A program made the position numbers and the translations under genes. The notes under the pieces were generated by a model. It made no database searches. It was given only the letters and a program-made list of their open reading frames with translations, and was not told the origin of the DNA. Below are positions 1 through 64,000 of a stretch of 64,000 nucleotides of DNA, piece after piece. This DNA is from Bacillus sp. FJAT-18017 (GTDB lineage: Bacteria; Bacillota; Bacilli; Bacillales; Cytobacillaceae): positions 971,001 through 1,035,000 of the forward strand of contig NZ_CP012602.1 of the NCBI RefSeq assembly GCF_001278805.1, in the 5' to 3' direction. Position 1 is the first letter of the stretch; every line of letters begins with the position of its first letter.

Positions 1-396
1 GTGTTAAAAAATGGTGTGTATCTCGCCCAAGGCAAAGCGGATGCAACCGGCAAATTCTCGGTTCGCATCCCTAAACAGCGGTATGGAACGAAAATCTCCG
101 TGCAGGCAATTGACCGGGCCGGAAATGCCGGCAGCGCTTCTGTTAAAACCGTACTCTATGTGCCAGGCCTTGATCCAGTCAGCACGCTTTCTACCTACGT
201 GACTGGAAAATCATTTTCAAAAAGCAAGATAAAGGTCTACTCTAATGGAGTGCTAATTAAGACTGGATACGCAGACTCCTCTGGAAACTATAAGATTACC
301 ATTTCGAGGCAGGCCGCAGGAAAAATAATCAAGGTAGTCGAGACAACCGTCAGCGGCAGGAACTTTACAAGCTTGCCGGTCACGGTGTCAAAATAA
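1..396 (+). CDS. Secreted Ig-repeat protein, C-terminal part (5' end outside window)
   Basis: The reading frame is open from base 1 and continues upstream; the first GTG is an internal Val codon, judging from the paralogue at 867-3215 (both read VL.NG.YLAQGKAD). It holds about one and a half bacterial Ig-like (Big_6-type) modules, with a GKFSVRIPKQ strand and a DRAGN turn, which usually form stalks on secreted or surface proteins. It is near-identical to the second-last region of the downstream gene but stops there: the last module of the paralogue is missing and only a frame-shifted remnant lies after the stop. Family assignment is good; ligand and function are unknown. Confidence 0.8.
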   Translation: MLKNGVYLAQGKADATGKFSVRIPKQRYGTKISVQAIDRAGNAGSASVKTVLYVPGLDPVSTLSTYVTGKSFSKSKIKVYSNGVLIKTGYADSSGNYKITISRQAAGKIIKVVETTVSGRNFTSLPVTVSK

Positions 397-431
397 AATT
401 ACCATTTCATAGAAAAATCAGCAAAATCTAA

Positions 432-494
432 ACAGTCTATGCGGTCGATTCATCGACATACAAAAGCAAGCATGTTTCTGTAAAAGTCAATAAT
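432..494 (+). pseudogene. Fossil of the last Ig-module codons of the upstream gene
   Basis: Out of frame with the preceding gene, these bases read TVYAVDSSTYKSKHVSVKVN, matching the end of the paralogue (TVYAVDASKNKSKPATVKV). The 3' end of a once longer gene therefore survives after a deletion or frameshift removed the module that joined it. Confidence 0.75.
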
Positions 495-500
495 ATGCAA

Positions 501-550
501 AAGGCACCCTTCGGAGAGAGTTCGTTAACTCTTACTGAAGGTTGCCTTCT
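501..550 (+). terminator. Hairpin terminator after the first Ig-repeat gene
   Basis: Arms AAGGCACCCTTC (501-512) and GAAGGTTGCCTT (537-548) enclose a smaller AGAGTT/AACTCT stem. The T tract is weak. The same hairpin follows the paralogue at 3226-3270, so gene and terminator were duplicated together. Confidence 0.65.
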
Positions 551-554
551 TAAA

Positions 555-850
555 GGGGATAAGAATGGGATTGGACGTGCAGCTTTTTGATCGAGATGGT
601 AACTAATTACGTAAGGTTGAAATTAGCCTCAACCGCATAAGTTGGATATGGTATTTTTCAAGAAGGCGAAGTGGCAAAACCAGTGCCAAATAAAAAGTTC
701 CATACCCTTCGCTATATCAAAAAAACAATCCGGAAAGCTCCTCTAAAATGGAAATATATACTATTCCCAATCTACGTTTTACACTCTATTTTTTTCCTTC
801 CTCATCGATTACTATAAAAATAGTAAAAACAGTAAAAAATTATCAAACAA
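555..850. other. Intergenic region between tandem Ig-repeat genes
   Basis: About 300 bp with no credible gene. A small hairpin TGGCA/TGCCA lies near 671-687, and the last 100 bases are A+T rich. It probably carries the promoter of the 867 gene, but no clear -35/-10 pair was chosen. Confidence 0.4.
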
Positions 851-866
851 GGGGAGTTTTCACATC

Positions 867-3215
867 GTGATGAAAAAGGGTTGGGTATGGCTGTTTGTCC
901 TCGTTTTGTGTTTGGCTGGTGTCGCACCAGCGAAAGCGGATAATGATACAACACCGCTTATTCTGAAAAGCACTTCAATCAGCGCGACAGAATTACACTT
1001 TGGAGAGAGAATTAACATTCGATTTGTAGTCGAAGAAGATTATGAGTCGGGGCCATTTGAGGATGCTGATATTAATCTAAGGCATAGTTCTGGGAAGGAA
1101 TTTCCTAGCATGATGCGCTATATCGGTAATAACACATATGAGTTTTCAGCGCTGGCAGACCATTTTATTTACGGGGACTGGCATGTTGAAGATATCAGGC
1201 TGTATGACAATGCCATGAACAGCAGGACCTATGACACCAGTTCACCTCTGATATCTAAATTGAAATTTCGGATGCTGGACGGGGAAACAACGATTGATAC
1301 GACTCCTCCAGTCCTTACATCTCTAAACCTTAGCAAAACGACTGTGGTTCCAGGTGACAAGGTAATTGTAACAATCGGATATAAGGATGCCAGCGGGCTT
1401 TCCCATGGTTCCCTAAGCCTGCGCCATATCCAGACCGATGACTACCCATTATTCTCGGATATCCGCTACAATAGCACGACTGGCAAGTACCAGGCCGAAA
1501 TCACGATTCCGAAGTATGTACGAAACGGTACGTACGATGTCGGGTATGTTTCTCTTACGGATAAAAAAGAGAACGAAAAAAGTTATTGGGCCATCCGTGA
1601 TGCGTTGCTTGCCAATACCAAGCTGACAATTTCAGGAGCCAGTTCTGACTATACTGCACCCGTTTTCCAAGAAGTGACCCTAAGCAAAACCCAGCTTTAT
1701 CCCGGCGACACGATTGACGTTGTGGTAAAGGGATATGACAGCGGATCGGGTATTAAAGAAGCAGAGATCTCTTTCAGGCAGAAAGGTTCCGAGAACACGT
1801 TCAATTATTTCTGGGACACTCTTTCAGAAGGAAGCTCAAATAAGGAATGGAAGGGGACACTGCAAGTTCCTGCCCATGTCCAAGAGGGCATATATGAAAT
1901 CAAACAAATCTATTTGGCCGACCAAGTCGGGAATAACAAGTTTGTCCTGGATAATGAAACCCTTCCAACTGTAAAAGTACTTCCGTTTTACACGGGTGTT
2001 GCATCAGGCTCGATTTTAAAAGGAGCTTCTTTTGATCCGAAAGCAGGAGTCAGAGCCTTTTCAAATGCGGAAGGTGACCGGACTGAGGATATAGTAATGA
2101 AGGGTTCGGTTGATTCCGCAACCAATGGTCTCTATTTGCTTTCCTACTCTGTTAAAAGTAATCAATTTCCAAGTTCCAATGGGTCCGGTACCCATTATTA
2201 CAACTCTTACAGATGGATGACCGTAAACGACCAGCAGGCGTTGGACCCGGTTTATTTTAATGAAAATGTGAAAATAGGAATCCCGACCAATAACCCAGTC
2301 AGCCTGTCGGACGGAAGCACGGTGAAAACTATTTCAACATCGACAACCGTGACAAAGGATGGCTCATATCAAATCAGCACAGGCACAACACAAACATCGA
2401 GCGCCAATCGTCTCATGTCCTTGACCCAAACAAATACGCTGTCTCAAACTGCAACCAAGAAAACACTGAAGTTCGTAATCGACCGGGTAAAACCGGCAAC
2501 ACCAGTCCTGAATACAGTCTACAGCCAATCGGTAGCGGTAACCGGTAAAGCGGAAGCCTATTCGACTGTGAAAGTTTTGAGTAATGGAAAGTATCTCGCC
2601 CAAGGCAAAGCGGACTCAGCCGGCAAGTTCTCAGTTCGCATCCCTAAACAGCGGTACGGAACGAAAATCTCTGTCCAGGCAACCGACCGGGCCGGAAATA
2701 TCGGCAGTGCTTCTGTTAAAACAGTGCTGTATGTGCCAGGTCTGGATCCTGTCAGCAATCTTTCAACCTACGTTACCGGAAAATCTTTTGCAAAAAGCAA
2801 GTTAAAAGTATACTCCAATGGGGTGCTTATCAAGACTGGCTATGCAGATTCCTACGGAAATTACAAAATTTTTATCGCAAAGCAGGCTGCGGGCAAAGAA
2901 ATAAAAGTAATCGAGACTTCAGTCAGCGGCAAGAACTTCACTAGCCTTCCAGTGAAGGTGTCCGATAAAATCGCACCAGCCGCTCCAGTCGTCAATAAGG
3001 TTACCACATCGAGTGTCTATATAACCGGAACCGCGGAAAAGAGTGCCACGATTTTGGTCAATGTCGGAACAAACCAAATTGCTTCTGGAAAAGCAACAAC
3101 AACAGGAACATTCAAAATCGCCATTCCAAAGCAAAAACTTGGGACAATCCTGACAGTCTATGCCGTCGACGCATCGAAAAACAAAAGCAAGCCAGCTACT
3201 GTAAAAGTACAATAA
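867..3215 (+). CDS. Secreted multi-domain Ig-like repeat protein
   Basis: A 782-residue protein with a signal peptide (basic MMKKG, hydrophobic core, likely cut near APAKA-D). Three repeats of about 115-120 residues follow (each starting T.P....., with LSKT..PGD-type strands), then a linker, then three Big_6-like modules from about residue 545 to the end, with VTGKAEA, GKADSAGKFS and DRAGN signatures. No sortase motif or transmembrane anchor is visible, so it is probably released or held non-covalently in the wall. The ribosome binding site GGGGAG (851-856) fits either GTG 867 or ATG 870. It is a tandem paralogue of the gene at 1-396. An adhesive or structural role is inferred from the fold only. 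Confidence 0.8.
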   Translation: MMKKGWVWLFVLVLCLAGVAPAKADNDTTPLILKSTSISATELHFGERINIRFVVEEDYESGPFEDADINLRHSSGKEFPSMMRYIGNNTYEFSALADHFIYGDWHVEDIRLYDNAMNSRTYDTSSPLISKLKFRMLDGETTIDTTPPVLTSLNLSKTTVVPGDKVIVTIGYKDASGLSHGSLSLRHIQTDDYPLFSDIRYNSTTGKYQAEITIPKYVRNGTYDVGYVSLTDKKENEKSYWAIRDALLANTKLTISGASSDYTAPVFQEVTLSKTQLYPGDTIDVVVKGYDSGSGIKEAEISFRQKGSENTFNYFWDTLSEGSSNKEWKGTLQVPAHVQEGIYEIKQIYLADQVGNNKFVLDNETLPTVKVLPFYTGVASGSILKGASFDPKAGVRAFSNAEGDRTEDIVMKGSVDSATNGLYLLSYSVKSNQFPSSNGSGTHYYNSYRWMTVNDQQALDPVYFNENVKIGIPTNNPVSLSDGSTVKTISTSTTVTKDGSYQISTGTTQTSSANRLMSLTQTNTLSQTATKKTLKFVIDRVKPATPVLNTVYSQSVAVTGKAEAYSTVKVLSNGKYLAQGKADSAGKFSVRIPKQRYGTKISVQATDRAGNIGSASVKTVLYVPGLDPVSNLSTYVTGKSFAKSKLKVYSNGVLIKTGYADSYGNYKIFIAKQAAGKEIKVIETSVSGKNFTSLPVKVSDKIAPAAPVVNKVTTSSVYITGTAEKSATILVNVGTNQIASGKATTTGTFKIAIPKQKLGTILTVYAVDASKNKSKPATVKVQ

Positions 3216-3225
3216 TAATCAAAAG

Positions 3226-3270
3226 GCACCCTTCGGAGAGAGCTCGTAGCTCTTGCTGGAGGGTGTTTTT
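3226..3270 (+). terminator. Terminator of the 867-3215 gene
   Basis: The hairpin CACCCTTC ... GGAGGGTG is followed by TTTTT (3266-3270). It is homologous to the hairpin at 501-548. Confidence 0.8.
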
Positions 3271-3290
3271 CCTAAAGGGAATCGAAGGTA

Positions 3291-3625
3291 GTTATACGCT
3301 AATAGCCTTGCTTATTTTCCTTACTAGTAATTTCCGTGCACACATAGCCATATAGCCTATGCTTCCGGTAGCTATTTATCACTAATTTTTTCATAAAGAG
3401 GTAGTAGGAGTCTGACCCGGGCTATACAAAATAGTCATGCTCATGTACCGAGCTAGTTATTTTTCGACGTACGCATGGTCATATAGCTATTCCTCCGATA
3501 GCCCTTAATCACTAATTTTTCACTGAGAATGTAGTACGGGTCTGACCCGGGCTATACGCTAAATAGTCATGCTTATGTACCGGACTAGTAACCTTTCCGC
3601 GCACGTATAGTCACATAAGTATGCC
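3291..3625. repeat. 130-bp direct repeat, about 2.6 diverged copies
   Basis: Copies begin at 3291, 3421 and 3551, each with TATAC...ATAG; the period is exactly 130. Shared landmarks are GTCTGACCCGGGCTATAC at the junctions, TATCACTAATTTTT-like blocks and CATATAG. No open frame runs through the copies. The function is unknown. Confidence 0.75.
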
Positions 3626-3788
3626 TTGTCCAGTATATCTCTTGTAAAGGATAAATTTATCGATGCATGGTATTTTTAAGCGCATGTTTTGCGACCTTTC
3701 AGTTTGATTTTTAAAAGAGTAAAGTACCTTTTGTCCTTGGAGAAATAGGATTTAGGGGGAGATTGTTATCGTTACTAAAAAGAACTTA

Positions 3789-4223
3789 TTGATTTTAATA
3801 GCAATTTTAATGCTGACTAATATCGCTACTCTTTCATATTTTTTGGAAAAAGAACCTAAGCATTATTCTTATGTATATATGAGCGGAAAAGGTCCGAATT
3901 GGAGGGTAGATGACTATGTAATTTCCTTTCTGCCTGGCAACCACTTTAGCTTCGGAGGAGGGACCCTATCCTATATTGGGTCAGAAGATACCCCTATTGG
4001 AAAAACAAAGGTGAGATTTGAGGTATACGACCACGACGATACTAATTTCGCTGGCGGAATAAATGAAAGCGAGGAAGAAGCCACTAGTATGCACATGGGT
4101 GGGGGAGAAGGACCCGAAACGAACCCGCCTTCTATTAGAGAGATAGAAAAATGGTATGTACTTATAAGATGGGCAGGTAAGGAAGAAAAGATTGAATTAA
4201 ACATAGGTCCTTCGTTAAAATAA
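3789..4223 (+). CDS. Hypothetical membrane-anchored protein
   Basis: 144 codons from TTG 3789, starting with one hydrophobic helix (about residues 1-18) followed by a hydrophilic, probably extracytoplasmic domain rich in Gly, Glu and His. I do not recognise the family. The start is uncertain. The strong site AGGGGGA (3754-3760) lies about 29 bases before TTG 3789, and the in-frame codons next to it (ATT 3762, GTT 3765/3771) are not normal starts. A TTG at 3764 is out of frame by one base near an A run. The gene may use a rare start or carry a small frameshift. Confidence 0.55.
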   Translation: MILIAILMLTNIATLSYFLEKEPKHYSYVYMSGKGPNWRVDDYVISFLPGNHFSFGGGTLSYIGSEDTPIGKTKVRFEVYDHDDTNFAGGINESEEEATSMHMGGGEGPETNPPSIREIEKWYVLIRWAGKEEKIELNIGPSLK

Positions 4224-4404
4224 GAACGGTTGCTAAGAGCGGGAACGATTCTGGTCCGCCGAAATCCTTGGCAAACAAGAACGGTTCCAAGGTTACCGAG
4301 AATTGATGCGAGGCGTAATCCTTTAGGAATAGACGCATTTATGTGTAAGGCATTTTTCCAACATTATATGGACAGGTAGGACAAGTTTGTGAACTATTTG
4401 AGCA

Positions 4405-4584
4405 TCAAGAGTTATTTCTCCATAGCCTTCCTACATCAAGCGGGGTAATTACTTGCCCATTAATTTTTTTATGAATTAAGGGTTTACTAAAAGGGTCATA
4501 AGTTCTATTTTCCTCATCAACAAATCGGGACCGAACACGGATATCCACACCAAGAATGCTTTCAACCTTACTTTGATAATTCAT
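4405..4584 (-). CDS. Small hypothetical protein
   Basis: A 59-residue protein without signal or membrane segment. The ribosome binding site GAAGGTGA sits six bases before ATG 4584; an ATG two codons earlier (4590) touches the site and is less likely. It is charged, with an RVRSRFVDEENRTYDPF stretch and a VITPLDVGRLW end. It stands alone between intergenic repeats and convergent to the 3789 gene. No family was recognised; the start site is the main evidence that it is real. Confidence 0.5.
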   Translation of the reverse strand: MNYQSKVESILGVDIRVRSRFVDEENRTYDPFSKPLIHKKINGQVITPLDVGRLWRNNS

Positions 4585-4873
4585 TGTCATTCACCTTCAA
4601 TTTTGAGTAGTTCTTTTTAGTATCTATTCTTGTAGAAAAACAATGCGTTTTTGTAAAATTTTTACGGTGGACATATTTAAATTCCCCTTCGTGTACCGGG
4701 TACTGGGATTAATGGAATATACAGATTAAACAGGTTTGGTCCAGTAGCATTACAAATATACAGTGGAATGCTTTTTTATATTGGTTTCCTCTCGGATTCC
4801 GAGAAAATTATCAAGTCAACGCGGAGCCAAACCCCTGTAAGTACGCATAAAACCTATAAAGCGCTGCAAAAAA

Positions 4874-4957
4874 CTTAAACAGTGTTACATAAACCTTAAA
4901 CAGTGTTACGTAAAACTTAGAATGTGGTCAATAAAACTAAAAAAACTAAAAAAGCCC
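4874..4957. repeat. 21-bp tandem array
   Basis: Units start CTTAAAC or CTTA at 4874, 4895, 4916 and 4937, exactly 21 bases apart. The consensus when rotated is close to ATAAACnnTAAACAGTGTTAC, the same family as the array at 63113-63220. Confidence 0.75.
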
Positions 4958-5157
4958 GAAAAAACATGCGGCAAATACGAATCGTACTCCTAGTCCCAGT
5001 GGAATACGTCAAATTTCCATTGCTATTATAAGGTAAGGCTTAATTAGAATGGTGGTAAGTAGTAATAATTATGGAAGAAGTTACTTCTAGTTGGCTTTCG
5101 CTGAAGGACTTAGCCTTCAGGGTTCTGCTTGTTCTTTTAATAGAACAATTTTCTGCT

Positions 5158-5226
5158 TTATCGGACTAATAAAATTTTTATCGCTCCAATTAGAAATTTA
5201 TCGGTCTAGGAAAAGTTTTATAGGTC
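5158..5226. repeat. 20-bp tandem array (TTTATCGG units)
   Basis: ATCG or ATAGG landmarks fall at 5160, 5180, 5200 and 5220. Read on the minus strand the units are CCGATAAATTT..., the same family as the array at 23629-23725. Confidence 0.7.
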
Positions 5227-5291
5227 AAACCAGACCCTGTGCCGCGGCCAACTCTTAAAAGCACCACCAGCAGTGTAGAGGCGCCTAGAAT

Positions 5292-5402
5292 TTACGTCTG
5301 AACGGGATTCAAAACTAAAAACGCCGTATTCTCGTTCAGCCTGTCAAACAGGTCGGAGTCTGGGCCGAATGCGTAAACTGGAACATCGACACCTGTATAC
5401 TG
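5292..5402 (-). pseudogene. Alkaline phosphatase C-terminal fossil
   Basis: 36 codons plus stop on the minus strand read YTGVDVPVYAFGPDSDLF then DRLNENTAF, the typical tail of bacterial PhoA-type alkaline phosphatases (H/YTG.DVP.YA.GP......G..DNT). An in-frame TAA lies directly upstream at 5403-5405, and no further homology was seen. This is a remnant of a deleted phosphatase gene, just before the DUF218 gene on the other strand. Confidence 0.7.
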
Positions 5403-5435
5403 TTATCCAAACCTAAATTAGAGCGGGGATGTCTT

Positions 5436-5996
5436 ATGAGTTATCCGTTTGATTGTATTACAGACTTCATTTTCGTAGAATCTGAACTTTCCCCAGCCGA
5501 TGTGATTTTGGTCCCCGGAGCGAACCATCCGCCACTAATGGAAAAAGCAGCAGCTTTGTATCATCAAGGATTAGCACCTTACATACTTCCATCGGGAGGG
5601 TATAAACAGCACGTGGGTACTACTGAATGGGAGTACTTAAGAAATTTAGCCATTGAAAATGGAGTGCCTGAGGAAGCAATTTTAAAGGAAGACAAAGCAC
5701 AACACACATTGGAAAATGCCCGTTTTTCATTGGATGTCCTTAATAGAGAGGGAATTCCTTACCATAAAGATATAATCGTTTGTAAAGCAGGTCATTCACG
5801 GAGAGCGTTATTGTGTTATCAGCACGAGTTCCCAAAAGAAACAGAGTTTCTTGTCTCTCCCGTTATAGATAGGTATGGAATTACTAAAGAAAATTGGTTT
5901 TTATCTGAAGTAGGAATAAGCAGAACCATGACTGAAGTGGCGAAGATAGGCAAATACTTCGGTAGCTTAATTCCGGACTGGGTAAATACTAAATAA
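5436..5996 (+). CDS. DUF218 / YdcF-ElyC family protein
   Basis: 186 residues. The start of the domain reads DVILVPGANHPPLMEKAAALYHQGLAPYILPSGG-like sequence in pieces (PGANHPPLMEKAA, LPSGG), followed by E...EEAILKEDKAQHTLENA and the VCKAGHSRRAL strand. These are the usual conserved blocks of the DUF218 fold (YdcF, SanA, ElyC), which is linked to envelope functions in other bacteria. Unlike SanA or ElyC it has no membrane helix, so it should be cytosolic. The ATG start is preceded by GCGGGGA. Its substrate is unknown. Confidence 0.8.
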   Translation: MSYPFDCITDFIFVESELSPADVILVPGANHPPLMEKAAALYHQGLAPYILPSGGYKQHVGTTEWEYLRNLAIENGVPEEAILKEDKAQHTLENARFSLDVLNREGIPYHKDIIVCKAGHSRRALLCYQHEFPKETEFLVSPVIDRYGITKENWFLSEVGISRTMTEVAKIGKYFGSLIPDWVNTK

Positions 5997-6035
5997 ATTT
6001 GTTACGTATATAAATGTCTAGGGCGGTGAGCCAGG

Positions 6036-6548
6036 GTGCATGAAGATCGAAAAAAAATGAACGAGCAACAAAAGGCTAGATTGGCCATGTTATTACAAAA
6101 ACAAAAACAGAAAATAGAAGAACAAGAACGAATGCGTTCGGAAGCAGAGGTTTTAAATTGTTTTGATAGAAGAGAAGATGTCTTTATTTTAACTAAAGAA
6201 GATGGAGATCTAATTATGGATGAGTTTGTTAAAGTCTTTCCTATAGCTGAATGGGGCAGAGTAGATTGGGATAGGGTTCAAAATAAGGTGAGAATAGAAG
6301 ATTGGACTATGGAGTCAATTCAGGATGTATTAAGATTATTAAGATCCCAAGGTTTTGATCTTAATCAGACAGCATATTTAATGGGCTCAACCGGAAGTTT
6401 ACCGAATGTCAAATCTAGTGTTCAAAGAATCCTTACAAATCTAGATGAACTTACATGGATTGGCTGGGATCAAATTATTTATTGTCCAAATTCAAAGTAT
6501 GTTATTGAAAGCTTTCATGATGGTGACTTAACAATAGGTTGGTATTGA
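6036..6548 (+). CDS. Immunity-protein-like hypothetical, possibly shortened by a stop codon
   Basis: 170 residues from GTG 6036 with GGGCGGTGAG upstream. Residues 1-40 form a charged coiled coil (KARLAMLLQKQKQKIEEQE). The rest has a layout like CDI-toxin immunity proteins: an acidic F..VFP segment, a S.P.VKSSV..IL..LDEL turn, and a final VIESFHDGDLTIGW strand. The family resemblance is my judgement. After the TGA the same frame stays open for 30 further codons (6549-6641) with protein-like composition, so this could be a gene cut by a nonsense mutation. Confidence 0.6.
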   Translation: MHEDRKKMNEQQKARLAMLLQKQKQKIEEQERMRSEAEVLNCFDRREDVFILTKEDGDLIMDEFVKVFPIAEWGRVDWDRVQNKVRIEDWTMESIQDVLRLLRSQGFDLNQTAYLMGSTGSLPNVKSSVQRILTNLDELTWIGWDQIIYCPNSKYVIESFHDGDLTIGWY

Positions 6549-6641
6549 TTAATTGAGCATGAACATATTGCATTTGCGAATAGTATAAAAGCTAAATTTG
6601 ATTTTGATTTGTATGCAAATCCGTATAATTCAGATGACTAA
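6549..6641 (+). pseudogene. In-frame continuation of the 6036 gene beyond its TGA
   Basis: Directly after TGA 6546-6548 the frame reads LIEHEHIAFANSIKAKFDFD and on to YANPYNSDD before TAA 6639-6641. It has no start codon or ribosome binding site of its own. It is most simply the lost C-terminus of the preceding protein. Confidence 0.5.
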
Positions 6642-6668
6642 ACATCATCAATATCTGGAGGAATTAGA

Positions 6669-6923
6669 TTGGAGAATGGAGGATTTGTTTGGGCTCTATT
6701 TGTAGCAACTAGTTCTGGAAGGTTTCCAAATTTTTATCCTGTAGGAATTTATTCTTCTGAGTACAAGGCTAAGGAAGAGCTGGAACGTTTGCCAAAGGAC
6801 AACAATTATCAGCTTTTAAAATTACCGATGGATCATTTTTTCGGGTACTACAATAAAAAAGGTCAGTTAGTTGGTATGGATAACATTCAACACTGGCACT
6901 ATCATTACCAGGATGATAATTAA
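6669..6923 (+). CDS. Small hypothetical protein (DUF7336-like)
   Basis: 84 residues from TTG 6669, with GGAGG at 6657-6661 setting the start. A hydrophobic N-terminal strand (VWALFVATSSG) is followed by a VGIYSSEYKAKEELERL helix, a pattern seen in small proteins that report 'time course/step' type DUF7336 folds; the assignment is tentative. There is no signal peptide or helix long enough for the membrane. It lies 120 bases after the immunity-like gene and may share its transcript. Confidence 0.6.
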   Translation: MENGGFVWALFVATSSGRFPNFYPVGIYSSEYKAKEELERLPKDNNYQLLKLPMDHFFGYYNKKGQLVGMDNIQHWHYHYQDDN

Positions 6924-6978
6924 ATATTCCTATTTGAAGGAACGGTGTACCATTCCTTTGTAGATAAGGAGAGTGAGT

Positions 6979-7710
6979 ATGAAAGAATCAAAACCCAAGA
7001 TACTTATTGTTGGAACGTTTCATATGGGCAGTACACCTGACCTGATACAAACTGGTTTAGATAATATCTTATCCCCGCAACGGCAAGCTGAAATAGCAGA
7101 AGTGATTGTGAATTTGAAAAGATTCGAGCCAAATAAAATTGCGGTCGAGGTTGAAAAAGAAAGACAAGCAGAGATCAACAAAAGCTACCAGGATTACTTA
7201 AATAACTCCTTTCAAGTAAAAGTGAATGAGTTGCACCAAATAGGTTTCCGGCTAAATGCAGAAATGAAAAACAGTGAAATTTTTGCCGTGGATTGGATGA
7301 GGGATGTAGGACAAAAAGGAATTGGAGAGGTGATGGAATGGGCTAAAGCCAATCAGCCGGAACTGTTTAAACGTATTACTGAAACGTACCTCCCTAATAT
7401 CGCACCCGACTTTAATAACCAATCAATTTCGGGCATATTAAAGATGTGTAATGATAGAACTCGATTAAACCTGGAACAAGAAATGTATATGAATGTTGCC
7501 CGTATAGGCGAGGGCTTGAACTACATGGGGATAGAGTGGCTAAGATGGTGGTATCAACGGAATTTAATCATATTCTCTAACATTACCAGACTAGCTAATA
7601 CTAATGACCGTATTCTCTTGCTCATCGGTAGTGCTCACGTCTATTTAATAACCCAATTCCTATCAGAAAGCGGCCTATTTGAAATTGAAGATCTAAACAA
7701 GTACATATAG
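6979..7710 (+). CDS. DUF5694 domain protein (TraB-like fold)
   Basis: 243 residues, starting at ATG 6979 behind AAGGAGA (6967-6973); an upstream GTG at 6973 overlaps that site. The N-terminus LIVGTFHMGS and the later PNKIAVEVE and GSAHVYLITQFL blocks are typical of DUF5694 proteins. They recall TraB/PrgY-type proteins, where His and Glu residues of GTFH and E.E are thought to be catalytic. It is cytosolic. Substrate and role are unknown. Confidence 0.75.
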   Translation: MKESKPKILIVGTFHMGSTPDLIQTGLDNILSPQRQAEIAEVIVNLKRFEPNKIAVEVEKERQAEINKSYQDYLNNSFQVKVNELHQIGFRLNAEMKNSEIFAVDWMRDVGQKGIGEVMEWAKANQPELFKRITETYLPNIAPDFNNQSISGILKMCNDRTRLNLEQEMYMNVARIGEGLNYMGIEWLRWWYQRNLIIFSNITRLANTNDRILLLIGSAHVYLITQFLSESGLFEIEDLNKYI

Positions 7711-7860
7711 TTACTATTGACCTCGGGGAAGATGGTTACATTTAGAAAATCAGGTGCTTTTTTTCGGGGGATTAAAACGTTTTTAAAAATTCTTATGGTA
7801 CAAATGTAGCTTTGTTCATCAAAGATAGTGATGTTATGCTGTTAAAAAGGGGGAAAATAA

Positions 7861-8154
7861 ATGATATTAGAAGCTGTTATGCTGCAAGTTAAGGAAGGTA
7901 TGGAAGCGGAATATGAAAAAGCGTTTTGTGAGGCTTCCAAAATTATTTCTTCGATGAAAGGGTACATATCTCACGATTTACAACGATGTATTGAAGAAGA
8001 GGGGAAATATTTACTTCTGGTTCAATGGGAATCATTAGAAGACCATACAGTTGGATTTAGACAATCAAATGAGTACCAAGAATGGAAAAAACAATTACAT
8101 CATTTTTATGACCCATTTCCGATAGTTGAACATTTTGAGAGGGTCGATATTTAA
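7861..8154 (+). CDS. Antibiotic biosynthesis monooxygenase (ABM) domain protein
   Basis: 97 residues with the dimeric alpha/beta-barrel ABM layout: MILEAVMLQVKEGMEAEYE strand/helix, ISSMKGYISHDLQ, YLLLVQWESLEDH, then a final helix ending HFYDPFPIVEHF. Members range from quinol monooxygenases to haem-degrading enzymes; the sequence alone does not decide which. AAAGGGGGAA lies before the ATG. It is a single-gene unit closed by the hairpin at 8176. Confidence 0.8.
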   Translation: MILEAVMLQVKEGMEAEYEKAFCEASKIISSMKGYISHDLQRCIEEEGKYLLLVQWESLEDHTVGFRQSNEYQEWKKQLHHFYDPFPIVEHFERVDI

Positions 8155-8175
8155 TTGTTGTTCCTGAATTAACAG

Positions 8176-8209
8176 CGGCATTGTCCAAGAAGGATTAATG
8201 CCGTTTTTG
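8176..8209 (+). terminator. Terminator of the ABM gene
   Basis: Stem CGGCATT (8176-8182) / AATGCCG (8197-8203), followed by TTTTT. Confidence 0.8.
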
Positions 8210-8302
8210 TTTAACTGGTCATGTTGAAGAAGGATTCCCCTGTTGGAAGGTTGAATAATAAATAAGGTATTTATTATTTTTGAAACTAATTTAGGAGATT
8301 AT

Positions 8303-9073
8303 ATGAGTTATAAAATTGTGTTTTTCGATGTGGATGGGACTATTACAAATCACAAAGATGGCAGCATTCCTATCTCTACAATTGAAGCTATAAAAAATTT
8401 AAAACGCAAAGGGTTAAAGGTTGTGGCTGCAACAGGAAGGCCACTCTCAATGTGTCAGGAACTGCAAGAGTTAGGAATTGAAACATTTATTACAGCAAAT
8501 GGTGGTTACGTGAAACACATTCAAGAGGTTATTCATAAAGTACCGATGGATAAAACCATCATTCAAGAAGTTATAGAATATGCAAAGTTAGAGAATAACG
8601 GTTTGTCGTTTTATACTGAAGGATTTAGTATGAACGGCGTAACAGAGACGGAAATATTAACGGCCTTAAAGGAAACGTTGTCTCTAAACGAGTATCCCGA
8701 AACTCGCCCCTTTATCCACGAAGACGTATTCTTATTGTGTTTGTTTGCAAATGATGAAACAGTTGAGAAGTATAAACAAAAGTTTCCCCACCTAGCATTT
8801 AAAAGATGGCATCCTTATGTGTTAAATGTATTGCAGGAGGATGTTTCAAAGTCTTTAGCTATAATGAAAACTTTAGATTTCTTTGGTTTCGATAAGTCGG
8901 AAGCAATCGCTTTTGGTGACGGTGAAAATGATATTGATATGTTGGAATTAGTAGGGTTAGGTATAGCAATGGGGAATGGAAATGAAAAATTGAAACATGT
9001 TGCAGATTTTGTTACAAAACCATCAAGTGAAGGTGGAATTGAATACGCATTAAAACAATATGGAATTATTTGA
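8303..9073 (+). CDS. Cof-type HAD-IIB phosphatase
   Basis: 256 residues. HAD motif I is FFDVDGTIT (nucleophile Asp about residue 9). Motif II is the Thr of AATGRP. A class IIB cap spans about residues 85-180, and motif IV is FGDGENDIDML with AMGNG after it. The Cof family dephosphorylates small sugar phosphates or flavin-type cofactors; the specific substrate is unknown. Ribosome binding site AGGAG stands before ATG 8303. The methyltransferase gene follows after 29 bases, so the two may be cotranscribed. Confidence 0.88.
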   Translation: MSYKIVFFDVDGTITNHKDGSIPISTIEAIKNLKRKGLKVVAATGRPLSMCQELQELGIETFITANGGYVKHIQEVIHKVPMDKTIIQEVIEYAKLENNGLSFYTEGFSMNGVTETEILTALKETLSLNEYPETRPFIHEDVFLLCLFANDETVEKYKQKFPHLAFKRWHPYVLNVLQEDVSKSLAIMKTLDFFGFDKSEAIAFGDGENDIDMLELVGLGIAMGNGNEKLKHVADFVTKPSSEGGIEYALKQYGII

Positions 9074-9102
9074 CCATTTAAATAAGAAAACTGAGGTGAA
9101 AT

Positions 9103-9810
9103 ATGAAAGAAAATATAAAGGACACATTTAATAACCTTGCTAGTATTTACGAAAATACAGTGGATACGACAAGCTTGTATAATAGCGAATATGAAAGACC
9201 TGCGATGTTAAGTCAGTTACCACAAAACTTAAATAATATGGATATCGTCGATGCTGGCTGTGCAGCTGGTTGGTATACTCAACAATTAGTCAACAGGGGA
9301 GCGAATGTGATTGCAACTGATATTAGTCCAGAGATGGTGAGTTCTGCTAAAAGGCGTGTTGGGGACAAGGCCACTGTTCTTTGTTTAGATTTAGAGGCTA
9401 ACTTGCCATTTAAAGATAACTCTTTTGATTTCATCATAAGCTCATTAACTCTTCATTATATTAGGGAGTGGGGTCCTACTTTTAGTGAATTTCAAAGAAT
9501 TCTAAGGCCTAAAGGTGTATTCTTGTTTTCAATTCACCACCCATTTACAGATATAAAACTACTTCAGGATGCCAACTACTTCGGTACTGAATTAATTATT
9601 GACAAATGGATCAAAGAAGGAAAGTCATTTGAAGTCCCCTTTTATCGAAGACCTCTTAACATAATTTTAAATGAAACTCTGAACTGCTTTTCGATTGAAG
9701 AAGTCATTGAACCTCTACCCACAACGAAATTCAAGGAACAAGCACCGGAAAAATATGAAATGCTTCTGAAAAGTCCCAATTTCCTCATTATCAAAGCTAT
9801 TGTGAAGTGA
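9103..9810 (+). CDS. Class I SAM-dependent methyltransferase
   Basis: 235 residues. The SAM-binding motif I is IVDAGCAAGWYTQQL, with ATDISPEMV for the ribose-binding acid, LDLEANLPF and then FDFIISSLTLHYI as motifs II-III. This is the Methyltransf_11/25 type that acts on small molecules. It starts at ATG 9103 behind GAGGTGA and follows the HAD gene. The substrate is unknown. Confidence 0.85.
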   Translation: MKENIKDTFNNLASIYENTVDTTSLYNSEYERPAMLSQLPQNLNNMDIVDAGCAAGWYTQQLVNRGANVIATDISPEMVSSAKRRVGDKATVLCLDLEANLPFKDNSFDFIISSLTLHYIREWGPTFSEFQRILRPKGVFLFSIHHPFTDIKLLQDANYFGTELIIDKWIKEGKSFEVPFYRRPLNIILNETLNCFSIEEVIEPLPTTKFKEQAPEKYEMLLKSPNFLIIKAIVK

Positions 9811-9961
9811 TGTTTTGAGATACCGCTGCAAGTGGAACACCCAACAACGATGTGAATTGTAACTTGTTTTACGAACGGGCAGGTAAAAATTATTGCGTTA
9901 ATAAAGAGTTGAGAAACAGCAATGCAAGAATGTTTTCTTATTTTAACAGCCCCTAAATGAA

Positions 9962-9997
9962 AGTGCCCTCAAATCCCAGAGAGCACTCGTTTTATTA
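9962..9997. terminator. Shared terminator between convergent genes
   Basis: AGTGCCCTC / GAGAGCACT stem with T-rich sequence on one side and A-rich sequence on the other. It serves the minus-strand gene at 10016 and possibly the methyltransferase. Confidence 0.65.
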
Positions 9998-10015
9998 AAA
10001 AATCCTAAATACATT

Positions 10016-10732
10016 TTAATTTTTATCCAAACCTAGTGTTTGTTTCATTTTTGCAACTGCTTGATCAAGCGCCGCATCTTGAACAATCGGTTTGTCCGTA
10101 TCCCACTGTTCCCCTTTAGGTAATTCGAATTGGAAACCTTTGCAATATGGTGCTGGACGGCCCATTAAATACTCAACAATTTCCTTTCCAATAAATTCTC
10201 TTGCTTCTTCAGGTGTTCGTTTCCCTGTAACGATCTCATGCATCATATTTAACGATAGGGTATTGGCACCTTCGTTATCACAGTGAACAGAGACTTCGCC
10301 TTTTGTACGATCAATTACAATACTTCCTTCAAGTCGTGCAACCAATCCTGCCTTATCTGCTGGTACATGATAATCGATAAATTGTTCAAGGACATCCGTA
10401 TGTGGCTCTGGGAAATCATGTGGAACCTCATCACGGTAAGCAATGGTTCGTTTCCAAGGGCCATTATTGTACCAGATTAATCGGCTGGGAGTGACTTCAT
10501 TCGGAGGGCCATAAAATTCAATGGTATTTTGGGCGGCCATTTTTGATGTAGCAGGCCATTTCTCAATAATGGTTTGTACTGATTCCACATCGACTATACC
10601 AGTTGACCCCTTATCTCCACCATTTCGGGTAGCATGGAGTTTCATATTACTGGCCATTGCTGTTGCTGCCAATTTTAATCGTGCTTCTACTGGAGCCTTA
10701 CTTGCACCTGTTTGATTTAAGTTGTTAGTCAT
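10016..10732 (-). CDS. Conserved hypothetical protein
   Basis: 238 residues, soluble, without signal peptide or membrane helix. I do not recognise a domain. Features include an Ala-rich N-terminal helix (ARLKLAATAMASNMKLHA), a central GPPNEVTPSRLIWYNNGPWK stretch, a DYHVPADK segment and a C-terminal ELPKGEQWDTDKP. It stands alone, divergent from the copper ATPase, and its own terminator follows. Codon use looks like its neighbours. Confidence 0.7.
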   Translation of the reverse strand: MTNNLNQTGASKAPVEARLKLAATAMASNMKLHATRNGGDKGSTGIVDVESVQTIIEKWPATSKMAAQNTIEFYGPPNEVTPSRLIWYNNGPWKRTIAYRDEVPHDFPEPHTDVLEQFIDYHVPADKAGLVARLEGSIVIDRTKGEVSVHCDNEGANTLSLNMMHEIVTGKRTPEEAREFIGKEIVEYLMGRPAPYCKGFQFELPKGEQWDTDKPIVQDAALDQAVAKMKQTLGLDKN

Positions 10733-10798
10733 GTTGAAAAATTCCTTCTTTCCATCTTACAGTACTCTTCCCAATGCAAGGTATATTAAACAATGTTT

Positions 10799-10822
10799 TA
10801 CTATAGGGGGGCAGGGTATAAA
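10799..10822 (+). promoter_or_regulatory. Candidate CsoR operator upstream of copB
   Basis: TACTATAGGGGGGCAGGGTA has the G-tract layout of CsoR-type operators (known B. subtilis sites carry a G/C run flanked by TA-rich half-sites). It lies about 80 bases before the CopB start and a csoR gene is nearby. Assignment is by pattern only. Confidence 0.4.
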
Positions 10823-10900
10823 AATAACAAGTCCTTAGATGAAAAATAAGAATTTGCTCTCCGGGAAGTAAATTTAGTGCTTAGGAAAGGAGGGGCCACT

Positions 10901-13150
10901 ATGGCAAATAAACAGAGCATTAATGACCATCGCTCACATAAAAATCATGCTAAACATGATGTCCAAGAAGCTGAGGGAAGTGTAGAGGATAATAGGCATG
11001 TAAACCAACTCGGTATTAGCAATCATGGAGACCAGCATGAGCATCCACACCACAATCATAACGGTCACGAACACCCTCATGACCATAATAACCATATCCA
11101 TGAAGGCAGTCATACGGACCATCAACATGATCCAGCCAACCATGACCATCAAGAACATGCGGGACACGCCGATCACGCCGATCATTCAGGACATGCGGGT
11201 CATTCGGGGCATCATGCCCATATGGTATCAGACTTTAAGAAACGCTTTTGGATCTCTTTAGTAATAGCTGTACCTATTATAATTTTGTCGGATATGACTC
11301 AAATGATTTTTGGCTATGAAATCAACTTTCCGGGTGATTCGATAATCTTATTCCTTCTATCAACATTCATCTTCTTTTATGGGGGTAAACCATTTTTACA
11401 GGGTGCCTGGGATGAACTAAAGAGCAGAGCCCCGGCAATGATGACGCTAATTTCGTTGGCGATTATCACGGCCTATGTATATAGCTCACTGACAACCTTT
11501 TTTATTCAGGGCAGTGACTTCTACATGGAATTGGCCACCCTTATTGTAATCATGCTGCTTGGCCACTGGATTGAAATGAAGTCGATTATGGGTGCATCGA
11601 AGGCTTTGGAGGAACTAATTAAAATAATGCCCAAAGATGCCCATAAGATTAATGAAAATGGAGATGTCGTAGAAGTATCAGTAGATGAATTGCATCCCGG
11701 TGATAAAATACTCGTCAAGTCAGGAGAAAAAATCCCGATTGACGGCAGTATTTTTGAGGGGGAATCAACTGTTGATGAATCGATGTTAACAGGGGAATCC
11801 GTTCCCATTGAAAAGAGCCCTGGCATGGAAGCGATAGGGGGCTCTGTGAATGGATCAGGTGTATTAAAAATAACTGTTAACAAGACTGGAAAAGACACTT
11901 ATCTGTCCCAGGTTATTACATTGGTCGGGGATGCGGAAACGACAAAGTCGAAAGCACAGGGATATGCGGATATTGCAGCTAAATGGCTATTTTATGTGGC
12001 GGTCGTTGCTGGTATCATTACCCTTGCCTACTGGTCCGTCACGGGTGACTTTGAATTTGCACTGGAACGTATGGTGACGGTGTTGATAATCGCTTGTCCT
12101 CATGCGCTTGGTTTGGCTGGTCCATTAGTAACATCGCGGTCGACTGCGATAGCGGCGAAAAAGGGATTATTAATCCGTAATAGGATTGCTTTCGAAGGAG
12201 CCTATAAAGTAGATCGGGTTGTTTTTGATAAAACAGGTACATTAACCGAGGGTAACTTTGGAGTAACGGATATCTTTCCTGTTGAAGGGGTAAGTGAGGA
12301 AGAACTTATAACCCTGGCTTATTCAGTTGAAACCCAATCTGAACACCCAATTGCAAAAGGGATTGTGAAGGAAGGAAAAGAACGGAATCTAGAGCTGTTT
12401 GAGGTAAAGGATTATCAAAACTTAACTGGTAAAGGTTTGACAGCTAAAGTCAATGGTGCGGAAGTCTCTGTCATAAGCCCTGGTGCTATGAAGGTAAATA
12501 ATATTCTTTTTGACGAAAAGACATATGAAAGGCTGGCCGCTCAAGGCAAAACAGTCGTTTTTGTTGTGAAAGATGACAGCCTGCAAGGGATGATTGCCTT
12601 GGCTGATATCATCAGGGAGACCTCCTTTGGAGTTATCAAGGCATTGCGTGAACAAGGCATTGAAACAGTTATGATGACTGGTGATAACAGCAGGGTCGCC
12701 AATTATGTAGGTGAACAATTAGGACTTTCAAAAGTGATTGCAGAAGTATTGCCACACGAGAAATCCAACAATGTAAAAGAATTAAGAAAAGGCGGGAAGA
12801 AAGTTGCGATGATCGGAGATGGCATTAACGATGCCCCTGCTCTCGCAGAAGCAGACCTTGGTATAGCAATTGGGGCCGGGACTGATGTTGCCATTGAAAC
12901 AGCAGACGTTGTTTTAGTAAATAGCAACCCAAATGATATTTTAAATATTTTCAAGCTGTCCAAGGCAACTTCCAGAAAAATGATGCAAAACCTGGTGTGG
13001 GCTGCCGGATACAACATTATTGCCATACCGCTGGCTGCGGGCGTTTTGATTAATTGGGGAATTGTTATTACACCGGCCATAGGGGCAGTGATTATGTCAC
13101 TAAGTACAATTATCTGTGCAGTTAATGCCCAGTTGTTAAAAATCGATTAA
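10901..13150 (+). CDS. copB: CopB-type copper P1B-ATPase
   Basis: 749 residues. About the first 110 are extremely His/Asp-rich (HEHPHH, HDHNNH, GHSGHSGHH), a metal-binding extension. Eight membrane helices are expected. Key motifs are TGES (about 297), the intramembrane metal site CPH (about 397, in ACPHALG), phosphorylation DKTGTLT (about 443), GDGINDAPA (about 639), and late YN and MSLST motifs. CPH rather than CPC marks the P1B-3/CopB class, generally exporting copper or silver. ATG 10901 is chosen because AAAGGAGGGG precedes it; the upstream in-frame GTG 10877 lies before that site. The lipoprotein gene follows at once, so this is a copper export unit. Confidence 0.92.
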   Translation: MANKQSINDHRSHKNHAKHDVQEAEGSVEDNRHVNQLGISNHGDQHEHPHHNHNGHEHPHDHNNHIHEGSHTDHQHDPANHDHQEHAGHADHADHSGHAGHSGHHAHMVSDFKKRFWISLVIAVPIIILSDMTQMIFGYEINFPGDSIILFLLSTFIFFYGGKPFLQGAWDELKSRAPAMMTLISLAIITAYVYSSLTTFFIQGSDFYMELATLIVIMLLGHWIEMKSIMGASKALEELIKIMPKDAHKINENGDVVEVSVDELHPGDKILVKSGEKIPIDGSIFEGESTVDESMLTGESVPIEKSPGMEAIGGSVNGSGVLKITVNKTGKDTYLSQVITLVGDAETTKSKAQGYADIAAKWLFYVAVVAGIITLAYWSVTGDFEFALERMVTVLIIACPHALGLAGPLVTSRSTAIAAKKGLLIRNRIAFEGAYKVDRVVFDKTGTLTEGNFGVTDIFPVEGVSEEELITLAYSVETQSEHPIAKGIVKEGKERNLELFEVKDYQNLTGKGLTAKVNGAEVSVISPGAMKVNNILFDEKTYERLAAQGKTVVFVVKDDSLQGMIALADIIRETSFGVIKALREQGIETVMMTGDNSRVANYVGEQLGLSKVIAEVLPHEKSNNVKELRKGGKKVAMIGDGINDAPALAEADLGIAIGAGTDVAIETADVVLVNSNPNDILNIFKLSKATSRKMMQNLVWAAGYNIIAIPLAAGVLINWGIVITPAIGAVIMSLSTIICAVNAQLLKID

Positions 13151-13166
13151 TGAAAGGATGATTCTA

Positions 13167-13742
13167 ATGAAACCTAATAAATTTTTTACCACTATAACAT
13201 CGCTAATTATGGCCCTGATTTTAACAGCTTGCGGTGGAAACAATGAGCCAGCACCACCAAATGATGGCGCAGATAAAAAGACGGAATCTCATGAACATAT
13301 GGAAATGAACCATTCAAGTTCAGGTGAAGTTCCCGAAGAACTAGAAGTTGCAAAAGATCCAACATACCCAGTTGGAAGCAAAGCTGTTATGCATGCGAAA
13401 CATATGAAGGGAATGGACGGGGCAGTCGCAACAATAGCAGGAGCCTACAATACAACAGTCTATTCAGTTTCATATACCCCAACAACTGGCGGTGAACGAG
13501 TAGAGGACCATAAATGGGTCATTCATGAGGAAATTGAAGACGCAGGCGAAGAACCATTCCAACCTGGCGACGAAGTCAAATTGAAGGCGGACCATATGAA
13601 AGGTATGGATGGAGCTGCTGCTGTTATTGATTCAGCCGAGGAAACAACGGTATATATGGTTGATTTCAAAAATACCGAAACAGGAAAAGATGTAAAGAAC
13701 CATAAATGGGTTATAGAAAGTGAACTGTCGCCGAACAAATAA
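13167..13742 (+). CDS. YdhK-type lipoprotein (two DUF1541 repeats)
   Basis: 191 residues with a lipoprotein signal ending in LTACGG (Cys acylation site). Two repeats of about 60 residues follow, each with YPVGSKAVMHAKHMKGMDGA- or PGDEVKLKADHMKGMDGA-like sequence and ending in DHKWVI. The Met/His clusters (HMKGMDG, HEHMEMNH) suggest extracytoplasmic copper binding. ATG 13167 is preferred over ATG 13158 because GAAAGG lies nine bases upstream. The gene follows copB by 16 bases and is presumably coexpressed. Metal binding is inferred from composition and context. Confidence 0.88.
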   Translation: MKPNKFFTTITSLIMALILTACGGNNEPAPPNDGADKKTESHEHMEMNHSSSGEVPEELEVAKDPTYPVGSKAVMHAKHMKGMDGAVATIAGAYNTTVYSVSYTPTTGGERVEDHKWVIHEEIEDAGEEPFQPGDEVKLKADHMKGMDGAAAVIDSAEETTVYMVDFKNTETGKDVKNHKWVIESELSPNK

Positions 13743-13756
13743 ATTCACATAAAACA

Positions 13757-13806
13757 TCCCCCTCTTTTAATAGCGTTGTATTTCTATTAAGAGGGGATTC
13801 TTTTAT
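13757..13806 (+). terminator. Terminator of the copper operon
   Basis: CCCCTCTTTTAATAG / CTATTAAGAGGGG stem followed by ATTCTTTTATTT. Confidence 0.88.
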
Positions 13807-14050
13807 TTAATAATACAGTTTCAATTTCCTAGATTTGAAGAATGCTCATATTAAGGATTAAGAAACCTTTTGTTGAATTCCTTATTAAGCTAAAGATTGC
13901 TAGCTTTAATTGGATACAGAGCAGTTAGTTTTGCTTGTCACTCCTTGAAGGAAGTTTCATATCACCATACTTGTTTACATTATTAGCAAGCCATATATTG
14001 AAGAATGATACAACAATATCTACCCTCGATGGGCTTATTTTATTAAAAGA
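13807..14050. other. Intergenic region before csoR
   Basis: No gene was seen. It carries an AAGGATTAAG...TTTTGTTGAATTCCTT motif (13853-13886) found in similar form at other intergenic sites of this window. Confidence 0.4.
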
Positions 14051-14064
14051 AAGAGGAGAATGAT

Positions 14065-14370
14065 TTGGATAATTCGGGAGAGAAAAAAGTGACACATAGG
14101 TCAACAACGGATAAAGATCGGCTGATTGCCCGATTGAAACGGATAGAGGGGCAAGTACGCGGAATTCAAAATATGGTAGAAAATGACCGGTATTGTGTCG
14201 ATATTCTGACGCAAATATCCGCAATTAATGCAGCCATGAATAAAGTAGGCCTCCATTTACTAGAAAAGCATACACAGCATTGTGTTTCTGATGCAATAAA
14301 AGATGGGAATGGAGAAGAGGCAATTGAGGAATTAATGGAAGTGTTTAAACGGTTTTCTAAGTCACAATAG
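14065..14370 (+). CDS. csoR: CsoR-family copper-sensing repressor
   Basis: 101 residues of the all-helical CsoR/RcnR (DUF156) fold: RLKRIEGQVRGI in helix 1, NDRYCVDILTQI, then HLLEKHTQHCV. The Cys of RYC, the His of EKH and the Cys of QHC give the Cys-His-Cys set that ligates Cu(I) in CsoR, as opposed to RcnR or FrmR. It should repress the copper export genes and release DNA when it binds copper. It starts at TTG 14065, set by AGAGGAGAA. Transcription is separate from copB-ydhK. Confidence 0.87.
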   Translation: MDNSGEKKVTHRSTTDKDRLIARLKRIEGQVRGIQNMVENDRYCVDILTQISAINAAMNKVGLHLLEKHTQHCVSDAIKDGNGEEAIEELMEVFKRFSKSQ

Positions 14371-14562
14371 ATGTCAGCCATCGGGAGCTGGTATTATTTT
14401 TATGCACTTAGATACAGTAGAGGGGTATTGTGTTTTTTATTCGGAGAGCATAAACAATTATCACTTTTTTGTTGAATTCCTTAAACTGAAGAAGTTTAAT
14501 AAGAAGGATTGAAATAGCCTTTTATAGAAGTTATTCCCAAACGGATTTAGGGAGGAAATAGT

Positions 14563-14961
14563 ATGTTTTTTGAGTTGACGTATCAGGTTCGTGTTACAGA
14601 TATGATAGAAGGACATAAGTGGTATCAAACATTTTTGAAAAAGGCTCCTGATTTTATCCCGCACGATGGATTTGCTGAGTGGGAGGTTGTGCCTGGATGT
14701 TGGTTACAAGTGGCTGAAGGAACACCTTCTTCAGGCAGCGGGCCTCTTCGTTTGGCTGTTAAGGATTTAGAAGCGGAAAAATTATGGTTAGTTCGTGAAT
14801 TACAAGTTGAGGACTTTGAAGTGTTTTCTCGGGAGGAAGTCCCAGTAAAGTGGTGCACCTTTTCTGATCCCTGGGGGAACCGTATTGGTTTATTTGAGTA
14901 CATAGACAAGAAGGAAGAAAGTAAACGGATTGATACTATTCTAGGTAAAGTAGAGATTTAA
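14563..14961 (+). CDS. VOC (glyoxalase/bleomycin-resistance fold) protein
   Basis: 132 residues, one VOC unit: LTYQVRVTDMIEGHKWYQ at the N-terminus, a metal/substrate strand near GCWLQVAEG, and the closing CTFSDPWGNRIGLFEY that is diagnostic of the fold. The enzymatic class (dioxygenase, glyoxalase, resistance protein) cannot be told. The ribosome binding site is AGGGAGGAA. It stands alone, with a strong terminator after it. Confidence 0.82.
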   Translation: MFFELTYQVRVTDMIEGHKWYQTFLKKAPDFIPHDGFAEWEVVPGCWLQVAEGTPSSGSGPLRLAVKDLEAEKLWLVRELQVEDFEVFSREEVPVKWCTFSDPWGNRIGLFEYIDKKEESKRIDTILGKVEI

Positions 14962-14970
14962 TCCCAACAG

Positions 14971-15006
14971 AGGCAGGTAAAGAGTTTAACTTTACCTGTC
15001 TTTAAT
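14971..15006 (+). terminator. Terminator of the VOC gene
   Basis: AGGCAGGTAAAG (14971-14982) / CTTTACCTGTCT (14990-15001) with T-rich tail. Confidence 0.85.
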
Positions 15007-15261
15007 TTGTTTAAACCCAGCAAATCCTATTACACTGACCGGTACAAAAATCTAGCTATTGTGAAAACAGTTTTTTTATTGTGCAAACCGTGCAGGATAC
15101 TGGAAGAAAGGGGGCGAACTAACTTAGATTTATTTTGGCAAAAATCTTAGTAATAGAGGGAGTTTTGTTAAAATAGACCGGCCGAATTTTTAATGGTATT
15201 TATTGGTTACCATGTTAAAATAAAACTAATAAAATACTAATCGGGGATGGTTGACTGGGGA

Positions 15262-15663
15262 ATGAATTATAAAAATGCTGTGAAGGTTCTAGCTGTTATA
15301 TTCTTTTTTTATCTTTGTTTTTCTTATGGTCCAGTAGTACTAAGTGGAGCATTGGGACAGGAAAAAGACCCGTTAAAACATCTAGTTGCTGTTACCAAAC
15401 TTAAATTTGCTTTCAGTGATCTTGAAAAAATAAGAGAAACAGATGACGGCAATGTTGTCTATCTTTCGGAAACCAAGCTTTTAAAAGAAGACTTTGGCAT
15501 CGTTAAAAAGACTTTAAATGAAAACGGATGGAAATTTAGAGAGCAATTGGGCGCCGGACTGGTTTTTGAAAAAGGTGGGGAAGAGTTATACATCATTACT
15601 GAACCGTACTCAAGTGTTTATTACTCGTGGGAACTTCCAAAGTCCGCCCTTAAGGAAAATTAG
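15262..15663 (+). CDS. Hypothetical membrane-anchored protein
   Basis: 133 residues: one N-terminal hydrophobic helix (VLAVIFFFYLCFSYGPVVL) and an extracytoplasmic domain of two halves with Thr/Asp-rich and VYLSETKLL strands. ATG 15262 is preferred since CGGGGATGG lies upstream at normal distance; ATG 15247 is the alternative and would abut that site. The family was not recognised. The 21-bp repeat array follows directly. Confidence 0.6.
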   Translation: MNYKNAVKVLAVIFFFYLCFSYGPVVLSGALGQEKDPLKHLVAVTKLKFAFSDLEKIRETDDGNVVYLSETKLLKEDFGIVKKTLNENGWKFREQLGAGLVFEKGGEELYIITEPYSSVYYSWELPKSALKEN

Positions 15664-15711
15664 AAAATTTTTTTAAGGGTGCTCTGTTGGAGGTACTGGT
15701 TTAATGGAGTT

Positions 15712-15837
15712 TGTCCTGAAAAATTGAAAAACTGTCCTGCATAATTTGGGAAATGTCCTGTATTTTTCGGTAAATGTCCTGTATATCGTAAAATCTGTCA
15801 TGAATATTTTAAAACGTGTCCTAAAAGGCATCAACTT
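15712..15837. repeat. 21-bp tandem array (TGTCCTG units)
   Basis: TGTCCTG or close variants occur at 15712, 15733, 15754, 15775, 15796 and 15817, exactly 21 bases apart, with A/T tracts between. Similar TTTAAGG.TGCTCTGTTG blocks flank it at 15672 and 15839. Confidence 0.85.
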
Positions 15838-15919
15838 TTTTAAGGTTGCTCTGTTGATCTCAGTTAATTCGGGGTGGAATAGAGTATGTCCTGAAAAATT
15901 GGATATTAAGGGGGCTCCT

Positions 15920-16378
15920 ATGAAATTTAAAGAAGTTATAAAGGGTTCATTTGTAATAGTAGGTTACAGTGCTGCTGGAAAGTGGGATGGTGATATTGTC
16001 TATCCGATTCCGCAATTATGGGATAGAGCTAAAAACGTTCTTGATGACAATATCAATGAGTTAGTCGGGGTGTGCCTGCCTCCAAGAAGCGATCATTACT
16101 TTTATACATGTGGGATTGAAATCGAATCTGTTGATTATTCTAAGGTAGAAAAGGGGATGACATTGCATACCTTTCCTGAACAAAAATATGTTGTATTTAA
16201 ACATATTGGTCCCTCCAAGAAAATTCCAAACACCTATTGGGAGCTGTGGAAGGTTTTCGATGAGGAAGGATATGCAATAAAAGTGGGCATGCCTGAAATT
16301 GAAATCGTGAAAACCAATATGATTGGAAAAGAAGAAAGCGAAGAATATGAGATGGAAATATGGGTTCCGGTTCTATGA
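15920..16378 (+). CDS. GyrI-like / AraC effector-binding domain protein
   Basis: 152 residues of the effector-binding ('GyrI-like') fold without a DNA-binding domain: FVIVGYSAAGKW, then a charged helix, YFYTCGIEIESVD, and the MTLHTFPEQKYVVFKHIG strand pair ending in IWVPVL. Such stand-alone proteins bind or hydrolyse small amphiphilic compounds. ATG 15920 is used, preceded by AAGGGGGC; the open frame upstream runs through the 21-bp repeats and is not coding. Confidence 0.8.
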   Translation: MKFKEVIKGSFVIVGYSAAGKWDGDIVYPIPQLWDRAKNVLDDNINELVGVCLPPRSDHYFYTCGIEIESVDYSKVEKGMTLHTFPEQKYVVFKHIGPSKKIPNTYWELWKVFDEEGYAIKVGMPEIEIVKTNMIGKEESEEYEMEIWVPVL

Positions 16379-16516
16379 AACAAATCAGAATTTAGATTAA
16401 TCTCTTGATCTTGAAGTGTGATTAATCTTTAAAGAATTGCAGTGCGCCAATCTCCTTTAATTGTTACTGAAACAGTGGCGGCAAGGCCAGTAGCTAAACA
16501 GCTAGGAGGAAATAAA

Positions 16517-16723
16517 GTGGATCCTATGGACATGTCGTTTCCTGAATTATACTACCATCTTGCGGCAGCTCCTTTGTATATTTTTAAGCTGATATTCTGT
16601 ATTGGCTTTTTAATCTATTCCCGCAAAGACAAAGGATGCTTCTTTTTAATCCCCAAAATTTACTGTGTAGTTTTTATTCTCAATTATTTCGTTGCGCTTT
16701 ATTTTCGCTTCTTTTATTACTAA
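16517..16723 (+). CDS. Small membrane protein
   Basis: 68 residues, with two hydrophobic helices (PLYIFKLIFCIGFLIY and YCVVFILNYFVALYF). The start is GTG 16517, seven bases after AGGAGGAA. No family was recognised. The frame upstream back to 16442 has no start signal and is probably non-coding. Confidence 0.5.
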   Translation: MDPMDMSFPELYYHLAAAPLYIFKLIFCIGFLIYSRKDKGCFFLIPKIYCVVFILNYFVALYFRFFYY

Positions 16724-16755
16724 ATTTTACTCGGAAAACTGACAGTAGAAGGGGG

Positions 16756-16986
16756 ATGATTCCTGTCCTTATCTTAACAGTGGTAAGTATTATTTTAAAT
16801 ATAGCCATTATCCTGTATATCCTTTTTACCCTGTCGACTATTAAGTTTGAGGTAAGGCGTATTGCCAAGCATTTAAACATAAAGGACGACAACACCATGA
16901 ACAGCGAAGAAGAATACGTCAGTAACGATGAAATTGAAAAGCAACTCGAAATGATGAACAATGGTAAAGAAGGGGAGAGCCGCTGA
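16756..16986 (+). CDS. Small single-span membrane protein with acidic tail
   Basis: 76 residues: one N-terminal helix (ILTVVSIILNIAIILYILF) followed by a cytoplasmic, acidic, probably coiled-coil tail (NSEEEYVSNDEIEKQLEMM). GAAGGGGG lies immediately before ATG 16756. It may form a unit with the preceding small membrane protein. The function is unknown. Confidence 0.5.
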   Translation: MIPVLILTVVSIILNIAIILYILFTLSTIKFEVRRIAKHLNIKDDNTMNSEEEYVSNDEIEKQLEMMNNGKEGESR

Positions 16987-17620
16987 TGTGCGGCTATCCC
17001 TTTTGTCTTTTTATGGCTTTTAACCGTGAAGTGAAACGTATGAGTGTTTACTGTATTATCTTGTTCAGCCACATGATCGTTCAGTATGGTTTGGGCTTCC
17101 TTTAGTTGTTGCACAGACTGGAATCCCTTTTGAGAAAGACACTGAACAAGGACAGGGGTTAGGTCTAGGCCTAGCCGTGTTACTTCAGTGCTTTCGGGGG
17201 TTGCGTAGCAAAAATCCGTCCCCCTAGAGAAAAGGATTGAAGCGGGATTTCAGCTGTATTCGAGAAGGAATGAAACTCAATCTCTCCATTGGCGAGACCT
17301 CCAATTGATATTGACTGTCACTAGCGGATTAGTGCTATTCGGATGTCACGAAGAAGGATTTGACATAGATTGTCCGAAATATCGGACAACCCTCTAGCAA
17401 TCTCAATTGCTTGTTCCCCATTTTCCTGACTGCCTGTAATCGCAACAAAGCCAGTATTATCCCCTAAAACCTGAAACTGGCTATTGCATTTGACTACAAC
17501 CACCAATTCGTAGAATGCGGTAAAATCCTAGGGATTGATGTACTGGACCATGTTATTGTAAATGCAGACCGAGTATTACAGCATGAAAGAAAAGGGATAT
17601 ATCTGAATCAGAGAGGGAGA
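16987..17620. other. Gene-poor region with decayed coding fragments
   Basis: No intact gene was found. On the minus strand about 17020-17210 reads protein-like sequence (LGLDLTPVLVQCLSQKGFQS) without a start. On the minus strand 17321-17506 there is a 61-codon frame (VAITGSQENGEQAIEIA) that lacks a ribosome binding site. A RadC-like end lies at 17501-17602 on the plus strand. All appear to be relics. Confidence 0.45.
17501..17602 (+). pseudogene. RadC-like C-terminal fragment
   Basis: The frame reads FVECGKILGIDVLDHVIVN and then LQHERKGIYL. This matches the end of RadC/JAB-domain proteins (G+.LGI.LLDHIIIGD...S..E+G.L). No upstream JAB core or start is present. Confidence 0.55.
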
Positions 17621-17637
17621 GCAATCTCCCTTTTTTC
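17613..17637 (+). terminator. Terminator after the RadC-like fossil
   Basis: GGGAGA / TCTCCC stem with GCAA loop, followed by TTTTTTCT; it persists although the gene upstream is lost. Confidence 0.75.
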
Positions 17638-17848
17638 TCATTTTGTATATAGCATACATAGTTATATTATATTGTAAATCTGTATACAATTTGTTTCTTA
17701 CCGAGCTCTCTTGATCTATTTTATTCCATTTCCTGAGGACTCCTTATATAAATGATTTTCTAATCATTTTTTAATAATTCTCTAACTATCTATTAGTTTT
17801 TGGATAGTACATTACATAGTAATACATGTATATTTGGAGGAATTATTA

Positions 17849-19030
17849 ATGAAAGTTGTAATTGTACCGTCAGGATTTAAAGAATGTCTAGATGCTGAGG
17901 AAGTCGCTTTAGCCATGGCACGAGGAGTGAGGAATTTTGATCCGTCTATTGATTTTGAAGTGATTCCGATGATTGATGGAGGAGAAGGCTTTGCAAAAAC
18001 GATCATTAACATAAAAGGTGGAGAATTAATTTATAAAAAGGTGACAGGGCCAGTCGGCAAGAGGATCAAAAGTCATTTTGGTATTTTTGTAGAAAATGGT
18101 AAACGTACTGCTGTCATTGAAATGGCAGCGGTAGCTGGATTAAAGTTAGTACCCCGTAATCAAAGGAACCCTTTAAAAACAACGACCTAAGGGGTAGGAG
18201 AGTTAATCCTCGCTGCGCTTGATGTAGGGGTTGACAATATTTTAATCGGTTGTGGGGATTCTGGTACATCAGATGGTGGAGCAGGAATGGCGCAAGCTTT
18301 AGGAGTTCTTTTCTTGGACAAGAAACAACAAATCGTCGAAATCAAGGGTGGAGAAGATTTGTTAAAGGTGAATTCTATCGTGACGACTCATATAGATAGA
18401 CGATTACAGGACGTTTCTATTAATGTTGCGTGTAACTGGAAGAATATTTTATGTGGAGAAGAAGGCGTTGCACGTGTATTTGGACCTCAAAAAGGAGCGA
18501 CTCCAAAACAAGTTGAGCAATTATCATTAGCGTTAGAACACTATGCGTCTTTAATTCAAGAAGCATTGGGGATTAATGTTCGTTCGTTGCCGGGCAGCGG
18601 TGCATCTGGTGGATTAGGTGCAGGACTAATTGCATTTACAGGAGCCATATTACATCCACGATTCGATATAATTACGGAATATATAAATATAGAAGAAAAA
18701 ATTTTAACAGCGGATATTGTGTTCACTGCAGAAGGCAGTTTGGATTTCCAAACCCCAAATGGAAAAATTCCTGCAGAGGTTGCAAGAATTGCAAAGAAAT
18801 ATGATATTCCGGTAATTGCCATTACTGGAACAATCGGTAAAGGAGCAGATTTAAACTATCATGCAGGGATAGATGCCTATAGTAGTATTATTCCAAAACC
18901 AACATCTTTGGAGAATGCAATAAAAAAAGCACCGAAATGGATAGAAGAAAGTACGGAGTCAGTATTACGACAAGTTTCGATTGGTTGGGAAATGGCACAA
19001 AGAAGGAATCTTTTAGAAAGCGTTTACTAA
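17849..19030 (+). pseudogene. glxK: Glycerate kinase with an internal stop codon
   Basis: The full frame of 393 codons has the type of glycerate 2-kinase (GlxK/GarK family): KVVIVPSGFKECLDAEEVA at the start, PMIDGGEGFAKT, GCGDSGTSDGGAGMAQALG, the SLPGSGASGGLGAGL loop and FTAEGSLD. The frame is interrupted only by TAA 18188-18190, where a Tyr codon is expected (TTT-stop-GVGEL against the usual T.YGVGELI). No shift is needed, so this is one nonsense change or sequencing error. GGAGG precedes ATG 17849. It lies 2 bases before the SLC13 transporter gene, suggesting uptake and phosphorylation of glycerate or a related acid. Confidence 0.88.
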
Positions 19031-19032
19031 AA

Positions 19033-20478
19033 ATGATAATAAGAATAGAGAAACAAGCTGAAAAGAATAACAGAATCAAACAGTGGATCAATCAATTATC
19101 GACGAGGTCATTAGTGATTGTCAGCTTACATGTCCTAATCTTAGTCTTCATCGTAATGATTGATGGTCTGGACTATGATGCAAAGATATCCTTGTTTGCC
19201 TTTTTATCAGCAATGACGTTATGGATCACCACTAAAATACCGGCTGGATTTGTGGCTATTTCACTTATTATGTTCATTGTTATAATGGGTGCAGAAAACC
19301 CTAGTTTGTTATATGATTCGTTATCTGAAGAAGTCGTATGGTTAATGGTAGGCTCTTTTATTGTGGGTGAAGCTGTTAAGCAGTCCCAGTTAGTAGAACG
19401 ATTAACCGGATTTATATTGAGAAAGTTTCAAAAAAAAAGTAATGTGCTCCTTGGGGTAAGTTCGATTTTATTTGCATCCGTATTTTTCATTCCTTCTACC
19501 TCAGGTCGAGCAGCGTTATCAATGCCTATCATTCAACAGCTGAGTATAAAATTTTCAACTAAAGAACAAAAAGTGTTGGCTATTTTAGCTCCTGTGATCA
19601 TTTTAATGAGTACATCAGCCACTTTAATAGGGGCAGGTTCTCATTTAATAGGAATTGGTTTACTTGAAAGCACGGTCGATCAAACGATTTCTTTTAGCAG
19701 GTGGTTTATTTTAGGAGTGCCATTTGCGATAGTAATTTCACTAGTATCATTGGTTATAATAAAATGGATCTTGTGGCCAAAAAATGAAAAAACAGAAAAC
19801 GTACAAATGGAAGAAAAAATGATGGTAAAACTGCCGATTAATAGAAAAGAAAAAAAGATCATCATTTTGATTTCATTGTTAATCGCAGGTTGGATGACTG
19901 AAAGGATACATGGCTATGATATCGCATTTATTACGATGATCGGTGCAATACTAGTTATGACACCGAATTATGGAATGATTAGTTGGAAACAAGGTATGAA
20001 GTCAGTATCTTGGAATTTAATTCTGTTTGTCGCTGCAGCAACGGCACTTGGAAAAGTGTTAGTGGATACAGGTGCAGTAAAATTTATCGAAACGAAAATG
20101 CTTCATGTTCTATATTTGTTTGTAGGTGCACCAGAATGGCTGCTTGTACTGACCATCCTGTTGTTAACCGTTTCAAGCCATTTGTATATTACATCACATA
20201 CAACACGGGCCATCGTTTTTATCCCAAGTTTAATATTATTTAGTGAAACGATAGGGGTTAACCCTTCGACGGTTGTCTTTTTAAGTTTAATAGGCATGAA
20301 CTATTGTGTGACCGTTCCTGTCAGTTCGAAAGCCTTACTCCTGTTTTATGAGGAAGGTGAAATTTCATATGATGCTAGTAATCTAATAAAAATAAGTGCC
20401 ATACTCATGCCTCTTTATATATTTATCATGATCTTGTTCTACTTCACTTATTGGCAGTGGATGGGGTTACACTTATAA
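19033..20478 (+). CDS. SLC13/DASS-family anion transporter
   Basis: 481 residues with about 11-12 hydrophobic helices. The conserved blocks are FIPSTSGRAALSMPII in the first half and TVSSHLYITSHTTRAIVFIP in the second, the two SNT/ST-T substrate hairpins of the DASS fold, which takes up di- and tricarboxylates or sulfate with sodium. ATG 19033 follows the glycerate kinase stop by two bases and has no strong binding site of its own, consistent with translational coupling. The neighbour suggests glycerate or a related hydroxy acid as substrate; this is inference. Confidence 0.82.
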   Translation: MIIRIEKQAEKNNRIKQWINQLSTRSLVIVSLHVLILVFIVMIDGLDYDAKISLFAFLSAMTLWITTKIPAGFVAISLIMFIVIMGAENPSLLYDSLSEEVVWLMVGSFIVGEAVKQSQLVERLTGFILRKFQKKSNVLLGVSSILFASVFFIPSTSGRAALSMPIIQQLSIKFSTKEQKVLAILAPVIILMSTSATLIGAGSHLIGIGLLESTVDQTISFSRWFILGVPFAIVISLVSLVIIKWILWPKNEKTENVQMEEKMMVKLPINRKEKKIIILISLLIAGWMTERIHGYDIAFITMIGAILVMTPNYGMISWKQGMKSVSWNLILFVAAATALGKVLVDTGAVKFIETKMLHVLYLFVGAPEWLLVLTILLLTVSSHLYITSHTTRAIVFIPSLILFSETIGVNPSTVVFLSLIGMNYCVTVPVSSKALLLFYEEGEISYDASNLIKISAILMPLYIFIMILFYFTYWQWMGLHL

Positions 20479-20487
20479 AGTGAAATT

Positions 20488-20660
20488 TCAATCAGTGGGG
20501 GTTTTACCTAAAGGTATGACCTACGGCCCTCTTTATCCCCCACTGATTGTTAGTCCCACAAGGGAATGACCGAAATGCCCTTGAACCAATCGGGCTTTTA
20601 CTTGCAGTTGATCCCCCACTTATCCTTTTAATTTTTTTCAAATTCTTGAAGTGGGGGTCT
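20488..20660. repeat. Multi-hairpin intergenic element
   Basis: Three nested-free stems occur in series: CAATCAGTGGGGG (20490) with CCCCCACTGATTG (to 20548), GCCC/GGGC around 20577-20595, and CCCCCACTT (20613-20621) with AAGTGGGGG (20649-20657). It contains no protein frame. It could be a mobile palindromic (MITE or IS200/IS605-end-like) repeat or a structured leader RNA of the following regulator. I cannot decide which. Confidence 0.55.
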
Positions 20661-20699
20661 TACTGCCAGTTAATGCGGGATTAATCAGGAGGTGAAAGA

Positions 20700-21389
20700 A
20701 TGGATAGTCACATATTAATTATTGAAGACGATGAGGGGATTGCGCGAGCGATTCAACTAGAATTAGAACATGCAGGTTATCAAGTAAGTATTGCGTATAC
20801 GGGTAAAGAAGGACTATCCATTTTGGAGAAAGAACAAATTGATTTAGTTCTTTTAGATGTCATGATACCTGAATTAAATGGAATGGAAGTGTTAAGACGA
20901 ATTCGCCGTGAGAATAACGAGATGGTGATTATTATGTTGACGGCACGTGATTCCGTTTACGATAAAGTAAGCGGATTAGATTTAGGTGCGAATGATTATA
21001 TGACCAAACCATTTGAAATCGAGGAATTGCTTGCACGAATCCGCTCTAATCTTCGGTTTAAGCCTAAGCGTGAAAAAAGGGATGATTCTGGTGTTTACCA
21101 TATTCACTCCATTTCGATTCAAACAAATACGAGAGAAGTGTTTAAAAACGACTGTATGGTAGATTTGACACCGCGGGAGTATGATCTCCTGTTTTATTTA
21201 GTTAAGAACAAAAATCGTGCACTTGAGCGTGAACAGATTTTAAATGAAGTATGGGGAATGGATTATTATGGTGATAAACATGCTGTAGATGTGTATATTC
21301 GATATTTGAGAAAAAAATTAACTGACGCGAAGGACGAACCATTTATTCAAACCGTTCGCGGTGTCGGTTATATGATTAAGGATGAATGA
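20700..21389 (+). CDS. OmpR-family response regulator
   Basis: 229 residues: receiver domain with acidic pair EDDEG, phospho-acceptor Asp in LLDVMIP (about residue 53), Thr of LTAR and Lys of TKPFE; then a winged-helix Trans_reg_C domain ending QTVRGVGYMI. AGGAGGTGAAAG precedes the ATG. The stop overlaps the kinase start. With the kinase and PepSY protein it forms one operon. The overall likeness is to ArlR/CssR-type regulators. Target genes are not visible, though the glycerate/SLC13 genes upstream are candidates. Confidence 0.92.
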   Translation: MDSHILIIEDDEGIARAIQLELEHAGYQVSIAYTGKEGLSILEKEQIDLVLLDVMIPELNGMEVLRRIRRENNEMVIIMLTARDSVYDKVSGLDLGANDYMTKPFEIEELLARIRSNLRFKPKREKRDDSGVYHIHSISIQTNTREVFKNDCMVDLTPREYDLLFYLVKNKNRALEREQILNEVWGMDYYGDKHAVDVYIRYLRKKLTDAKDEPFIQTVRGVGYMIKDE

Positions 21390-22744
21390 TGAGATTAAGA
21401 ACACGTATTCAACTATCGATGGCTGTTGTATTAATGGTACTCATTACGGCCAATACATCGATTTATTTTATTTTCAAAAATTCCGTGATTACTTCTGAAA
21501 TGAATCGATTAACCAATAAAATAGTAAATACCCTTAAAGAACTCAATACCCATTCCAATTTATCGATGGAACAAGTGTTGCAGGCCTATTTAATTAGTAA
21601 CGGTATGATTCGTGTTGTGAATAGCAGCCACAATCCTATTATTCAAGTGACAACGAACAATGACTATTTGAATATACCTAGTAAATATGACGATGATCAA
21701 TTTGAGGAAGTAGTCCAATATAAAGATTCCATGTATGTGGTCGTTTCCATCCCAACCATTAATGAGAACGGAGCAATTGTAAATTTACAAGTTGTTGAGA
21801 ATGTCGATGCTCTATTTGCTAACATTAATGAATTAAAATGGGTGTTTATATATACAACGATGATTGTCATTATTATATTTTCTTTAATCAGCAGGTTTTT
21901 AGGGCGTATGATTTCGTTTCCCATTAAACGTCTGACTCAAACGATGAATTTAATTGAAAAAGATGGATCATTTGAAAAAATATCGATTGCGCATCATACG
22001 AAAGACGAATTATCTGAAATGGCCATGACATTTAATCGAATGATTACAAGGTTAGAAAAAAGTTACATAAAGCAGGAACAGTTGGTCTCAGATGCTTCTC
22101 ACGAACTGAAGACACCTTTAACGGTCATTGATATTTATGTGAAAATATTAAAACGTTGGGGGAAAGAGCGTCCTGATATATTAGAAGAAGCCATTGACTC
22201 CATTGGGGCTGAATCAAGCCGTATGAAATATTTAACGGAGCAATTGCTGCTATTAGCAAAATCTGAAGAATGTATTGAAAATGAAAAATGCAAAGTTAAC
22301 ATTGTACCCCTCGTCGAGAAGACGATTCGGCGATTACAGCAAGCTTTTAAGCATGAGATTTATTTAAAAAATGATCAGCGAGAGATTCTTTTGTATATAC
22401 ATGAACCTAGTTTTGTTCAAGTTCTTGTTATTTTGTTAGATAATGCAAAAAAATATAGTGATGATGATATTAAGGTAGAGTTAACAGAATGGGAAGAAAG
22501 TGTAAGCATTAAGGTGATGGATAAAGGGGTAGGAATACCATTTGAGGCCCAAGCACATGTCTTTGATCGATTATATCGTGTGGATAAAGCAAGAAGCCGA
22601 AAAACAGGAGGATCAGGTTTGGGGCTATCAATTGCAAAGCGAATAGTGGACCAACACAATGGTCATATCACCCTTGAAAGTGTTGAAGGTTGTGGGGCGA
22701 CTTTTACTGTCACATTGCCAAAAAACGGGGGTGTAGTAACATGA
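21389..22744 (+). CDS. Membrane sensor histidine kinase
   Basis: 451 residues. TM1 is near residues 10-30 and an extracytoplasmic sensor of about 120 residues follows. TM2 is near 150-170, then come a HAMP domain, the H-box SDASHELKTPLTVI (His about 237), N-box LLDNAKKYS, G1 DKGVGIP and G2 GGSGLGLSIAKRI. It starts in the 4-base overlap with the response regulator (ATG 21386 or 21389) and overlaps the PepSY gene by ATGA. It should autophosphorylate and pass phosphate to the 20700 regulator. The signal is unknown, but a PepSY partner often points to envelope stress. Confidence 0.92.
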   Translation: MRLRTRIQLSMAVVLMVLITANTSIYFIFKNSVITSEMNRLTNKIVNTLKELNTHSNLSMEQVLQAYLISNGMIRVVNSSHNPIIQVTTNNDYLNIPSKYDDDQFEEVVQYKDSMYVVVSIPTINENGAIVNLQVVENVDALFANINELKWVFIYTTMIVIIIFSLISRFLGRMISFPIKRLTQTMNLIEKDGSFEKISIAHHTKDELSEMAMTFNRMITRLEKSYIKQEQLVSDASHELKTPLTVIDIYVKILKRWGKERPDILEEAIDSIGAESSRMKYLTEQLLLLAKSEECIENEKCKVNIVPLVEKTIRRLQQAFKHEIYLKNDQREILLYIHEPSFVQVLVILLDNAKKYSDDDIKVELTEWEESVSIKVMDKGVGIPFEAQAHVFDRLYRVDKARSRKTGGSGLGLSIAKRIVDQHNGHITLESVEGCGATFTVTLPKNGGVVT

Positions 22745-23481
22745 AATTAAAAGTCTGTCTTATTGCGTTTATCATTTTAGGCTTATCTTATTCATTGTTT
22801 CTCATTTTTATTAAAGATAATCCTAGGACGATTTCACAAAAAGAAGCTGAAGAAATCGTTGCTAATTTTTACGGAGGAAAGGTAGTAAAGGCAAAGCTAG
22901 AACAAGAGAGTGGCAACTATCAACTGATGTTTGAAAATGAGAAAGGGGTTTATAAAGTTTCAGTTGATAGTGAAACGAAGAAAATCAGTAATATACGGCT
23001 TGTTGAACAAAAAGAAGACTTGGTTACACTTGAAGAAGCCAAAAAAAATATAGAGAAACAATTAGGTACCCAGGTTAATCAAATAAAAGAAGTGAAGAAA
23101 GAAGGGCAACCTTTCGTAGAGGCAACAGTTGAGAAAGATAATAAACATTATCGCATTGAATATGATTTAAAAGAGAAAACCATTGTATCGAATACCGAGG
23201 TAATGAGTAATGGAAGCAAACCACTAAATATATCAGAACAGAAAGCAAAAGATATTGCATTACAACAAATTCACGGTAAAATCACAGATTTATCCATTGT
23301 AAATAATCAAAATGGAAAGCACTATAAAGTGACAGTGGATGATTATTCAGAAGGTGCCTATGTATATGTTCAAGCACATACAGGAAAAGTATCATCCATT
23401 TCATGGTATACGGAACAACCAGACGATGCTGATGATAATAGTATGGATGAGGCCGATGACGATGATGAAAGTAATGACTAG
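22741..23481 (+). CDS. PepSY-domain membrane-anchored protein
   Basis: 246 residues: an N-terminal membrane helix (residues 5-24), then three related PepSY-like units with ISQKEAEEIVANFYGGKVV, TLEEAKKNIEKQLG and SEQKAKDIALQQIHGK at their starts, and a very acidic tail (about 16 Asp/Glu in the last 20 residues). PepSY domains often inhibit proteases or modulate sensors outside the membrane. Its start overlaps the kinase stop (ATGA), so it is translated with the two-component system. A role as accessory sensor for the kinase is inferred. Confidence 0.85.
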   Translation: MKLKVCLIAFIILGLSYSLFLIFIKDNPRTISQKEAEEIVANFYGGKVVKAKLEQESGNYQLMFENEKGVYKVSVDSETKKISNIRLVEQKEDLVTLEEAKKNIEKQLGTQVNQIKEVKKEGQPFVEATVEKDNKHYRIEYDLKEKTIVSNTEVMSNGSKPLNISEQKAKDIALQQIHGKITDLSIVNNQNGKHYKVTVDDYSEGAYVYVQAHTGKVSSISWYTEQPDDADDNSMDEADDDDESND

Positions 23482-23800
23482 GTACGAAATTATTTGTCCT
23501 TAAATGCATGTTCCTGTATAAGTCCACCATTTAATTCTTTCATGATTTAAGGTTTTGAGACGCAAAAAACATAGAAACCTCCTAAAGTACACTTAGGTGT
23601 ACAAATGTGGCAGGATTGTGAATAACGCCGATAAATTTTGAATTAAGTCCGATATAATTTTAGTTAAGGGCGATAAATTTGCAGATAAAGGCGATAAATT
23701 TTTTGTTCAGGGCTATAAGTATAGCGTTCACCCGCCGCATCGTGGAACAACACAGTGAAAAAGAGAAGGAGTGACAGGCACCTAGGCGAACTGTCATTTT
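23482..23800. other. Intergenic region with 21-bp repeats
   Basis: No gene was seen. A hairpin-like CCTAAAGTACACTTAGG lies near 23581-23597; the array is at 23629-23725. Confidence 0.5.
23629..23725. repeat. 21-bp tandem array (CGATAAATTT units)
   Basis: CGATA or CTATA landmarks fall at 23629, 23650, 23671, 23692 and 23713, each 21 bases apart, with T/A tracts in phase. The reverse complement of the same family occurs at 5158-5226. Confidence 0.85.
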
Positions 23801-23814
23801 AAAGGGGTGAAGAG

Positions 23815-24186
23815 CTGGAAACTATCATAGAGCAGCTAGCTGAAATAAATAATGAATTAGGCAATCCCTTCCCATATAGTGATATTTATAAAGTGCTAGA
23901 AGATTTTAAAAATGAATTTTTGTCTTTATCAGAGGACGAGGACTTTCTAATTGGTGATTTTAATACTTATTGTATGAATATAGCTGGAACTCTAAGTTAT
24001 GTTTTAGGAGGTAAAATAAATAAAATCCCACAAGGTCAAATTGAGATGCTGAAGGAGTCTTTTTTTGATTTTTATAAACAGTATAAGTTTTTGGAGGAGA
24101 AAGTTGAAAACTATAACGAATTTTTTCAGGAATATAAAAACTTTGAACGAGCACGAAGGTTGTTATTAACCTTGTTCTCAAATTAG
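23815..24186 (+). CDS. Hypothetical acidic helical protein, probable CTG start
   Basis: The frame is open upstream of the first GTG (23893), and the site AAAGGGGTGA (23801-23810) points to CTG 23815. This gives 123 residues, LETIIEQLAEINNELGNPF at the start and a mostly helical, acidic protein with an aromatic C-terminal half (FFDFYKQYKFLEEK). It resembles small immunity/antitoxin-like helical proteins of Bacillus, without a firm match. The PPOX gene follows 14 bases later and is probably cotranscribed. Confidence 0.6.
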   Translation: METIIEQLAEINNELGNPFPYSDIYKVLEDFKNEFLSLSEDEDFLIGDFNTYCMNIAGTLSYVLGGKINKIPQGQIEMLKESFFDFYKQYKFLEEKVENYNEFFQEYKNFERARRLLLTLFSN

Positions 24187-24200
24187 GTGGGGATGTACAT

Positions 24201-24827
24201 TTGAAATTTGAAAATACTATTAAAACAGAAGACGAATTACGAGCACTTATTGGTTTTCCAAGTGAATTAGCAAATAACAAAGCCATTACATATCTTGATA
24301 AAAATTGTGTAGAGTTTATATCGAAATCACCCTTTTTGGTTATATCAACTTCGGATGAATTCGGCTATTGTGATGTTTCGCCAAGAGGTGATCAGGCTGG
24401 ATTTGTACATATTGTAAGTGAGAAACAGTTAGTGATACCTGAAAGGCCGGGAAATAAAAGAATCGATTCAATGCGGAATATCTTATCCAATCCAAGAATT
24501 GGCCTTCTCTTTTTGATTCCCGGGCTGGGTGAAACGTTGAGAGTGAATGGTAAAGCCACTTTGGTAAAAGATGATGAACTACTTCAGAAGATGGCGTTCA
24601 ATGGAAAAAGGCCGCTTCTGGGCATCGGTGTTGAGGTAGAAGAATGTTTTATTCATTGTGCAAAAGCCTTTAAACGTTCGGGGGTATGGGAACCTAATTC
24701 GTGGACGGATAAAGCCTTGTTGCCATCGGCTGCTAAAGCAATATTTGAGCACGCTAAACTCCCTAATACAAGTCTAGAATCCATTCAGGAAAGGCTTGAA
24801 GAAGGTTATTCCAAGAGGCTTTATTGA
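24201..24827 (+). CDS. PPOX-class FMN-dependent flavoprotein
   Basis: 208 residues of the pyridoxamine-phosphate-oxidase-like split barrel: FLVISTSDEFGYCDVSPRGDQAGFV, ERPGNKRIDSMRNILSNP with the FMN-binding Arg/Lys cluster, IGLLFLIPGLGETLRVNGKA and the ECFIHCAKA strand. These are the hallmarks of the MSMEG_1061-type PPOX subfamily, which likely reduces small substrates with FMN or F420-like cofactors. TTG 24201 is set by AGGTGGGG. The true substrate is unknown. Confidence 0.85.
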   Translation: MKFENTIKTEDELRALIGFPSELANNKAITYLDKNCVEFISKSPFLVISTSDEFGYCDVSPRGDQAGFVHIVSEKQLVIPERPGNKRIDSMRNILSNPRIGLLFLIPGLGETLRVNGKATLVKDDELLQKMAFNGKRPLLGIGVEVEECFIHCAKAFKRSGVWEPNSWTDKALLPSAAKAIFEHAKLPNTSLESIQERLEEGYSKRLY

Positions 24828-24912
24828 GTAAGTTGATAATGAAATGCCCCTCCCATTGAAGTGAATAAACGGGTTTACTTCAGAGGTGCAAACATAGTAA
24901 AACACATAGGGG

Positions 24913-24943
24913 AAAACGCACTTGAATTTACAGTGCGTTTTCT
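24913..24943. terminator. Terminator after the PPOX gene
   Basis: AAAACGCACT / AGTGCGTTTT stem with 9-base loop; symmetric, so it can work both ways. Confidence 0.8.
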
Positions 24944-25094
24944 ATTGATTTATCAACATTGTAACGAATTTCAGCCGCTCATTTCGTCCGAATTCACATA
25001 GTAAATCACAGGTTATGAAATAATTATTGGGGGTGTGAATTCTTACGCTAACGAGTTCAATAGGAGTAAAGTAATGTCTTGATGAAATAAATAA

Positions 25095-25132
25095 AAAACA
25101 GACAGAAAAAATGATATATTTCTGTCTTTTTT
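25095..25132 (-). terminator. Terminator of the MBL hydrolase gene
   Basis: GACAGAAA / TTTCTGTC flanked by A and T runs; it ends the minus-strand gene at 25137. Confidence 0.8.
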
Positions 25133-25136
25133 AGTC

Positions 25137-25916
25137 TTAAAATGAATATGATTGGCCATCAATTGGTACTAACACATTAGACGCAATCCCTTTTTCATTA
25201 ATAAAGTTCTTCAATTCTTCTCTGGATAGCCCCCAGTGGTTCACTGCTTCCATATGGACAGCAATAATTTTTGCATCAGGGGCAGTATTATGCACTTCAT
25301 ATACATCATCTTTCCCCATGACAAGAGGACCACCTACAAGGAATTGATTATATCCTGCATTGGCCACAATGATTTCGGGTTTATGTGCATCGATGATTTC
25401 TTGAACTGCTTCATACCATACTGTATCACCAGTAAAATATATTATTTTCTCATTTGAGTGTTTAAAGACAACGCCACACACTTCACCAGCATGCTTTAAG
25501 ATTTCACCTCTACCATGTTCGCCTTTTGTTTTAATTAATTGGATTCCTTCAAATACTGTATCCTCTTCTAAAACCTCTACATTTTTGAAACCAGCGTTGC
25601 CAATTTCCGTTGCATCTTCATGATTTTGGGCAAATATTTTAATTTCTTTTGGTAATGCTTCTTTTGCAGCATCATCCCAATGGTCGGAATGCAGATGAGT
25701 GACAATGACAGCATCGATATTAGATATAATATTGTCCATGGATGTCGGTAGGCTTACCAAAGGATTATTTTGGTCTTCTCTTGGTGCAGGGGGTAAACCC
25801 ACACCTGTTCCAAAAGGAGGCATAGTTCCTTTTTCCGCTAACATCGGATCAATTAAAAACCTTTTCCCTGCATATTCTACAACCGCTGTTGCATTACGAA
25901 TGTGATGTATATTCAT
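25137..25916 (-). CDS. MBL-fold metal-dependent hydrolase (UlaG-like)
   Basis: 259 residues. The metal motif is THLHSDHWD, followed by E/HGRGE, FTGDTVWY (Asp bridging ligand) and VHMEAVNHWGLS. The early HHIRNATAVVEYAGKRFLIDP is typical of the UlaG/L-ascorbate-6-phosphate-lactonase-like group (Lactamase_B_2). It is cytosolic. It is divergent from an Lrp regulator gene at 26049, which may control it. The substrate is unknown. Confidence 0.88.
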   Translation of the reverse strand: MNIHHIRNATAVVEYAGKRFLIDPMLAEKGTMPPFGTGVGLPPAPREDQNNPLVSLPTSMDNIISNIDAVIVTHLHSDHWDDAAKEALPKEIKIFAQNHEDATEIGNAGFKNVEVLEEDTVFEGIQLIKTKGEHGRGEILKHAGEVCGVVFKHSNEKIIYFTGDTVWYEAVQEIIDAHKPEIIVANAGYNQFLVGGPLVMGKDDVYEVHNTAPDAKIIAVHMEAVNHWGLSREELKNFINEKGIASNVLVPIDGQSYSF

Positions 25917-26048
25917 ATATATGAAACTCTCCTTTTCTTTTTTTTGATTTGAAACACTTATTTAGTTTAAACTATGACCAACTAACGAATACATGGGCTA
26001 AATAAAGTCTTTCGGCAGTTTCACTTTATTAATGAAAGGATTATTAAA

Positions 26049-26459
26049 ATGTTAGATAAGACGGATATACATATCCTTGATGAACTATCCAAGAACAGTC
26101 GTATCACGATGAAAGAATTAGGTGAGAAAGTACATTTGACTGGGCCAGCTACTTCAGCCAGAGTTGCGAAATTAGAGGATAGTGGAGTTATTGAGGGATA
26201 TACCATTAAAGTTAATCAAGTCAAATTGGGATTTTATATACATGCTTTTCTAACTATCATTACACAGAGCACTAACCATCAGCTATATTTATCATTCATC
26301 AAAACGCAGGAACAATACCTTGTACGTAACTATAAAATCAGTGGAGATGGTTGTTACCTTCTTGAGTGTAAATTTCCATCCAATGAATTAATGAATAATT
26401 TTTTGGAAGGGTTAAACGAGCATGCAAATTATAAATTATCCATTGTTATTAACAAATAG
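26049..26459 (+). CDS. Lrp/AsnC-family regulator
   Basis: 136 residues: HTH of the AsnC type at the start (DKTDIHILDELSKNSRITMKEL as separate helices, VHLTGPATSARVAKLEDSGVI for recognition) and a RAM/AsnC effector-binding domain after residue 60. GAAAGG precedes ATG 26049. The spacing to the divergent MBL gene (132 bp) fits shared control. The ligand, an amino acid or similar, is not known. Confidence 0.88.
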   Translation: MLDKTDIHILDELSKNSRITMKELGEKVHLTGPATSARVAKLEDSGVIEGYTIKVNQVKLGFYIHAFLTIITQSTNHQLYLSFIKTQEQYLVRNYKISGDGCYLLECKFPSNELMNNFLEGLNEHANYKLSIVINK

Positions 26460-26508
26460 AGAATGCACTTAAAACAAACGTGTGCTTTATTGAAATAAGA
26501 TAATACAA

Positions 26509-26548
26509 AAAAGACTTAGGGTTGAAAATAACTCTAAGTCTTTTTTCC
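26509..26548 (+). terminator. Terminator of the Lrp gene
   Basis: AAGACTTAG / CTAAGTCTT stem followed by TTTTTT (26541-26546). Confidence 0.85.
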
Positions 26549-26660
26549 TGTGAAAGATACTGTTATTTTTGTTGTGATATTGATGTTATTTGCCGTGTGA
26601 TTAGGGCTGTGATTTAACGTTTTGTACCCCGCGAGTAAATCCGTTATGAAGTGAATTGCC

Positions 26661-26852
26661 TCAGTTATTTAAAGATTTTTCAAAGATAATTTCAAAAAAA
26701 GAAGAATAACCGTTTCCTGAAGTAACCGGCGCAAATAATTGAACGAATCTCCATCCATCTTTTGCATGGCTGGCAATAATCTCATGGTAATTCTCTTTCG
26801 GTGCATTGTTCCATCTGCTAAGTTTAACCTTAACAAATTTATATTCGTACAT
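26661..26852 (-). CDS. DUF4177 protein
   Basis: 63 residues with the DUF4177 pattern: YEYKFVKVKL at the start, then the I..HAKDGWRFVQ turn and a final strand ending in FEIIFEK. It is small and cytosolic, of unknown function. It is transcribed from its own GGGAGG site; the purine permease gene lies upstream on the same strand. Confidence 0.78.
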   Translation of the reverse strand: MYEYKFVKVKLSRWNNAPKENYHEIIASHAKDGWRFVQLFAPVTSGNGYSSFFEIIFEKSLNN

Positions 26853-26891
26853 GTTTCAAACCTCCCAAACAATTAATCTGTCGCTGCTTTC

Positions 26892-28181
26892 TTAAGTAAG
26901 CACGTATTGAATAACAAAATTGCTGAAAAACAGAATGGCAATAAAATATAGCACCGGATGAACTTCCTTCCCTTTCCCCAACAAAAGCTTCAACAGCGGG
27001 TATAGAACAAAGCCAATTGCCATACCATCTGCAATGCTATAGGTTAATGGGATTAACACAATAATTAATAGTGCCGGAAAGCTCTCTGATAAGTCTTCCA
27101 TAGAAATATGAACGATGTTTTGCAACATAATGACGCCTATTAAAATCAGGATGGGCGAAACTGCGCTTGATGGAACAATTTTAATAATTGGGATGAACAA
27201 GACCGAGACAAGAAACAATAGTCCGGTCACTATGGAAGTTAACCCTGTTCTTCCGCCGGCTGTTATTCCAGCTGCTGATTCTACTGATGCAACAGTGGGA
27301 CTTGTACCAAATATTCCGGAAGCTAAAACCGAAATACCTGTTGCCTGCAGTGCTTTTTTACTGCCTTGAGAGCGGTTCAACATCTTGGTGTGTCCATGGA
27401 TTAAACCGATATTTTCAAACACAACCACCATGGCAAGAGATAGTGAAGTTAGCCAGAAGACGATATTCCCTGCTTGTGCCCACGATAGTTGCCCGAACAC
27501 GCCAAAATATGCTTCAAAAGATGGCATTGTAAGGGAAATCCCTTCGAGGTCGGTTCGTCCCATCCAAATTGCTAACACCGATGTAATTACAATACTTAAA
27601 AGTAGGTTCCCTGGTACATTTTTGATGAATAATAGAACCGTGATGATCAAACCAATAATTGTGGAAATTGCTGTTGGACTGCTTAAATCTCCAATTGCGA
27701 GCAGGGTGTGCTCGGAACTCGTAATAATACCAGCATTGTCAAACCCAATTAATATCAGTAACATTCCGATACCGATGTTTATGGCTTCCTTTAAGGAAGT
27801 AGGAATCGAGGTTGTTATAACTTTCGCTATCGGTGTAAAAGCAATGACCACGAAGATCAGCCCTGTCACGAAAACCATCGCCAATGCTTCCTGCCAAGTA
27901 AATCCCCCTGATTGAACGATTGTATAAGTGAACATCGCATTGAGCCCCATACCGGGAATCAGAAGAATAGGGGTGTTACTCCAAAAACCAATAATTAAAC
28001 ACCCGAAGAAACTAGTTAATATTGTCGCAATGATTCCTGCCTCCAGCGGAATACCCGCTTCAGCCAATATCGTTGCATTGACAATAATAATGTAGACTAC
28101 GGTTATATATGAAATAAAACCAGCAGAAAATTCTTTTGAAAGTGTCGTACCATGTTGCTGTAATTTAAATAGATGTTCCAT
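26892..28181 (-). CDS. NCS2-family purine permease (AzgA-like)
   Basis: 429 residues, about 12-14 hydrophobic helices. The family marks are PGMGLNAMFTYTIV (TM3), KEAINIGIGMLLILIG, and the FGTSPTVASVESAAGI loop with TAGGRTGLTS, the azaguanine/hypoxanthine-adenine permease group rather than the uracil/xanthine group. It imports nucleobases with protons. AAAGGAG precedes ATG 28181. The divergent LysR gene at 28444 probably regulates it. The exact base is not predictable. Confidence 0.88.
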   Translation of the reverse strand: MEHLFKLQQHGTTLSKEFSAGFISYITVVYIIIVNATILAEAGIPLEAGIIATILTSFFGCLIIGFWSNTPILLIPGMGLNAMFTYTIVQSGGFTWQEALAMVFVTGLIFVVIAFTPIAKVITTSIPTSLKEAINIGIGMLLILIGFDNAGIITSSEHTLLAIGDLSSPTAISTIIGLIITVLLFIKNVPGNLLLSIVITSVLAIWMGRTDLEGISLTMPSFEAYFGVFGQLSWAQAGNIVFWLTSLSLAMVVVFENIGLIHGHTKMLNRSQGSKKALQATGISVLASGIFGTSPTVASVESAAGITAGGRTGLTSIVTGLLFLVSVLFIPIIKIVPSSAVSPILILIGVIMLQNIVHISMEDLSESFPALLIIVLIPLTYSIADGMAIGFVLYPLLKLLLGKGKEVHPVLYFIAILFFSNFVIQYVLT

Positions 28182-28198
28182 GTTTATCTCCTTTAATT

Positions 28199-28349
28199 GT
28201 CTAGCTCCAGCGCCTATCGCCTAGCGAACTTCAGGCCTCCTCCCTACGATAAGTCATCATCGAATCGCTATCGCTCTTCGTGATTCCTTTATCTCAGTCG
28301 AAGCCCCTCCAGTTTGTACGGCGATGACCAAGGCGCTTGCGCTTTTCTT
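28199..28349. repeat. Dispersed 'CTAGCTCCAGCGCC' palindromic element
   Basis: It starts TGTCTAGCTCCAGCGCCTA and ends AAGGCGCTTGCGCTTTTCTT, a composition and pair of ends I know from dispersed intergenic repeats in many Bacillus-group genomes. The AGCGCC and GGCGCT ends are complementary. It lies between the permease and the LysR gene and may form a long hairpin in the permease leader. Confidence 0.65.
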
Positions 28350-28443
28350 GTTTTCCGTTCGTTATCGTAACATGGACATCTCTATATGAAAAATATATAA
28401 TTTATATGAAAACCATATATTTTTTAAATGAAGGAAGATAACG

Positions 28444-29322
28444 ATGGACATTAAACAATTACGGTATTTCATAGCGATAGCTGAGGAAAAGAATATAACA
28501 GCCGCTGCAAATCGGCTTCACATGTCTCAGCCGCCTCTTAGCATAGTGTTGAAGCAATTAGAGGATGAACTCGGTGTAAAATTGATTGAGAGAAATGGAA
28601 AGAGTATGGAGTTAACCGATAAGGGACATATACTCTATCAACGCGCCCGGCAAGTAGTGAATAGTTTTGAAGAAATTAAAAATGAAATAGAGGATACAGA
28701 AGAGGGGAAAAAGGGCGCGCTAAACATAGGAATTAATACACTATCGGTATCAGGATTTCCGGAAATGCTTCAATCCTTTCACCAAAATTATCCCCTTGTG
28801 TTGATAAAAATTGTTCAAAATGATTCTATTTATTTAGCTGAAATGGTTAAAAAGCGGGCAATCGAAATCGCTTTTGTCCGTCTTCCACTGGAACATCAAG
28901 ATTTGACTTATCATCCTCTTATTAATGAACCTTTCATTTTCGTGAGCAAAAATGAGCTAGAAACTATATCCTTGGAAGAAGTTTCACGCATGCCGCTTAT
29001 TATTCCTAGTACAGAGGGCTTGGGGATCTATAATACGATTCTTGAGGCGTTTGCCAGGCAAAAGCTTCAGCTTACAAAGATTGCTGAATGCTCTGATATG
29101 CATGTATTAATGGAATTGGTTCGGGCTGGAATGGGGGTAACGATTGTGCCAAAGTCTGTTTTTGATGTGTACGGGGGAAAAACACTTTACGGGGCACCAA
29201 TAACCAATGGCAATATGAACTCTTCTTTAGGAGTCATTTGGCTTGAACATCATTTTGTCTCTACACCTGCCAAAAATTTCGTGAAACTGGTAGGGGAATA
29301 TTATAAACATTTATCACAATAG
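28444..29322 (+). CDS. LysR-family regulator
   Basis: 292 residues: N-terminal winged HTH (MDIKQLRYFIAIAEEKNIT, AANRLHMSQPPLSIVLKQLE) and a periplasmic-binding-like effector domain. It is of the CysL/GltC-type length. GAAGGAAG precedes the ATG. It is transcribed away from the NCS2 permease with the palindromic repeat between them, so control of the permease is likely. The effector is unknown. Confidence 0.88.
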   Translation: MDIKQLRYFIAIAEEKNITAAANRLHMSQPPLSIVLKQLEDELGVKLIERNGKSMELTDKGHILYQRARQVVNSFEEIKNEIEDTEEGKKGALNIGINTLSVSGFPEMLQSFHQNYPLVLIKIVQNDSIYLAEMVKKRAIEIAFVRLPLEHQDLTYHPLINEPFIFVSKNELETISLEEVSRMPLIIPSTEGLGIYNTILEAFARQKLQLTKIAECSDMHVLMELVRAGMGVTIVPKSVFDVYGGKTLYGAPITNGNMNSSLGVIWLEHHFVSTPAKNFVKLVGEYYKHLSQ

Positions 29323-29426
29323 ATAATGAAGATTGGCAACTACAAAAAAAGTTCGTGTAAATTTGTTCCAAAGATAAAGAGTCATTTATAATACTAATAA
29401 AGCCAGTTTCCTAAGGAGTTCTAGAT

Positions 29427-30242
29427 ATGGAACAAATCACAACTAAGGTTTTATTAATTGCTGCATTTTTAATGGTCGTAACGACGATAGAAACATTAGC
29501 GTATTCTACGAGAATATCAGGGGCAAGGGTAAAGTTAATTGCCACTGCCTTGTCTTTATTCAGTTCGTTAGTCATCATTTCAAGATTTTCAACAACGATA
29601 CAGCAGCCCTTGACAGCTAAACTTATTGCCGAGGCTCCTAAGGCAAATAAGCTTCAATTCATTGAAGAACAATACCGAATTTTAATCGGTGTTACATCGA
29701 TAGGTGTTTTACTTGGAATCATTTTGTTCCCCACATTTATAAATATTTTTTCAAGAGCAATTGTTCAGCTATCTAAAGAGCGTGGCTCATTAGTTTCACT
29801 ATTAGTTAAACAATTTAATATTTCAGGTTTTAAAAAAGTCATTAAATGTGTAAGGATACCAAGATGGTCATATCTAGAAGGAATTACTTTAAAGACCATT
29901 CCAAAGCGTCTTTTTATTATTAATGTTATTATTTCTGCAGTGTTTACTACCGGTGTTCTTTCCTCGATATATGCTTCAATGTTGGTGCCTAGGGATTTTT
30001 CCCAGGCTGCTATGATGTCCTCTGGAATCATTAATGGAATTGCTACTATTCTACTGACCATATTTGTAGATCCAAAAGCCTCCGTATTGGCTGACAGGGT
30101 AGTTAATAACCAAAGTCAGTATATCTACCTAAAAAGTTACTCTTTAACAATGGTTAGCTCCAAATTTGTGGGAACCATTGCCGCCCAGCTGCTATTTTTA
30201 CCTGCTGCATACTATGTCGCCTGGTTCGCTAAGTGGATTTAA
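29427..30242 (+). CDS. amj: Lipid II flippase Amj family protein
   Basis: 271 residues with about six hydrophobic helices. The TTIETLAYSTRISGARVKLIATALSLF-type start (read in pieces: IETLAYSTRISG, KLIATALSLF) and DPKASVLADRVV near the end match Amj (B. subtilis YdaH), the stress-induced alternative lipid II flippase that can replace MurJ in cell wall synthesis. CTAAGGAG precedes ATG 29427. In B. subtilis amj responds to SigM; I did not identify a SigM promoter here with confidence. Confidence 0.85.
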   Translation: MEQITTKVLLIAAFLMVVTTIETLAYSTRISGARVKLIATALSLFSSLVIISRFSTTIQQPLTAKLIAEAPKANKLQFIEEQYRILIGVTSIGVLLGIILFPTFINIFSRAIVQLSKERGSLVSLLVKQFNISGFKKVIKCVRIPRWSYLEGITLKTIPKRLFIINVIISAVFTTGVLSSIYASMLVPRDFSQAAMMSSGIINGIATILLTIFVDPKASVLADRVVNNQSQYIYLKSYSLTMVSSKFVGTIAAQLLFLPAAYYVAWFAKWI

Positions 30243-30284
30243 GTAAACATCAAATGTGTTTTGAAAATTGGTAGGGGGAGAGGT

Positions 30285-30440
30285 ATGTCTAAAGTGGTTG
30301 ATACTTTTAAAAATATGTTTTTAGACTTATTTTCTATGGGGAAAGGCTTTGTTTATGGATTCATAATGGTTGGATTGTTTATTGGTGGCTGCACTGCTTT
30401 AATATATGGTTTTCTGTTTTTGAAAAACTTAATCTCCTAA
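30285..30440 (+). CDS. Small membrane protein downstream of amj
   Basis: 51 residues with one strong hydrophobic helix (FVYGFIMVGLFIGGCTALIYGF). GGGGGAGAGG lies six bases before ATG 30285, an excellent start. It follows amj by 42 bases and is likely cotranscribed. No family was recognised. Confidence 0.65.
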   Translation: MSKVVDTFKNMFLDLFSMGKGFVYGFIMVGLFIGGCTALIYGFLFLKNLIS

Positions 30441-30477
30441 CAGAAAGTAAGAAAAGCTCTACTTGTACAAACAAAAA

Positions 30478-30509
30478 AGGTATTTGGCCCCACCTACGCC
30501 AAATACCGT
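30478..30509. terminator. Hairpin after the amj unit
   Basis: GGTATTTGG / CCAAATACC stem; it lacks a T tract on the plus strand and is preceded by A residues, so it may serve either strand. Confidence 0.5.
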
Positions 30510-30648
30510 GATAGCCACGCATGCTATCCGCCTATATATGATTTCTTGCAAGATCGATCGATTATAATCATACGTTACTAAATATACCCCGGATATGAAA
30601 AAGGAAAACCTTTTTACTAAATGAAGAGGTTCCGTGGGTGAATATTGC

Positions 30649-31494
30649 CTAGTTTACAAACTTTCCATAATCAGGCTTGGCGATTTCGTCAAAATTTCCA
30701 ACCAGTTTATCTAAACTCTTTGTTAGTAATTCTCCAGACATAGGTAAGCCGTGTCCAGTAACAGCCACAGCTGGTTTTAGTTGCGCTAGCTTAATGACCG
30801 ATGCCTTTGCGGCCTTCCAATCTGTGGTCAGATACCTTGGTGGTCCACTGATTTCCTGTTCCTGTGTTAAAACCTTATATAGATATTCTTGTTTTACAGT
30901 AACAAATGCATCACCTGCTAGTAAGGTCCTGTCATTTTCCCTAAACAAGGAAACATGGCCTGGGGAATGCCCAGGAGTGTGGACCCACTTGAATCCGGTC
31001 ATACGAGGTACACTCCCGTCAGACGGAAGAGTCTGGATATTTTCCCCTAAGTTGATAGGCTCATTAGGAAACATCGGAGACATTTTGGCTACCATCCCGC
31101 CTTCTACCGTAGGATCGGGGTCCGGGTAACTCATTTTTCCAGTAAGGAAAGGCAGCTCTAACTCATGTGCGTAGACAGGAACATCCCACTTCTTGACTAA
31201 GTCGATAACGCTCCCTACATGGTCAAAATGGCCATGTGTTAAAATAATTGCTTTAGGACGGGCATTTTCGCCAAAACGTTCTTCAATTACGGAAATGATC
31301 TCATTGGCTGCTTCCGGCATTCCTGTATCCACTAAAACAAAATCCTTTGTCCCCGGGCTTCCAACTAAGCATAAATTCACAATTTGATTTGTATAGCAAA
31401 ATAGATCAGGCAGAACTTCAACCCCTAGTCCACTTGCTACAGAAGTCGTGGGAATATACTTATAATCCTCACCATAAGATATATCTTTATCCAT
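30649..31494 (-). CDS. MBL-fold hydrolase (glyoxalase II-like)
   Basis: 281 residues with the metal motif THGHFDHVG, then a His in HTPGHSPGHVSLF and the Asp of LLAGDAF, and GHGLPMSG at the end. This is the Lactamase_B group related to glyoxalase II and lactonases. No signal peptide. A monocistronic gene with a good site (AAGGAGG) before ATG 31494. The substrate is unknown. Confidence 0.87.
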   Translation of the reverse strand: MDKDISYGEDYKYIPTTSVASGLGVEVLPDLFCYTNQIVNLCLVGSPGTKDFVLVDTGMPEAANEIISVIEERFGENARPKAIILTHGHFDHVGSVIDLVKKWDVPVYAHELELPFLTGKMSYPDPDPTVEGGMVAKMSPMFPNEPINLGENIQTLPSDGSVPRMTGFKWVHTPGHSPGHVSLFRENDRTLLAGDAFVTVKQEYLYKVLTQEQEISGPPRYLTTDWKAAKASVIKLAQLKPAVAVTGHGLPMSGELLTKSLDKLVGNFDEIAKPDYGKFVN

Positions 31495-31662
31495 GCTTAT
31501 ACCTCCTTAATAACTTCCAACAAGGCTATATTGCACCAATAGTGATATTCATATACTGCTTAATCTTCATTGAGTGCCGGGCTGACCAGGGCTCTGAAAA
31601 TCATTCGATTGTTGTCTTTAAGTATCTAAATTGATTATCGTTTGGCTCACATCGAAATCATT
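31495..31662. other. Intergenic region upstream of the MBL gene
   Basis: Contains the promoter region of the minus-strand MBL gene; no gene or repeat was seen. Confidence 0.3.
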
Positions 31663-31708
31663 AAAAAAGACAAAAACCCCCATTTCTATGAGAGTTTTTG
31701 TCTTTTTA
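31663..31708. terminator. Bidirectional terminator
   Basis: AAAAAGACAAAAAC / GTTTTTGTCTTTTT stem; it can end the MCP transcript on the minus strand. Confidence 0.75.
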
Positions 31709-31793
31709 AAGGTGCTTTTTTAGTGGCCTCTAAAGAACGAGGACCGATGGATATTGAGTAAGTCTTTACCTAGAGGATTCACTTTAAAATTCC

Positions 31794-33482
31794 TTAGTAT
31801 TTACCGAATTCATCATCACTTAATACGATTTGTTGGCGGGATGCTGCCGCTTGTGAGTAAGAGCTTGTTAATTGTTCCTGTGCCAGTTTTTCAAGTACAT
31901 TCTGGTCAAGATTTAAGCTGCTTAAAGAAGGAGAGTCTTTCAGCTTAAACTGGCTTACCTTATGTTTCAGGGTCTCTGCCTGCCCGGATAGTTCCTCGCT
32001 CGCCGCAGCACTTTGTTCCGAGGTTGCGGAGTTGGCTTGGACTACTTGTGAAACTTGGACGATTCCCTGATTAATTTGGCTGATGGCAACTGATTGTTCA
32101 TTCGATGCAAAAGAGATACCATTGATAAGCTCTGCTACCTTGGCTACATCCTCAACGATCTTAGTAAGGGACGCTGCCGTTTCGTTGGCGATCTTAGTGC
32201 CGCCTTCTACCTTGCGGATTGATCCTTCAATCATTTCAGTCGTTTCTTTGGCAGCATTAGCCGATCTCGCTGCCAAGTTGCGTACCTCCTCGGCCACAAC
32301 TGCAAAACCTTTACCATGTTGTCCTGCCCGTGCCGCTTCGACTGCTGCATTTAAGGCAAGGATATTTGTTTGAAAAGCAATCTCATCGATTACTTTGATT
32401 ATCTTTGAAATGCTTTCGGAGGATACGTTAATATCGTCCATTGCTTTTAGCATATCGGTCATTTGGGAATTTCCTTCTTCAGCTCGCTTCATGGCTTCCT
32501 TAGCCAACAGGTTAGCATTATTCGAACTATCGGCGTTCTGTTTTGTTTGTGTGGAAATTTCCTCCACAGTAACAGACAATTGTTCAATTGAACTCGCTTG
32601 CTCTGTAGCACCTTGAGATAACGTTATGCTAGTCTCTGATATCTGTTTTGCACCAGAAGCAACCTGCTCAGATGCAGATCGAACTTCATGGATCAGCTCA
32701 TTCAATTTGTCATTCATTATACGAAGAGCGCTGGCAAGGGCACCAATTTCATCCTTGGTGTCAATGTCTATAGTAATATCCAGATTACCAGCTGCTATTT
32801 GTTCGGCGGCATGAACCATTTTTATTACTGGTTTTTTAACTAGCATAGACATAAAATAACCCAGTAACATAGCAACAATTACAGTACCAATTACGGTAAA
32901 AATAAGAGTGGTGACGGTTTGGTTTGTCTGTTTTTCTATTAGATTTGCTTTCTTCTGGCCATTTTCTTTGGATTGTTTAAATAATTCATCAATATTCTTG
33001 TCAATTTCGTTTGCAAGTGGAACTCCTTCAGCAGAATTGATTACTTTCGCTTCCGCAACCTTGCCTCCCATTCCAAGGGCAATTAACTTTGGATACCACG
33101 CATTATAATTATCGATTGCAACAAGAAGTGCATCATATGTTTGACGCGTTTCCTCATTATCTATTGATTTCCCATACTCTTTAGCGCTTTGCTCGATGGA
33201 AACCATCAATTCATCCAATCTAGCCTTATTTGCTTCCCTAGCTTCTTGGTTATCTGCCAATAACAATGCCCGCGCTGTTGCCCGAAAATCATTCCAATCA
33301 ATACCGACGTTTGCGATATCAGCCGTGGCAACACCATAATCCTTATACAACTCTGTATAGTCGTTATTAATCAATTTCATATTGAAAATAGCAATTGAGC
33401 CGACAACTCCTGTGAAAAGCGAAACGATCATAAAAGCCAAGAGTAACTTGCGGCCAATCTTCATATTGTGAATCCATTTCAT
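31794..33482 (-). CDS. Methyl-accepting chemotaxis protein
   Basis: 562 residues: TM1 at about 12-30, an extracytoplasmic four-helix-bundle sensor (4HB_MCP_1 type, to about 185), TM2 at about 188-210, HAMP, then the MCP signalling domain with the hairpin tip [21 protein letters not shown] (conserved across the family) and Gln/Glu methylation helices. CAGGGGGGAAA precedes ATG 33482. The cheW gene lies just upstream on the same strand, so receptor and coupling protein form one operon. Confidence 0.92.
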
Positions 33483-33524
33483 GTTTATTTCCCCCTGGTG
33501 TTTTCTTGTATTGTTTTAACTTTA

Positions 33525-33995
33525 TTAATGTACGATGTCATCTATTGCATCTTTATTCAGCAGCATCTCACAGTTCAGCAATAAAGTTGCTTCAGTCCCA
33601 ACCTTGCCAATTGCGTTTACATATTTATTCGGATCATGGCTAAAGTCAGGTGGTGTTACGATGTTTTCCGGCTCAATAGTCAAAACCTCTGATACACTGT
33701 CAACTATTAGCCCCACCGAATAGTCCTGTACTTCAATGACAATAATGCACGTCTGGTCATTATACTCTTTGAATTCCTTTTTGAACCGCAGGCGTACATC
33801 CGTAACCGGTATAATTTTGCCGCGAAGGTTAAGGATGCCGCGGATATAATCCGGTACCTCGGGAATCTCTGTTATCTTCTGAATTCCGATAATCTCCCTA
33901 ACATACTTAATATCAAGACCGAAATTTTCATTTCCCAACATGAACGTTAAATACATTCCTGCTTGGGTATCTTCGTCTTGCAGGATTTCTGACAT
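33525..33995 (-). CDS. cheW: CheW chemotaxis coupling protein
   Basis: 156 residues of CheW fold: YLTFMLGNENFGLDI, VREIIGIQKITEIPEVPDYI, the conserved NLRGKIIPVTDVRLRF and VGLIVDSVSEVL strands. It links receptors to CheA. ATG 33995 is used because CGGAGG lies 8 bases before it; an in-frame start at 34028 precedes that site. Gene order cheW-mcp on one transcript. Confidence 0.9.
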   Translation of the reverse strand: MSEILQDEDTQAGMYLTFMLGNENFGLDIKYVREIIGIQKITEIPEVPDYIRGILNLRGKIIPVTDVRLRFKKEFKEYNDQTCIIVIEVQDYSVGLIVDSVSEVLTIEPENIVTPPDFSHDPNKYVNAIGKVGTEATLLLNCEMLLNKDAIDDIVH

Positions 33996-34193
33996 TGTTA
34001 TCCTCCGTTTCGTGGTGGGGTTCCTCATTGCTGAGTTACAAAAAAAACTAGTTTATTGACCCTTTTAATATCGGTAAATTCATACGAAAGTTTATAAGAA
34101 TTGGGGATAAGAAAAATGTTGATTTTAGTGGTAGCAGGTTAAGAGGGGTGGATGACGAGTTTTAAATCCCAGTTATTCCTTAATCTAAGAAAA

Positions 34194-34230
34194 ATAAAAA
34201 ACGCCCAGGGTTCTAGGCGTTTTTTGCTTT
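34194..34230. terminator. Bidirectional terminator
   Basis: AAAAAACGCC / GGCGTTTTTT stem between the CNNM gene and cheW; it ends the 34258 gene on the minus strand. Confidence 0.8.
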
Positions 34231-34257
34231 ATATTTGGAATTACTCATCACAAAGTT

Positions 34258-35553
34258 TTATATCTTTACAACTTCTAAATAGCGAAGCTGATGGCCATCC
34301 ATTTCGAGAATTTTGAATTTGAATCCTTCTGCTTCGATTTCAGTTATGCTATCCGCATCGGTGGTTTGAGACAGGAACCAGCCGCCAATGGAATCTACAT
34401 CTTCATGAGCAAGGTCTGTTAATAACAGCTTGTTCACATCTTCGATTAAGAGCTTGGCATCGAAAACATAATGGTCTTCACTTAGTTTCCGGATTTCAGG
34501 GATTTCATCCTCATCAAACTCATCCCTGACTTCTCCTACAATTTCTTCAATAATGTCCTCTAAAGTCACAACACCTGATGTACCGCCATATTCATCTACT
34601 AGAATGGCAATATGTGTCCGTTCCTTTTGCATCTTTATGAGTAAATCGTGGATCGGGATTGTTTCAATGGCATAGATTACTGGATTTACGAATGTTTGAA
34701 GATTCATTTGTTCCGGGTTTAATTTCTTTGTAAACTTTGCGGTTAAAAATTCCTTTATGTTAATAAAACCGAGAATGTTATCTTTATCCCCATCTATGAC
34801 GGGATAACGGGTGTAATTTTCTTTTTCAACTATCTTTCGAATGTCCTCCAAGGAGGCATCAATCGAAATAGTCACCATTTCTGTACGGGGAACCATAATT
34901 TCTTTTGCGATTCTTTCATCAAATTCGAAAATGTTGTTCACGTATTTCAATTCATTCTTGTTGATTTCACCGCTCTCATAGCTTTCGGATAATATAATTC
35001 TAAGCTCTTCCTCCGAATGAGCGGTTTCGTGTTCAGAGGCCGGTTTCAAACCAAACACACCTACAAGGACACGGGCGGATCCGTTCAATACCCAGATAAA
35101 AGGATACATAATTTTGTAGAACCAAATAATTGGGCCAGCAAACGCTAGCGTAATGGCTTCAGCCTTTTGAATGGCAACTGTTTTAGGGGCCAATTCACCA
35201 ACGACTACGTGCAGGAAAGTGACGAGCGCAAAGGCAATTGCAAATGACAAGATGCCTGTAAGTGTTTCGCTTAAATTAAAATACTCGAACGCGGGATGCA
35301 AAATTCTTTCCACCGTCGGTTCTCCAAGCCAGCCTAGTCCCAAGGCGGTAATGGTAATTCCCAGCTGACAGGCAGATAAGTACTCATCAAGATGGGTTGT
35401 TACCTTTTTTGCTGCCACGGCACCCTTTCGCCCTTCAGCAATAAGCTGGTCAATCCTTGAAGTTCTAACCTTTACCATCGCAAATTCTGTGGCAACAAAA
35501 AAAGCAGTTAAAGCAATCAATAAAGTAATGAGCAGTAAATTAATAGTTGTCAA
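34258..35553 (-). CDS. CNNM/CorC-type (HlyC) membrane protein
   Basis: 431 residues: DUF21/CNNM transmembrane domain (four helices, [23 protein letters not shown]), a CBS pair ([49 protein letters not shown] read in parts) and a C-terminal CorC_HlyC domain. This architecture belongs to Mg2+/Co2+ efflux proteins such as MpfA and B. subtilis YhdP, although older notes call it hemolysin. The start is TTG 35553, overlapping the stop of a nine-codon leader peptide. Expression probably depends on the hairpin there. Confidence 0.85.
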
Positions 35554-35589
35554 CGAGCAGTCTTACCGAAGTAAGACATACACCTCCTA
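35551..35589 (-). promoter_or_regulatory. Leader peptide and UUCG hairpin before the CNNM gene
   Basis: On the minus strand AGGAGGTG is followed at once by ATG starting [13 protein letters not shown], whose TGA overlaps the TTG start of the transporter. The same bases form GTCTTAC-TTCG-GTAAGAC, a 7-bp stem with a C(UUCG)G tetraloop. If the stem folds, the site lies about 8 nt from TTG. Either coupling or structural spacing could drive translation. Confidence 0.6.
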
Positions 35590-35646
35590 GTATTTTGTTA
35601 AATGCGATAAAGCCAAAATTTATAGGCTGAGATTTAACAAGTTCCC

Positions 35647-36054
35647 CTAAGAGTTATTGAGTAATAAAAGCAATGACTGGATTAAAGATATACTTTCCTG
35701 AGAAAGATTTCTTTTTATATCCTCCGGTTTAACGTGGCCAGATTCCTGAAGTTTTGATATAGCTTTTGTTAAATCTGCATCTAAATCCTTGATCTTTAAA
35801 CGAAGTTCAAGAATATCAACTTCTTCGGAATATTTTTTTATAATTTCTTTCTTTATCTCTTCCAATGGAATGTCTTGCTTTTTAAGTTGTTCGATATACT
35901 CAATTCGTTCAATTGAATCCCTATCGTAGTACCGATAGTTAGAAGGGGAACGTTCTGCTTTTAAAAGACCAAGAGTAGTATAATAATCGATGGTTCTTTT
36001 AGTAACATTTGTTAACTCAGCTAATTCACCAATTCTTAGTTTCTCGTTCCCAAT
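35647..36054 (-). CDS. MerR-family regulator with ATT start
   Basis: 135 residues. The N-terminal winged HTH reads EKLRIGELAELTNVTKRTI, DYYTTLGLL and SNYRYYD, a textbook MerR domain; a coiled-coil helix and short C-terminal tail follow. No metal-binding Cys pair is visible. The only start codon in frame next to the site GGAGGGG is ATT 36054; ATG/GTG/TTG starts would remove the DNA-binding domain. This is either a genuine rare start (as in infC) or a mutated ATG. Its effector is unknown. Confidence 0.78.
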   Translation of the reverse strand: MGNEKLRIGELAELTNVTKRTIDYYTTLGLLKAERSPSNYRYYDRDSIERIEYIEQLKKQDIPLEEIKKEIIKKYSEEVDILELRLKIKDLDADLTKAISKLQESGHVKPEDIKRNLSQESISLIQSLLLLLNNS

Positions 36055-36278
36055 GCAACCCCTCCAAACTATAACGTTATGGTTTGATTATATAGATAAA
36101 CTTCTTATATATCAATTAATATTATTGGTAAACAATTGCTAGATTTTTGGGTGGTAGAGTTTTAGGTTCATAGAGAAAAAGTAGGCGTATGGATTCAGGA
36201 AGGATTAAGCGCCTTAATGTTGAATTCCTAATAAAACAAATGAGGACTTTGGTTATGCGTTTTTTAGGAGGTGGATAT

Positions 36279-36697
36279 ATGAATATAGAAATTCATAGTG
36301 ATTTCTCTAAAGCAAACCTGGAAGAAATAAAGGAAGTATATACTTCAGTTGGGTGGACTAAGCATACTAATGAGATAATTAGACAAGTATTCGAAATAAG
36401 TAATGTCATAGCATTAGTCGAAGTGAATGGTAGAATTATTGGGATTGGAAGAGGGATGACAGATGGCGTTTTTAATGCCGCAATTTATGATGTAATAGTT
36501 CATCGGGATTTTCAAAAGCAAGGTATAGAAAAAAAATAATGGAGTTTTTACTTGATAAGCTAAGTGATGTTTCTTGTGTTCATTTAATATCCACAACTGG
36601 TAATGAAGGATTTTACCGTAAACTTGGTTTGAAAAAGCTTAAAACTGGAATGGCACGTTATTTAAATCAAGGTCTAAATGAGGAGTATTTGGAGTAA
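36279..36697 (+). pseudogene. GNAT acetyltransferase, frameshifted
   Basis: An N-terminal half (MNIEIHSDFSKANLEEIKEV ... ALVEVNGRIIGIGRGM, VIVHRDFQKQGI) runs into TAA 36537. Shifting one base in an A8 run (36529-36536) continues with KKIMEFLLDKLSDVSC and EGFYRKLGLKKL, the expected rest of a GNAT domain to TAA 36695. AGGAGGTGG precedes ATG 36279. Either a homopolymer sequencing error or a true frameshift with possible slippage. It is a YjcF/small-molecule-type acetyltransferase; the substrate is unknown. Confidence 0.8.
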
Positions 36698-36789
36698 CTT
36701 CTCTTGCCTTCAAACGGTGCAGTTCAGGGTATGAAGAATTATTAATTTTTGAGTCGAAATTATTATTGTTAAGAGCCAAGGAGATTTTC

Positions 36790-37356
36790 ATGGAAATTTC
36801 GTTGATAAGACACGGAAAATCACGACACACTGAAAATGGTCGAATAACTTGTTCGGATTTTAAGAAGTGGATAGAAAAATATGATTATACTGGTGTATTT
36901 GAAGAGACAACATATCCTTTTTGGACAGTAGAAAAAGTAACAAATGCAAGAATAGTTATTACCAGTAATTTGAAAAGATCTGTTCAGTCAGCTATGTATA
37001 TTAACACAGAAAAAGGGACCATTTCCTCTCCTTTATTTCGAGAGATAGAACTCCCAACTTGTTCAAAAAAGTTAGGTCTTAAATTAAGTCCAAGTATGTG
37101 GTCTTTCATATTAAGATTATTATGGTTCTGTGGTTATTCTAACGAATGCGAGTCTTTTACTGATGCAAAATCAAGGGCAAAAAAAGCAGCCCAGCTATTA
37201 GTTGAATATGCAGACGAATATAAATCGGTAGCATTAGTAGGACACGGCTTTTTTAATATGCTATTAGCAAAAGAATTGCAGAAAAAAGGTTGGACAGGCA
37301 AAAGGAGAACGGGTGCAAAACATTGGAATTGTACAACATATATCTTTTTGAATTAA
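36790..37356 (+). CDS. Histidine phosphatase family protein
   Basis: 188 residues with the phosphoglycerate-mutase fold: catalytic LIRHGKSRH at the very start, Arg in SNLKRSVQSA, and second His in ALVGHGFFN. It is shorter than metabolic mutases and belongs to the broad-specificity phosphatase group. AAGGAG precedes ATG 36790. It lies 92 bases after the GNAT pseudogene. Substrate unknown. Confidence 0.85.
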   Translation: MEISLIRHGKSRHTENGRITCSDFKKWIEKYDYTGVFEETTYPFWTVEKVTNARIVITSNLKRSVQSAMYINTEKGTISSPLFREIELPTCSKKLGLKLSPSMWSFILRLLWFCGYSNECESFTDAKSRAKKAAQLLVEYADEYKSVALVGHGFFNMLLAKELQKKGWTGKRRTGAKHWNCTTYIFLN

Positions 37357-37444
37357 TGGTTGGCAAAGGCTTCTCATCCGGCTAAATTGGTCGGCTCTTT
37401 TCTATTTATTTACGCGGGGTGGTTAAGGTAATCACTTTTGCTGA

Positions 37445-37597
37445 AGGGACGATAGATATTATGTATTTGCATATGATAGAAAATCTGAACTGGGCCAAGT
37501 CACTTTTGTTCGTGATTATATAGAGTTTAACTTTGAAGGCGAAGAAATCTTATTGGAGAAACAAGGCAAGCTAAATAGTAAATTAGGGGCTAATTAA
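37445..37597 (+). pseudogene. Unrecognised coding fossil
   Basis: The frame without a start reads YYVFAYDRKSELGQVTFVRD and EFNFEGEEILLEKQ before TAA 37595. Composition is protein-like, but I cannot name the family; it is the C-terminal remnant of a lost gene. Confidence 0.45.
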
Positions 37598-37643
37598 ATG
37601 AATATTAGATCTTTATATAGTGGATTTAATGCGCCTATATCAA

Positions 37644-37684
37644 TAAAAAAAGACCATTAAATGCCTCTGCACTTTGATGGTCTA
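37644..37684 (-). terminator. Terminator of the excalibur gene
   Basis: AGACCAT / ATGGTCT stem with a run of A on the plus side (T on the minus strand), ending the minus-strand gene at 37732. Confidence 0.7.
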
Positions 37685-37731
37685 TTTCAGACTGAACCCC
37701 TTACTTATACAGCCCTTTAAAATCAGTACTA

Positions 37732-37995
37732 TTAACGTTCACAGGCGATTCCGTCTTTATCACGGTCTTTGCCTTTATTTGCATCATAAAGCGCTTTGGA
37801 AACATACGGCTTGTACTTCGTTTTTCCGCCTTTGTTCTTAACAGAAGAAGACTTGGCAACTCCGCCTTTATACGCCTTGTTCAACTCCGTGCAATTCTTG
37901 TAGACCTTCGCCTTTGCTTCAACGCTGTCTGCGGAAGCTAAAGAGAGTCCAAAAACCAGTCCAGCAGATAAGACGATTGGCATCACTTTTTTCAT
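37732..37995 (-). CDS. Secreted excalibur-domain protein
   Basis: 87 residues: a signal peptide (MKKVMPIVLSAGLVFGLS..., likely cut near VEAKA), then the excalibur domain with Cys in YKNCTELNKAYKGG and the Ca-binding-like KDRDKDGIACE motif. Excalibur proteins are extracellular and often accompany nucleases; this one has the domain alone. ATG 37995 was chosen over 38013 because a GGGGG site lies before it. Confidence 0.8.
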   Translation of the reverse strand: MKKVMPIVLSAGLVFGLSLASADSVEAKAKVYKNCTELNKAYKGGVAKSSSVKNKGGKTKYKPYVSKALYDANKGKDRDKDGIACER

Positions 37996-38064
37996 TGAAT
38001 TCACAACCCCCATGGATTACCTAGACTTCCATAATAACCAATAAAAGGGAGTTGCACAATACTA

Positions 38065-38268
38065 ATTGACGACCGCGGCCTCTATTTTTTACTTGCAGAG
38101 TCGCCAAGAAGCTCTATTGACGACCGCGGCCTCAATTTTTTACTCGCAGAGTCGTCAAGAAGCTCTATTGACGACCGTACCTCAATTTTTCTACTCGCCG
38201 GGTCGTCAAGAACCTCTATTGACGACCGCAGACCCCATATTTTTACTCTCAGGGTCATCAAGAATCCC
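38065..38268. repeat. Four 51-bp stem-loop repeats
   Basis: Units begin ATTGACGACCG at 38065, 38116, 38167 and 38218 (period 51). Each unit pairs TTGACGAC with GTCGTCAA at its other end, so each forms a hairpin with a 25-base loop. The 69-codon frame through it is an accident of the repeat. Confidence 0.85.
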
Positions 38269-38289
38269 TGAGTAATGTAGATGCACCTA

Positions 38290-39195
38290 CTAATCTTGAT
38301 ACCGATCCAATACTTTGAAAAAGTCCCTGATGAACTCGAAGAATAGGTTCTCAGCAGGGAGCAGCGGCCGTTCGCTAGGAATAATCACACCTACCGTACG
38401 GGTGACTTGGGGCTCAATTACATGCAGCCGGACCGTCGAGCGCGGCAGGTTGTCAATCAAGGTAATCTCCGGAATGAGCGTCACCCCAAGGCCAGCAGAA
38501 ACCAGCCCTTTAATTGCATCAATATCGTCGCCTTCAAATGAGACCTTGGGCTGAAAGCCGAGCTGTTTGCAAGCAGTCTCAACAATTTGCCGCAGCACAT
38601 AACCCTGTGGGAACAAGATGAATGAATCATCTCGTAATTGATTCAAAGTAATGGAACGCTGCCCGGCAAGTGGATGGCTCGCAGGCAGCAGGGCAACGAT
38701 GCTTTCCGTAAATAAAATATGGCTTTTGACCTTTTTTTCGTGCCTTGGCAGGGGTCCAACCAGTGCCATATCGAGATCGCCTTTGACTACCGCGTTAATC
38801 AATTCTGTATAGGAGTTCTGTTTCAGCTCAAACTTGACGTAAGGATGTTGTTCCCGGAATTCAGATATAACTGTAGGAAGAGTATAAGCTGCAAGACTGC
38901 TCGGAAAACCAATCCGGATTACCCCGCGCTCAGGATCGAGATATTCCTGGACCTCGCGCCTCGCATTATCAATCACCTTCATCGCTTCCTCCATATGCTC
39001 CAGGAAGGTTTGCCCGATTGGGGTTAACTTTACATTTCTTCCTTCTCTTATAAAAAGATCAACCCCGAGCTCAGCCTCTAAATTAACGATTTGCCTGCTG
39101 ACAGCGGACTGAGCAACGTGCAAAGATACAGCCGCCTCGGTTACATGTTCCCGTTTGGCCACTTCGATGAAATACTGAATTTGCCTCAATTCCAT
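38290..39195 (-). CDS. LysR-family regulator (GltC-like)
   Basis: 301 residues: HTH start MELRQIQYFIEVAKREHVT, AAVSLHVAQSAVSRQIVNLE, and the LysR substrate domain with LPASHPLAG. It is divergent from the NADP-dependent glutamate dehydrogenase at 39346, in the way GltC is divergent from gltAB in B. subtilis, so it probably senses nitrogen/carbon state and controls gdhA. Its own start at ATG 39195 is 150 bases from gdhA. Confidence 0.85.
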   Translation of the reverse strand: MELRQIQYFIEVAKREHVTEAAVSLHVAQSAVSRQIVNLEAELGVDLFIREGRNVKLTPIGQTFLEHMEEAMKVIDNARREVQEYLDPERGVIRIGFPSSLAAYTLPTVISEFREQHPYVKFELKQNSYTELINAVVKGDLDMALVGPLPRHEKKVKSHILFTESIVALLPASHPLAGQRSITLNQLRDDSFILFPQGYVLRQIVETACKQLGFQPKVSFEGDDIDAIKGLVSAGLGVTLIPEITLIDNLPRSTVRLHVIEPQVTRTVGVIIPSERPLLPAENLFFEFIRDFFKVLDRYQD

Positions 39196-39318
39196 ACCTC
39201 TATCTCCAATTCATCTCATTTCGGCATTGATTTAATCTAATACTCATATTGTTTCGATTAATTATTCCATTATAAAATAAAAAAATCAGGAATGAAAATA
39301 ATAGGAAGTGTCCAATAG

Positions 39319-40725
<1,407 letters not shown>

Positions 40726-40735
40726 AAAAACATAT

Positions 40736-40770
40736 TGAGGGTGTCCCTGCGAATTGGGACACCCTTTTTG
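40736..40770 (+). terminator. Terminator of gdhA
   Basis: GGGTGTCCC (40739-40747) / GGGACACCC (40756-40764) then TTTTTG. Confidence 0.88.
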
Positions 40771-40832
40771 CATTTTGTGGGGACGGGAACAGCCAATTGA
40801 ACCTCTTTGATTAATCCTTCTGTCTCATATAC

Positions 40833-41015
40833 AGATTAATTTATCTATGAGACGGGTTCTATTGGATTAATCTGCTTGCTCCAGGTGCCGATTAATCTAA
40901 TAAACGGGCTTTATTGGATTAATCTGCTTGGTCCAGACACCGATTAATCTAATAAAGGGGTTCTATTGTATTAATCAGCTTGGTCCAGACAGCGTTTATC
41001 TATGAGTAGGCCTTA
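40833..41015. repeat. 52-bp tandem repeats (GATTAATCT units)
   Basis: Units start at 40833, 40890, 40942 and 40994 (57, 52, 52 bases), each with GATTAATCTAATAAA.GGG and CTGCTTGGTCCAGACA. The gap from 40771 to 41383 otherwise has no gene. Confidence 0.8.
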
Positions 41016-41214
41016 ATGGATAATCCCCTTTCGTCTCGCTATTATCACCAACTTTATATTCTCCATTTTCTAACCTGTATTTTCTTCTCTTAAATTTTAG
41101 TTAACTTCCCGTCCAAATTATGTAATTTCCCTCTTAGTCATAGCGTCTAATTAGTGAAATCCCTATTCACATAAAAGGGGTTTTTCAAATGAGGCGAGTT
41201 GTGGCAGCTGTAAC

Positions 41215-41320
41215 GATTTCGAGTACAATTCGAGGCTGTCGGATGGGTGAAATGTCCCTGAAAGTGGTTTTCGAGTATAATTTGAGCCTGCCAGATAGAT
41301 GAAATGTCCTTGATGTCACC
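41215..41320. repeat. 52-bp duplicated block (TCGAGTA..ATT)
   Basis: TCGAGTACAATTCGAG at 41219 and TCGAGTATAATTTGAG at 41271 begin two units 52 bases apart, both containing GATGAAATGTCC-like sequence. The sequence is unrelated to the array at 40833. Confidence 0.65.
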
Positions 41321-41383
41321 ACGTGCAACTACTGCTAAAAAAGTACTTCTTAAGATCATACTTGAAAAGAGGGGAGAGTTACT

Positions 41384-41851
41384 GTGAAAGCAAAACATGT
41401 ATTAATCGGAATTTTGACGTTCGCTATCCTGGTAATAACAGGCTGTTCATATTCCATTGGCAGTGTAACGCAAAGTGAATTCCCTCCGTCCATGTCAGCG
41501 CTCGTTAAAATAAACGGCAAAGAGTATCAGATGGAAGAAGGCAATTATAAGTGGGTGCAAAAAAAGGGATCAACGACTCAAGTGTATCAAACGGACCACT
41601 CCTCGCCATACCAAATGGCGGACCATATAGAACCAATTAGCGTGAAGCCAAACGAAAAAATTGATATCGAGATTGAAGATAACCCGGATCTCAAAGTGTA
41701 TACATGGGATGAAAACGGAAGAGGGGAAGAAGTTAAACTTGATGGCAATCAACTAAAGGTTCCTTCAAGCGATGGAACGTACATTTATGAAGTGGAAGCA
41801 GAGTGGGGGAACGGAACGGTTTCCTACACTTTTGTACTGGAAGTTCACTAA
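41384..41851 (+). CDS. Lipoprotein with WG.GT.SY.F.L C-terminal motif
   Basis: 155 residues, GTG start behind GAGGGGAGAG. A lipoprotein signal ends LVITGCSYS. The mature part (MSALVKINGKEYQMEEGNYK) has a beta-rich fold and ends YEVEAEWGNGTVSYTFVLEV. It shares the closing motif and the 'single strand -EG/GSY-W' opening with the lipoprotein at 44154, so the two are probably distant paralogues. The cell-surface function is unknown. Confidence 0.75.
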   Translation: MKAKHVLIGILTFAILVITGCSYSIGSVTQSEFPPSMSALVKINGKEYQMEEGNYKWVQKKGSTTQVYQTDHSSPYQMADHIEPISVKPNEKIDIEIEDNPDLKVYTWDENGRGEEVKLDGNQLKVPSSDGTYIYEVEAEWGNGTVSYTFVLEVH

Positions 41852-41876
41852 TAAAAGTGCAGGAAACCCGGCTGAC

Positions 41877-42496
41877 TTACTTTTTTATTCTTTTCTCCAT
41901 CTGTTCCGAAAGTTGCCTCGAATATGGGTTTCCTTCATTTTGCAATTGCTCAATGATGTTCTTGTAGTCCGTCTCATTTCGGTTCTGGCTTAATTTATAC
42001 GCAGCCTGGATTTCCTCAACCTTTATCTTAAAGCCGACAATACCTTTTAATTCTCTTTCCAAAAGCTCAGGAGAAAGGTTATCCCATAATACAGGATTCT
42101 CACGTTTCAATTCATATTTTTCTAGCATTCGTGTTAAATCTTCTATCAGTTCCGCTTTGTTTAAAATAACAACCTTTCCATACATATGGACGGCCTGGTA
42201 ATTCCACGTCGGAACATTTTCGTGGAATACCATGAAGAAGAAACATATGCATGGGGTCCCTGGAACATCACAAGCGCACTATCGCAGGTTGCAAAGGTCT
42301 TCCACTGAGGATTTCCATATGCCATATGTCCAGTAATATAGCAGTCATCGCCTTTTTTCACTACCCCTAAAGGCAAATGAGTCGCAATCGGCTTCCCGCC
42401 ATCTGCTGTCACTAACGTTCCAAAAGAGTTCGTTTGGACAAAGTCCCATATTTCATCAGCATCTGTCACTTTAAAAAATTTAGGTACATACATCAT
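41877..42496 (-). pseudogene. paiB: PaiB-like FMN-binding regulator, frameshifted
   Basis: Starting at ATG 42496 behind GAGGTG, the first part (VPKFFKVTDADEIWDFVQTN, PIATHLPL, GHMAYGNPQWK, GPHAYVSSSWY) and the second part (HENVPTWNYQAVHMYGKVVI ... EQMEKRIKK) join as a full PaiB only if one base is added near 42225. PaiB partners PaiA in repressing degradative enzyme and sporulation genes in B. subtilis. The break may be real or a sequencing error. Confidence 0.85.
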
Positions 42497-42624
42497 TTTC
42501 ACCTCGTTATTTTTCGATCCCTATCTCTTTGAGTAGGAATTTTGACACAACTTCCTATATCGGGCATTTAAGTAATACATTACTATTAAAGTATATACAT
42601 TACTAAACTACAGTTGGTGACAGC

Positions 42625-43446
42625 ATGAAAAAAATGTTTTTAATAGGATTACTGATTCTCATTTTTATGATAGTTTCTGCCGGGTGTGTAGGCGGGGTGA
42701 ATGAGAGGGATTTAAAGAAACCGGTAGAGCAGTATTTATCAGAAGAGTATGGGTTAAATGAAGAATTCAAGTTTCTAACCTGGGATGATAATTGGTTTGA
42801 AGGAATTGATCATCAAACTGCGATAGAGATAAAAAAACCTTATCACACGACTATATTTATTACACTAATAAGAGATACGTTTGAAATCGATGAACAACAT
42901 AGCGATAGTGTGTATTCCGAATTGTTCAAAGGGGCTTATATTCAACAAAACCCAAAGGTCACATCGGAATTGGACCGCATCATCAAGAAATTCGACTTCT
43001 TAGAAGAATCACCCGATGAATATGACGAGTTAAAAGGAAACTTCTATTATTATATAAATGCCAATATTGCAGAGGAACTAGAACAGCAGTTGGCAAAGCA
43101 ATTCAAATCTCAAAAAACTATTAACACGAATGAATTATTACCCATATTGAAACCAAATCCCGACCCAACAGGAATGTGGAGCAATTTTGGTGTTATCAAT
43201 TTTAACTTTTATTTCAAAACCACCAATGAAGAGGCTGCCGTCCCCCAGGCAGAAGAGGTTTTAGAAGAATTTAAGAATAGCAACGTGTTAACAGAGGGCT
43301 TATATAGTATTGAAATAATTGCAATCCTAACGAAGGGTGACTTAACCTCTATCGGGGATGATCCCCGCAATAGCGGTGTACAGTTCAGGGTGGATGCAAA
43401 GGGCAATATTAAGGATATCGAACTGTTGCCAACAGGTGATTTATAA
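42625..43446 (+). CDS. Hypothetical lipoprotein
   Basis: 273 residues: lipoprotein signal ending MIVSAGCVGG; the mature part is alpha/beta and acidic, with a WDDNWFEGIDHQTAIEI start and an NINPDPTGMWSNFGVINFNFYF-like central strand set (in pieces). I do not recognise the family, although DUF1672-type lipoproteins have a similar outline. It sits on the plus strand between paiB and paiA, which are on the minus strand. Confidence 0.7.
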   Translation: MKKMFLIGLLILIFMIVSAGCVGGVNERDLKKPVEQYLSEEYGLNEEFKFLTWDDNWFEGIDHQTAIEIKKPYHTTIFITLIRDTFEIDEQHSDSVYSELFKGAYIQQNPKVTSELDRIIKKFDFLEESPDEYDELKGNFYYYINANIAEELEQQLAKQFKSQKTINTNELLPILKPNPDPTGMWSNFGVINFNFYFKTTNEEAAVPQAEEVLEEFKNSNVLTEGLYSIEIIAILTKGDLTSIGDDPRNSGVQFRVDAKGNIKDIELLPTGDL

Positions 43447-43469
43447 CAACAAACTGGGAACGGTTCATA

Positions 43470-43509
43470 AAAAGACGCTCAAGCCAAAATATCGGCTTGA
43501 GTGTTTTTC
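43470..43509 (+). terminator. Terminator of the lipoprotein gene
   Basis: GACGCTCAAGCC / GGCTTGAGTGT stem followed by TTTTTC. Confidence 0.8.
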
Positions 43510-43523
43510 GTTAAGCTACAAAA

Positions 43524-44090
<567 letters not shown>

Positions 44091-44153
44091 TTACAAAGAT
44101 TTCTACAAAAACAGCCTCAATCCTTCTTTGGTAAACTAAGGGCGGTTCCCCGA

Positions 44154-44627
44154 CTAATCTTCTTTAACATTTAAAGCAAAAGCGTAGCTTGCAGTGCCTT
44201 GTCCCCAGGTTGCAAGGACTTCGTAAATTGCTTTTCCTTTAAATCCAGAAAGAACAACCGTGTTGTCGGTACGTATGATGTCATTTTGAGAATTCCAAAT
44301 CCTAACCTGATAATGTGCCGGCTGTATTTCAAAGTTTAATCGAACTTTTGTATTTGTATTTACATTTACAACTTTTTGCCCCTCTACTAGATCTGGTGGT
44401 GCTGCTGAATCCGCATGCTCACCTGTTGCGGTACCATCGCCACGGTCATAACTCCAACTATACGAACCCAGTACCGGTGTGATAGTTTCCTCACCAACAG
44501 AAATAGTCAAACCGGGCGGACTTTTAAGAGGTGTTTCTTCATCTATTGGCTCTCTAGCATCCGTACAACCTAAAAGTAATAATAGTGCTAGTATGCTAAA
44601 AACAAAAATCATCAATTTCATTTTCAT
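44154..44627 (-). CDS. Lipoprotein with WG.GT.SY.F.L C-terminal motif
   Basis: 157 residues from ATG 44627 (lipoprotein signal MKMKLMIFVFSILALLLLLG-C). The alternative ATG 44663 overlaps the end of the upstream gene and would add 12 residues; neither has a strong site, and the overlap suggests coupling. The mature domain starts PGLTISVGEETITPVLGSYSW and ends VLATWGQGTASYAFALNV, matching the motif of the 41384 lipoprotein. The last genes of a two-gene unit with 44656. Confidence 0.72.
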   Translation of the reverse strand: MKMKLMIFVFSILALLLLLGCTDAREPIDEETPLKSPPGLTISVGEETITPVLGSYSWSYDRGDGTATGEHADSAAPPDLVEGQKVVNVNTNTKVRLNFEIQPAHYQVRIWNSQNDIIRTDNTVVLSGFKGKAIYEVLATWGQGTASYAFALNVKED

Positions 44628-44655
44628 ATATTTATTCAACGCTAACCGTTTTGTA

Positions 44656-45069
44656 TTAATCATAATATCCTGAGCCCGTGTATTCCTCTGTTTGCTGGGC
44701 ATACACGTAAAATGCACCTACAATTTCATCCATACCGACCACAATATAGGGATTGGCATCATCGGTACTTTGCTCGGTTTCCTCAATGGTTATAGCTGTA
44801 TCCTTACTGGATGTATGGACCTCAACTAATTCAAGTTTCTTTCCTTCTTTTCCTAATGAAATAACGACTGCCTTTTTGCCTTTAGCGATTGTAAACACCT
44901 TATATCCTTTATAATCTTTTTTGTCGGTTTGTAATTGATTAACATATGCTTGGATTTCGGGGCTTTTGCTTATTTGATCGTTTTCAAGTACCCACCAAGA
45001 TTCAGTACTGTTACTGCATGCCGTAGTAAGTAGTAATAGTAGTACAACTAATAGAAAGTTCCTTTTCAC
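44656..45069 (-). CDS. Small hypothetical lipoprotein
   Basis: 137 residues, GTG start behind GGGAGG. Lipobox LLTTACSNS. The mature part has a short beta-rich domain with a KGYKVFTIAKGKKAVVISLG strand pair and ends in a TGSGYYD tail. It is first in a unit with the 44154 lipoprotein. Function unknown. Confidence 0.75.
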   Translation of the reverse strand: MKRNFLLVVLLLLLTTACSNSTESWWVLENDQISKSPEIQAYVNQLQTDKKDYKGYKVFTIAKGKKAVVISLGKEGKKLELVEVHTSSKDTAITIEETEQSTDDANPYIVVGMDEIVGAFYVYAQQTEEYTGSGYYD

Positions 45070-45195
45070 CCAACATTCCTCCCGTAATTTCTTTTTTGTT
45101 TATAGAAAAAATACCCAGTAACTATATTTTAATCCTTAGACCCTCTAGGAAAAAGGTTCAAATTGGAAAACTTGTTCCATTGGTTGAAATTTCTT

Positions 45196-45223
45196 TTGCC
45201 ATTGTGAAAAAAATGGATATAAT
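45196..45223 (+). promoter_or_regulatory. SigA promoter of the T-box/argS transcript
   Basis: TTGCCA (45196-45201) and TATAAT (45218-45223) with a 16-bp spacer, placed just upstream of the T-box start. Confidence 0.7.
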
Positions 45224-45235
45224 AAAGGATAATAC

Positions 45236-45495
45236 ACGTGAACGTCGATGATGAAGAGAGTAGTTGTTTGTGGAGGCAAAGCGAGCCGGGGAGAGTGGGA
45301 GCCTGGTGCGAAGCAAATGATGAACCGCACTTTTGAGATGCTTTCCTGAAGTCAGTAGGGAGGGCCGGGGAGAGACCCCGTTACCAATGTCGAGTGGTTT
45401 TTGCTGATGAGCAAAAACAAGCAGAGTGGTACCGCGGGAATACAATCGAGCTCCCGTCTCTTTTTTAACTAAAAGAGGCGGGAGCTTTTTATTTT
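45236..45495 (+). promoter_or_regulatory. T-box riboswitch (arginine) with terminator
   Basis: The T-box sequence AGAGTGGTACCGCGGG (45424-45438) is complete. Stem I begins GATGATGAAGAGAGTAG. The specifier loop reads GAACCGCAC, where CGC (45326-45328) is an arginine codon. The terminator pairs GAGCTCCCGTCTCTTTT with AAAAGAGGCGGGAGC (45449-45485) before TTTTT. Uncharged tRNA-Arg should prevent termination and allow argS expression. Confidence 0.9.
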
Positions 45496-45508
45496 GGAGG
45501 GAAAAACA

Positions 45509-47191
45509 ATGGAATTTAAAACTGACTTTGCCGGGATTCTGTACGATGCCTTGGATGGGCAGCTGGAAAAGACGAAATTGATTCAGATGATTGAAAAGCC
45601 TAAATTCGAGAACATGGGAGATTTGGCGTTTCCATGTTTCGAGCTGGCGAAACTGTTCCGGAAATCACCGCAGATTATCGCAACAGACCTGGCCACGAAG
45701 ATCAAAACAACTCTTTTTGAAAAAGTAGAGCCGGTTGGGGGCTATGTGAACGTGTTTCTCAATAAGCCAACCGTTTCGCAGCAAGTCATCCAAAAGGTCC
45801 TCTCAGAAAAAGAAAACTTTGCGGACTTAAATATTGGGAAGGGCCAGGTGATGACGATTGATTTCTCGTCACCGAATATCGCAAAGCCGTTTTCAATGGG
45901 GCATTTGCGCTCGACTGTTATCGGCAACGCTCTAGCATTGATTGCTGAAAAATCAGGCTACCGCCCAATCCGCATCAACCATCTGGGTGACTGGGGTACT
46001 CAGTTCGGAAAGCTGATCGTTGCCTATAAAAAATGGGGAGACGAAGAGGCTGTCAGAAAGCAGCCCATCAAAGAACTGCTGAAATTATATGTCCAATTCC
46101 ATGACGAAGCCGAAAAGGACTCCGACCTGGAAAATCAAGCCCGTGCCTGGTTCAAGAAGCTGGAGGATGCTGATACTGAAGCAATCGAGCTGTGGGAATG
46201 GTTCCGCGACGAATCTCTTAAGGAGTTTGCGAAAATCTATGAGCTGATGGGAATAGAGTTCGACTCCTATCACGGGGAAGCATTCTACAACGACAAGATG
46301 AACAGAGTCGTTCAAATGCTTGAAGACATGAAGCTTCTCGAGGAATCGGACGGAGCACAGGTTGTTCCGATCGAGGACCTGCCGCCATGCCTGATTAAGA
46401 AAAGCGATGGCACAACCCTTTATGCGACCCGTGACCTGGCAGCTGCCATCTACCGGCAGGAAACCTATCAGTTCGCAAAATCACTGTATGTTGTCGGCAA
46501 TGAACAAACGCTTCACTTTAAACAGGTATTCTCCGTGCTCGAAAAGATGGGCTTCGAGTGGCAAAAGGGAATGAGCCATGTGCCTTTTGGAATGATGCTG
46601 AAGGATGGAAAGAAAATGTCGACTCGGAAGGGCAAGGTAGTCCTGCTTGAAGAGGTTCTCAATGAAGCAATCGCACTGGCACTCGAGGATATCAAGAAGA
46701 AAAACCCGAACCTCGCTTCAAAAGAGGAGGTTGCCCGCCAGGTCGGAACAGGCGCCGTCATCTTCCATGACCTGAAAAACTTCCGCCAAAACGACATCGA
46801 GTTTTCGCTGGAAGACATGCTGCGGTTTGAAGGGGAGACCGGCCCATACGTTCAATATACCCATGCCCGCGCTGCTTCCCTGCTTAGAAAAGGGGAGTTC
46901 AAGGAAAGCACCACTCCGGTTAGCATCCCGGATCAGGAAGCGTGGCCTATTATTACGTCCTTGATTGCCTTTCCCGACGCAATCAAACGAGCAATCGAAG
47001 AATACGATCCATCACAAATCGCGAAGTACGTCATCGAATTGTCCAGAGCCTTCAACAAATACTACGCCGCTATCCGCATCCTCGATGACAGCGAGTACAA
47101 ACAGGAAAGGCTATCGCTGGTGTATGCAGTGAAACTTACACTTAAAGAAGGGCTGCGTTTATTGGGATTGCAGGCGCCTGAGGAGATGTAA
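45509..47191 (+). CDS. argS: Arginyl-tRNA synthetase
   Basis: 560 residues, class I. The HIGH-equivalent is SPNIAKPFSMGHLRST (GH retained, first His replaced by Ser). The KMSKS-equivalent is KMSTRKG at about residue 369. The anticodon-binding DALR domain ends in EGLRLLGLQAPEEM. It charges tRNA-Arg. ATG 45509 follows TTGGAGGG; an in-frame TTG at 45494 lies within that site. Controlled by the arginine T-box. A degenerate copy of its 3' end and terminator is at 55396-55806. Confidence 0.93.
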   Translation: MEFKTDFAGILYDALDGQLEKTKLIQMIEKPKFENMGDLAFPCFELAKLFRKSPQIIATDLATKIKTTLFEKVEPVGGYVNVFLNKPTVSQQVIQKVLSEKENFADLNIGKGQVMTIDFSSPNIAKPFSMGHLRSTVIGNALALIAEKSGYRPIRINHLGDWGTQFGKLIVAYKKWGDEEAVRKQPIKELLKLYVQFHDEAEKDSDLENQARAWFKKLEDADTEAIELWEWFRDESLKEFAKIYELMGIEFDSYHGEAFYNDKMNRVVQMLEDMKLLEESDGAQVVPIEDLPPCLIKKSDGTTLYATRDLAAAIYRQETYQFAKSLYVVGNEQTLHFKQVFSVLEKMGFEWQKGMSHVPFGMMLKDGKKMSTRKGKVVLLEEVLNEAIALALEDIKKKNPNLASKEEVARQVGTGAVIFHDLKNFRQNDIEFSLEDMLRFEGETGPYVQYTHARAASLLRKGEFKESTTPVSIPDQEAWPIITSLIAFPDAIKRAIEEYDPSQIAKYVIELSRAFNKYYAAIRILDDSEYKQERLSLVYAVKLTLKEGLRLLGLQAPEEM

Positions 47192-47205
47192 GACAATTAC
47201 ATTTG

Positions 47206-47240
47206 CTGGGGCGAGCCGATATGCTGGCTCGCCCTTTTTA
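47206..47240 (+). terminator. Terminator of argS
   Basis: GGGCGAGCC / GGCTCGCCC stem followed by TTTTTAG. Confidence 0.88.
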
Positions 47241-47339
47241 GTGGTTATGAACACGCTTTTGGAAGTTGAACCTATATCCTTGGTGAAGCGCCATTAGAAA
47301 GGACACGGGCTAGATTGCCAATATGTAACAAGTTTAAAT

Positions 47340-48416
47340 TCAGTGAGAGATCAATTTTTCAGCCTCTGCAATAATCGAGTGTATTAACGCTTCGGCCGTT
47401 TGATCTTTAGTCAGACGCGGAGATTGTCCGGACCAAAGGGACATAAAGTCTGGATTGTTTTGAGAGGAGGCGGCTTTCCTCATAGATTGGGTCAGGATAT
47501 TTTGCACAGGGAAATCCGGTAATGATGATTCATGAATCTGCATTTCGTTAATAAATTTGTTTTTAATCCCCCGTGCCCATTTGCCGGAAAACGAGCGGGT
47601 CAGAACGGTCTCGTCCTCTTTGGCAGCCAGGATCGCTTTTTTGTAGACATTGTGGGCCCCGCTTTCAACACAAGTCAGGAACGCTGTGCCCATCTGGACC
47701 GCTTTGGCTCCCAAACAGAGGGACGCCATCAAACCTCTCCCGTCCATAATTCCCCCAGCAGCAATCACCGGGATGTTCACGTTATCAACAACCTGAGGGA
47801 TAAGCGACATCAATCCGACGAGGCTCTCCTGGTCTTCCTGGAGAAAACTTCCGCGATGTCCGCCGGCTTCACTGCCCTGGACAACAATGGCATCCATGCC
47901 CGCTTTTCCCAGTTCAATTGCCTCCCTGACAGTTGTAGCCGTTCCAATTAACATGATGCCACTTCGTTTTAATTCCCCGATAACTTCCTCCGAAGGAATT
48001 CCAAATGTAAAAGAACATACAGAAACCTGCTCTTCAATAACAACTTTCACTTGTTCAACAAAGGACTGATAGACATCTGGAAAAACAGGAATCTCCGCGT
48101 CTGCGTTTTCCTGCAACCCCAATTGTTCACGGACAGGCTGCATTGCTTTTTGCGCCAATCGGACTTCCTCTTCAGTAACGCTAAAATCATTAGGAACAAA
48201 TAGATTAATACCGAACAGGCCAGACGTCAGCTTCCTAATTTCTCTAATCTGAATCCGTAATTGCTCCGGGGACATATAGCCGGCACCTACCATTCCCAAT
48301 CCTCCGGAATTAGAAACCGCCGCTACCAAACGTGAAGTCGTAATCCCGCCAGCCATCGGAGCCTGGATAATGGGGTATTCCATGTTCAATAGTTTAGTAA
48401 ATTCATTGGTTAGCAC
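47340..48416 (-). CDS. Nitronate monooxygenase family protein
   Basis: 358 residues of the FMN-dependent NMO (2-nitropropane dioxygenase) barrel: PIIQAPMAGGITTSRLVAAV at the start, GGLGMVGAGYMSP, VQGSEAGGHRGSF with the catalytic-type His, and IPVIAAGGIMDGRGL then GAKAVQMGTAFLTCVES for phosphate binding. It oxidises alkyl nitronates to carbonyl compounds; some relatives act on enoyl-type substrates. A single gene on the minus strand. Confidence 0.9.
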   Translation of the reverse strand: MLTNEFTKLLNMEYPIIQAPMAGGITTSRLVAAVSNSGGLGMVGAGYMSPEQLRIQIREIRKLTSGLFGINLFVPNDFSVTEEEVRLAQKAMQPVREQLGLQENADAEIPVFPDVYQSFVEQVKVVIEEQVSVCSFTFGIPSEEVIGELKRSGIMLIGTATTVREAIELGKAGMDAIVVQGSEAGGHRGSFLQEDQESLVGLMSLIPQVVDNVNIPVIAAGGIMDGRGLMASLCLGAKAVQMGTAFLTCVESGAHNVYKKAILAAKEDETVLTRSFSGKWARGIKNKFINEMQIHESSLPDFPVQNILTQSMRKAASSQNNPDFMSLWSGQSPRLTKDQTAEALIHSIIAEAEKLISH

Positions 48417-48612
48417 CCGGCCACATCCTATCCCATGAAAGTTGAAGGTCGATACAATTAACTTGGAGAAGAAGAAATATCAATTAACAGTATATTAGAG
48501 TTTCCGTATTTTCGGTCGAGGCGATGGCAGAAGGGCGTACAGCTAAATGGACGGTTCTCGTCTCCCACTTCACCTATCCGCCAACTTCCCCTGCAAACCA
48601 TCCCCGCTCCCA

Positions 48613-49365
48613 TTAGCCTTTTTCTTTTTTGAGCATAAAAAATAGATATACGATGATTAGTAGATAGGTTATAATCCACCCTACAATCAATTGTGTCATT
48701 TCGCTGAAAGAAGTGTGCGACAATAGTAGGGTTGGCAGGTGAAGCGCGATTAAGACTACAAGCATGATGGCGGTTTTAGCCCGAATCGAAAAGAAGACGA
48801 TAAAACCAAGAAAAAGTAAGCCAGTAATGATACTCCCCAAAGTGCCAAAATGTAATACGGGGGTAGGATAAAGTGAATCCGCAATGAGGGTGCCGACAAA
48901 AAAGAACGTACTTATAAATATTGGCACTAGTAAAATTAAAAACTCTTTTATTTTAGAAACTTGATTTCTTGCAGTATAGCGAAAAGCGAACAGTACACCT
49001 CCAAGGAAGAGAATACTATAGACAACCGTTCCTGCAATTTTTAATAGACTATAGTTCAATGTACCTTGCAGAAGATCCCCAAACACAAAATAGGACATAG
49101 CACCAATGATCACGAGAGGAACGTGTTTTGCCCATGCTTTATAATCCGTCTTCATTTCACTGGAGATACTCATCATATACTCCTTTGGGGAACCTCCTAT
49201 AATTCGATCAATCGATTTCCCGTTTACTTCAGCTTCGTATAGGTGATCTTCAAGTTCTTCAGCAATTTCTTTAATTTCTTGATCATTTTTTCCACTAGAA
49301 AACAGGTATAGCCTTAGATCATCAATGAATTTCCTGCTCTTCTCGGATAGTTGAAGTTGTTCCAT
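48613..49365 (-). CDS. Membrane protein paired with PadR (HAAS/DUF1129-like)
   Basis: 250 residues: an N-terminal helical segment (SEKSRKFIDDLRLYLFSSGK, DQEIKEIAEELEDHLYEAE) of the HAAS type that recurs beside PadR regulators, then about six membrane helices. ATG 49365 is used, with GAGGTGAAAAG before it; an upstream frame extension overlaps the padR gene. It overlaps or nearly abuts padR and is probably its target partner. Function unknown. Confidence 0.78.
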   Translation of the reverse strand: MEQLQLSEKSRKFIDDLRLYLFSSGKNDQEIKEIAEELEDHLYEAEVNGKSIDRIIGGSPKEYMMSISSEMKTDYKAWAKHVPLVIIGAMSYFVFGDLLQGTLNYSLLKIAGTVVYSILFLGGVLFAFRYTARNQVSKIKEFLILLVPIFISTFFFVGTLIADSLYPTPVLHFGTLGSIITGLLFLGFIVFFSIRAKTAIMLVVLIALHLPTLLLSHTSFSEMTQLIVGWIITYLLIIVYLFFMLKKEKG

Positions 49366-49375
49366 TCTTTTCACC

Positions 49376-49705
49376 TCATTCATTTCTTTCTTTCTTAATG
49401 GCTGCGTTAACACTTTTCTCTAGCTCATTCCATCTCAGGATAAAATCGGTTAAGGCTTGCTGCCCTTTCGCAGTTAATGAATAGTATTTTCTCTTCGGAC
49501 CAGCTATGGATTCTCTGCGAACAAAAGTGACAAGCCCTTCACGCTGCATTCTCAACAATAACGGGTAAATCGTTCCTTCGCTGATCGTACCAAAACCATA
49601 CTCGCTTAAACGCTCTGCCATCTCATATCCATAACACTCTTTCTCCTTAATAATCGCCAAGAGACACCCATCCAATATCCCCTTCATCATTTGAGTTTCT
49701 GACAT
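49376..49705 (-). CDS. PadR-family regulator 1
   Basis: 109 residues with the PadR winged HTH (GILDGCLLAIIKEKECYGYEM, GTISEGTIYPLLLRMQREGLV and RKYYSLTAKG). It should repress its own operon, which includes the 48613 membrane protein. A palindrome at 49768-49782 is a candidate operator. Confidence 0.88.
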   Translation of the reverse strand: MSETQMMKGILDGCLLAIIKEKECYGYEMAERLSEYGFGTISEGTIYPLLLRMQREGLVTFVRRESIAGPKRKYYSLTAKGQQALTDFILRWNELEKSVNAAIKKERNE

Positions 49706-49767
49706 TCATTTTCCACCATTCTAATTATCATGTATTACAAGGTATAGGGAAATCATACAAAAATTTA

Positions 49768-49782
49768 CCTTGCAATGCAAGG
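49768..49782. promoter_or_regulatory. Candidate PadR operator upstream of padR 1
   Basis: CCTTGCAATGCAAGG is a perfect 7-1-7 palindrome 63 bp before the padR start, in the likely promoter region. Confidence 0.45.
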
Positions 49783-49969
49783 GTAATGTGAATATTTTAC
49801 ATTATCTTAAAAATTTCTTTGAAGCCGCGATGATAATGTAACATTGGCCAGTGGGGGGGCCTGGCAAAATACAAGGGAGGCACATGATTTAATCATGGAA
49901 GACAGGAAACGCATGATGGATTTAAATGGGGGAACCGAAACTAGCTCATTAACTTTTAATGTCAGCATA
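49783..49969. other. Intergenic region between the two PadR units
   Basis: A frame from 49844 encodes MASGGAWQNTREAHDLIMED-like residues but lacks a binding site and runs through the terminator at 49981; I regard it as spurious or decayed. Confidence 0.35.
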
Positions 49970-50012
49970 TGCAAAATTAAAGGCACCCCTAACTATCCAA
50001 AAGGGTGCCTAA
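49970..50012 (-). terminator. Terminator of the second PadR unit
   Basis: AGGCACCC (49981-49988) / GGGTGCCT (50003-50010); on the minus strand it is followed by TTTAATTTT. Confidence 0.8.
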
Positions 50013-50023
50013 CATGGACGTCG

Positions 50024-51013
50024 TTACTTCACAGTGGCTCTGGCTTTTTTGAAACCGTCAAACGAATTAACGACTGCGGATACACTAAAGACGATGATAA
50101 TTAAAGAGATTAGCCAAGAATCAATATGCTCGAACTCATTTTTGTAATGTAGAAATTCTGGATTGAATATATTAGGGGTTAGTAAAATAATGAAGAAGAT
50201 CACAGATGCGACAAATTCATGTATGGCGTTTACGATTGCCAATTTTTTCGTCCATTGGCCTTTAATGAATTTATAGACCCACAATCCAATCTCGAAAGCG
50301 ATCAGAGCTGCAACCAATGGCCAGTATTGAAGCCAGATTTCTTGATTGAATACCGGTGCAACGAATGTTAATCCGTCTTTTCCGCCTTCATATATGCCGA
50401 TGAGGTGGTTCGCATAGAAGTAGAGGGTCGCCCATATTGCAGTCCACAATAATCCGAAAAACACTTCAAATTTTGAGATTGCCTTTTTCTTTGGAATATA
50501 GGCGATTGTTTTTAAATTCTCAGGTGTCCATTTCTTAAAAGTTGGAGATAACGGCTGATTATCTTTGTCTTTATCAACCCGCTCTATAATTGCGAAAACG
50601 ACTGTCAACCAAAAGAAAGTCTGCATTGCTACATCAATGATTCTCACAATTCCAAGTCCGATGATATCTAAAACTATATTTATTACCGCTTCCTCGCCAT
50701 TGAATCCGTTTTTATATTCAGCCATCACTGAAATGAAAGCAATCACCGCGGCAATCGGCAAAATCATTTTTAATAATGAAGTATAAACATCATAATAACG
50801 CGGCCCGATTAAATGCATCGGCTGGTCACGATACCCGCTGGCAAGTGCAACCGGGTTACCCATTTTTTGAAGCACTGCTTTCACGTCTTCATCATTGTAA
50901 TGATCAGGCAGCATATCCCCAATGGTGGAACGCAGCTCAAGAGCAATATCCTCGCGACTTTTTTCAGGCAGTCTTCGCGTCACTTCCTGAATGTACACAT
51001 CAATCAGATTCAT
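50024..51013 (-). CDS. HAAS-domain membrane protein paired with PadR 2
   Basis: 329 residues. The N-terminal HAAS domain reads YIQEVTRRLPEKSREDIALEL, GDMLPDHYNDEDVKAVL and MGNPVALASGYRDQPM, with the helical pattern typical of PadR neighbours; seven or so membrane helices follow. AAAGGAGAGG precedes ATG 51013, which overlaps the padR stop by 14 bases, so translation is coupled. Such proteins are thought to act in envelope or membrane stress signalling; function unknown here. Confidence 0.83.
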   Translation of the reverse strand: MNLIDVYIQEVTRRLPEKSREDIALELRSTIGDMLPDHYNDEDVKAVLQKMGNPVALASGYRDQPMHLIGPRYYDVYTSLLKMILPIAAVIAFISVMAEYKNGFNGEEAVINIVLDIIGLGIVRIIDVAMQTFFWLTVVFAIIERVDKDKDNQPLSPTFKKWTPENLKTIAYIPKKKAISKFEVFFGLLWTAIWATLYFYANHLIGIYEGGKDGLTFVAPVFNQEIWLQYWPLVAALIAFEIGLWVYKFIKGQWTKKLAIVNAIHEFVASVIFFIILLTPNIFNPEFLHYKNEFEHIDSWLISLIIIVFSVSAVVNSFDGFKKARATVK

Positions 51014-51347
51014 TTTCTTCCTCTCCTTTGAGCAACTCATAGAGCTCTCTTGAATTTTTTAGCCATTCCTCTTTTAGCTGTGAAAAAATCTCCACTCCAT
51101 AGTCACTTAATACATAATACTTTCGCGGCCTGCTCTCCGACGTGTCCCAACTGCTCGTAACGAGCTCCTGCTTTTCTAACCGGCGCAGAAGCGGGTATAA
51201 GGTGCTTTGGTCAATAATGATATTTGAACTTTCCAGCAGCTGTACTAATGAATAGCCATATTGAGGAGTACGTAACTGACTAAGTACAGCCAATGTCAAT
51301 GTTCCTCTTCTAAGTTCTGTAATCAATGAATTCAGTAAAGTACTCAT
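51000..51347 (-). CDS. PadR-family regulator 2
   Basis: 115 residues: ELRRGTLTLAVLSQLRTPQY, GYSLVQLLESSNIIIDQSTL then YPLLRRLEKQELVTSSW, and RPRKYYVLSDYG, a clear PadR HTH. AAAGGAGGTGTGG precedes ATG 51347. It overlaps the HAAS gene and should autoregulate the operon. A long inverted repeat upstream is its candidate operator. Confidence 0.9.
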   Translation of the reverse strand: MSTLLNSLITELRRGTLTLAVLSQLRTPQYGYSLVQLLESSNIIIDQSTLYPLLRRLEKQELVTSSWDTSESRPRKYYVLSDYGVEIFSQLKEEWLKNSRELYELLKGEEENESD

Positions 51348-51368
51348 TCCACACCTCCTTTACTTATT

Positions 51369-51415
51369 ACTGTATATCATACACTATACATTCCATACTA
51401 TGCAACATACAGTAT
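51369..51415. promoter_or_regulatory. Candidate PadR operator upstream of padR 2
   Basis: ACTGTATATCATACACTATA faces ACTGTATGTTGCATAGTATG on the other strand, an imperfect inverted repeat of about 20 bp per arm overlapping the likely promoter. PadR sites often contain ATGT/ACAT dyads of this kind. Confidence 0.5.
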
Positions 51416-51560
51416 TGTAGTTCCAATAATAATATAGTTGGGTATGCTACACAATGGCAGATATATTTATTGGATATTTATGTTAAAATTTAAGGGGAGC
51501 CGGGTGAGACTACCAGAAGTATTATAGTTACAGCTTAGACCAGCAATGGAGGCAGGTTGT

Positions 51561-51833
51561 ATGAAAAGTCTGGAGACAGTAGAAGAAAGAGAAAAATGGA
51601 AACGAGTAAAATCCAAAGGTAAGAAAATATATATTTTAAAGTCATTAATTTTATATGAAATCTTTGTATTGATCATTGCCACTATCTATTTGATGTTTGA
51701 TAAACGAGACATCTTCTCCAATTTCCCTTTACTTATTTTCACCTATCTAGTGGCGATAATAGTCTATAGCCCACTGGGAATATGGGTTGGAAATAATAGC
51801 TGGAATGCCAAGGTTAGAAGATTTGAAGAGTAG
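51561..51833 (+). CDS. Small two-helix membrane protein
   Basis: 90 residues: a charged N-terminal stretch (EEREKWKRVKSKGKK) and two hydrophobic helices (LILYEIFVLIIATIYLMF and LLIFTYLVAIIVYSPLGIWV). GGAGGCAG precedes ATG 51561. The family was not recognised. It lies between the PadR unit and the DUF3953 gene. Confidence 0.6.
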   Translation: MKSLETVEEREKWKRVKSKGKKIYILKSLILYEIFVLIIATIYLMFDKRDIFSNFPLLIFTYLVAIIVYSPLGIWVGNNSWNAKVRRFEE

Positions 51834-51950
51834 GGAGGGCTTGTTTCTTTACTTGCATACATAGTTTAACCACTTGCTAACGGTGCGATTGCCAAAAGCA
51901 GCCGCTTTTTCACTACCGAGCAGGACAGGGTAAGATAAGGAGGGTTTTAA

Positions 51951-52184
51951 TTGTTAAAGTTTTTACAAATCATTTTTACCATAACAGCTATTTCACTTGC
52001 AGGATATGTATTGATCACCGAGGATTATAAGTTTAACCCAGTTACGATGTTATTTTGGGGTTTAACATTGTTGGTAATAGGATTAAGAGTATTTCAAAAG
52101 GGACATAAAGCTATTGGTTGGCTAAGTATAGCTGTATTTATATTTATGATATTTGTATTAATTAAAAGTTACTTATTGAAGTAA
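51951..52184 (+). CDS. DUF3953 membrane protein
   Basis: 77 residues with three hydrophobic segments: FTITAISLAGYVLIT, TMLFWGLTLLVIGLRVFQKG and SIAVFIFMIFVLI, the DUF3953 pattern common in Bacillus. TTG 51951 is set by AAGGAGGG. Function unknown. It is not obviously part of the peptide locus that follows. Confidence 0.78.
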   Translation: MLKFLQIIFTITAISLAGYVLITEDYKFNPVTMLFWGLTLLVIGLRVFQKGHKAIGWLSIAVFIFMIFVLIKSYLLK

Positions 52185-52312
52185 TGGGTTCAGTAAGTAA
52201 ATGGTCGGTTCAACAAAGGAATTCAATAGGAGCCATTGGGGGGAGGTTGCCCGAGCATTCACACTTTCAATGTAAAAGGTCCGGTTTTCGAATTTGGAGA
52301 CTTTTTAAAATT
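52185..52312. other. Intergenic region before the peptide locus
   Basis: No gene. It includes GGTTCAACAAAGGAATTCAATA (split: GGTTCAACAAAGG, AATTCAATA), the inverse of the TTGAATTCCTT motif seen elsewhere. Confidence 0.35.
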
Positions 52313-52314
52313 TT

Positions 52315-52343
52315 ATAGGTAATTTCTACTAATTTTACCTATT
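52315..52343. promoter_or_regulatory. Inverted repeat upstream of the peptide gene
   Basis: ATAGGTAA and TTACCTAT are perfect 8-bp arms with a 13-bp gap, followed by an A/T-rich promoter region about 80 bp before the 25-aa peptide gene. It is a candidate operator; a weak terminator role for the previous gene is also possible because T residues follow. Confidence 0.5.
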
Positions 52344-52425
52344 TATATATTTTTTTATAAAAAAAGGAAGGTGGGTTAAACTTTTTGTAGAATATTCTAA
52401 TTAATCGAAAAAAGGGGGTGTAAAA

Positions 52426-52503
52426 ATGAAAATAACAGCAAAAAAGGTAGAAAAAGTTAAGGCAACAAAAGACCTTGATATGTGTTTCGGTAGTGTTTGT
52501 TAA
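52426..52503 (+). CDS. Putative RiPP precursor peptide (25 aa, ends CFGSVC)
   Basis: ATG 52426 is preceded by AAGGGGGTG (52411-52420), one of the best sites in the window, and the frame closes at TAA 52501. The product is a Lys-rich 16-residue leader-like part (KITAKKVEKVKATK) and a short core ending DLDMCFGSVC, with Cys at positions 20 and 25, the last residue. It is not among known bacteriocin families I can name. The next two genes encode an E1-like enzyme and a membrane protease, both with PqqD-like peptide-recognition domains. A precursor role is inferred from this context and the hairpin that follows. Confidence 0.72.
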   Translation: MKITAKKVEKVKATKDLDMCFGSVC

Positions 52504-52534
52504 TTAATTTTATGTAATCCATTTAAGAGATATT

Positions 52535-52566
52535 GAAGGGCCATTTGGTCCTTCTTTATTTCATAT
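52535..52566 (+). terminator. Attenuator-like hairpin after the peptide gene
   Basis: GAAGGGCC-ATTT-GGTCCTTC (52535-52554, one G-U pair) is followed by TTTATTTC. A weak terminator here would give more peptide mRNA than enzyme mRNA, as in many precursor-peptide operons. Confidence 0.65.
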
Positions 52567-52590
52567 TTACAATAAAGCGAGGAACATAAT

Positions 52591-53757
52591 ATGGTATATA
52601 AACCAAAATTCAATCCAATGTATCTTTATCACTTTATTACAAAGAACGAATTAAGAGTAGGAATAACTCCTGATAAATTGTTTGAAATCATAGATGAAAC
52701 AGGTTCTATTCATCGTCTAATTACACTGATGGACGGTAAAAAAAGTGTTGCAGAAATAGCTAACATTATTAGAAATGAGTTTAGTGAAATTAGCCTGGAA
52801 GAAGTCGAGATAGCCATTCAAGATTTTAATGAGATGGGATTCTTAATTCATTCTGACAAAGACCAACATGACCTAAATGAAAGGGAATTAGAAAGATTTA
52901 CAGGAAATATTAATTATATTTCACACTTCTGCCCGCCCAACCAAGACCCTGCCCTATTTCAACAAAAAATTTCTAATTCCAAAGTGACAATAATAGGAAT
53001 GGGCGCATTTGGTTCCAGCTTGCTTATTAACTTAGCTGGTTTAGGTGTAAAGAATGTTAAAATTATTGACTTTGATACTGTGAGCTTAAGCAATTTAAAT
53101 AGACAATTACTTTTTAATGAAAAGGATATTGGGCGACCAAAGATAATAGCTGCCAAGGAATTTATGAAGTTGTTCTATTCTGATATGAATATTGAGACTT
53201 TCGATCTGGAAATTAGAGATTCGCTTTCCATTGAACAAATAATTAAGGATTCAGATTTAGTTATCTTAGCTGCGGATCAACCTTATTTATTACTTCCAAG
53301 ATGGGTAAATGAGGCATGTGTTAAGCTTAATATCCCCTTCATTGCAGGCAGTATAAATATAAAAATGGGAATGCTATATACCATTATTCCCCATGTGTCA
53401 GGGTGCGTAGATTGTATGCATTTGAATAACTGGAAGGAATCAGATAATTATTATTCAAAAGTAAATCATTTTCTTGACTTAAATTTCATTCCTGCTAACA
53501 TGGCAACTGCCCCAAATTTGATGATGATTACAGGCATGATAAGCTCGGAAATTTTTAAACAGCTAACAGGCTTAAATGAACCAAAATCTGCTGGCAAAAT
53601 GATCATGTTTGACTTCGAGACATTTGAATCTTCCATTTTAACTGAATGGGAAATTGACAAGGAATGCCCTACATGTGGCTCAAGTGGACAATTGAATCCA
53701 CTGTTCCAACTGTTTAATCAAAAAGAATATTCTATGCGTCGCGTAGTGATGCGCTAG
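52591..53757 (+). CDS. E1/ThiF-like adenylating enzyme with N-terminal PqqD/RRE-like part
   Basis: 388 residues. Residues about 20-90 (DKLFEIIDETGSIHRLITLM, KSVAEIANIIRNEFSEISLE) form a winged-helix/PqqD-like peptide-binding domain. The ThiF/MoeB/E1 core follows: IIGMGAFGSSLLINLAGLG (ATP loop, about 136), IDFDTVSLSNLNRQLLF (nucleotide Asp and Arg finger), then zinc pairs CVDC (about 272) and CPTC (about 358). Such enzymes adenylate peptide C-termini, as MccB does for microcin C. The likely substrate is the Cys-terminal peptide upstream. Starts at ATG 52591 behind GCGAGG. Chemistry is inferred. Confidence 0.82.
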   Translation: MVYKPKFNPMYLYHFITKNELRVGITPDKLFEIIDETGSIHRLITLMDGKKSVAEIANIIRNEFSEISLEEVEIAIQDFNEMGFLIHSDKDQHDLNERELERFTGNINYISHFCPPNQDPALFQQKISNSKVTIIGMGAFGSSLLINLAGLGVKNVKIIDFDTVSLSNLNRQLLFNEKDIGRPKIIAAKEFMKLFYSDMNIETFDLEIRDSLSIEQIIKDSDLVILAADQPYLLLPRWVNEACVKLNIPFIAGSINIKMGMLYTIIPHVSGCVDCMHLNNWKESDNYYSKVNHFLDLNFIPANMATAPNLMMITGMISSEIFKQLTGLNEPKSAGKMIMFDFETFESSILTEWEIDKECPTCGSSGQLNPLFQLFNQKEYSMRRVVMR

Positions 53758-53766
53758 GAGAAAAAT

Positions 53767-54999
53767 ATGGAAATTACAAAAGATTGTGTATTCAAAATGC
53801 ACAAACTTGAAAAGCGCAAGGAGAATGAAGAGGAATTTTTAATAGGAAGGCCAGATGTTAGCGACTTTGTTATACTACCTAACTTAGCAATAGAAATTAT
53901 AGAATTATTAGATAGCGGATTAACAGTAAGCGAAATAGAAAAAGTAATGGCCGAAAAAGAAATAGATGTAGACGTAATGGATTTTGCTTCGAGTTTAGTA
54001 AATGATTTACTCTTTGTCCATATGGTAAATGGTGTTGTTGTAAATGAGGTAGTAAACGACAATGGACATTTTGAAAATATTTCAGAACATACGGCAAAAA
54101 GATTTTTTAATAGATTTGCCTTTGGAGCCTATTTACTTTTATTTATTGTCGGTGTTTCTTTTTGCCTTTACGACCATTCCTTTATCCCGAAATACCAGGA
54201 TGCCATTGTATTTCCTTCTGTTACGTTATCACTAATCATTTCAACAGCGATTGGATGGGTGTTAATTTTCACCCATGAATTTGCTCATTTATTAGCAGCA
54301 AAATCTCTTAGTGTCAAAAGTAAAATTGGTTTAGGCCATCGTTTGGTTTTTCCCGTTGCTGAAACAGATATGTCTAATATTGTCCTTCTGCCACACAAAA
54401 GAAGATATAAGGCTCTGATTGCAGGAATGGCATGGGATGGGGCCCTTTTTGGATTAGGGGTATTTGTATTATTTTTAGGAAACTATGTTATAGAGTTAGA
54501 TATATACTTTTTAAACTTAATTAAATTGATTAACCTTATTTGTGTCTTGGGAATAGCGTTTCAGTTCTTTTTTTATTTAGAAACCGATATTTATTACGTA
54601 CTCACTACATTTTTTAAATGTAACAATTTAATCCATAATACCAGACTTTATGTGAGGATCTTGACAAAGAGAGCAAATCTGGAACAAAAGTTAGAATTTG
54701 AAAATATTGATTTAACTGAAAAGAAAATTATGAAAGGGTATATATGGATTTATATTATAGGTGTAATTTGGGCAATAACGTTATTCATGACCGTTACTCT
54801 ACCGACGTTTATCAAATTTGTCTCTTTAACCCTTGTAAAAATGTTTAATAATCCATTCTTCTCGAGAGAATTTTTCGATGGCATTATCTTTATTCTTCTC
54901 TCAAGTATACCTTTTATAATTTTAGGTTGGTCTTGGTATAAGACTTGGAAGACAAATCAGAGCAGAAATAATAGAAGAGTTTCTTCAGAAGCTATATAA
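53767..54999 (+). CDS. Membrane M50-type metalloprotease with PqqD-like N-terminus
   Basis: 410 residues. Residues about 25-95 (LPNLAIEIIELLDSGLTVSE, MDFASSLVNDLLFVHM) resemble PqqD. The rest has about seven membrane helices. Zinc site HEFAH (about 169-173, in FTHEFAHLLAAKSL), with YLETDIYYVL (about 271) at the place of the DGYY third-ligand motif of peptide zinc metalloproteases such as the YydH type. It starts 10 bases after the E1 gene (AGGAGAAAA). It probably cleaves or releases the modified peptide at the membrane. No transporter gene is adjacent. Confidence 0.8.
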   Translation: MEITKDCVFKMHKLEKRKENEEEFLIGRPDVSDFVILPNLAIEIIELLDSGLTVSEIEKVMAEKEIDVDVMDFASSLVNDLLFVHMVNGVVVNEVVNDNGHFENISEHTAKRFFNRFAFGAYLLLFIVGVSFCLYDHSFIPKYQDAIVFPSVTLSLIISTAIGWVLIFTHEFAHLLAAKSLSVKSKIGLGHRLVFPVAETDMSNIVLLPHKRRYKALIAGMAWDGALFGLGVFVLFLGNYVIELDIYFLNLIKLINLICVLGIAFQFFFYLETDIYYVLTTFFKCNNLIHNTRLYVRILTKRANLEQKLEFENIDLTEKKIMKGYIWIYIIGVIWAITLFMTVTLPTFIKFVSLTLVKMFNNPFFSREFFDGIIFILLSSIPFIILGWSWYKTWKTNQSRNNRRVSSEAI

Positions 55000-55049
55000 A
55001 TTCCTATTCCGGTCCATAACTTCAGAGAACAGCTTATAAATAATAGACT

Positions 55050-55083
55050 CTAAACCTCTTATCAGGCTAAGAGGTTTTTTAGT
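55050..55083 (+). terminator. Terminator of the peptide locus
   Basis: AAACCTCTTA / TAAGAGGTTT stem followed by TTTTTT. Confidence 0.85.
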
Positions 55084-55178
55084 TTATCTTTGATTGGGGA
55101 AGAGCGACCTTTAGTTTTAAAGAAGTTAATAGGGGGGACTTTGGATATTCTTCAATTGAAAAGGCGATGTTCCCTATT

Positions 55179-55357
55179 TTATTCTAACTGGGGATTTACT
55201 AATTCTGTGCTGGTGATAGTCATTTTTCGCATCAGTTCACGCCTAAGTTTTGGAGCAAGACAGCCTTCAAACAATAACTTGAGATAATTCAGCCGTAATA
55301 CATGCCACTGCTATTTGAACTTAAGGAAATAACTCAAACCGCCATCACCCCACAACA
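55179..55357 (-). pseudogene. Degenerate copy of the WHxLR small-protein gene
   Basis: The minus strand reads SYFLKFK-stop-QWHVLRLNYLKLLFEGCLAPKLRR, aligned to the intact paralogue at 55824 (YFQRVKRQWHVLRMKYLKLL). An in-frame TAG replaces an Arg, and the tail is diverged. Confidence 0.7.
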
Positions 55358-55395
55358 TGTTCTTTTTATTGGATAATAGCACTATATTTGTGAGG

Positions 55396-55761
55396 GACAT
55401 GCAAGGGGAAACCGGCTCATACGTCCAATACACCCTGCCCGTGCTGATTCGCTCCTGAGAAAAGGGGACTTCCAGGAAAGCGACAATCCGAACAGTATTC
55501 CGGACCCGGAAGCATGTCCAATTATTACGGCCCTTATCGCATTTCCCGAAGCGATCAAACGAGCGATAGAAGACTACGACCCGACCCAAATTTCCCAAAT
55601 TGCAAAGTACATCATCAAGCTGTCCAGAGCGTTCAATAAATATTACGCCTCTGTCCGCATCCTCTGTGACAGCGAACTGAAACAACAAAGGCTATCAGGT
55701 GAAACTTACCCTTAAAGAAGGAATTCGCTTATTGGGGCTCCAGGCGCCTGAAGAGATGTAA
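55396..55761 (+). pseudogene. argS 3'-end fragment (second copy, decayed)
   Basis: The bases correspond to about the last 125 codons of argS: GETGSYVQYT, ESDNPNSIPDPEACPIITAL, AFPEAIKRAIEDYDPTQ, KLSRAFNKYYASVRIL and LLGLQAPEEM, in shifting frames, with a 10-base loss near 55697. The terminator after it also resembles that of argS. It is a relic of a second arginyl-tRNA synthetase gene or of a duplication, not functional. Confidence 0.88.
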
Positions 55762-55775
55762 GCCCTGATATTATA

Positions 55776-55808
55776 AAAAAGGCGAGCTAGTTGGCTCGCC
55801 TTTTTTAC
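55776..55808 (+). terminator. Terminator after the argS relic
   Basis: GGCGAGC / GCTCGCC stem followed by TTTTTTAC; homologous to the argS terminator. Confidence 0.8.
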
Positions 55809-55823
55809 TTATACATTGACAGT

Positions 55824-55970
55824 CTAATGAGTAATTCTCTGCTCGTGATAGTCTATTTTCAGCAAGAGTTGTTGTTTAAGCTTTGAATCAAGACAGCCAT
55901 TAATCAATAACTTGAGATATTTCATCCGTAACACGTGCCACTGCCGTTTCACTCTTTGAAAATAACCCAC
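55824..55970 (-). CDS. Small WHxLR...GCLD family protein
   Basis: 48 residues from GTG 55970, behind GGGGGGTG. QRVKRQWHVLRMKYLKLLI, then NGCLDSKLKQQLLLKIDYHE, ending QRITH. Basic and amphipathic, no membrane helix. It is related to the 62496 gene (WHSLRLRYHAILLEGCLDTK) and to the relic at 55179. Bacillus genomes carry similar short proteins, without known function as far as I know. Confidence 0.62.
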   Translation of the reverse strand: MGYFQRVKRQWHVLRMKYLKLLINGCLDSKLKQQLLLKIDYHEQRITH

Positions 55971-56012
55971 AGCTATCACCCCCCGCACACCTCTTTTTAA
56001 GGATAATAGCAC

Positions 56013-56500
56013 TATTTTTTTTAGGAGCCTGTCGATTCGTTCAAAATGGATTTAGTAAAAAAACGACCTATTTCATAAACTTGTCGTTTTATATGTTGGA
56101 GTTTTCTTGACTCTCCATCATCAGCTGAAAATTAAACGAAAGTTAAAAAGATGTGCTGTACCTATCAAACTTAGTAGTGTAGCTGCAGACACTAGGGCTT
56201 CCTCCTCTCCCTATTTTTCTTTATCAAGAACTATAAATAGCGCTTTTTAGCAGTTTCTATCGCTTATTGTCGAGCGGAATTCATTTAATTTAACAGTAGT
56301 TTAAAATATAATAAACCCATAGATGTTGTTCTTTATAGTGAATGGGTAGATTCACCTAACTTCATCTAGTAAGACAGGATGAGTATCAGCGCGCATTGAT
56401 CTTGTCTAATATGGGAAGCGAAGATTTATAGCCTGTAAATGGACACTTGGGCTATAAGGAGCTACTAGTGTAACCGGCCCTCTAAGCTTGTATTCTGAGG
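56013..56500. other. Intergenic region before the PxKF gene
   Basis: No gene was seen in about 490 bp. It contains a hairpin at 56055-56092 and A/T-rich sequence that should hold the promoter of the 56515 gene. Confidence 0.4.
56055..56092. terminator. Hairpin terminator-like element
   Basis: AAAACGAC / GTCGTTTT stem with 15-base loop. No gene clearly ends here. Confidence 0.55.
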
Positions 56501-56514
56501 GGAGAGATTGAGAA

Positions 56515-58245
56515 ATGCAGAGAAAAAGTAGTTTCAAGAAAAAAGCCGCAGCTTCATTAACCGCACTTATGATTTCGGGATTAATACCAGCCGGGGCAGC
56601 ATGGGCACAGGGAGAACTTGTTGCTGAAATGGTCGCTGAACAAGGTGTAACTATTTCAGGGAGACCAGGCGAGAATATTATGGTTCCGGTGAACATTTAT
56701 GTGACTCCAAAGGGGACTGGAGAAACGAGCGCAGTTACCGTAACGGCGAACTTTGATGGTAAACCAAGTAAATCTATTACTTTCAAAGCAAATGAGTTTA
56801 ATGTAAAAAAACAAGTTCTACTTGAATATACTATTCCGCAAACTACTGCTACAACTGTTAGTCCAATGGTAAAAATGACATCCACCGATACCACCGGAAA
56901 TGATCAAGTAAGCAATGGTACAGCTGATTATGTATTAATTAATGTTATTCCTAATGATACAACGGCACCTACCTTAACCTTTTTAGACCAAATAAGTGGT
57001 ATTTTTAATGTTTCCACACTTCCGTCCCAATTTAAATTTAGTCAAGATGAAGCAGGTGAAGTGTTTGTTAATGGTGAATCAAAAGGCACGTTTCCTGCTG
57101 GAGTACACCAATTTAATTTACCTGCTTCCTTACAAGGTAACAATAATGTTACTGTTACAGCTAAGGACGCTGCTGGCAATTTTAGTACACCAGTAAGCTT
57201 TAATTATTTCTATGACTCTATTGCACCAGAAGTAACGGCTACAGCCGACAGAGCTCCTAATTCTAATGACTGGTATAACGGAGACGTAGAAGTAACATTT
57301 GATGCAACTGATGTTAATGGATCGGGTGTTAGGTCTATCGATGATTCGGTAACAATCAGTACAGAAGGGAAGAATCAGGTTATTACCGGTAAGGCAACTG
57401 ACATTGCAGGGAACGAAGGTACAGGCAGTATTACGCTTAATATTGATAAAACTGCTCCAACCATTGGTGGCTCCCCAGATCGTGTAGCAAATGAAAATGG
57501 CTGGTATAAAGAAGATGTAACTGTTAACTTTTCGGCAGAAGATAACCTATCAGGCTTAGAAGGCGATATTCCATCAGTGCCTCTCACTACTGAAGGTGAA
57601 AATCAATCAGCAAGCGGTACTGCATTTGATAAGGCTGGAAACAAAGTGTCAACAACAGTTTCGGGCATTAATATTGATAAAACAAATCCTGTAATTGCTG
57701 GTTTTAAAGATGGTGGTAACTACACTTTCACACTAAATCAAGCTGTCACTTGGTCGGCAACAGATGCTTTGTCCGGATTAGCAACAGATGCAACTGGAAC
57801 AATCGACACGTCTAAGGTTGGTCCGCAAACAGAAACAATTACTGTAACAGACAAAGCAGGAAATACTGAAAGTGTAACGATTAATTATTCTGTCGAATAC
57901 AATTACAGCGGGGTCCTTCAACCAATCAATAAGGACGGTTCAAGTATATTTAAAGCTGGAAGCACTGTTCCTGTTAAATTCCAGCTAAAAGATTCTAAAG
58001 GTGCTTTTGTATCAAATGCTACTGCATCTATTTCCCTTACAAAATATAGCGATAAAGTTTTAGGGGACAATGTAGAGGTAATATCAACTAGCGCAGCGAC
58101 TACGGGAAATCTTTTCAGATATGATTCAAGCTCTAACCAATATATCTTTAACTTAAGTACAAAAGGATTAACAGCGGGTGCTTATCAAATCACTATTGTA
58201 CTGGATGATGGTACAACTCAAACTATTAAAATCAGCCTAAAGTAA
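56515..58245 (+). CDS. Secreted Ig-like protein with C-terminal PxKF domain
   Basis: 576 residues: signal peptide (RKSSFKKKAAASLTALMISG, cut near AWAQ), an N-terminal beta domain, three Ig-like (OmpL47/Big-type) repeats with DKTAPTIGGSPDR, NWYKEDVTVNFSAEDN and AFDKAGNKVST signatures, and a PxKF domain at the end (FKAGSTVPVKFQLKDSKGAF, then IVLDDGTTQTIKI). Similar stalk proteins are found on Bacillus surfaces; no sortase or anchor was seen. GAGGGGAGAG precedes ATG 56515. Function unknown. Confidence 0.85.
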   Translation: MQRKSSFKKKAAASLTALMISGLIPAGAAWAQGELVAEMVAEQGVTISGRPGENIMVPVNIYVTPKGTGETSAVTVTANFDGKPSKSITFKANEFNVKKQVLLEYTIPQTTATTVSPMVKMTSTDTTGNDQVSNGTADYVLINVIPNDTTAPTLTFLDQISGIFNVSTLPSQFKFSQDEAGEVFVNGESKGTFPAGVHQFNLPASLQGNNNVTVTAKDAAGNFSTPVSFNYFYDSIAPEVTATADRAPNSNDWYNGDVEVTFDATDVNGSGVRSIDDSVTISTEGKNQVITGKATDIAGNEGTGSITLNIDKTAPTIGGSPDRVANENGWYKEDVTVNFSAEDNLSGLEGDIPSVPLTTEGENQSASGTAFDKAGNKVSTTVSGINIDKTNPVIAGFKDGGNYTFTLNQAVTWSATDALSGLATDATGTIDTSKVGPQTETITVTDKAGNTESVTINYSVEYNYSGVLQPINKDGSSIFKAGSTVPVKFQLKDSKGAFVSNATASISLTKYSDKVLGDNVEVISTSAATTGNLFRYDSSSNQYIFNLSTKGLTAGAYQITIVLDDGTTQTIKISLK

Positions 58246-58340
58246 TAATGAAAAATCTTAGTAAACTACAAAGAAACCACTCCGCTTTTTAAAACTGGGT
58301 TCGGCCTTCGAGTATAAAAACGAAATTAGCACGCCAACTA

Positions 58341-58372
58341 GCAGTCCAACTAAATTGGACTGCTTTTTTTTA
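58341..58372 (+). terminator. Terminator of the PxKF gene
   Basis: GCAGTCCAA / TTGGACTGC stem followed by TTTTTTTT. Confidence 0.88.
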
Positions 58373-58552
58373 TAGAAGGGTTTTAATAAGGTGAAATAGC
58401 ACTGCAATTCGCAACCGCTTTGACATGCTAACAGAAATTATTGGAGCAATGTTGTTGAAACAAAAAAATTATCGAAACACCTCAATGTGTAAAGGATTTC
58501 CAACTCATTTTATAGAATTATTCCTCAATATGACCTTAGCGGGAGGAAAATA

Positions 58553-58666
58553 ATGAGGATTCTAAATGTTTTACTTGGAGGTATTTTAATAATACTCATT
58601 TTTATAGCTTACAAATTAACATTAATACTAAATCATTTATATCAAATCCCTGTTCCAGGCTTATAA
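58553..58666 (+). CDS. Very small membrane protein (37 aa)
   Basis: One hydrophobic helix (LNVLLGGILIILIFIAYKL) and a short polar tail ending YQIPVPGL. GGGAGGAA lies six bases before ATG 58553. It sits alone before the 58760 membrane protein gene and may be cotranscribed with it. Confidence 0.55.
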   Translation: MRILNVLLGGILIILIFIAYKLTLILNHLYQIPVPGL

Positions 58667-58759
58667 CGAATGTGTTGAGGGAAGGATTACCGTCAATTTT
58701 TATCTATAATTCCTTATTGAGCAGAGATTCGTTGAGGGTGGGGATGGGGGAGAGCTTAG

Positions 58760-59182
58760 GTGAAGATGTTTATAAAAAAAGTAATGTCAGCTTCTATTGT
58801 ATCAATCATCCTTCTTATTATATTTACACTTTTCACCTTCGTTACTGGGGGATATAACCCAATGAATGTGGTCTATGTTTTTATGATTTATATTGTTCAA
58901 ATTACACCAGTAGTTTTTTTATTTGGAATTCCTGCCTCTGTATTGATCGATATACTAACAAGAAGGCTTAATAACAAAGGCTTGGCCTCTATTTTTCTTT
59001 ACATTCTTTTTGCTAGTATTGTTCCAGTTCTATATTTCAGTACACAACCCGGTGGTGGTATTACATTCGAATCTTTTATGGAATTTACAACGAGAGTCAC
59101 AATAGAGCTTCTTTATGTCTTATTTATATTTTTAGGTTCTATAATATTTTGGTTTTTTGATAAAAAAATCGGAAATTTATAG
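58760..59182 (+). CDS. Four-helix membrane protein
   Basis: 140 residues from GTG 58760 behind GGGGGAGAG. Four hydrophobic segments (VSIILLIIFTLFTFV, NVVYVFMIYIVQITPVVFLF, ASIFLYILFASIVPVLYF, ELLYVLFIFLGSIIFWFF). No family was recognised. Preceded by a 37-aa membrane peptide gene. Confidence 0.65.
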   Translation: MKMFIKKVMSASIVSIILLIIFTLFTFVTGGYNPMNVVYVFMIYIVQITPVVFLFGIPASVLIDILTRRLNNKGLASIFLYILFASIVPVLYFSTQPGGGITFESFMEFTTRVTIELLYVLFIFLGSIIFWFFDKKIGNL

Positions 59183-60060
59183 CATGGAAGGTCAAGGACA
59201 CAGGATGCCATGTATGCGGAAAATATAATTACTTATGAAAAGTGGAGGTAAGCCCTTATAAAACTTTATTAAAGCTTGCCCTTAGTACTCATAGGGAGTT
59301 GTTCAATTAGATTTTAATTTCAGATAAAAGGATATGAAATTTTTATATGGTATCGCAGATTCGAGTATATCAATATATATAATGTGGAATTCGCTTGAAC
59401 TCTGCGCATACTTCTTTATTGATAATTTTTTATAGACTACTTATAAGATTAGAGGAAGTAAGAAAGGACCATTAAAAATGGTTTTACCGGTAGCCACTAT
59501 CTATTTTACAGTTTCATAACTTCACTTGTTATACGAGCTCTTTTCCCAACCAGCCAAAACATGTTTAAGCAAGCAGGGATTGAACTGTTTTATTGACGGA
59601 ATCCTTGTCCCGCGGACAGGTACGTTCTACCCCGGCTACCGTAATTTTAGGATTATATAAAAATGGTCACCAAAAATATCTGGCTGATCTTATAATACGA
59701 AAGGGTCGTTAATCTAGAAAGGATTAACCATCTTTTTTTATTGAATTCCTTGCTATCTTTGACGGGGTACTACAGTTACAAAATTGTTTTGCTGAATTAT
59801 GCCTTTCTAACTTAACAATAATTAGGGAATTTCGATACATGTTATGAGTATCAAACTTTACTTAAATTGTAGAGGAATTATTCTTATAGGATTAGTTAAT
59901 AGAGTTATTTCTGTCAATTGAATTATGACATTAGTCTAATTAGTAGGACTCTTATGTTCTATAAAATTAATATTTGTGGATAAAATATGCAATAATGCAT
60001 ATTTTTTCTTGTAATTTATATAATTTTACAATAATATGGTTCTTAAGTTATATAAAATCT
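59183..60060. other. Gene-free region upstream of the HTH-dynamin gene
   Basis: No credible gene in about 880 bp. It contains GTTAATC/GATTAAC (59708-59728) before ATCTTTTTTT, a terminator-like hairpin, the TTGAATTCCTT motif (59742), and two palindromes near 59984-60066 close to the next gene. Confidence 0.5.
59984..60003. promoter_or_regulatory. Palindrome upstream of the HTH-dynamin gene
   Basis: AATATGCA-ATAA-TGCATATT has perfect 8-bp arms. With a second dyad (GGTTCT 60038, AGAACC 60061) it is a candidate operator for the HTH domain encoded downstream. Confidence 0.5.
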
Positions 60061-60082
60061 AGAACCTTAGGAGGATTTACCT

Positions 60083-62308
60083 GTGTTTGATTTGAAAGAT
60101 TTTCGCCAAAACAAACTTAAGATGACCCAAGAAGAGTTTGCGAAAATGATTGATGTTCGTCAAGATTACATCTCGAGAATTGAAAAATCACCTGGCTCGA
60201 TTGATTTCAACTTATTGCTAAAAATTGCGGATGCTACAGGAACTTCCCTAGATGAACTCGCCGGATACAAAAAGTCTCTTCCAGAAGCATTAGTAGTAAG
60301 TAATACGTGGGATGCTTCTAAGCGTTTTAAAGACAGTATTCTTAGCTATATTACAACGAAAAAAACAGATTTAAAGATTAGTGAAAAATATGAAAAGATG
60401 ATTGATGAACTACTAAATTTGGTTACTTCTACTTTGGTAAAACCTAAAGTTGCAGTTGTGGGGATGTCAGATGCCGGAAAAAGTAGGCTTATAAACTCAC
60501 TTCTAGGCATGGATAAAATACCAACGTCATGGACTCCTACTACTTCCATAAGTATACATATCAGACACGTAGATGACCGACCTACATTCATGGATGAAGA
60601 AGCTTGGATTTTTAAAGGTGACAAAGATGGATTTGATTCAAAAAAGTTAGATGATGAAGTTTATTGCAAACAGAGAAAAATTGCCGGTGGAAATGCGGGA
60701 ATACTTTCAGAATACGGCACTAGGCAGGGAGATAAATACGATTTAGATGATGCCGCCGCTGCAGTCGTGTATTTGGATAGCCCTATCTTGCAAATTTGTG
60801 AACTCGTTGACCTACCGGGGTTTGGTACTGGAGATCGAAAGAATGATGATATTTTAGCACGTAAATCGAGGGAGTTTGCTGATGTTGTAATCTACTTATC
60901 TATTGCAAATGGATTCTTAAGGGGAACGGATATCGAGTTTTTAAAATCTACACTTAACTCCCTTAGAGTCATCGAAAACCCTATTAATAATTTGGAACCA
61001 CTCTCCAACCTATTCATTGTAGCTTCCCAAGCTCATACTGTGAATAATGGTAGCAAATCGGATTTAGAAACAATTTTAGACGGAGGGGCTAAACGTCTGT
61101 TTAATGAGATTCCAGAAGAAATATGGGAAAACAGGCAAGAACAGGCCGGTTGCAAAATAACACTTGGTGATTTAAGAAAACGTTTCTTTACCTATACCAC
61201 GGATAAGCCATACTTACGAGCGGATTTTGAAAGTAATCTAGCACAATTGCTAGAGTGTTGGTCATCTAATGTAATTTTTCCATCCATAAATACCATTCAT
61301 TCGTTTTTGGAGGACAGCCAAACTGGGCTGGACTATGATATAGCGGAATATGAAGGTATATTAAAAGAGCGTGAAATTCACAGGGCTCGTGCTGAACAAA
61401 TCGAGAACGCAGAGCCTGAAAGACAAAGAACGATGCAAAAAAAAAGAAGCGCCGTAGATCAAAAAATAAAAGAGTTTCACGAAGAAACCAAAAAAGAATT
61501 CTATGCTGAATTTTATTCCGTCATTACAGTGGACTATATCGTAGACCTAATCAAACAAAAAGGATATAAAAAGAAAAAGGACGACATGGAAAGGTTAGCT
61601 GGATTTTTAAGTAGTAAGCTTCAAGGGAAACTACAAAATGTATTAAAGCATAAAACAAAAGAGTTAAATGAAGTTATTAACGAGTACTTGGAAGATTTCA
61701 CTGCTGAAATTACTAAGTTCAAAAATCCACAATTAAAAGGGTTTGACATTCCTTTTGATGCTGTCAAAATATTTGCGAGTGGTTTGGCTGGGCTTGCGAC
61801 CTTCGGAGGTCTAGCTATCTGGGCAAGTACGTTAGGAAACTTAGGCGCTTATATTTTAGTAGCGAAAGGAGTAAGTGTGTTATCGGCTCTAGGAATATCA
61901 GTAGCAGGAGGTACTGCAGGTGCGGCTTCAGCGGTAGCCGCATTAGGAGGGCCTGTTACTTTGGGTATTGCTTTGGCAGTTATTGTGGGTATTTCAGTCT
62001 TCGCTTTAATTTCTGGCGGTTGGCAGAAGAGCGTAGCAAAAAAGATTGTAAAAGAATATGAAAAGAATCAAGCATATGAACTGTATGCTACAGAAATCGA
62101 TAACTTTTGGAACAGTACTAAAGTTGAGTTTGAGACTGCAGCAGATCATTTAGAAAAGGAATGGCACCAATATGTCCATAACTTAAATAATATGGTCACC
62201 TCTTACTCTGTAAATGATATTTGCGATTGCATCGACTCTGCGAAAGAGATGAAAGATTTTTTAGTCCGAGTACCATTAAAAGAGCCACTATTAATAGAGG
62301 CGTTATAA
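60083..62308 (+). CDS. XRE HTH domain fused to a dynamin-like GTPase
   Basis: 741 residues, GTG start behind TAGGAGG. Residues 1-65 are an XRE/lambda-repressor-type HTH (KMTQEEFAKMIDVRQDYISRIEK). The GTPase has a P-loop GMSDAGKSRLINSLLG (about 128), TPTTS as switch I, DLPGFG (about 242) as G3 and a weak G4 (VASQAH). A long helical stalk follows. About residues 562-645 are hydrophobic and Gly/Ala-rich, fit for membrane insertion, as in bacterial dynamins. Dynamin-like proteins remodel membranes; some protect from phages. Single gene, strong terminator after it. Function is inferred. Confidence 0.8.
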   Translation: MFDLKDFRQNKLKMTQEEFAKMIDVRQDYISRIEKSPGSIDFNLLLKIADATGTSLDELAGYKKSLPEALVVSNTWDASKRFKDSILSYITTKKTDLKISEKYEKMIDELLNLVTSTLVKPKVAVVGMSDAGKSRLINSLLGMDKIPTSWTPTTSISIHIRHVDDRPTFMDEEAWIFKGDKDGFDSKKLDDEVYCKQRKIAGGNAGILSEYGTRQGDKYDLDDAAAAVVYLDSPILQICELVDLPGFGTGDRKNDDILARKSREFADVVIYLSIANGFLRGTDIEFLKSTLNSLRVIENPINNLEPLSNLFIVASQAHTVNNGSKSDLETILDGGAKRLFNEIPEEIWENRQEQAGCKITLGDLRKRFFTYTTDKPYLRADFESNLAQLLECWSSNVIFPSINTIHSFLEDSQTGLDYDIAEYEGILKEREIHRARAEQIENAEPERQRTMQKKRSAVDQKIKEFHEETKKEFYAEFYSVITVDYIVDLIKQKGYKKKKDDMERLAGFLSSKLQGKLQNVLKHKTKELNEVINEYLEDFTAEITKFKNPQLKGFDIPFDAVKIFASGLAGLATFGGLAIWASTLGNLGAYILVAKGVSVLSALGISVAGGTAGAASAVAALGGPVTLGIALAVIVGISVFALISGGWQKSVAKKIVKEYEKNQAYELYATEIDNFWNSTKVEFETAADHLEKEWHQYVHNLNNMVTSYSVNDICDCIDSAKEMKDFLVRVPLKEPLLIEAL

Positions 62309-62367
62309 AAATAGCTGCTCCTAATAGCAAAATCTTAATGTATTTACCAATTATCAGAACCTTTAAA

Positions 62368-62402
62368 ATGTCACTGGTAGGATAACCAGTGACATTTTTT
62401 AC
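62368..62402 (+). terminator. Terminator of the HTH-dynamin gene
   Basis: ATGTCACTGGT / ACCAGTGACAT stem followed by TTTTTT. Confidence 0.9.
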
Positions 62403-62465
62403 GATCAATACGAACAGATAAAATGAACTGCCTTCTTATAATTTACAGATTTATATATAATAAAA

Positions 62466-62492
62466 TTAAAAAAGCACCCCTTAAGGTGCCTT
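62466..62492 (-). terminator. Terminator of the 62496 small gene
   Basis: GCACC / GGTGC stem with CCTTAA loop; on the minus strand it is followed by TTTTTT. Confidence 0.7.
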
Positions 62493-62495
62493 CCA

Positions 62496-62654
62496 TCAAA
62501 AATCACTTAATTTCCTCATATGATAGGAAATTCTCTTTTCTAACTGGCATCTCATTTTGGTATCCAGACAGCCTTCGAGTAGTATAGCATGGTATCTCAA
62601 TCTTAAAGAATGCCATTTCCTTTTTAATTGTGGCCATAACAAATGATTCCCCAT
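62496..62654 (-). CDS. Small WHxLR...GCLD protein under riboswitch control
   Basis: 52 residues from ATG 62654, with AAGGAGGAACT directly upstream. The product MGNHLLWPQLKRKWHSLRLR, then YHAILLEGCLDTKMRCQLEK, is basic and amphipathic, and clearly related to the 55824 protein. It is the first gene after the cyclic-di-GMP riboswitch on the same strand, so the protein is likely made in response to c-di-GMP. Function unknown. Confidence 0.75.
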   Translation of the reverse strand: MGNHLLWPQLKRKWHSLRLRYHAILLEGCLDTKMRCQLEKRISYHMRKLSDF

Positions 62655-62672
62655 AGTTCCTCCTTAATTATC

Positions 62673-62783
62673 ACAAATCGTAGGAGTCCGTATTCGGAAG
62701 CTGGCGAGCATAATCAATTTGACCTTAGCCCCTATAGCTTTGCGTCACCATTTTTCAATGGTTTTGCCATTATCGTACGATTT
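62673..62783 (-). promoter_or_regulatory. Cyclic-di-GMP-I (GEMM) riboswitch
   Basis: On the minus strand the sequence holds GGCAAAACCATTG, ATGGTGACGCAAAGC, GGGGCTAAGG and GCTCGCCAGCTTCCG, the ordered conserved blocks of the GEMM-I aptamer. Its ends AAATCGTA (62774 side) and TACGATTT (62673 side) pair to close it. It precedes the 62496 small gene by about 18 bases. It does not show a separate terminator, so control may act on translation. Confidence 0.85.
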
Positions 62784-62798
62784 ATGGTTTATATAACT

Positions 62799-62826
62799 AT
62801 TATAGGATAATTCAACCAATTAGCAA
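62799..62826 (-). promoter_or_regulatory. SigA promoter of the riboswitch transcript
   Basis: On the minus strand TTGCTA (62826-62821) and TATAAT (62804-62799) have a 16-bp spacer. Confidence 0.65.
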
Positions 62827-62829
62827 GAC

Positions 62830-63110
62830 TTTTTACCTGATTCTTTAGTCATAATTAAATCCAACTGCTTTCTGATATGTAACCCTATCTCCACGCATTC
62901 ACCTCATCCGAATACACATTATCCACAGCACCCCGAAAATCCCCATTGCTACTGAAAAAACATCCGAATAATCATCATGTTGCCCACCTCAATAACCTTC
63001 AAATTTCCTAAATTCCATCCAATCTGTTCAGCCACTCATCCTTTAACGGTCTTCCAGTATTACGGCAGGCCGGAATGTATCTACCAAGAGACTACTTCAA
63101 ATCGAATTGC
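62830..63110. other. Intergenic region without gene
   Basis: No coding frame with a start signal; nothing further was recognised before the repeat array. Confidence 0.35.
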
Positions 63111-63112
63111 GT

Positions 63113-63220
63113 ATAAAACGAAAAGAGTGTTACATAAAACGAAAAAAGTCTGCATAAAACATAAAAAGTGTGCCGTAAAATGAAAAATGTCTTCATAAAA
63201 TGAATAAAGTGTGCAAAAAA
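63113..63220. repeat. 20-21-bp tandem array (ATAAAACG units)
   Basis: ATAAAA or GTAAAA landmarks at 63113, 63134, 63154, 63175 and 63195. Unit close to ATAAAACGAAAAAAGTGTTAC, the same family as 4874-4957. Confidence 0.82.
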
Positions 63221-63233
63221 ATGGAAAAGGAAC

Positions 63234-63270
63234 CCAAAAAGACGCATTCCGATGTGGAGCGCGTCTTTAT
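63234..63270 (-). terminator. Terminator of the 63313 gene
   Basis: AAAGACGC / GCGTCTTT stem with A run on the plus side, ending the minus-strand gene. Confidence 0.75.
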
Positions 63271-63312
63271 TGAAAGCTTAAGATCTGCTTATTGAACAGC
63301 CTCTTCTATTTT

Positions 63313-64000
63313 TTACTTGTCAAAAATTGAATTCGATAGAAGCCTGAATAAGTAATCTGTATGGTTGCGGAAGCCTGCTTCTAGGCCAATAAGCGTTACA
63401 GGGCGGTCCTTTTCTTCAACAATAACAGCCTGGCCTGATGCTGCTTCACGGTTTTTCCAGTGGCCGGATTCAAAAAAGTCCGGAGTTGAGTCAAAAGTTG
63501 CTTCGACAGTTGTATTGGTTGTATTCGTATACCAGACAGGACCGTAAACAAATCCCACGTCATTGCCTCCATATCCCGCTGTGATTCCGGTTCCTTTATA
63601 GTCAACCCGTACAATTCCGTTGCTGCTTGAAGTCCCGGTATTTACAGTCACGTCGGTCAGCCCAAGTGATTTCGCTACACGGGAAGCACCGGCACCGATT
63701 GCAATAAATCTGCCGTCCTTTTCGACAAATGTATTCACATTTTCTTTAAAAGCGTTGTATTCTGCTTCATTTGCAAGTGTAAATTCCTTGTTGGCAGCAC
63801 TTGAGTTGAAGGATACCAAATTTGCACTTCCGCTATAAACAAATACATCGAAACCGCTAAGACCTGAGGCAGCTACCTGATGTGGATGAAGTTCGGTTAC
63901 ATCAAAGCCAAGGCGCTCGAGAGCGATTCTCACACCTGAGTGGGATTGTACTTTCCCCATACCGCCGTCTCTCAAAATAGCAACCTTTACTTTGGTGACA
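63313..64000 (-). CDS. C-terminal part of a secreted peptidase-like protein (5' end outside window)
   Basis: The frame is open to base 64000, where it reads VTKVKVAILRDGGMG, so the first ATG (63975) is internal. The visible 229 residues look like a class-I glutamine-amidotransferase-like domain (HSGVRIALERLGFDVTEL, FDVFVYSGSA, FIAIGAGAS) and later Thr/Asn-rich strands. I have seen such a domain at the end of large secreted M14-type carboxypeptidases of Bacillus; that link is from memory and not shown by catalytic residues here. Confidence 0.6.
   Translation of the reverse strand, partial: VTKVKVAILRDGGMGKVQSHSGVRIALERLGFDVTELHPHQVAASGLSGFDVFVYSGSANLVSFNSSAANKEFTLANEAEYNAFKENVNTFVEKDGRFIAIGAGASRVAKSLGLTDVTVNTGTSSSNGIVRVDYKGTGITAGYGGNDVGFVYGPVWYTNTTNTTVEATFDSTPDFFESGHWKNREAASGQAVIVEEKDRPVTLIGLEAGFRNHTDYLFRLLSNSIFDK

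Follow-up and report, generated by a model that had tools for sequence, protein, structure and literature searches.

The locus described here lies in the window, a stretch of 64,000 nucleotides from Bacillus sp. FJAT-18017, and consists of a three-gene operon at positions 52426-55077 in which a short precursor gene is followed by a hairpin, a gene encoding a ThiF/E1-like enzyme, a gene encoding an M50 membrane metalloprotease and a terminator (Table 1). The genes, hairpin and domains named in the original prediction were all found again, including its strongly initiated 25-codon gene with a product that ends in Cys. The hairpin, which had been described as attenuator-like, scored z -6.5 against 200 shuffles, and such shuffle statistics cover the window and the related locus L049 only. 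A strong hairpin in the gap between precursor and ThiF gene was counted by eye at 20 of 23 loci, with L063, L065 and L073 being unclear. No good promoter stood out in the search, which returned 11 promoter-like sites versus 15.7 expected, and no Rfam family matched positions 51800-55600 at E <= 0.1. An inverted repeat upstream of the operon (52316-52343) is weak, with a z of -1.6. A Pfam scan of the neighbourhood covered 17 window proteins, a subset of the window ORFs, and none of these matched a transporter family at the Pfam cut-off. Neither these 17 proteins nor the three-gene operon includes a radical SAM enzyme in the same scan. A 95-aa ORF at 51546-51833 has a weak match to ABC2_membrane_3 (17.6 bits versus a cut-off of 31.6).

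Table 1. Coordinates of the operon and its features within the window.
Feature	Position	Strand	Basis or remark
Ribosome-binding site of precursor gene, GGGGGTG	52414..52420	+	five-base spacer before ATG
Precursor peptide gene, 25 aa, MKITAKKVEKVKATKDLDMCFGSVC	52426..52503	+	ORF; homologous precursors in relatives
Terminator/attenuator-like hairpin, GAAGGGCC-ATTT-GGTCCTTC, then TTTATTT	52535..52554	+	between precursor and ThiF gene
ThiF/E1-like adenylyltransferase, 388 aa	52591..53757	+	Pfam ThiF, E 1.6e-51; AlphaFold model
N-terminal RRE (PqqD-like) of ThiF protein, about residues 1-90	52591..52860	+	AlphaFold model, structural match
Adenylation domain, about residues 97-365	52879..53685	+	alignment, 38 sequences
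M50 (site-2 type) membrane metalloprotease with N-terminal RRE, 410 aa	53767..54999	+	Pfam, alignment, AlphaFold model
RRE of M50 protein, residues 7-89	53785..54033	+	
Site-2 protease core, residues about 150-345; HEFAH at 54274-54288	54214..54801	+	
Intrinsic terminator closing the operon	55052..55077	+	z -3.1

Homologous ThiF genes were compared in 59 regions, which are not independent of one another since nine of them share a precursor with an AVAA core. An M50 match accompanies ThiF in 45 of the regions, a count that includes a weak match in L057 (1.1e-07). A leader-type short ORF lies within 700 bp upstream of ThiF in 39 of the 59 regions and in 35 of the 45 with an M50 match, compared with 7 of 1108 control windows; the conserved short ORF on which the original prediction depended does precede most ThiF-M50 pairs. 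By the script rule, 10 of the 45 M50 regions have no leader-type ORF within 700 bp, and one of these, L128, begins near a contig end. Candidate leader ORFs in L056 and L070 fall outside the script rule, and no leader-type ORF was seen in L120-L122, L126, L129 or L136. L123, also among the ten, carries a leader ORF and has a broken ThiF. In L135, ThiF and M50 are joined in one 778-aa ORF. A phylum-wide sample searched at 1e-90 gave a match in 1 of 398, solely the window's own genome, and a search of viral_contigs gave one distant relative with 33% identity.

The window peptide ends in CFGSVC and contains no Trp. Its leader probably comprises residues 1-14 and its core approximately residues 15-25. 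The leader differs from that of L049 by seven synonymous changes and one non-synonymous change over 13 codons, and this pattern, together with the upstream recurrence of such ORFs, indicates that the short ORF is more than a chance reading frame. Among 34 distinct precursors that share one leader register, M1, K2 and K7 occur in all, I3 and E9 in 33 each and T14 in 32, whereas the cores vary in sequence and in length (4-12). The leader family motif is K-I-x-x-[KRS]-K-x-E. Precursors from L055, L058-L063 and L067 were omitted from the set as shifted, and L052-L054, L056, L057, L070, L108, L125, L132 and L134 also fall outside it; the same is true of one of the two L118 peptides and of an additional peptide from L142. 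Core types among the relatives include Cys, GG-ending, Ala-rich and Pro-Tyr cores, and in some loci the cores are arrayed.

Based on an AlphaFold model, the ThiF protein is predicted to begin with an RRE made up of three strands followed by three helices over residues 13-81. The window protein has a weak PqqD match (E 0.016; 15.9 bits versus a cut-off of 23.4), and PqqD matches 10 of 40 ThiF alignment members at E <= 0.05 while PaaA-like_N matches 5 of the 40. The closest solved relatives by sequence are PaaA and MccB; over both domains the model gives TM-scores by target length of 0.84 and 0.82 with these two proteins, and MccB is the top structural match, over the whole length of the model. 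All 38 aligned sequences share residues R171, K184 and D229 and two CxxC pairs (272/275 and 359/362), and 37 of them have C243, whose aligned counterpart in MccB is also a Cys. The spacing of R171, K184 and D229 (13 and 45) equals that reported for R167, K180 and D225 of EnfB, a comparison of position numbers only. The 38-sequence alignment consists of 36 of 99 proteins plus two genome loci, and the 40-member alignment was drawn from the same 99 proteins. By sequence and model the enzyme thus appears to fall with PaaA and MccB among solved structures and not in a known non-peptide family, which supports the expectation that an MccB-type E1 enzyme here activates a peptide carboxylate.

The M50 protein appears from its sequence and model to combine an RRE fold with a site-2 protease core bearing HExxH. 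H170, E171 and H174 are invariant in 26 aligned sequences, which represent 26 of 30 M50 relatives. The Pfam M50 match of the window protein is weak (E 0.0019; 18.1 bits versus a cut-off of 27.2), and no PqqD match was found for it with Pfam. PqqD does match 5 of the 26 alignment members at E <= 0.05, and several M50 relatives carry the NCBI name 'PqqD family protein'. The model resembles solved RRE-bearing proteins and M50/S2P proteins, and Foldseek gave no match to it at E <= 0.001. Together with the domain matches among relatives of both enzymes, these models bear out the proposal of a PqqD-like (RRE) domain on each. NCBIfam daptide_HExxH matches 9 of the 26 alignment members at E <= 0.05, the window protein not being among them. 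No AgrB family occurs among the Pfam matches of the window proteins or of the M50 alignment members.

The operon very probably encodes a RiPP of the ThiF-like-adenylyltransferase (TLAT) type, its two enzymes having the roles assigned below. This assignment, which upholds the original claim of peptide modification, follows from the RREs on both enzymes, the kinship with PaaA and MccB, the co-occurrence of leader ORF and M50 gene, and the combination of conserved leaders with hypervariable cores. The same prediction held that no described RiPP class has this gene set, which is too strong, since precursor, RRE-ThiF protein and protease form a TLAT-RiPP layout described in the available portions of PMC12150305 and PMC12250964. 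What stands of the novelty claim is the pairing of an RRE-M50 protease with ThiF and the precursor family itself, neither of which was found in print in a literature search made mostly without full texts. A word search for ThiF, M50 and RiPP together found nothing, in a form that texts printing only 'RiPPs' would escape, and in the available text of PMC7157772 and PMC4979651 'M50' is present only inside reference DOIs.

Like the TLAT RiPPs described in part in PMC12250964, the window locus has a short precursor, an RRE-ThiF fusion, EnfB-spaced ATP-site residues and a small operon; it differs in its usual RRE-M50 partner, its leader motif and its hypervariable cores. The ind cluster (IndA/IndF/IndP), as presented in the accessible part of PMC12150305, likewise combines a precursor and a ThiF-like enzyme with a leader-removing metalloprotease, a role that is only predicted for the window protein. 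IndP is an M16 protease rather than M50, however, and the ind cluster has an NWYFI core with a Trp-Ile indolylamide as well as a transporter. Enterofaecin (EnfA/EnfB; PMC12250964, in part) is made from a precursor of 21 aa, whose basic (V/I)RKA leader motif recalls the basic leader of the window peptide, but it has a WWIVI/WWIII-type core, in contrast to the Cys-based core of the window peptide, and several transporter genes. Cores of the enterofaecin type were seen only at the related loci L057 and L134, where WWIIF and WWIII cores lie next to relatives of the window ThiF enzyme and a gene for an HExxH membrane protein follows ThiF. Other RiPP pathways also employ M50 proteases, among them EpeP/YydH, TglG and TmoG (PMC10885120, in part); these, with the daptide HExxH protease, resemble the window protein in being membrane M50 proteases dedicated to a RiPP, and differ in that the window protease is paired with a ThiF enzyme. 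The nitrilobacillins were rejected as a match, as the portion of PMC13060819 available describes an asparagine-synthetase-like enzyme.

The following pathway can be proposed. A leaky terminator would yield the 25-aa precursor in excess over the enzymes, and the ThiF protein would bind the basic leader MKITAKKVEKVKAT through its RRE. Based on homology with MccB and PaaA, this enzyme would then adenylate a core carboxylate, most likely the C-terminal one. In the window clade the likeliest nucleophile may be the Cys20 thiol, which would give a six-residue thiolactone to Cys25. The RRE-bearing M50 protease may bind the same leader, cut near T14 and so release a short peptide modified at its C-terminus, which it might also export.

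The Cys20-to-C-terminus thiolactone, raised as a possibility in the original prediction, agrees with the precursors that end in Cys and is the leading guess for the window clade, though a tentative one. The window clade (seven tree rows, 100/99) has C...C at the peptide end in all three loci with a readable precursor, and L118, from the sister clade, has two more Cys-ending precursors, CVDC with an ATG start and CVAC with a TTG start. A thiolactone could also form with another residue at the C-terminus, so the conservation of Cys there hints at a further role. Side-chain cyclisation does not extend to the whole family, since the AVAA and AAAGIAAV cores have no side-chain nucleophile. These two cores, and the Trp-rich precursors of L057 and L134, are consistent with a C-terminal chemistry that is independent of side chains throughout the family, such as an EnfB-like backbone imide, amidation or other acyl transfer, with the window cysteines serving only in a disulfide or metal binding. 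EnfB itself is described in the available part of PMC12250964 as turning one acyl adenylate into an imide or an amide. This reading is nonetheless somewhat unlikely, as a sequence-blind reaction would not require that two cysteines, one of them terminal, be kept in the three window-clade loci and both L118 precursors.

An improbable variant of the thiolactone is one of the GrcB type, in which the terminal Cys thiol would attack an activated side chain of D16 or D18. GRC RiPPs (GrcA/GrcB), for which the accessible part of PMC12250964 gives a ThiF-like enzyme, a C-terminal Cys and a thiolactone product in which GrcB links Glu35 with Cys39, lend it some appeal, and the three closest precursors keep D16 and have D or E at position 18. 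The GRC precursor, however, has 39 aa with Glu at -4, where the window peptide has Phe21, and the grc cluster includes a standalone RRE and two radical SAM enzymes, the latter having no counterpart among the 17 scanned neighbours. Moreover, the L118 precursors differ in their acids (D19, beside the terminal Cys, is the sole core acid of one, and the other has E16 instead), yet both have two cysteines.

Microcin C (MccA/MccB) and pantocin A (PaaA) have the closest solved enzymes, and a Bacillus amyloliquefaciens cytidine microcin C arises from a 19-aa precursor (PMC12250964, in part). A microcin C-like addition of a nucleotide to the peptide end, giving a Trojan-horse inhibitor, is nevertheless very unlikely here, as the MccB substrate is the C-terminal Asn of MccA (PMC12150305, in part), whereas the window peptide ends in Cys and none of the 34 precursors in one register ends in Asn. 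The window operon also has no further tailoring gene. In sulfur-carrier chemistry of the ThiF/ThiS type the substrate ends in Gly-Gly and a crossover-loop Cys of ThiF has a role. Conversion of the peptide end to a thiocarboxylate by such chemistry would suit the ThiF fold and the GG-ending precursors of some relatives, but is highly improbable. Apart from C243, which pairs with an MccB Cys in the alignment, the conserved cysteines of the 38 sequences are those of the CxxC pairs, so that a crossover-loop Cys of the ThiF kind is not conserved; moreover, the operon has no sulfur donor gene, and the window peptide does not end in GG. The chance that the enzyme serves in anti-phage defence or housekeeping as an E1-like protein, with a short ORF in front by accident, is close to negligible. 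Its ThiF domain is hit by E1-E2 models of PADLOC (best E 1.2e-16), but these hits lie mainly in the fold common to ThiF proteins (residues 124-284 for the best one), and the RRE, leader conservation and M50 partner point to RiPPs.

The family looks like a little-explored group of modified bacterial peptides with a shared front half and very different tails. The likely role of the peptides would be signalling or competition, as the cores are hypervariable and arrayed in some loci and HTH-TPR (RRNPP-like) regulators adjoin related operons in three lineages; no such regulator lies beside the window operon. AgrB/AgrD autoinducing peptides contain a thiolactone and involve a membrane endopeptidase, features that the window system would share if the Cys20-Cys25 thiolactone is right. 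The enzymes are unrelated, and activation here would proceed with ATP in the cytosol. One speculative and rather unlikely extension is that Agr-like signals are made by this unrelated route, with an MccB-like enzyme closing a Cys thiolactone and an RRE-guided intramembrane protease freeing and exporting it. Such a system, patchily distributed and reduced to three genes, would serve as a signal or a weapon, and its hypervariable cores would act as private dialects, for which an adjacent HTH-TPR protein would be the receptor in some lineages. Should the peptides prove to be signals, chemically modified ligands would be added to the repertoire of RRNPP-type sensing. TLATs are a growing group of RiPP enzymes in which every characterised member performs a different chemistry on an activated carboxylate, and since this family combines one leader and a conserved pair of enzymes with many natural core variants, the rules of nucleophile choice could be tested with short synthetic peptides. 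The regulators that adjoin related operons are found at L064/L066/L069, at L067 and at L068. The first three loci belong to one genus and also share other neighbours, and the regulators at L067 and L068 are not close relatives of the L064 type.

The window locus is real, and its reading as a RiPP operon is well supported; the coordinates assigned to the locus in the original prediction are correct. By the features tested, the operon belongs to, and works like, the RiPPs made with ThiF-like adenylyltransferases (TLAT), and the parts that are new relative to these are the M50 partner bearing a RiPP recognition element (RRE) and the leader family. The tested core features of microcin C, enterofaecin, GRC and ind differ from those of the window operon. 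A ThiF + M50 RiPP pair was not described in the literature searched, and one may be known from papers or supplements beyond it, among them the supplement of PMC12150305, which shows other ThiF clusters.

Features of the window operon
Feature	Position	Strand	Remark
Precursor gene, 25 codons	52426-52503	+	preceded by GGGGGTG
Hairpin	52535-52554	+	
ThiF-family gene	52591-53757	+	
M50 gene	53767-54999	+	
Intrinsic terminator	55052-55077	+	

The GC content of the locus is 31-34% across its three 1-kb steps; 12 of the 15 other 1-kb steps between 44 and 62 kb have 37-50%, and the remaining three (58-61 kb) have 31-36%. At 1e-50 the enzyme profile matched 6 of 193 genomes in the family, the source genome included, and none of the seven others in its genus. 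The operon is an accessory locus and was possibly acquired.

When a profile of 40 relatives of the ThiF protein was compared with solved structures, PaaA ranked first (7.9e-57) and MccB next (1e-54). The AlphaFold model of the protein (mean pLDDT 93.4) matches PaaA and MccB over both domains, with TM-scores by target length of 0.84 and 0.82, respectively, and in it residues 13-81 form the three strands and three helices of an RRE arrangement. Among 38 aligned sequences R171, K184 and D229 are invariant, with the same spacing as reported for the ATP-site residues of EnfB. The conserved cysteines in this alignment are two CxxC pairs and C243 (37/38), which aligns with an MccB cysteine; there is no conserved cysteine in the crossover loop.

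The precursor family was studied in 59 regions that surround ThiF homologues (the window, L049-L073 and L107-L139); an M50 profile match is present in 45 of them. Within the 700 bp preceding ThiF, 39 of the 59 regions have a leader-type ORF equipped with a ribosome-binding site, as do 35 of the 45 regions that match M50. For windows of the same size taken from other parts of these regions, on both strands, the figure is 7 of 1108. The regions are not independent, since nine have the precursor ...VRTTAVAA in common. All of 34 distinct one-register precursors have M1, K2 and K7, 33 have I3, 33 have E9 and 32 have T14. Core length ranges over 4-12 residues, and there is no fixed end, the last residue being G in 11, V in 9, C in 4, S in 3 and others in the rest. 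Between the window and L049 the leader codons show seven synonymous changes and one non-synonymous change, which argues that the short ORF is translated and its leader under selection. A strong hairpin, judged by eye, separates precursor and ThiF in 20 of 23 loci, and its sequences are unrelated. Some loci carry precursor arrays: L064 and L066 have five each, and in L142 two ThiF genes adjoin nine ORFs that encode seven different cores, mostly rich in Ala.

Several relatives are unusual. In L135 (6202-8538) ThiF and M50 form one 778-aa ORF downstream of a precursor ending FIPYPG, reflecting gene fusion, loss of a stop codon or misassembly. L055, L058 and L067 each have three identical precursors (...VPQLRPGT), ThiF flanked on both sides by family-5 solute-binding-protein genes, M50 and an MFS transporter. 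The ThiF clade of L052, L053 and L054 has an MFS transporter gene and no M50 match; its precursors end in SFPG/SFLG, GIPG and GFPG and have leaders similar to the family. In the ThiF-M50 pairs of L120, L121 and L122, which have no recognisable precursor upstream, the precursor is lost, divergent or elsewhere. L057 and L134 are enterofaecin-like (cores WWIIF and WWIII). Their ThiF is followed by a gene for a protein of 300-307 aa bearing HELMH/HEYMH, so this TLAT type may have HExxH membrane proteins as partners too.

A thiolactone as the chemistry of the whole family is ruled out by the cores AVAA and AAAGIAAV, which lack a side-chain nucleophile. Either the reaction depends on the core or the enzyme acts independently of side chains, and both readings predict adenylation as the first step. 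The reaction does differ between IndF, EnfB, GrcB, PaaA and MccB (PMC12250964, PMC12150305).

The window enzyme falls in a clade of seven rows (100/99), two of them identical. Precursors are readable at three loci of this clade (rows P0004, P0007 and P0008 are not among them), and all three have a terminal Cys preceded, at a distance of five or six residues, by another Cys: CFGSVC in the window, CMGSPVC in L049, whose ThiF is identical to Bacillus sp. THAF10 protein P0006, and CPGLGSC, in two copies, in Fictibacillus macauensis. In the sister clade lies L118, whose letter make-up was flagged in the tree calculation and which has two precursors, ...AICVDC (ATG start) and ...AECVAC (TTG start); its neighbours there end in MDQVNV, AVAA, LLNAT, ATPPSLY or VFTSNV, or show no precursor. 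For the Cys cores, sequence conservation favours attack of a Cys thiol on the activated C-terminus. It is possible that these cores instead carry a disulfide and some other C-terminal change. A GrcB-type reaction is less favoured because the acidic residues near the cysteines are less well kept than the cysteine pair, which precursors ending in Cys retain.

L064, L066 and L069 (one genus) as well as L067 and L068 adjoin a gene whose product combines HTH and TPR domains, and the L068 protein matches RNPP_C. Genomes of the L064 genus each encode one or two homologues of the L064-type regulator at 1e-10. Because the three loci of that genus have further neighbour genes in common and the L067 and L068 regulators are not close relatives of the L064 type, the association is one of adjacency in three lineages. 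Six-residue cores, the size of RRNPP signals, occur in 14 of the 34 precursors. ThiF or radical SAM loci are found in 11 of 21 rgg-gene regions of S. thermophilus and 6 of 20 of S. salivarius (PMC12445099). Since no HTH-TPR regulator lies near the window operon, a signalling role there would be an extension from relatives. Among 17 neighbouring window proteins scanned, none matched a transporter at the Pfam cut-off. Export by the M50 protein is thinkable by analogy with EpeP, for which both cleavage and export of the peptide have been proposed (PMC10885120).

A gene for a PadR-type regulator is found on the opposite strand some 1 kb before the operon, and two adjacent pairs of PadR-type regulator and HAAS-domain protein occupy 48613-49705 and 50024-51347 (- strand). 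Just downstream of the operon, a 115-bp repeat with 75% identity (55222-55336 and 55855-55969) may be decayed mobile DNA. Further on (60083-62308), a 741-aa protein has the odd combination of an N-terminal HTH_3 and a dynamin-type GTPase domain.
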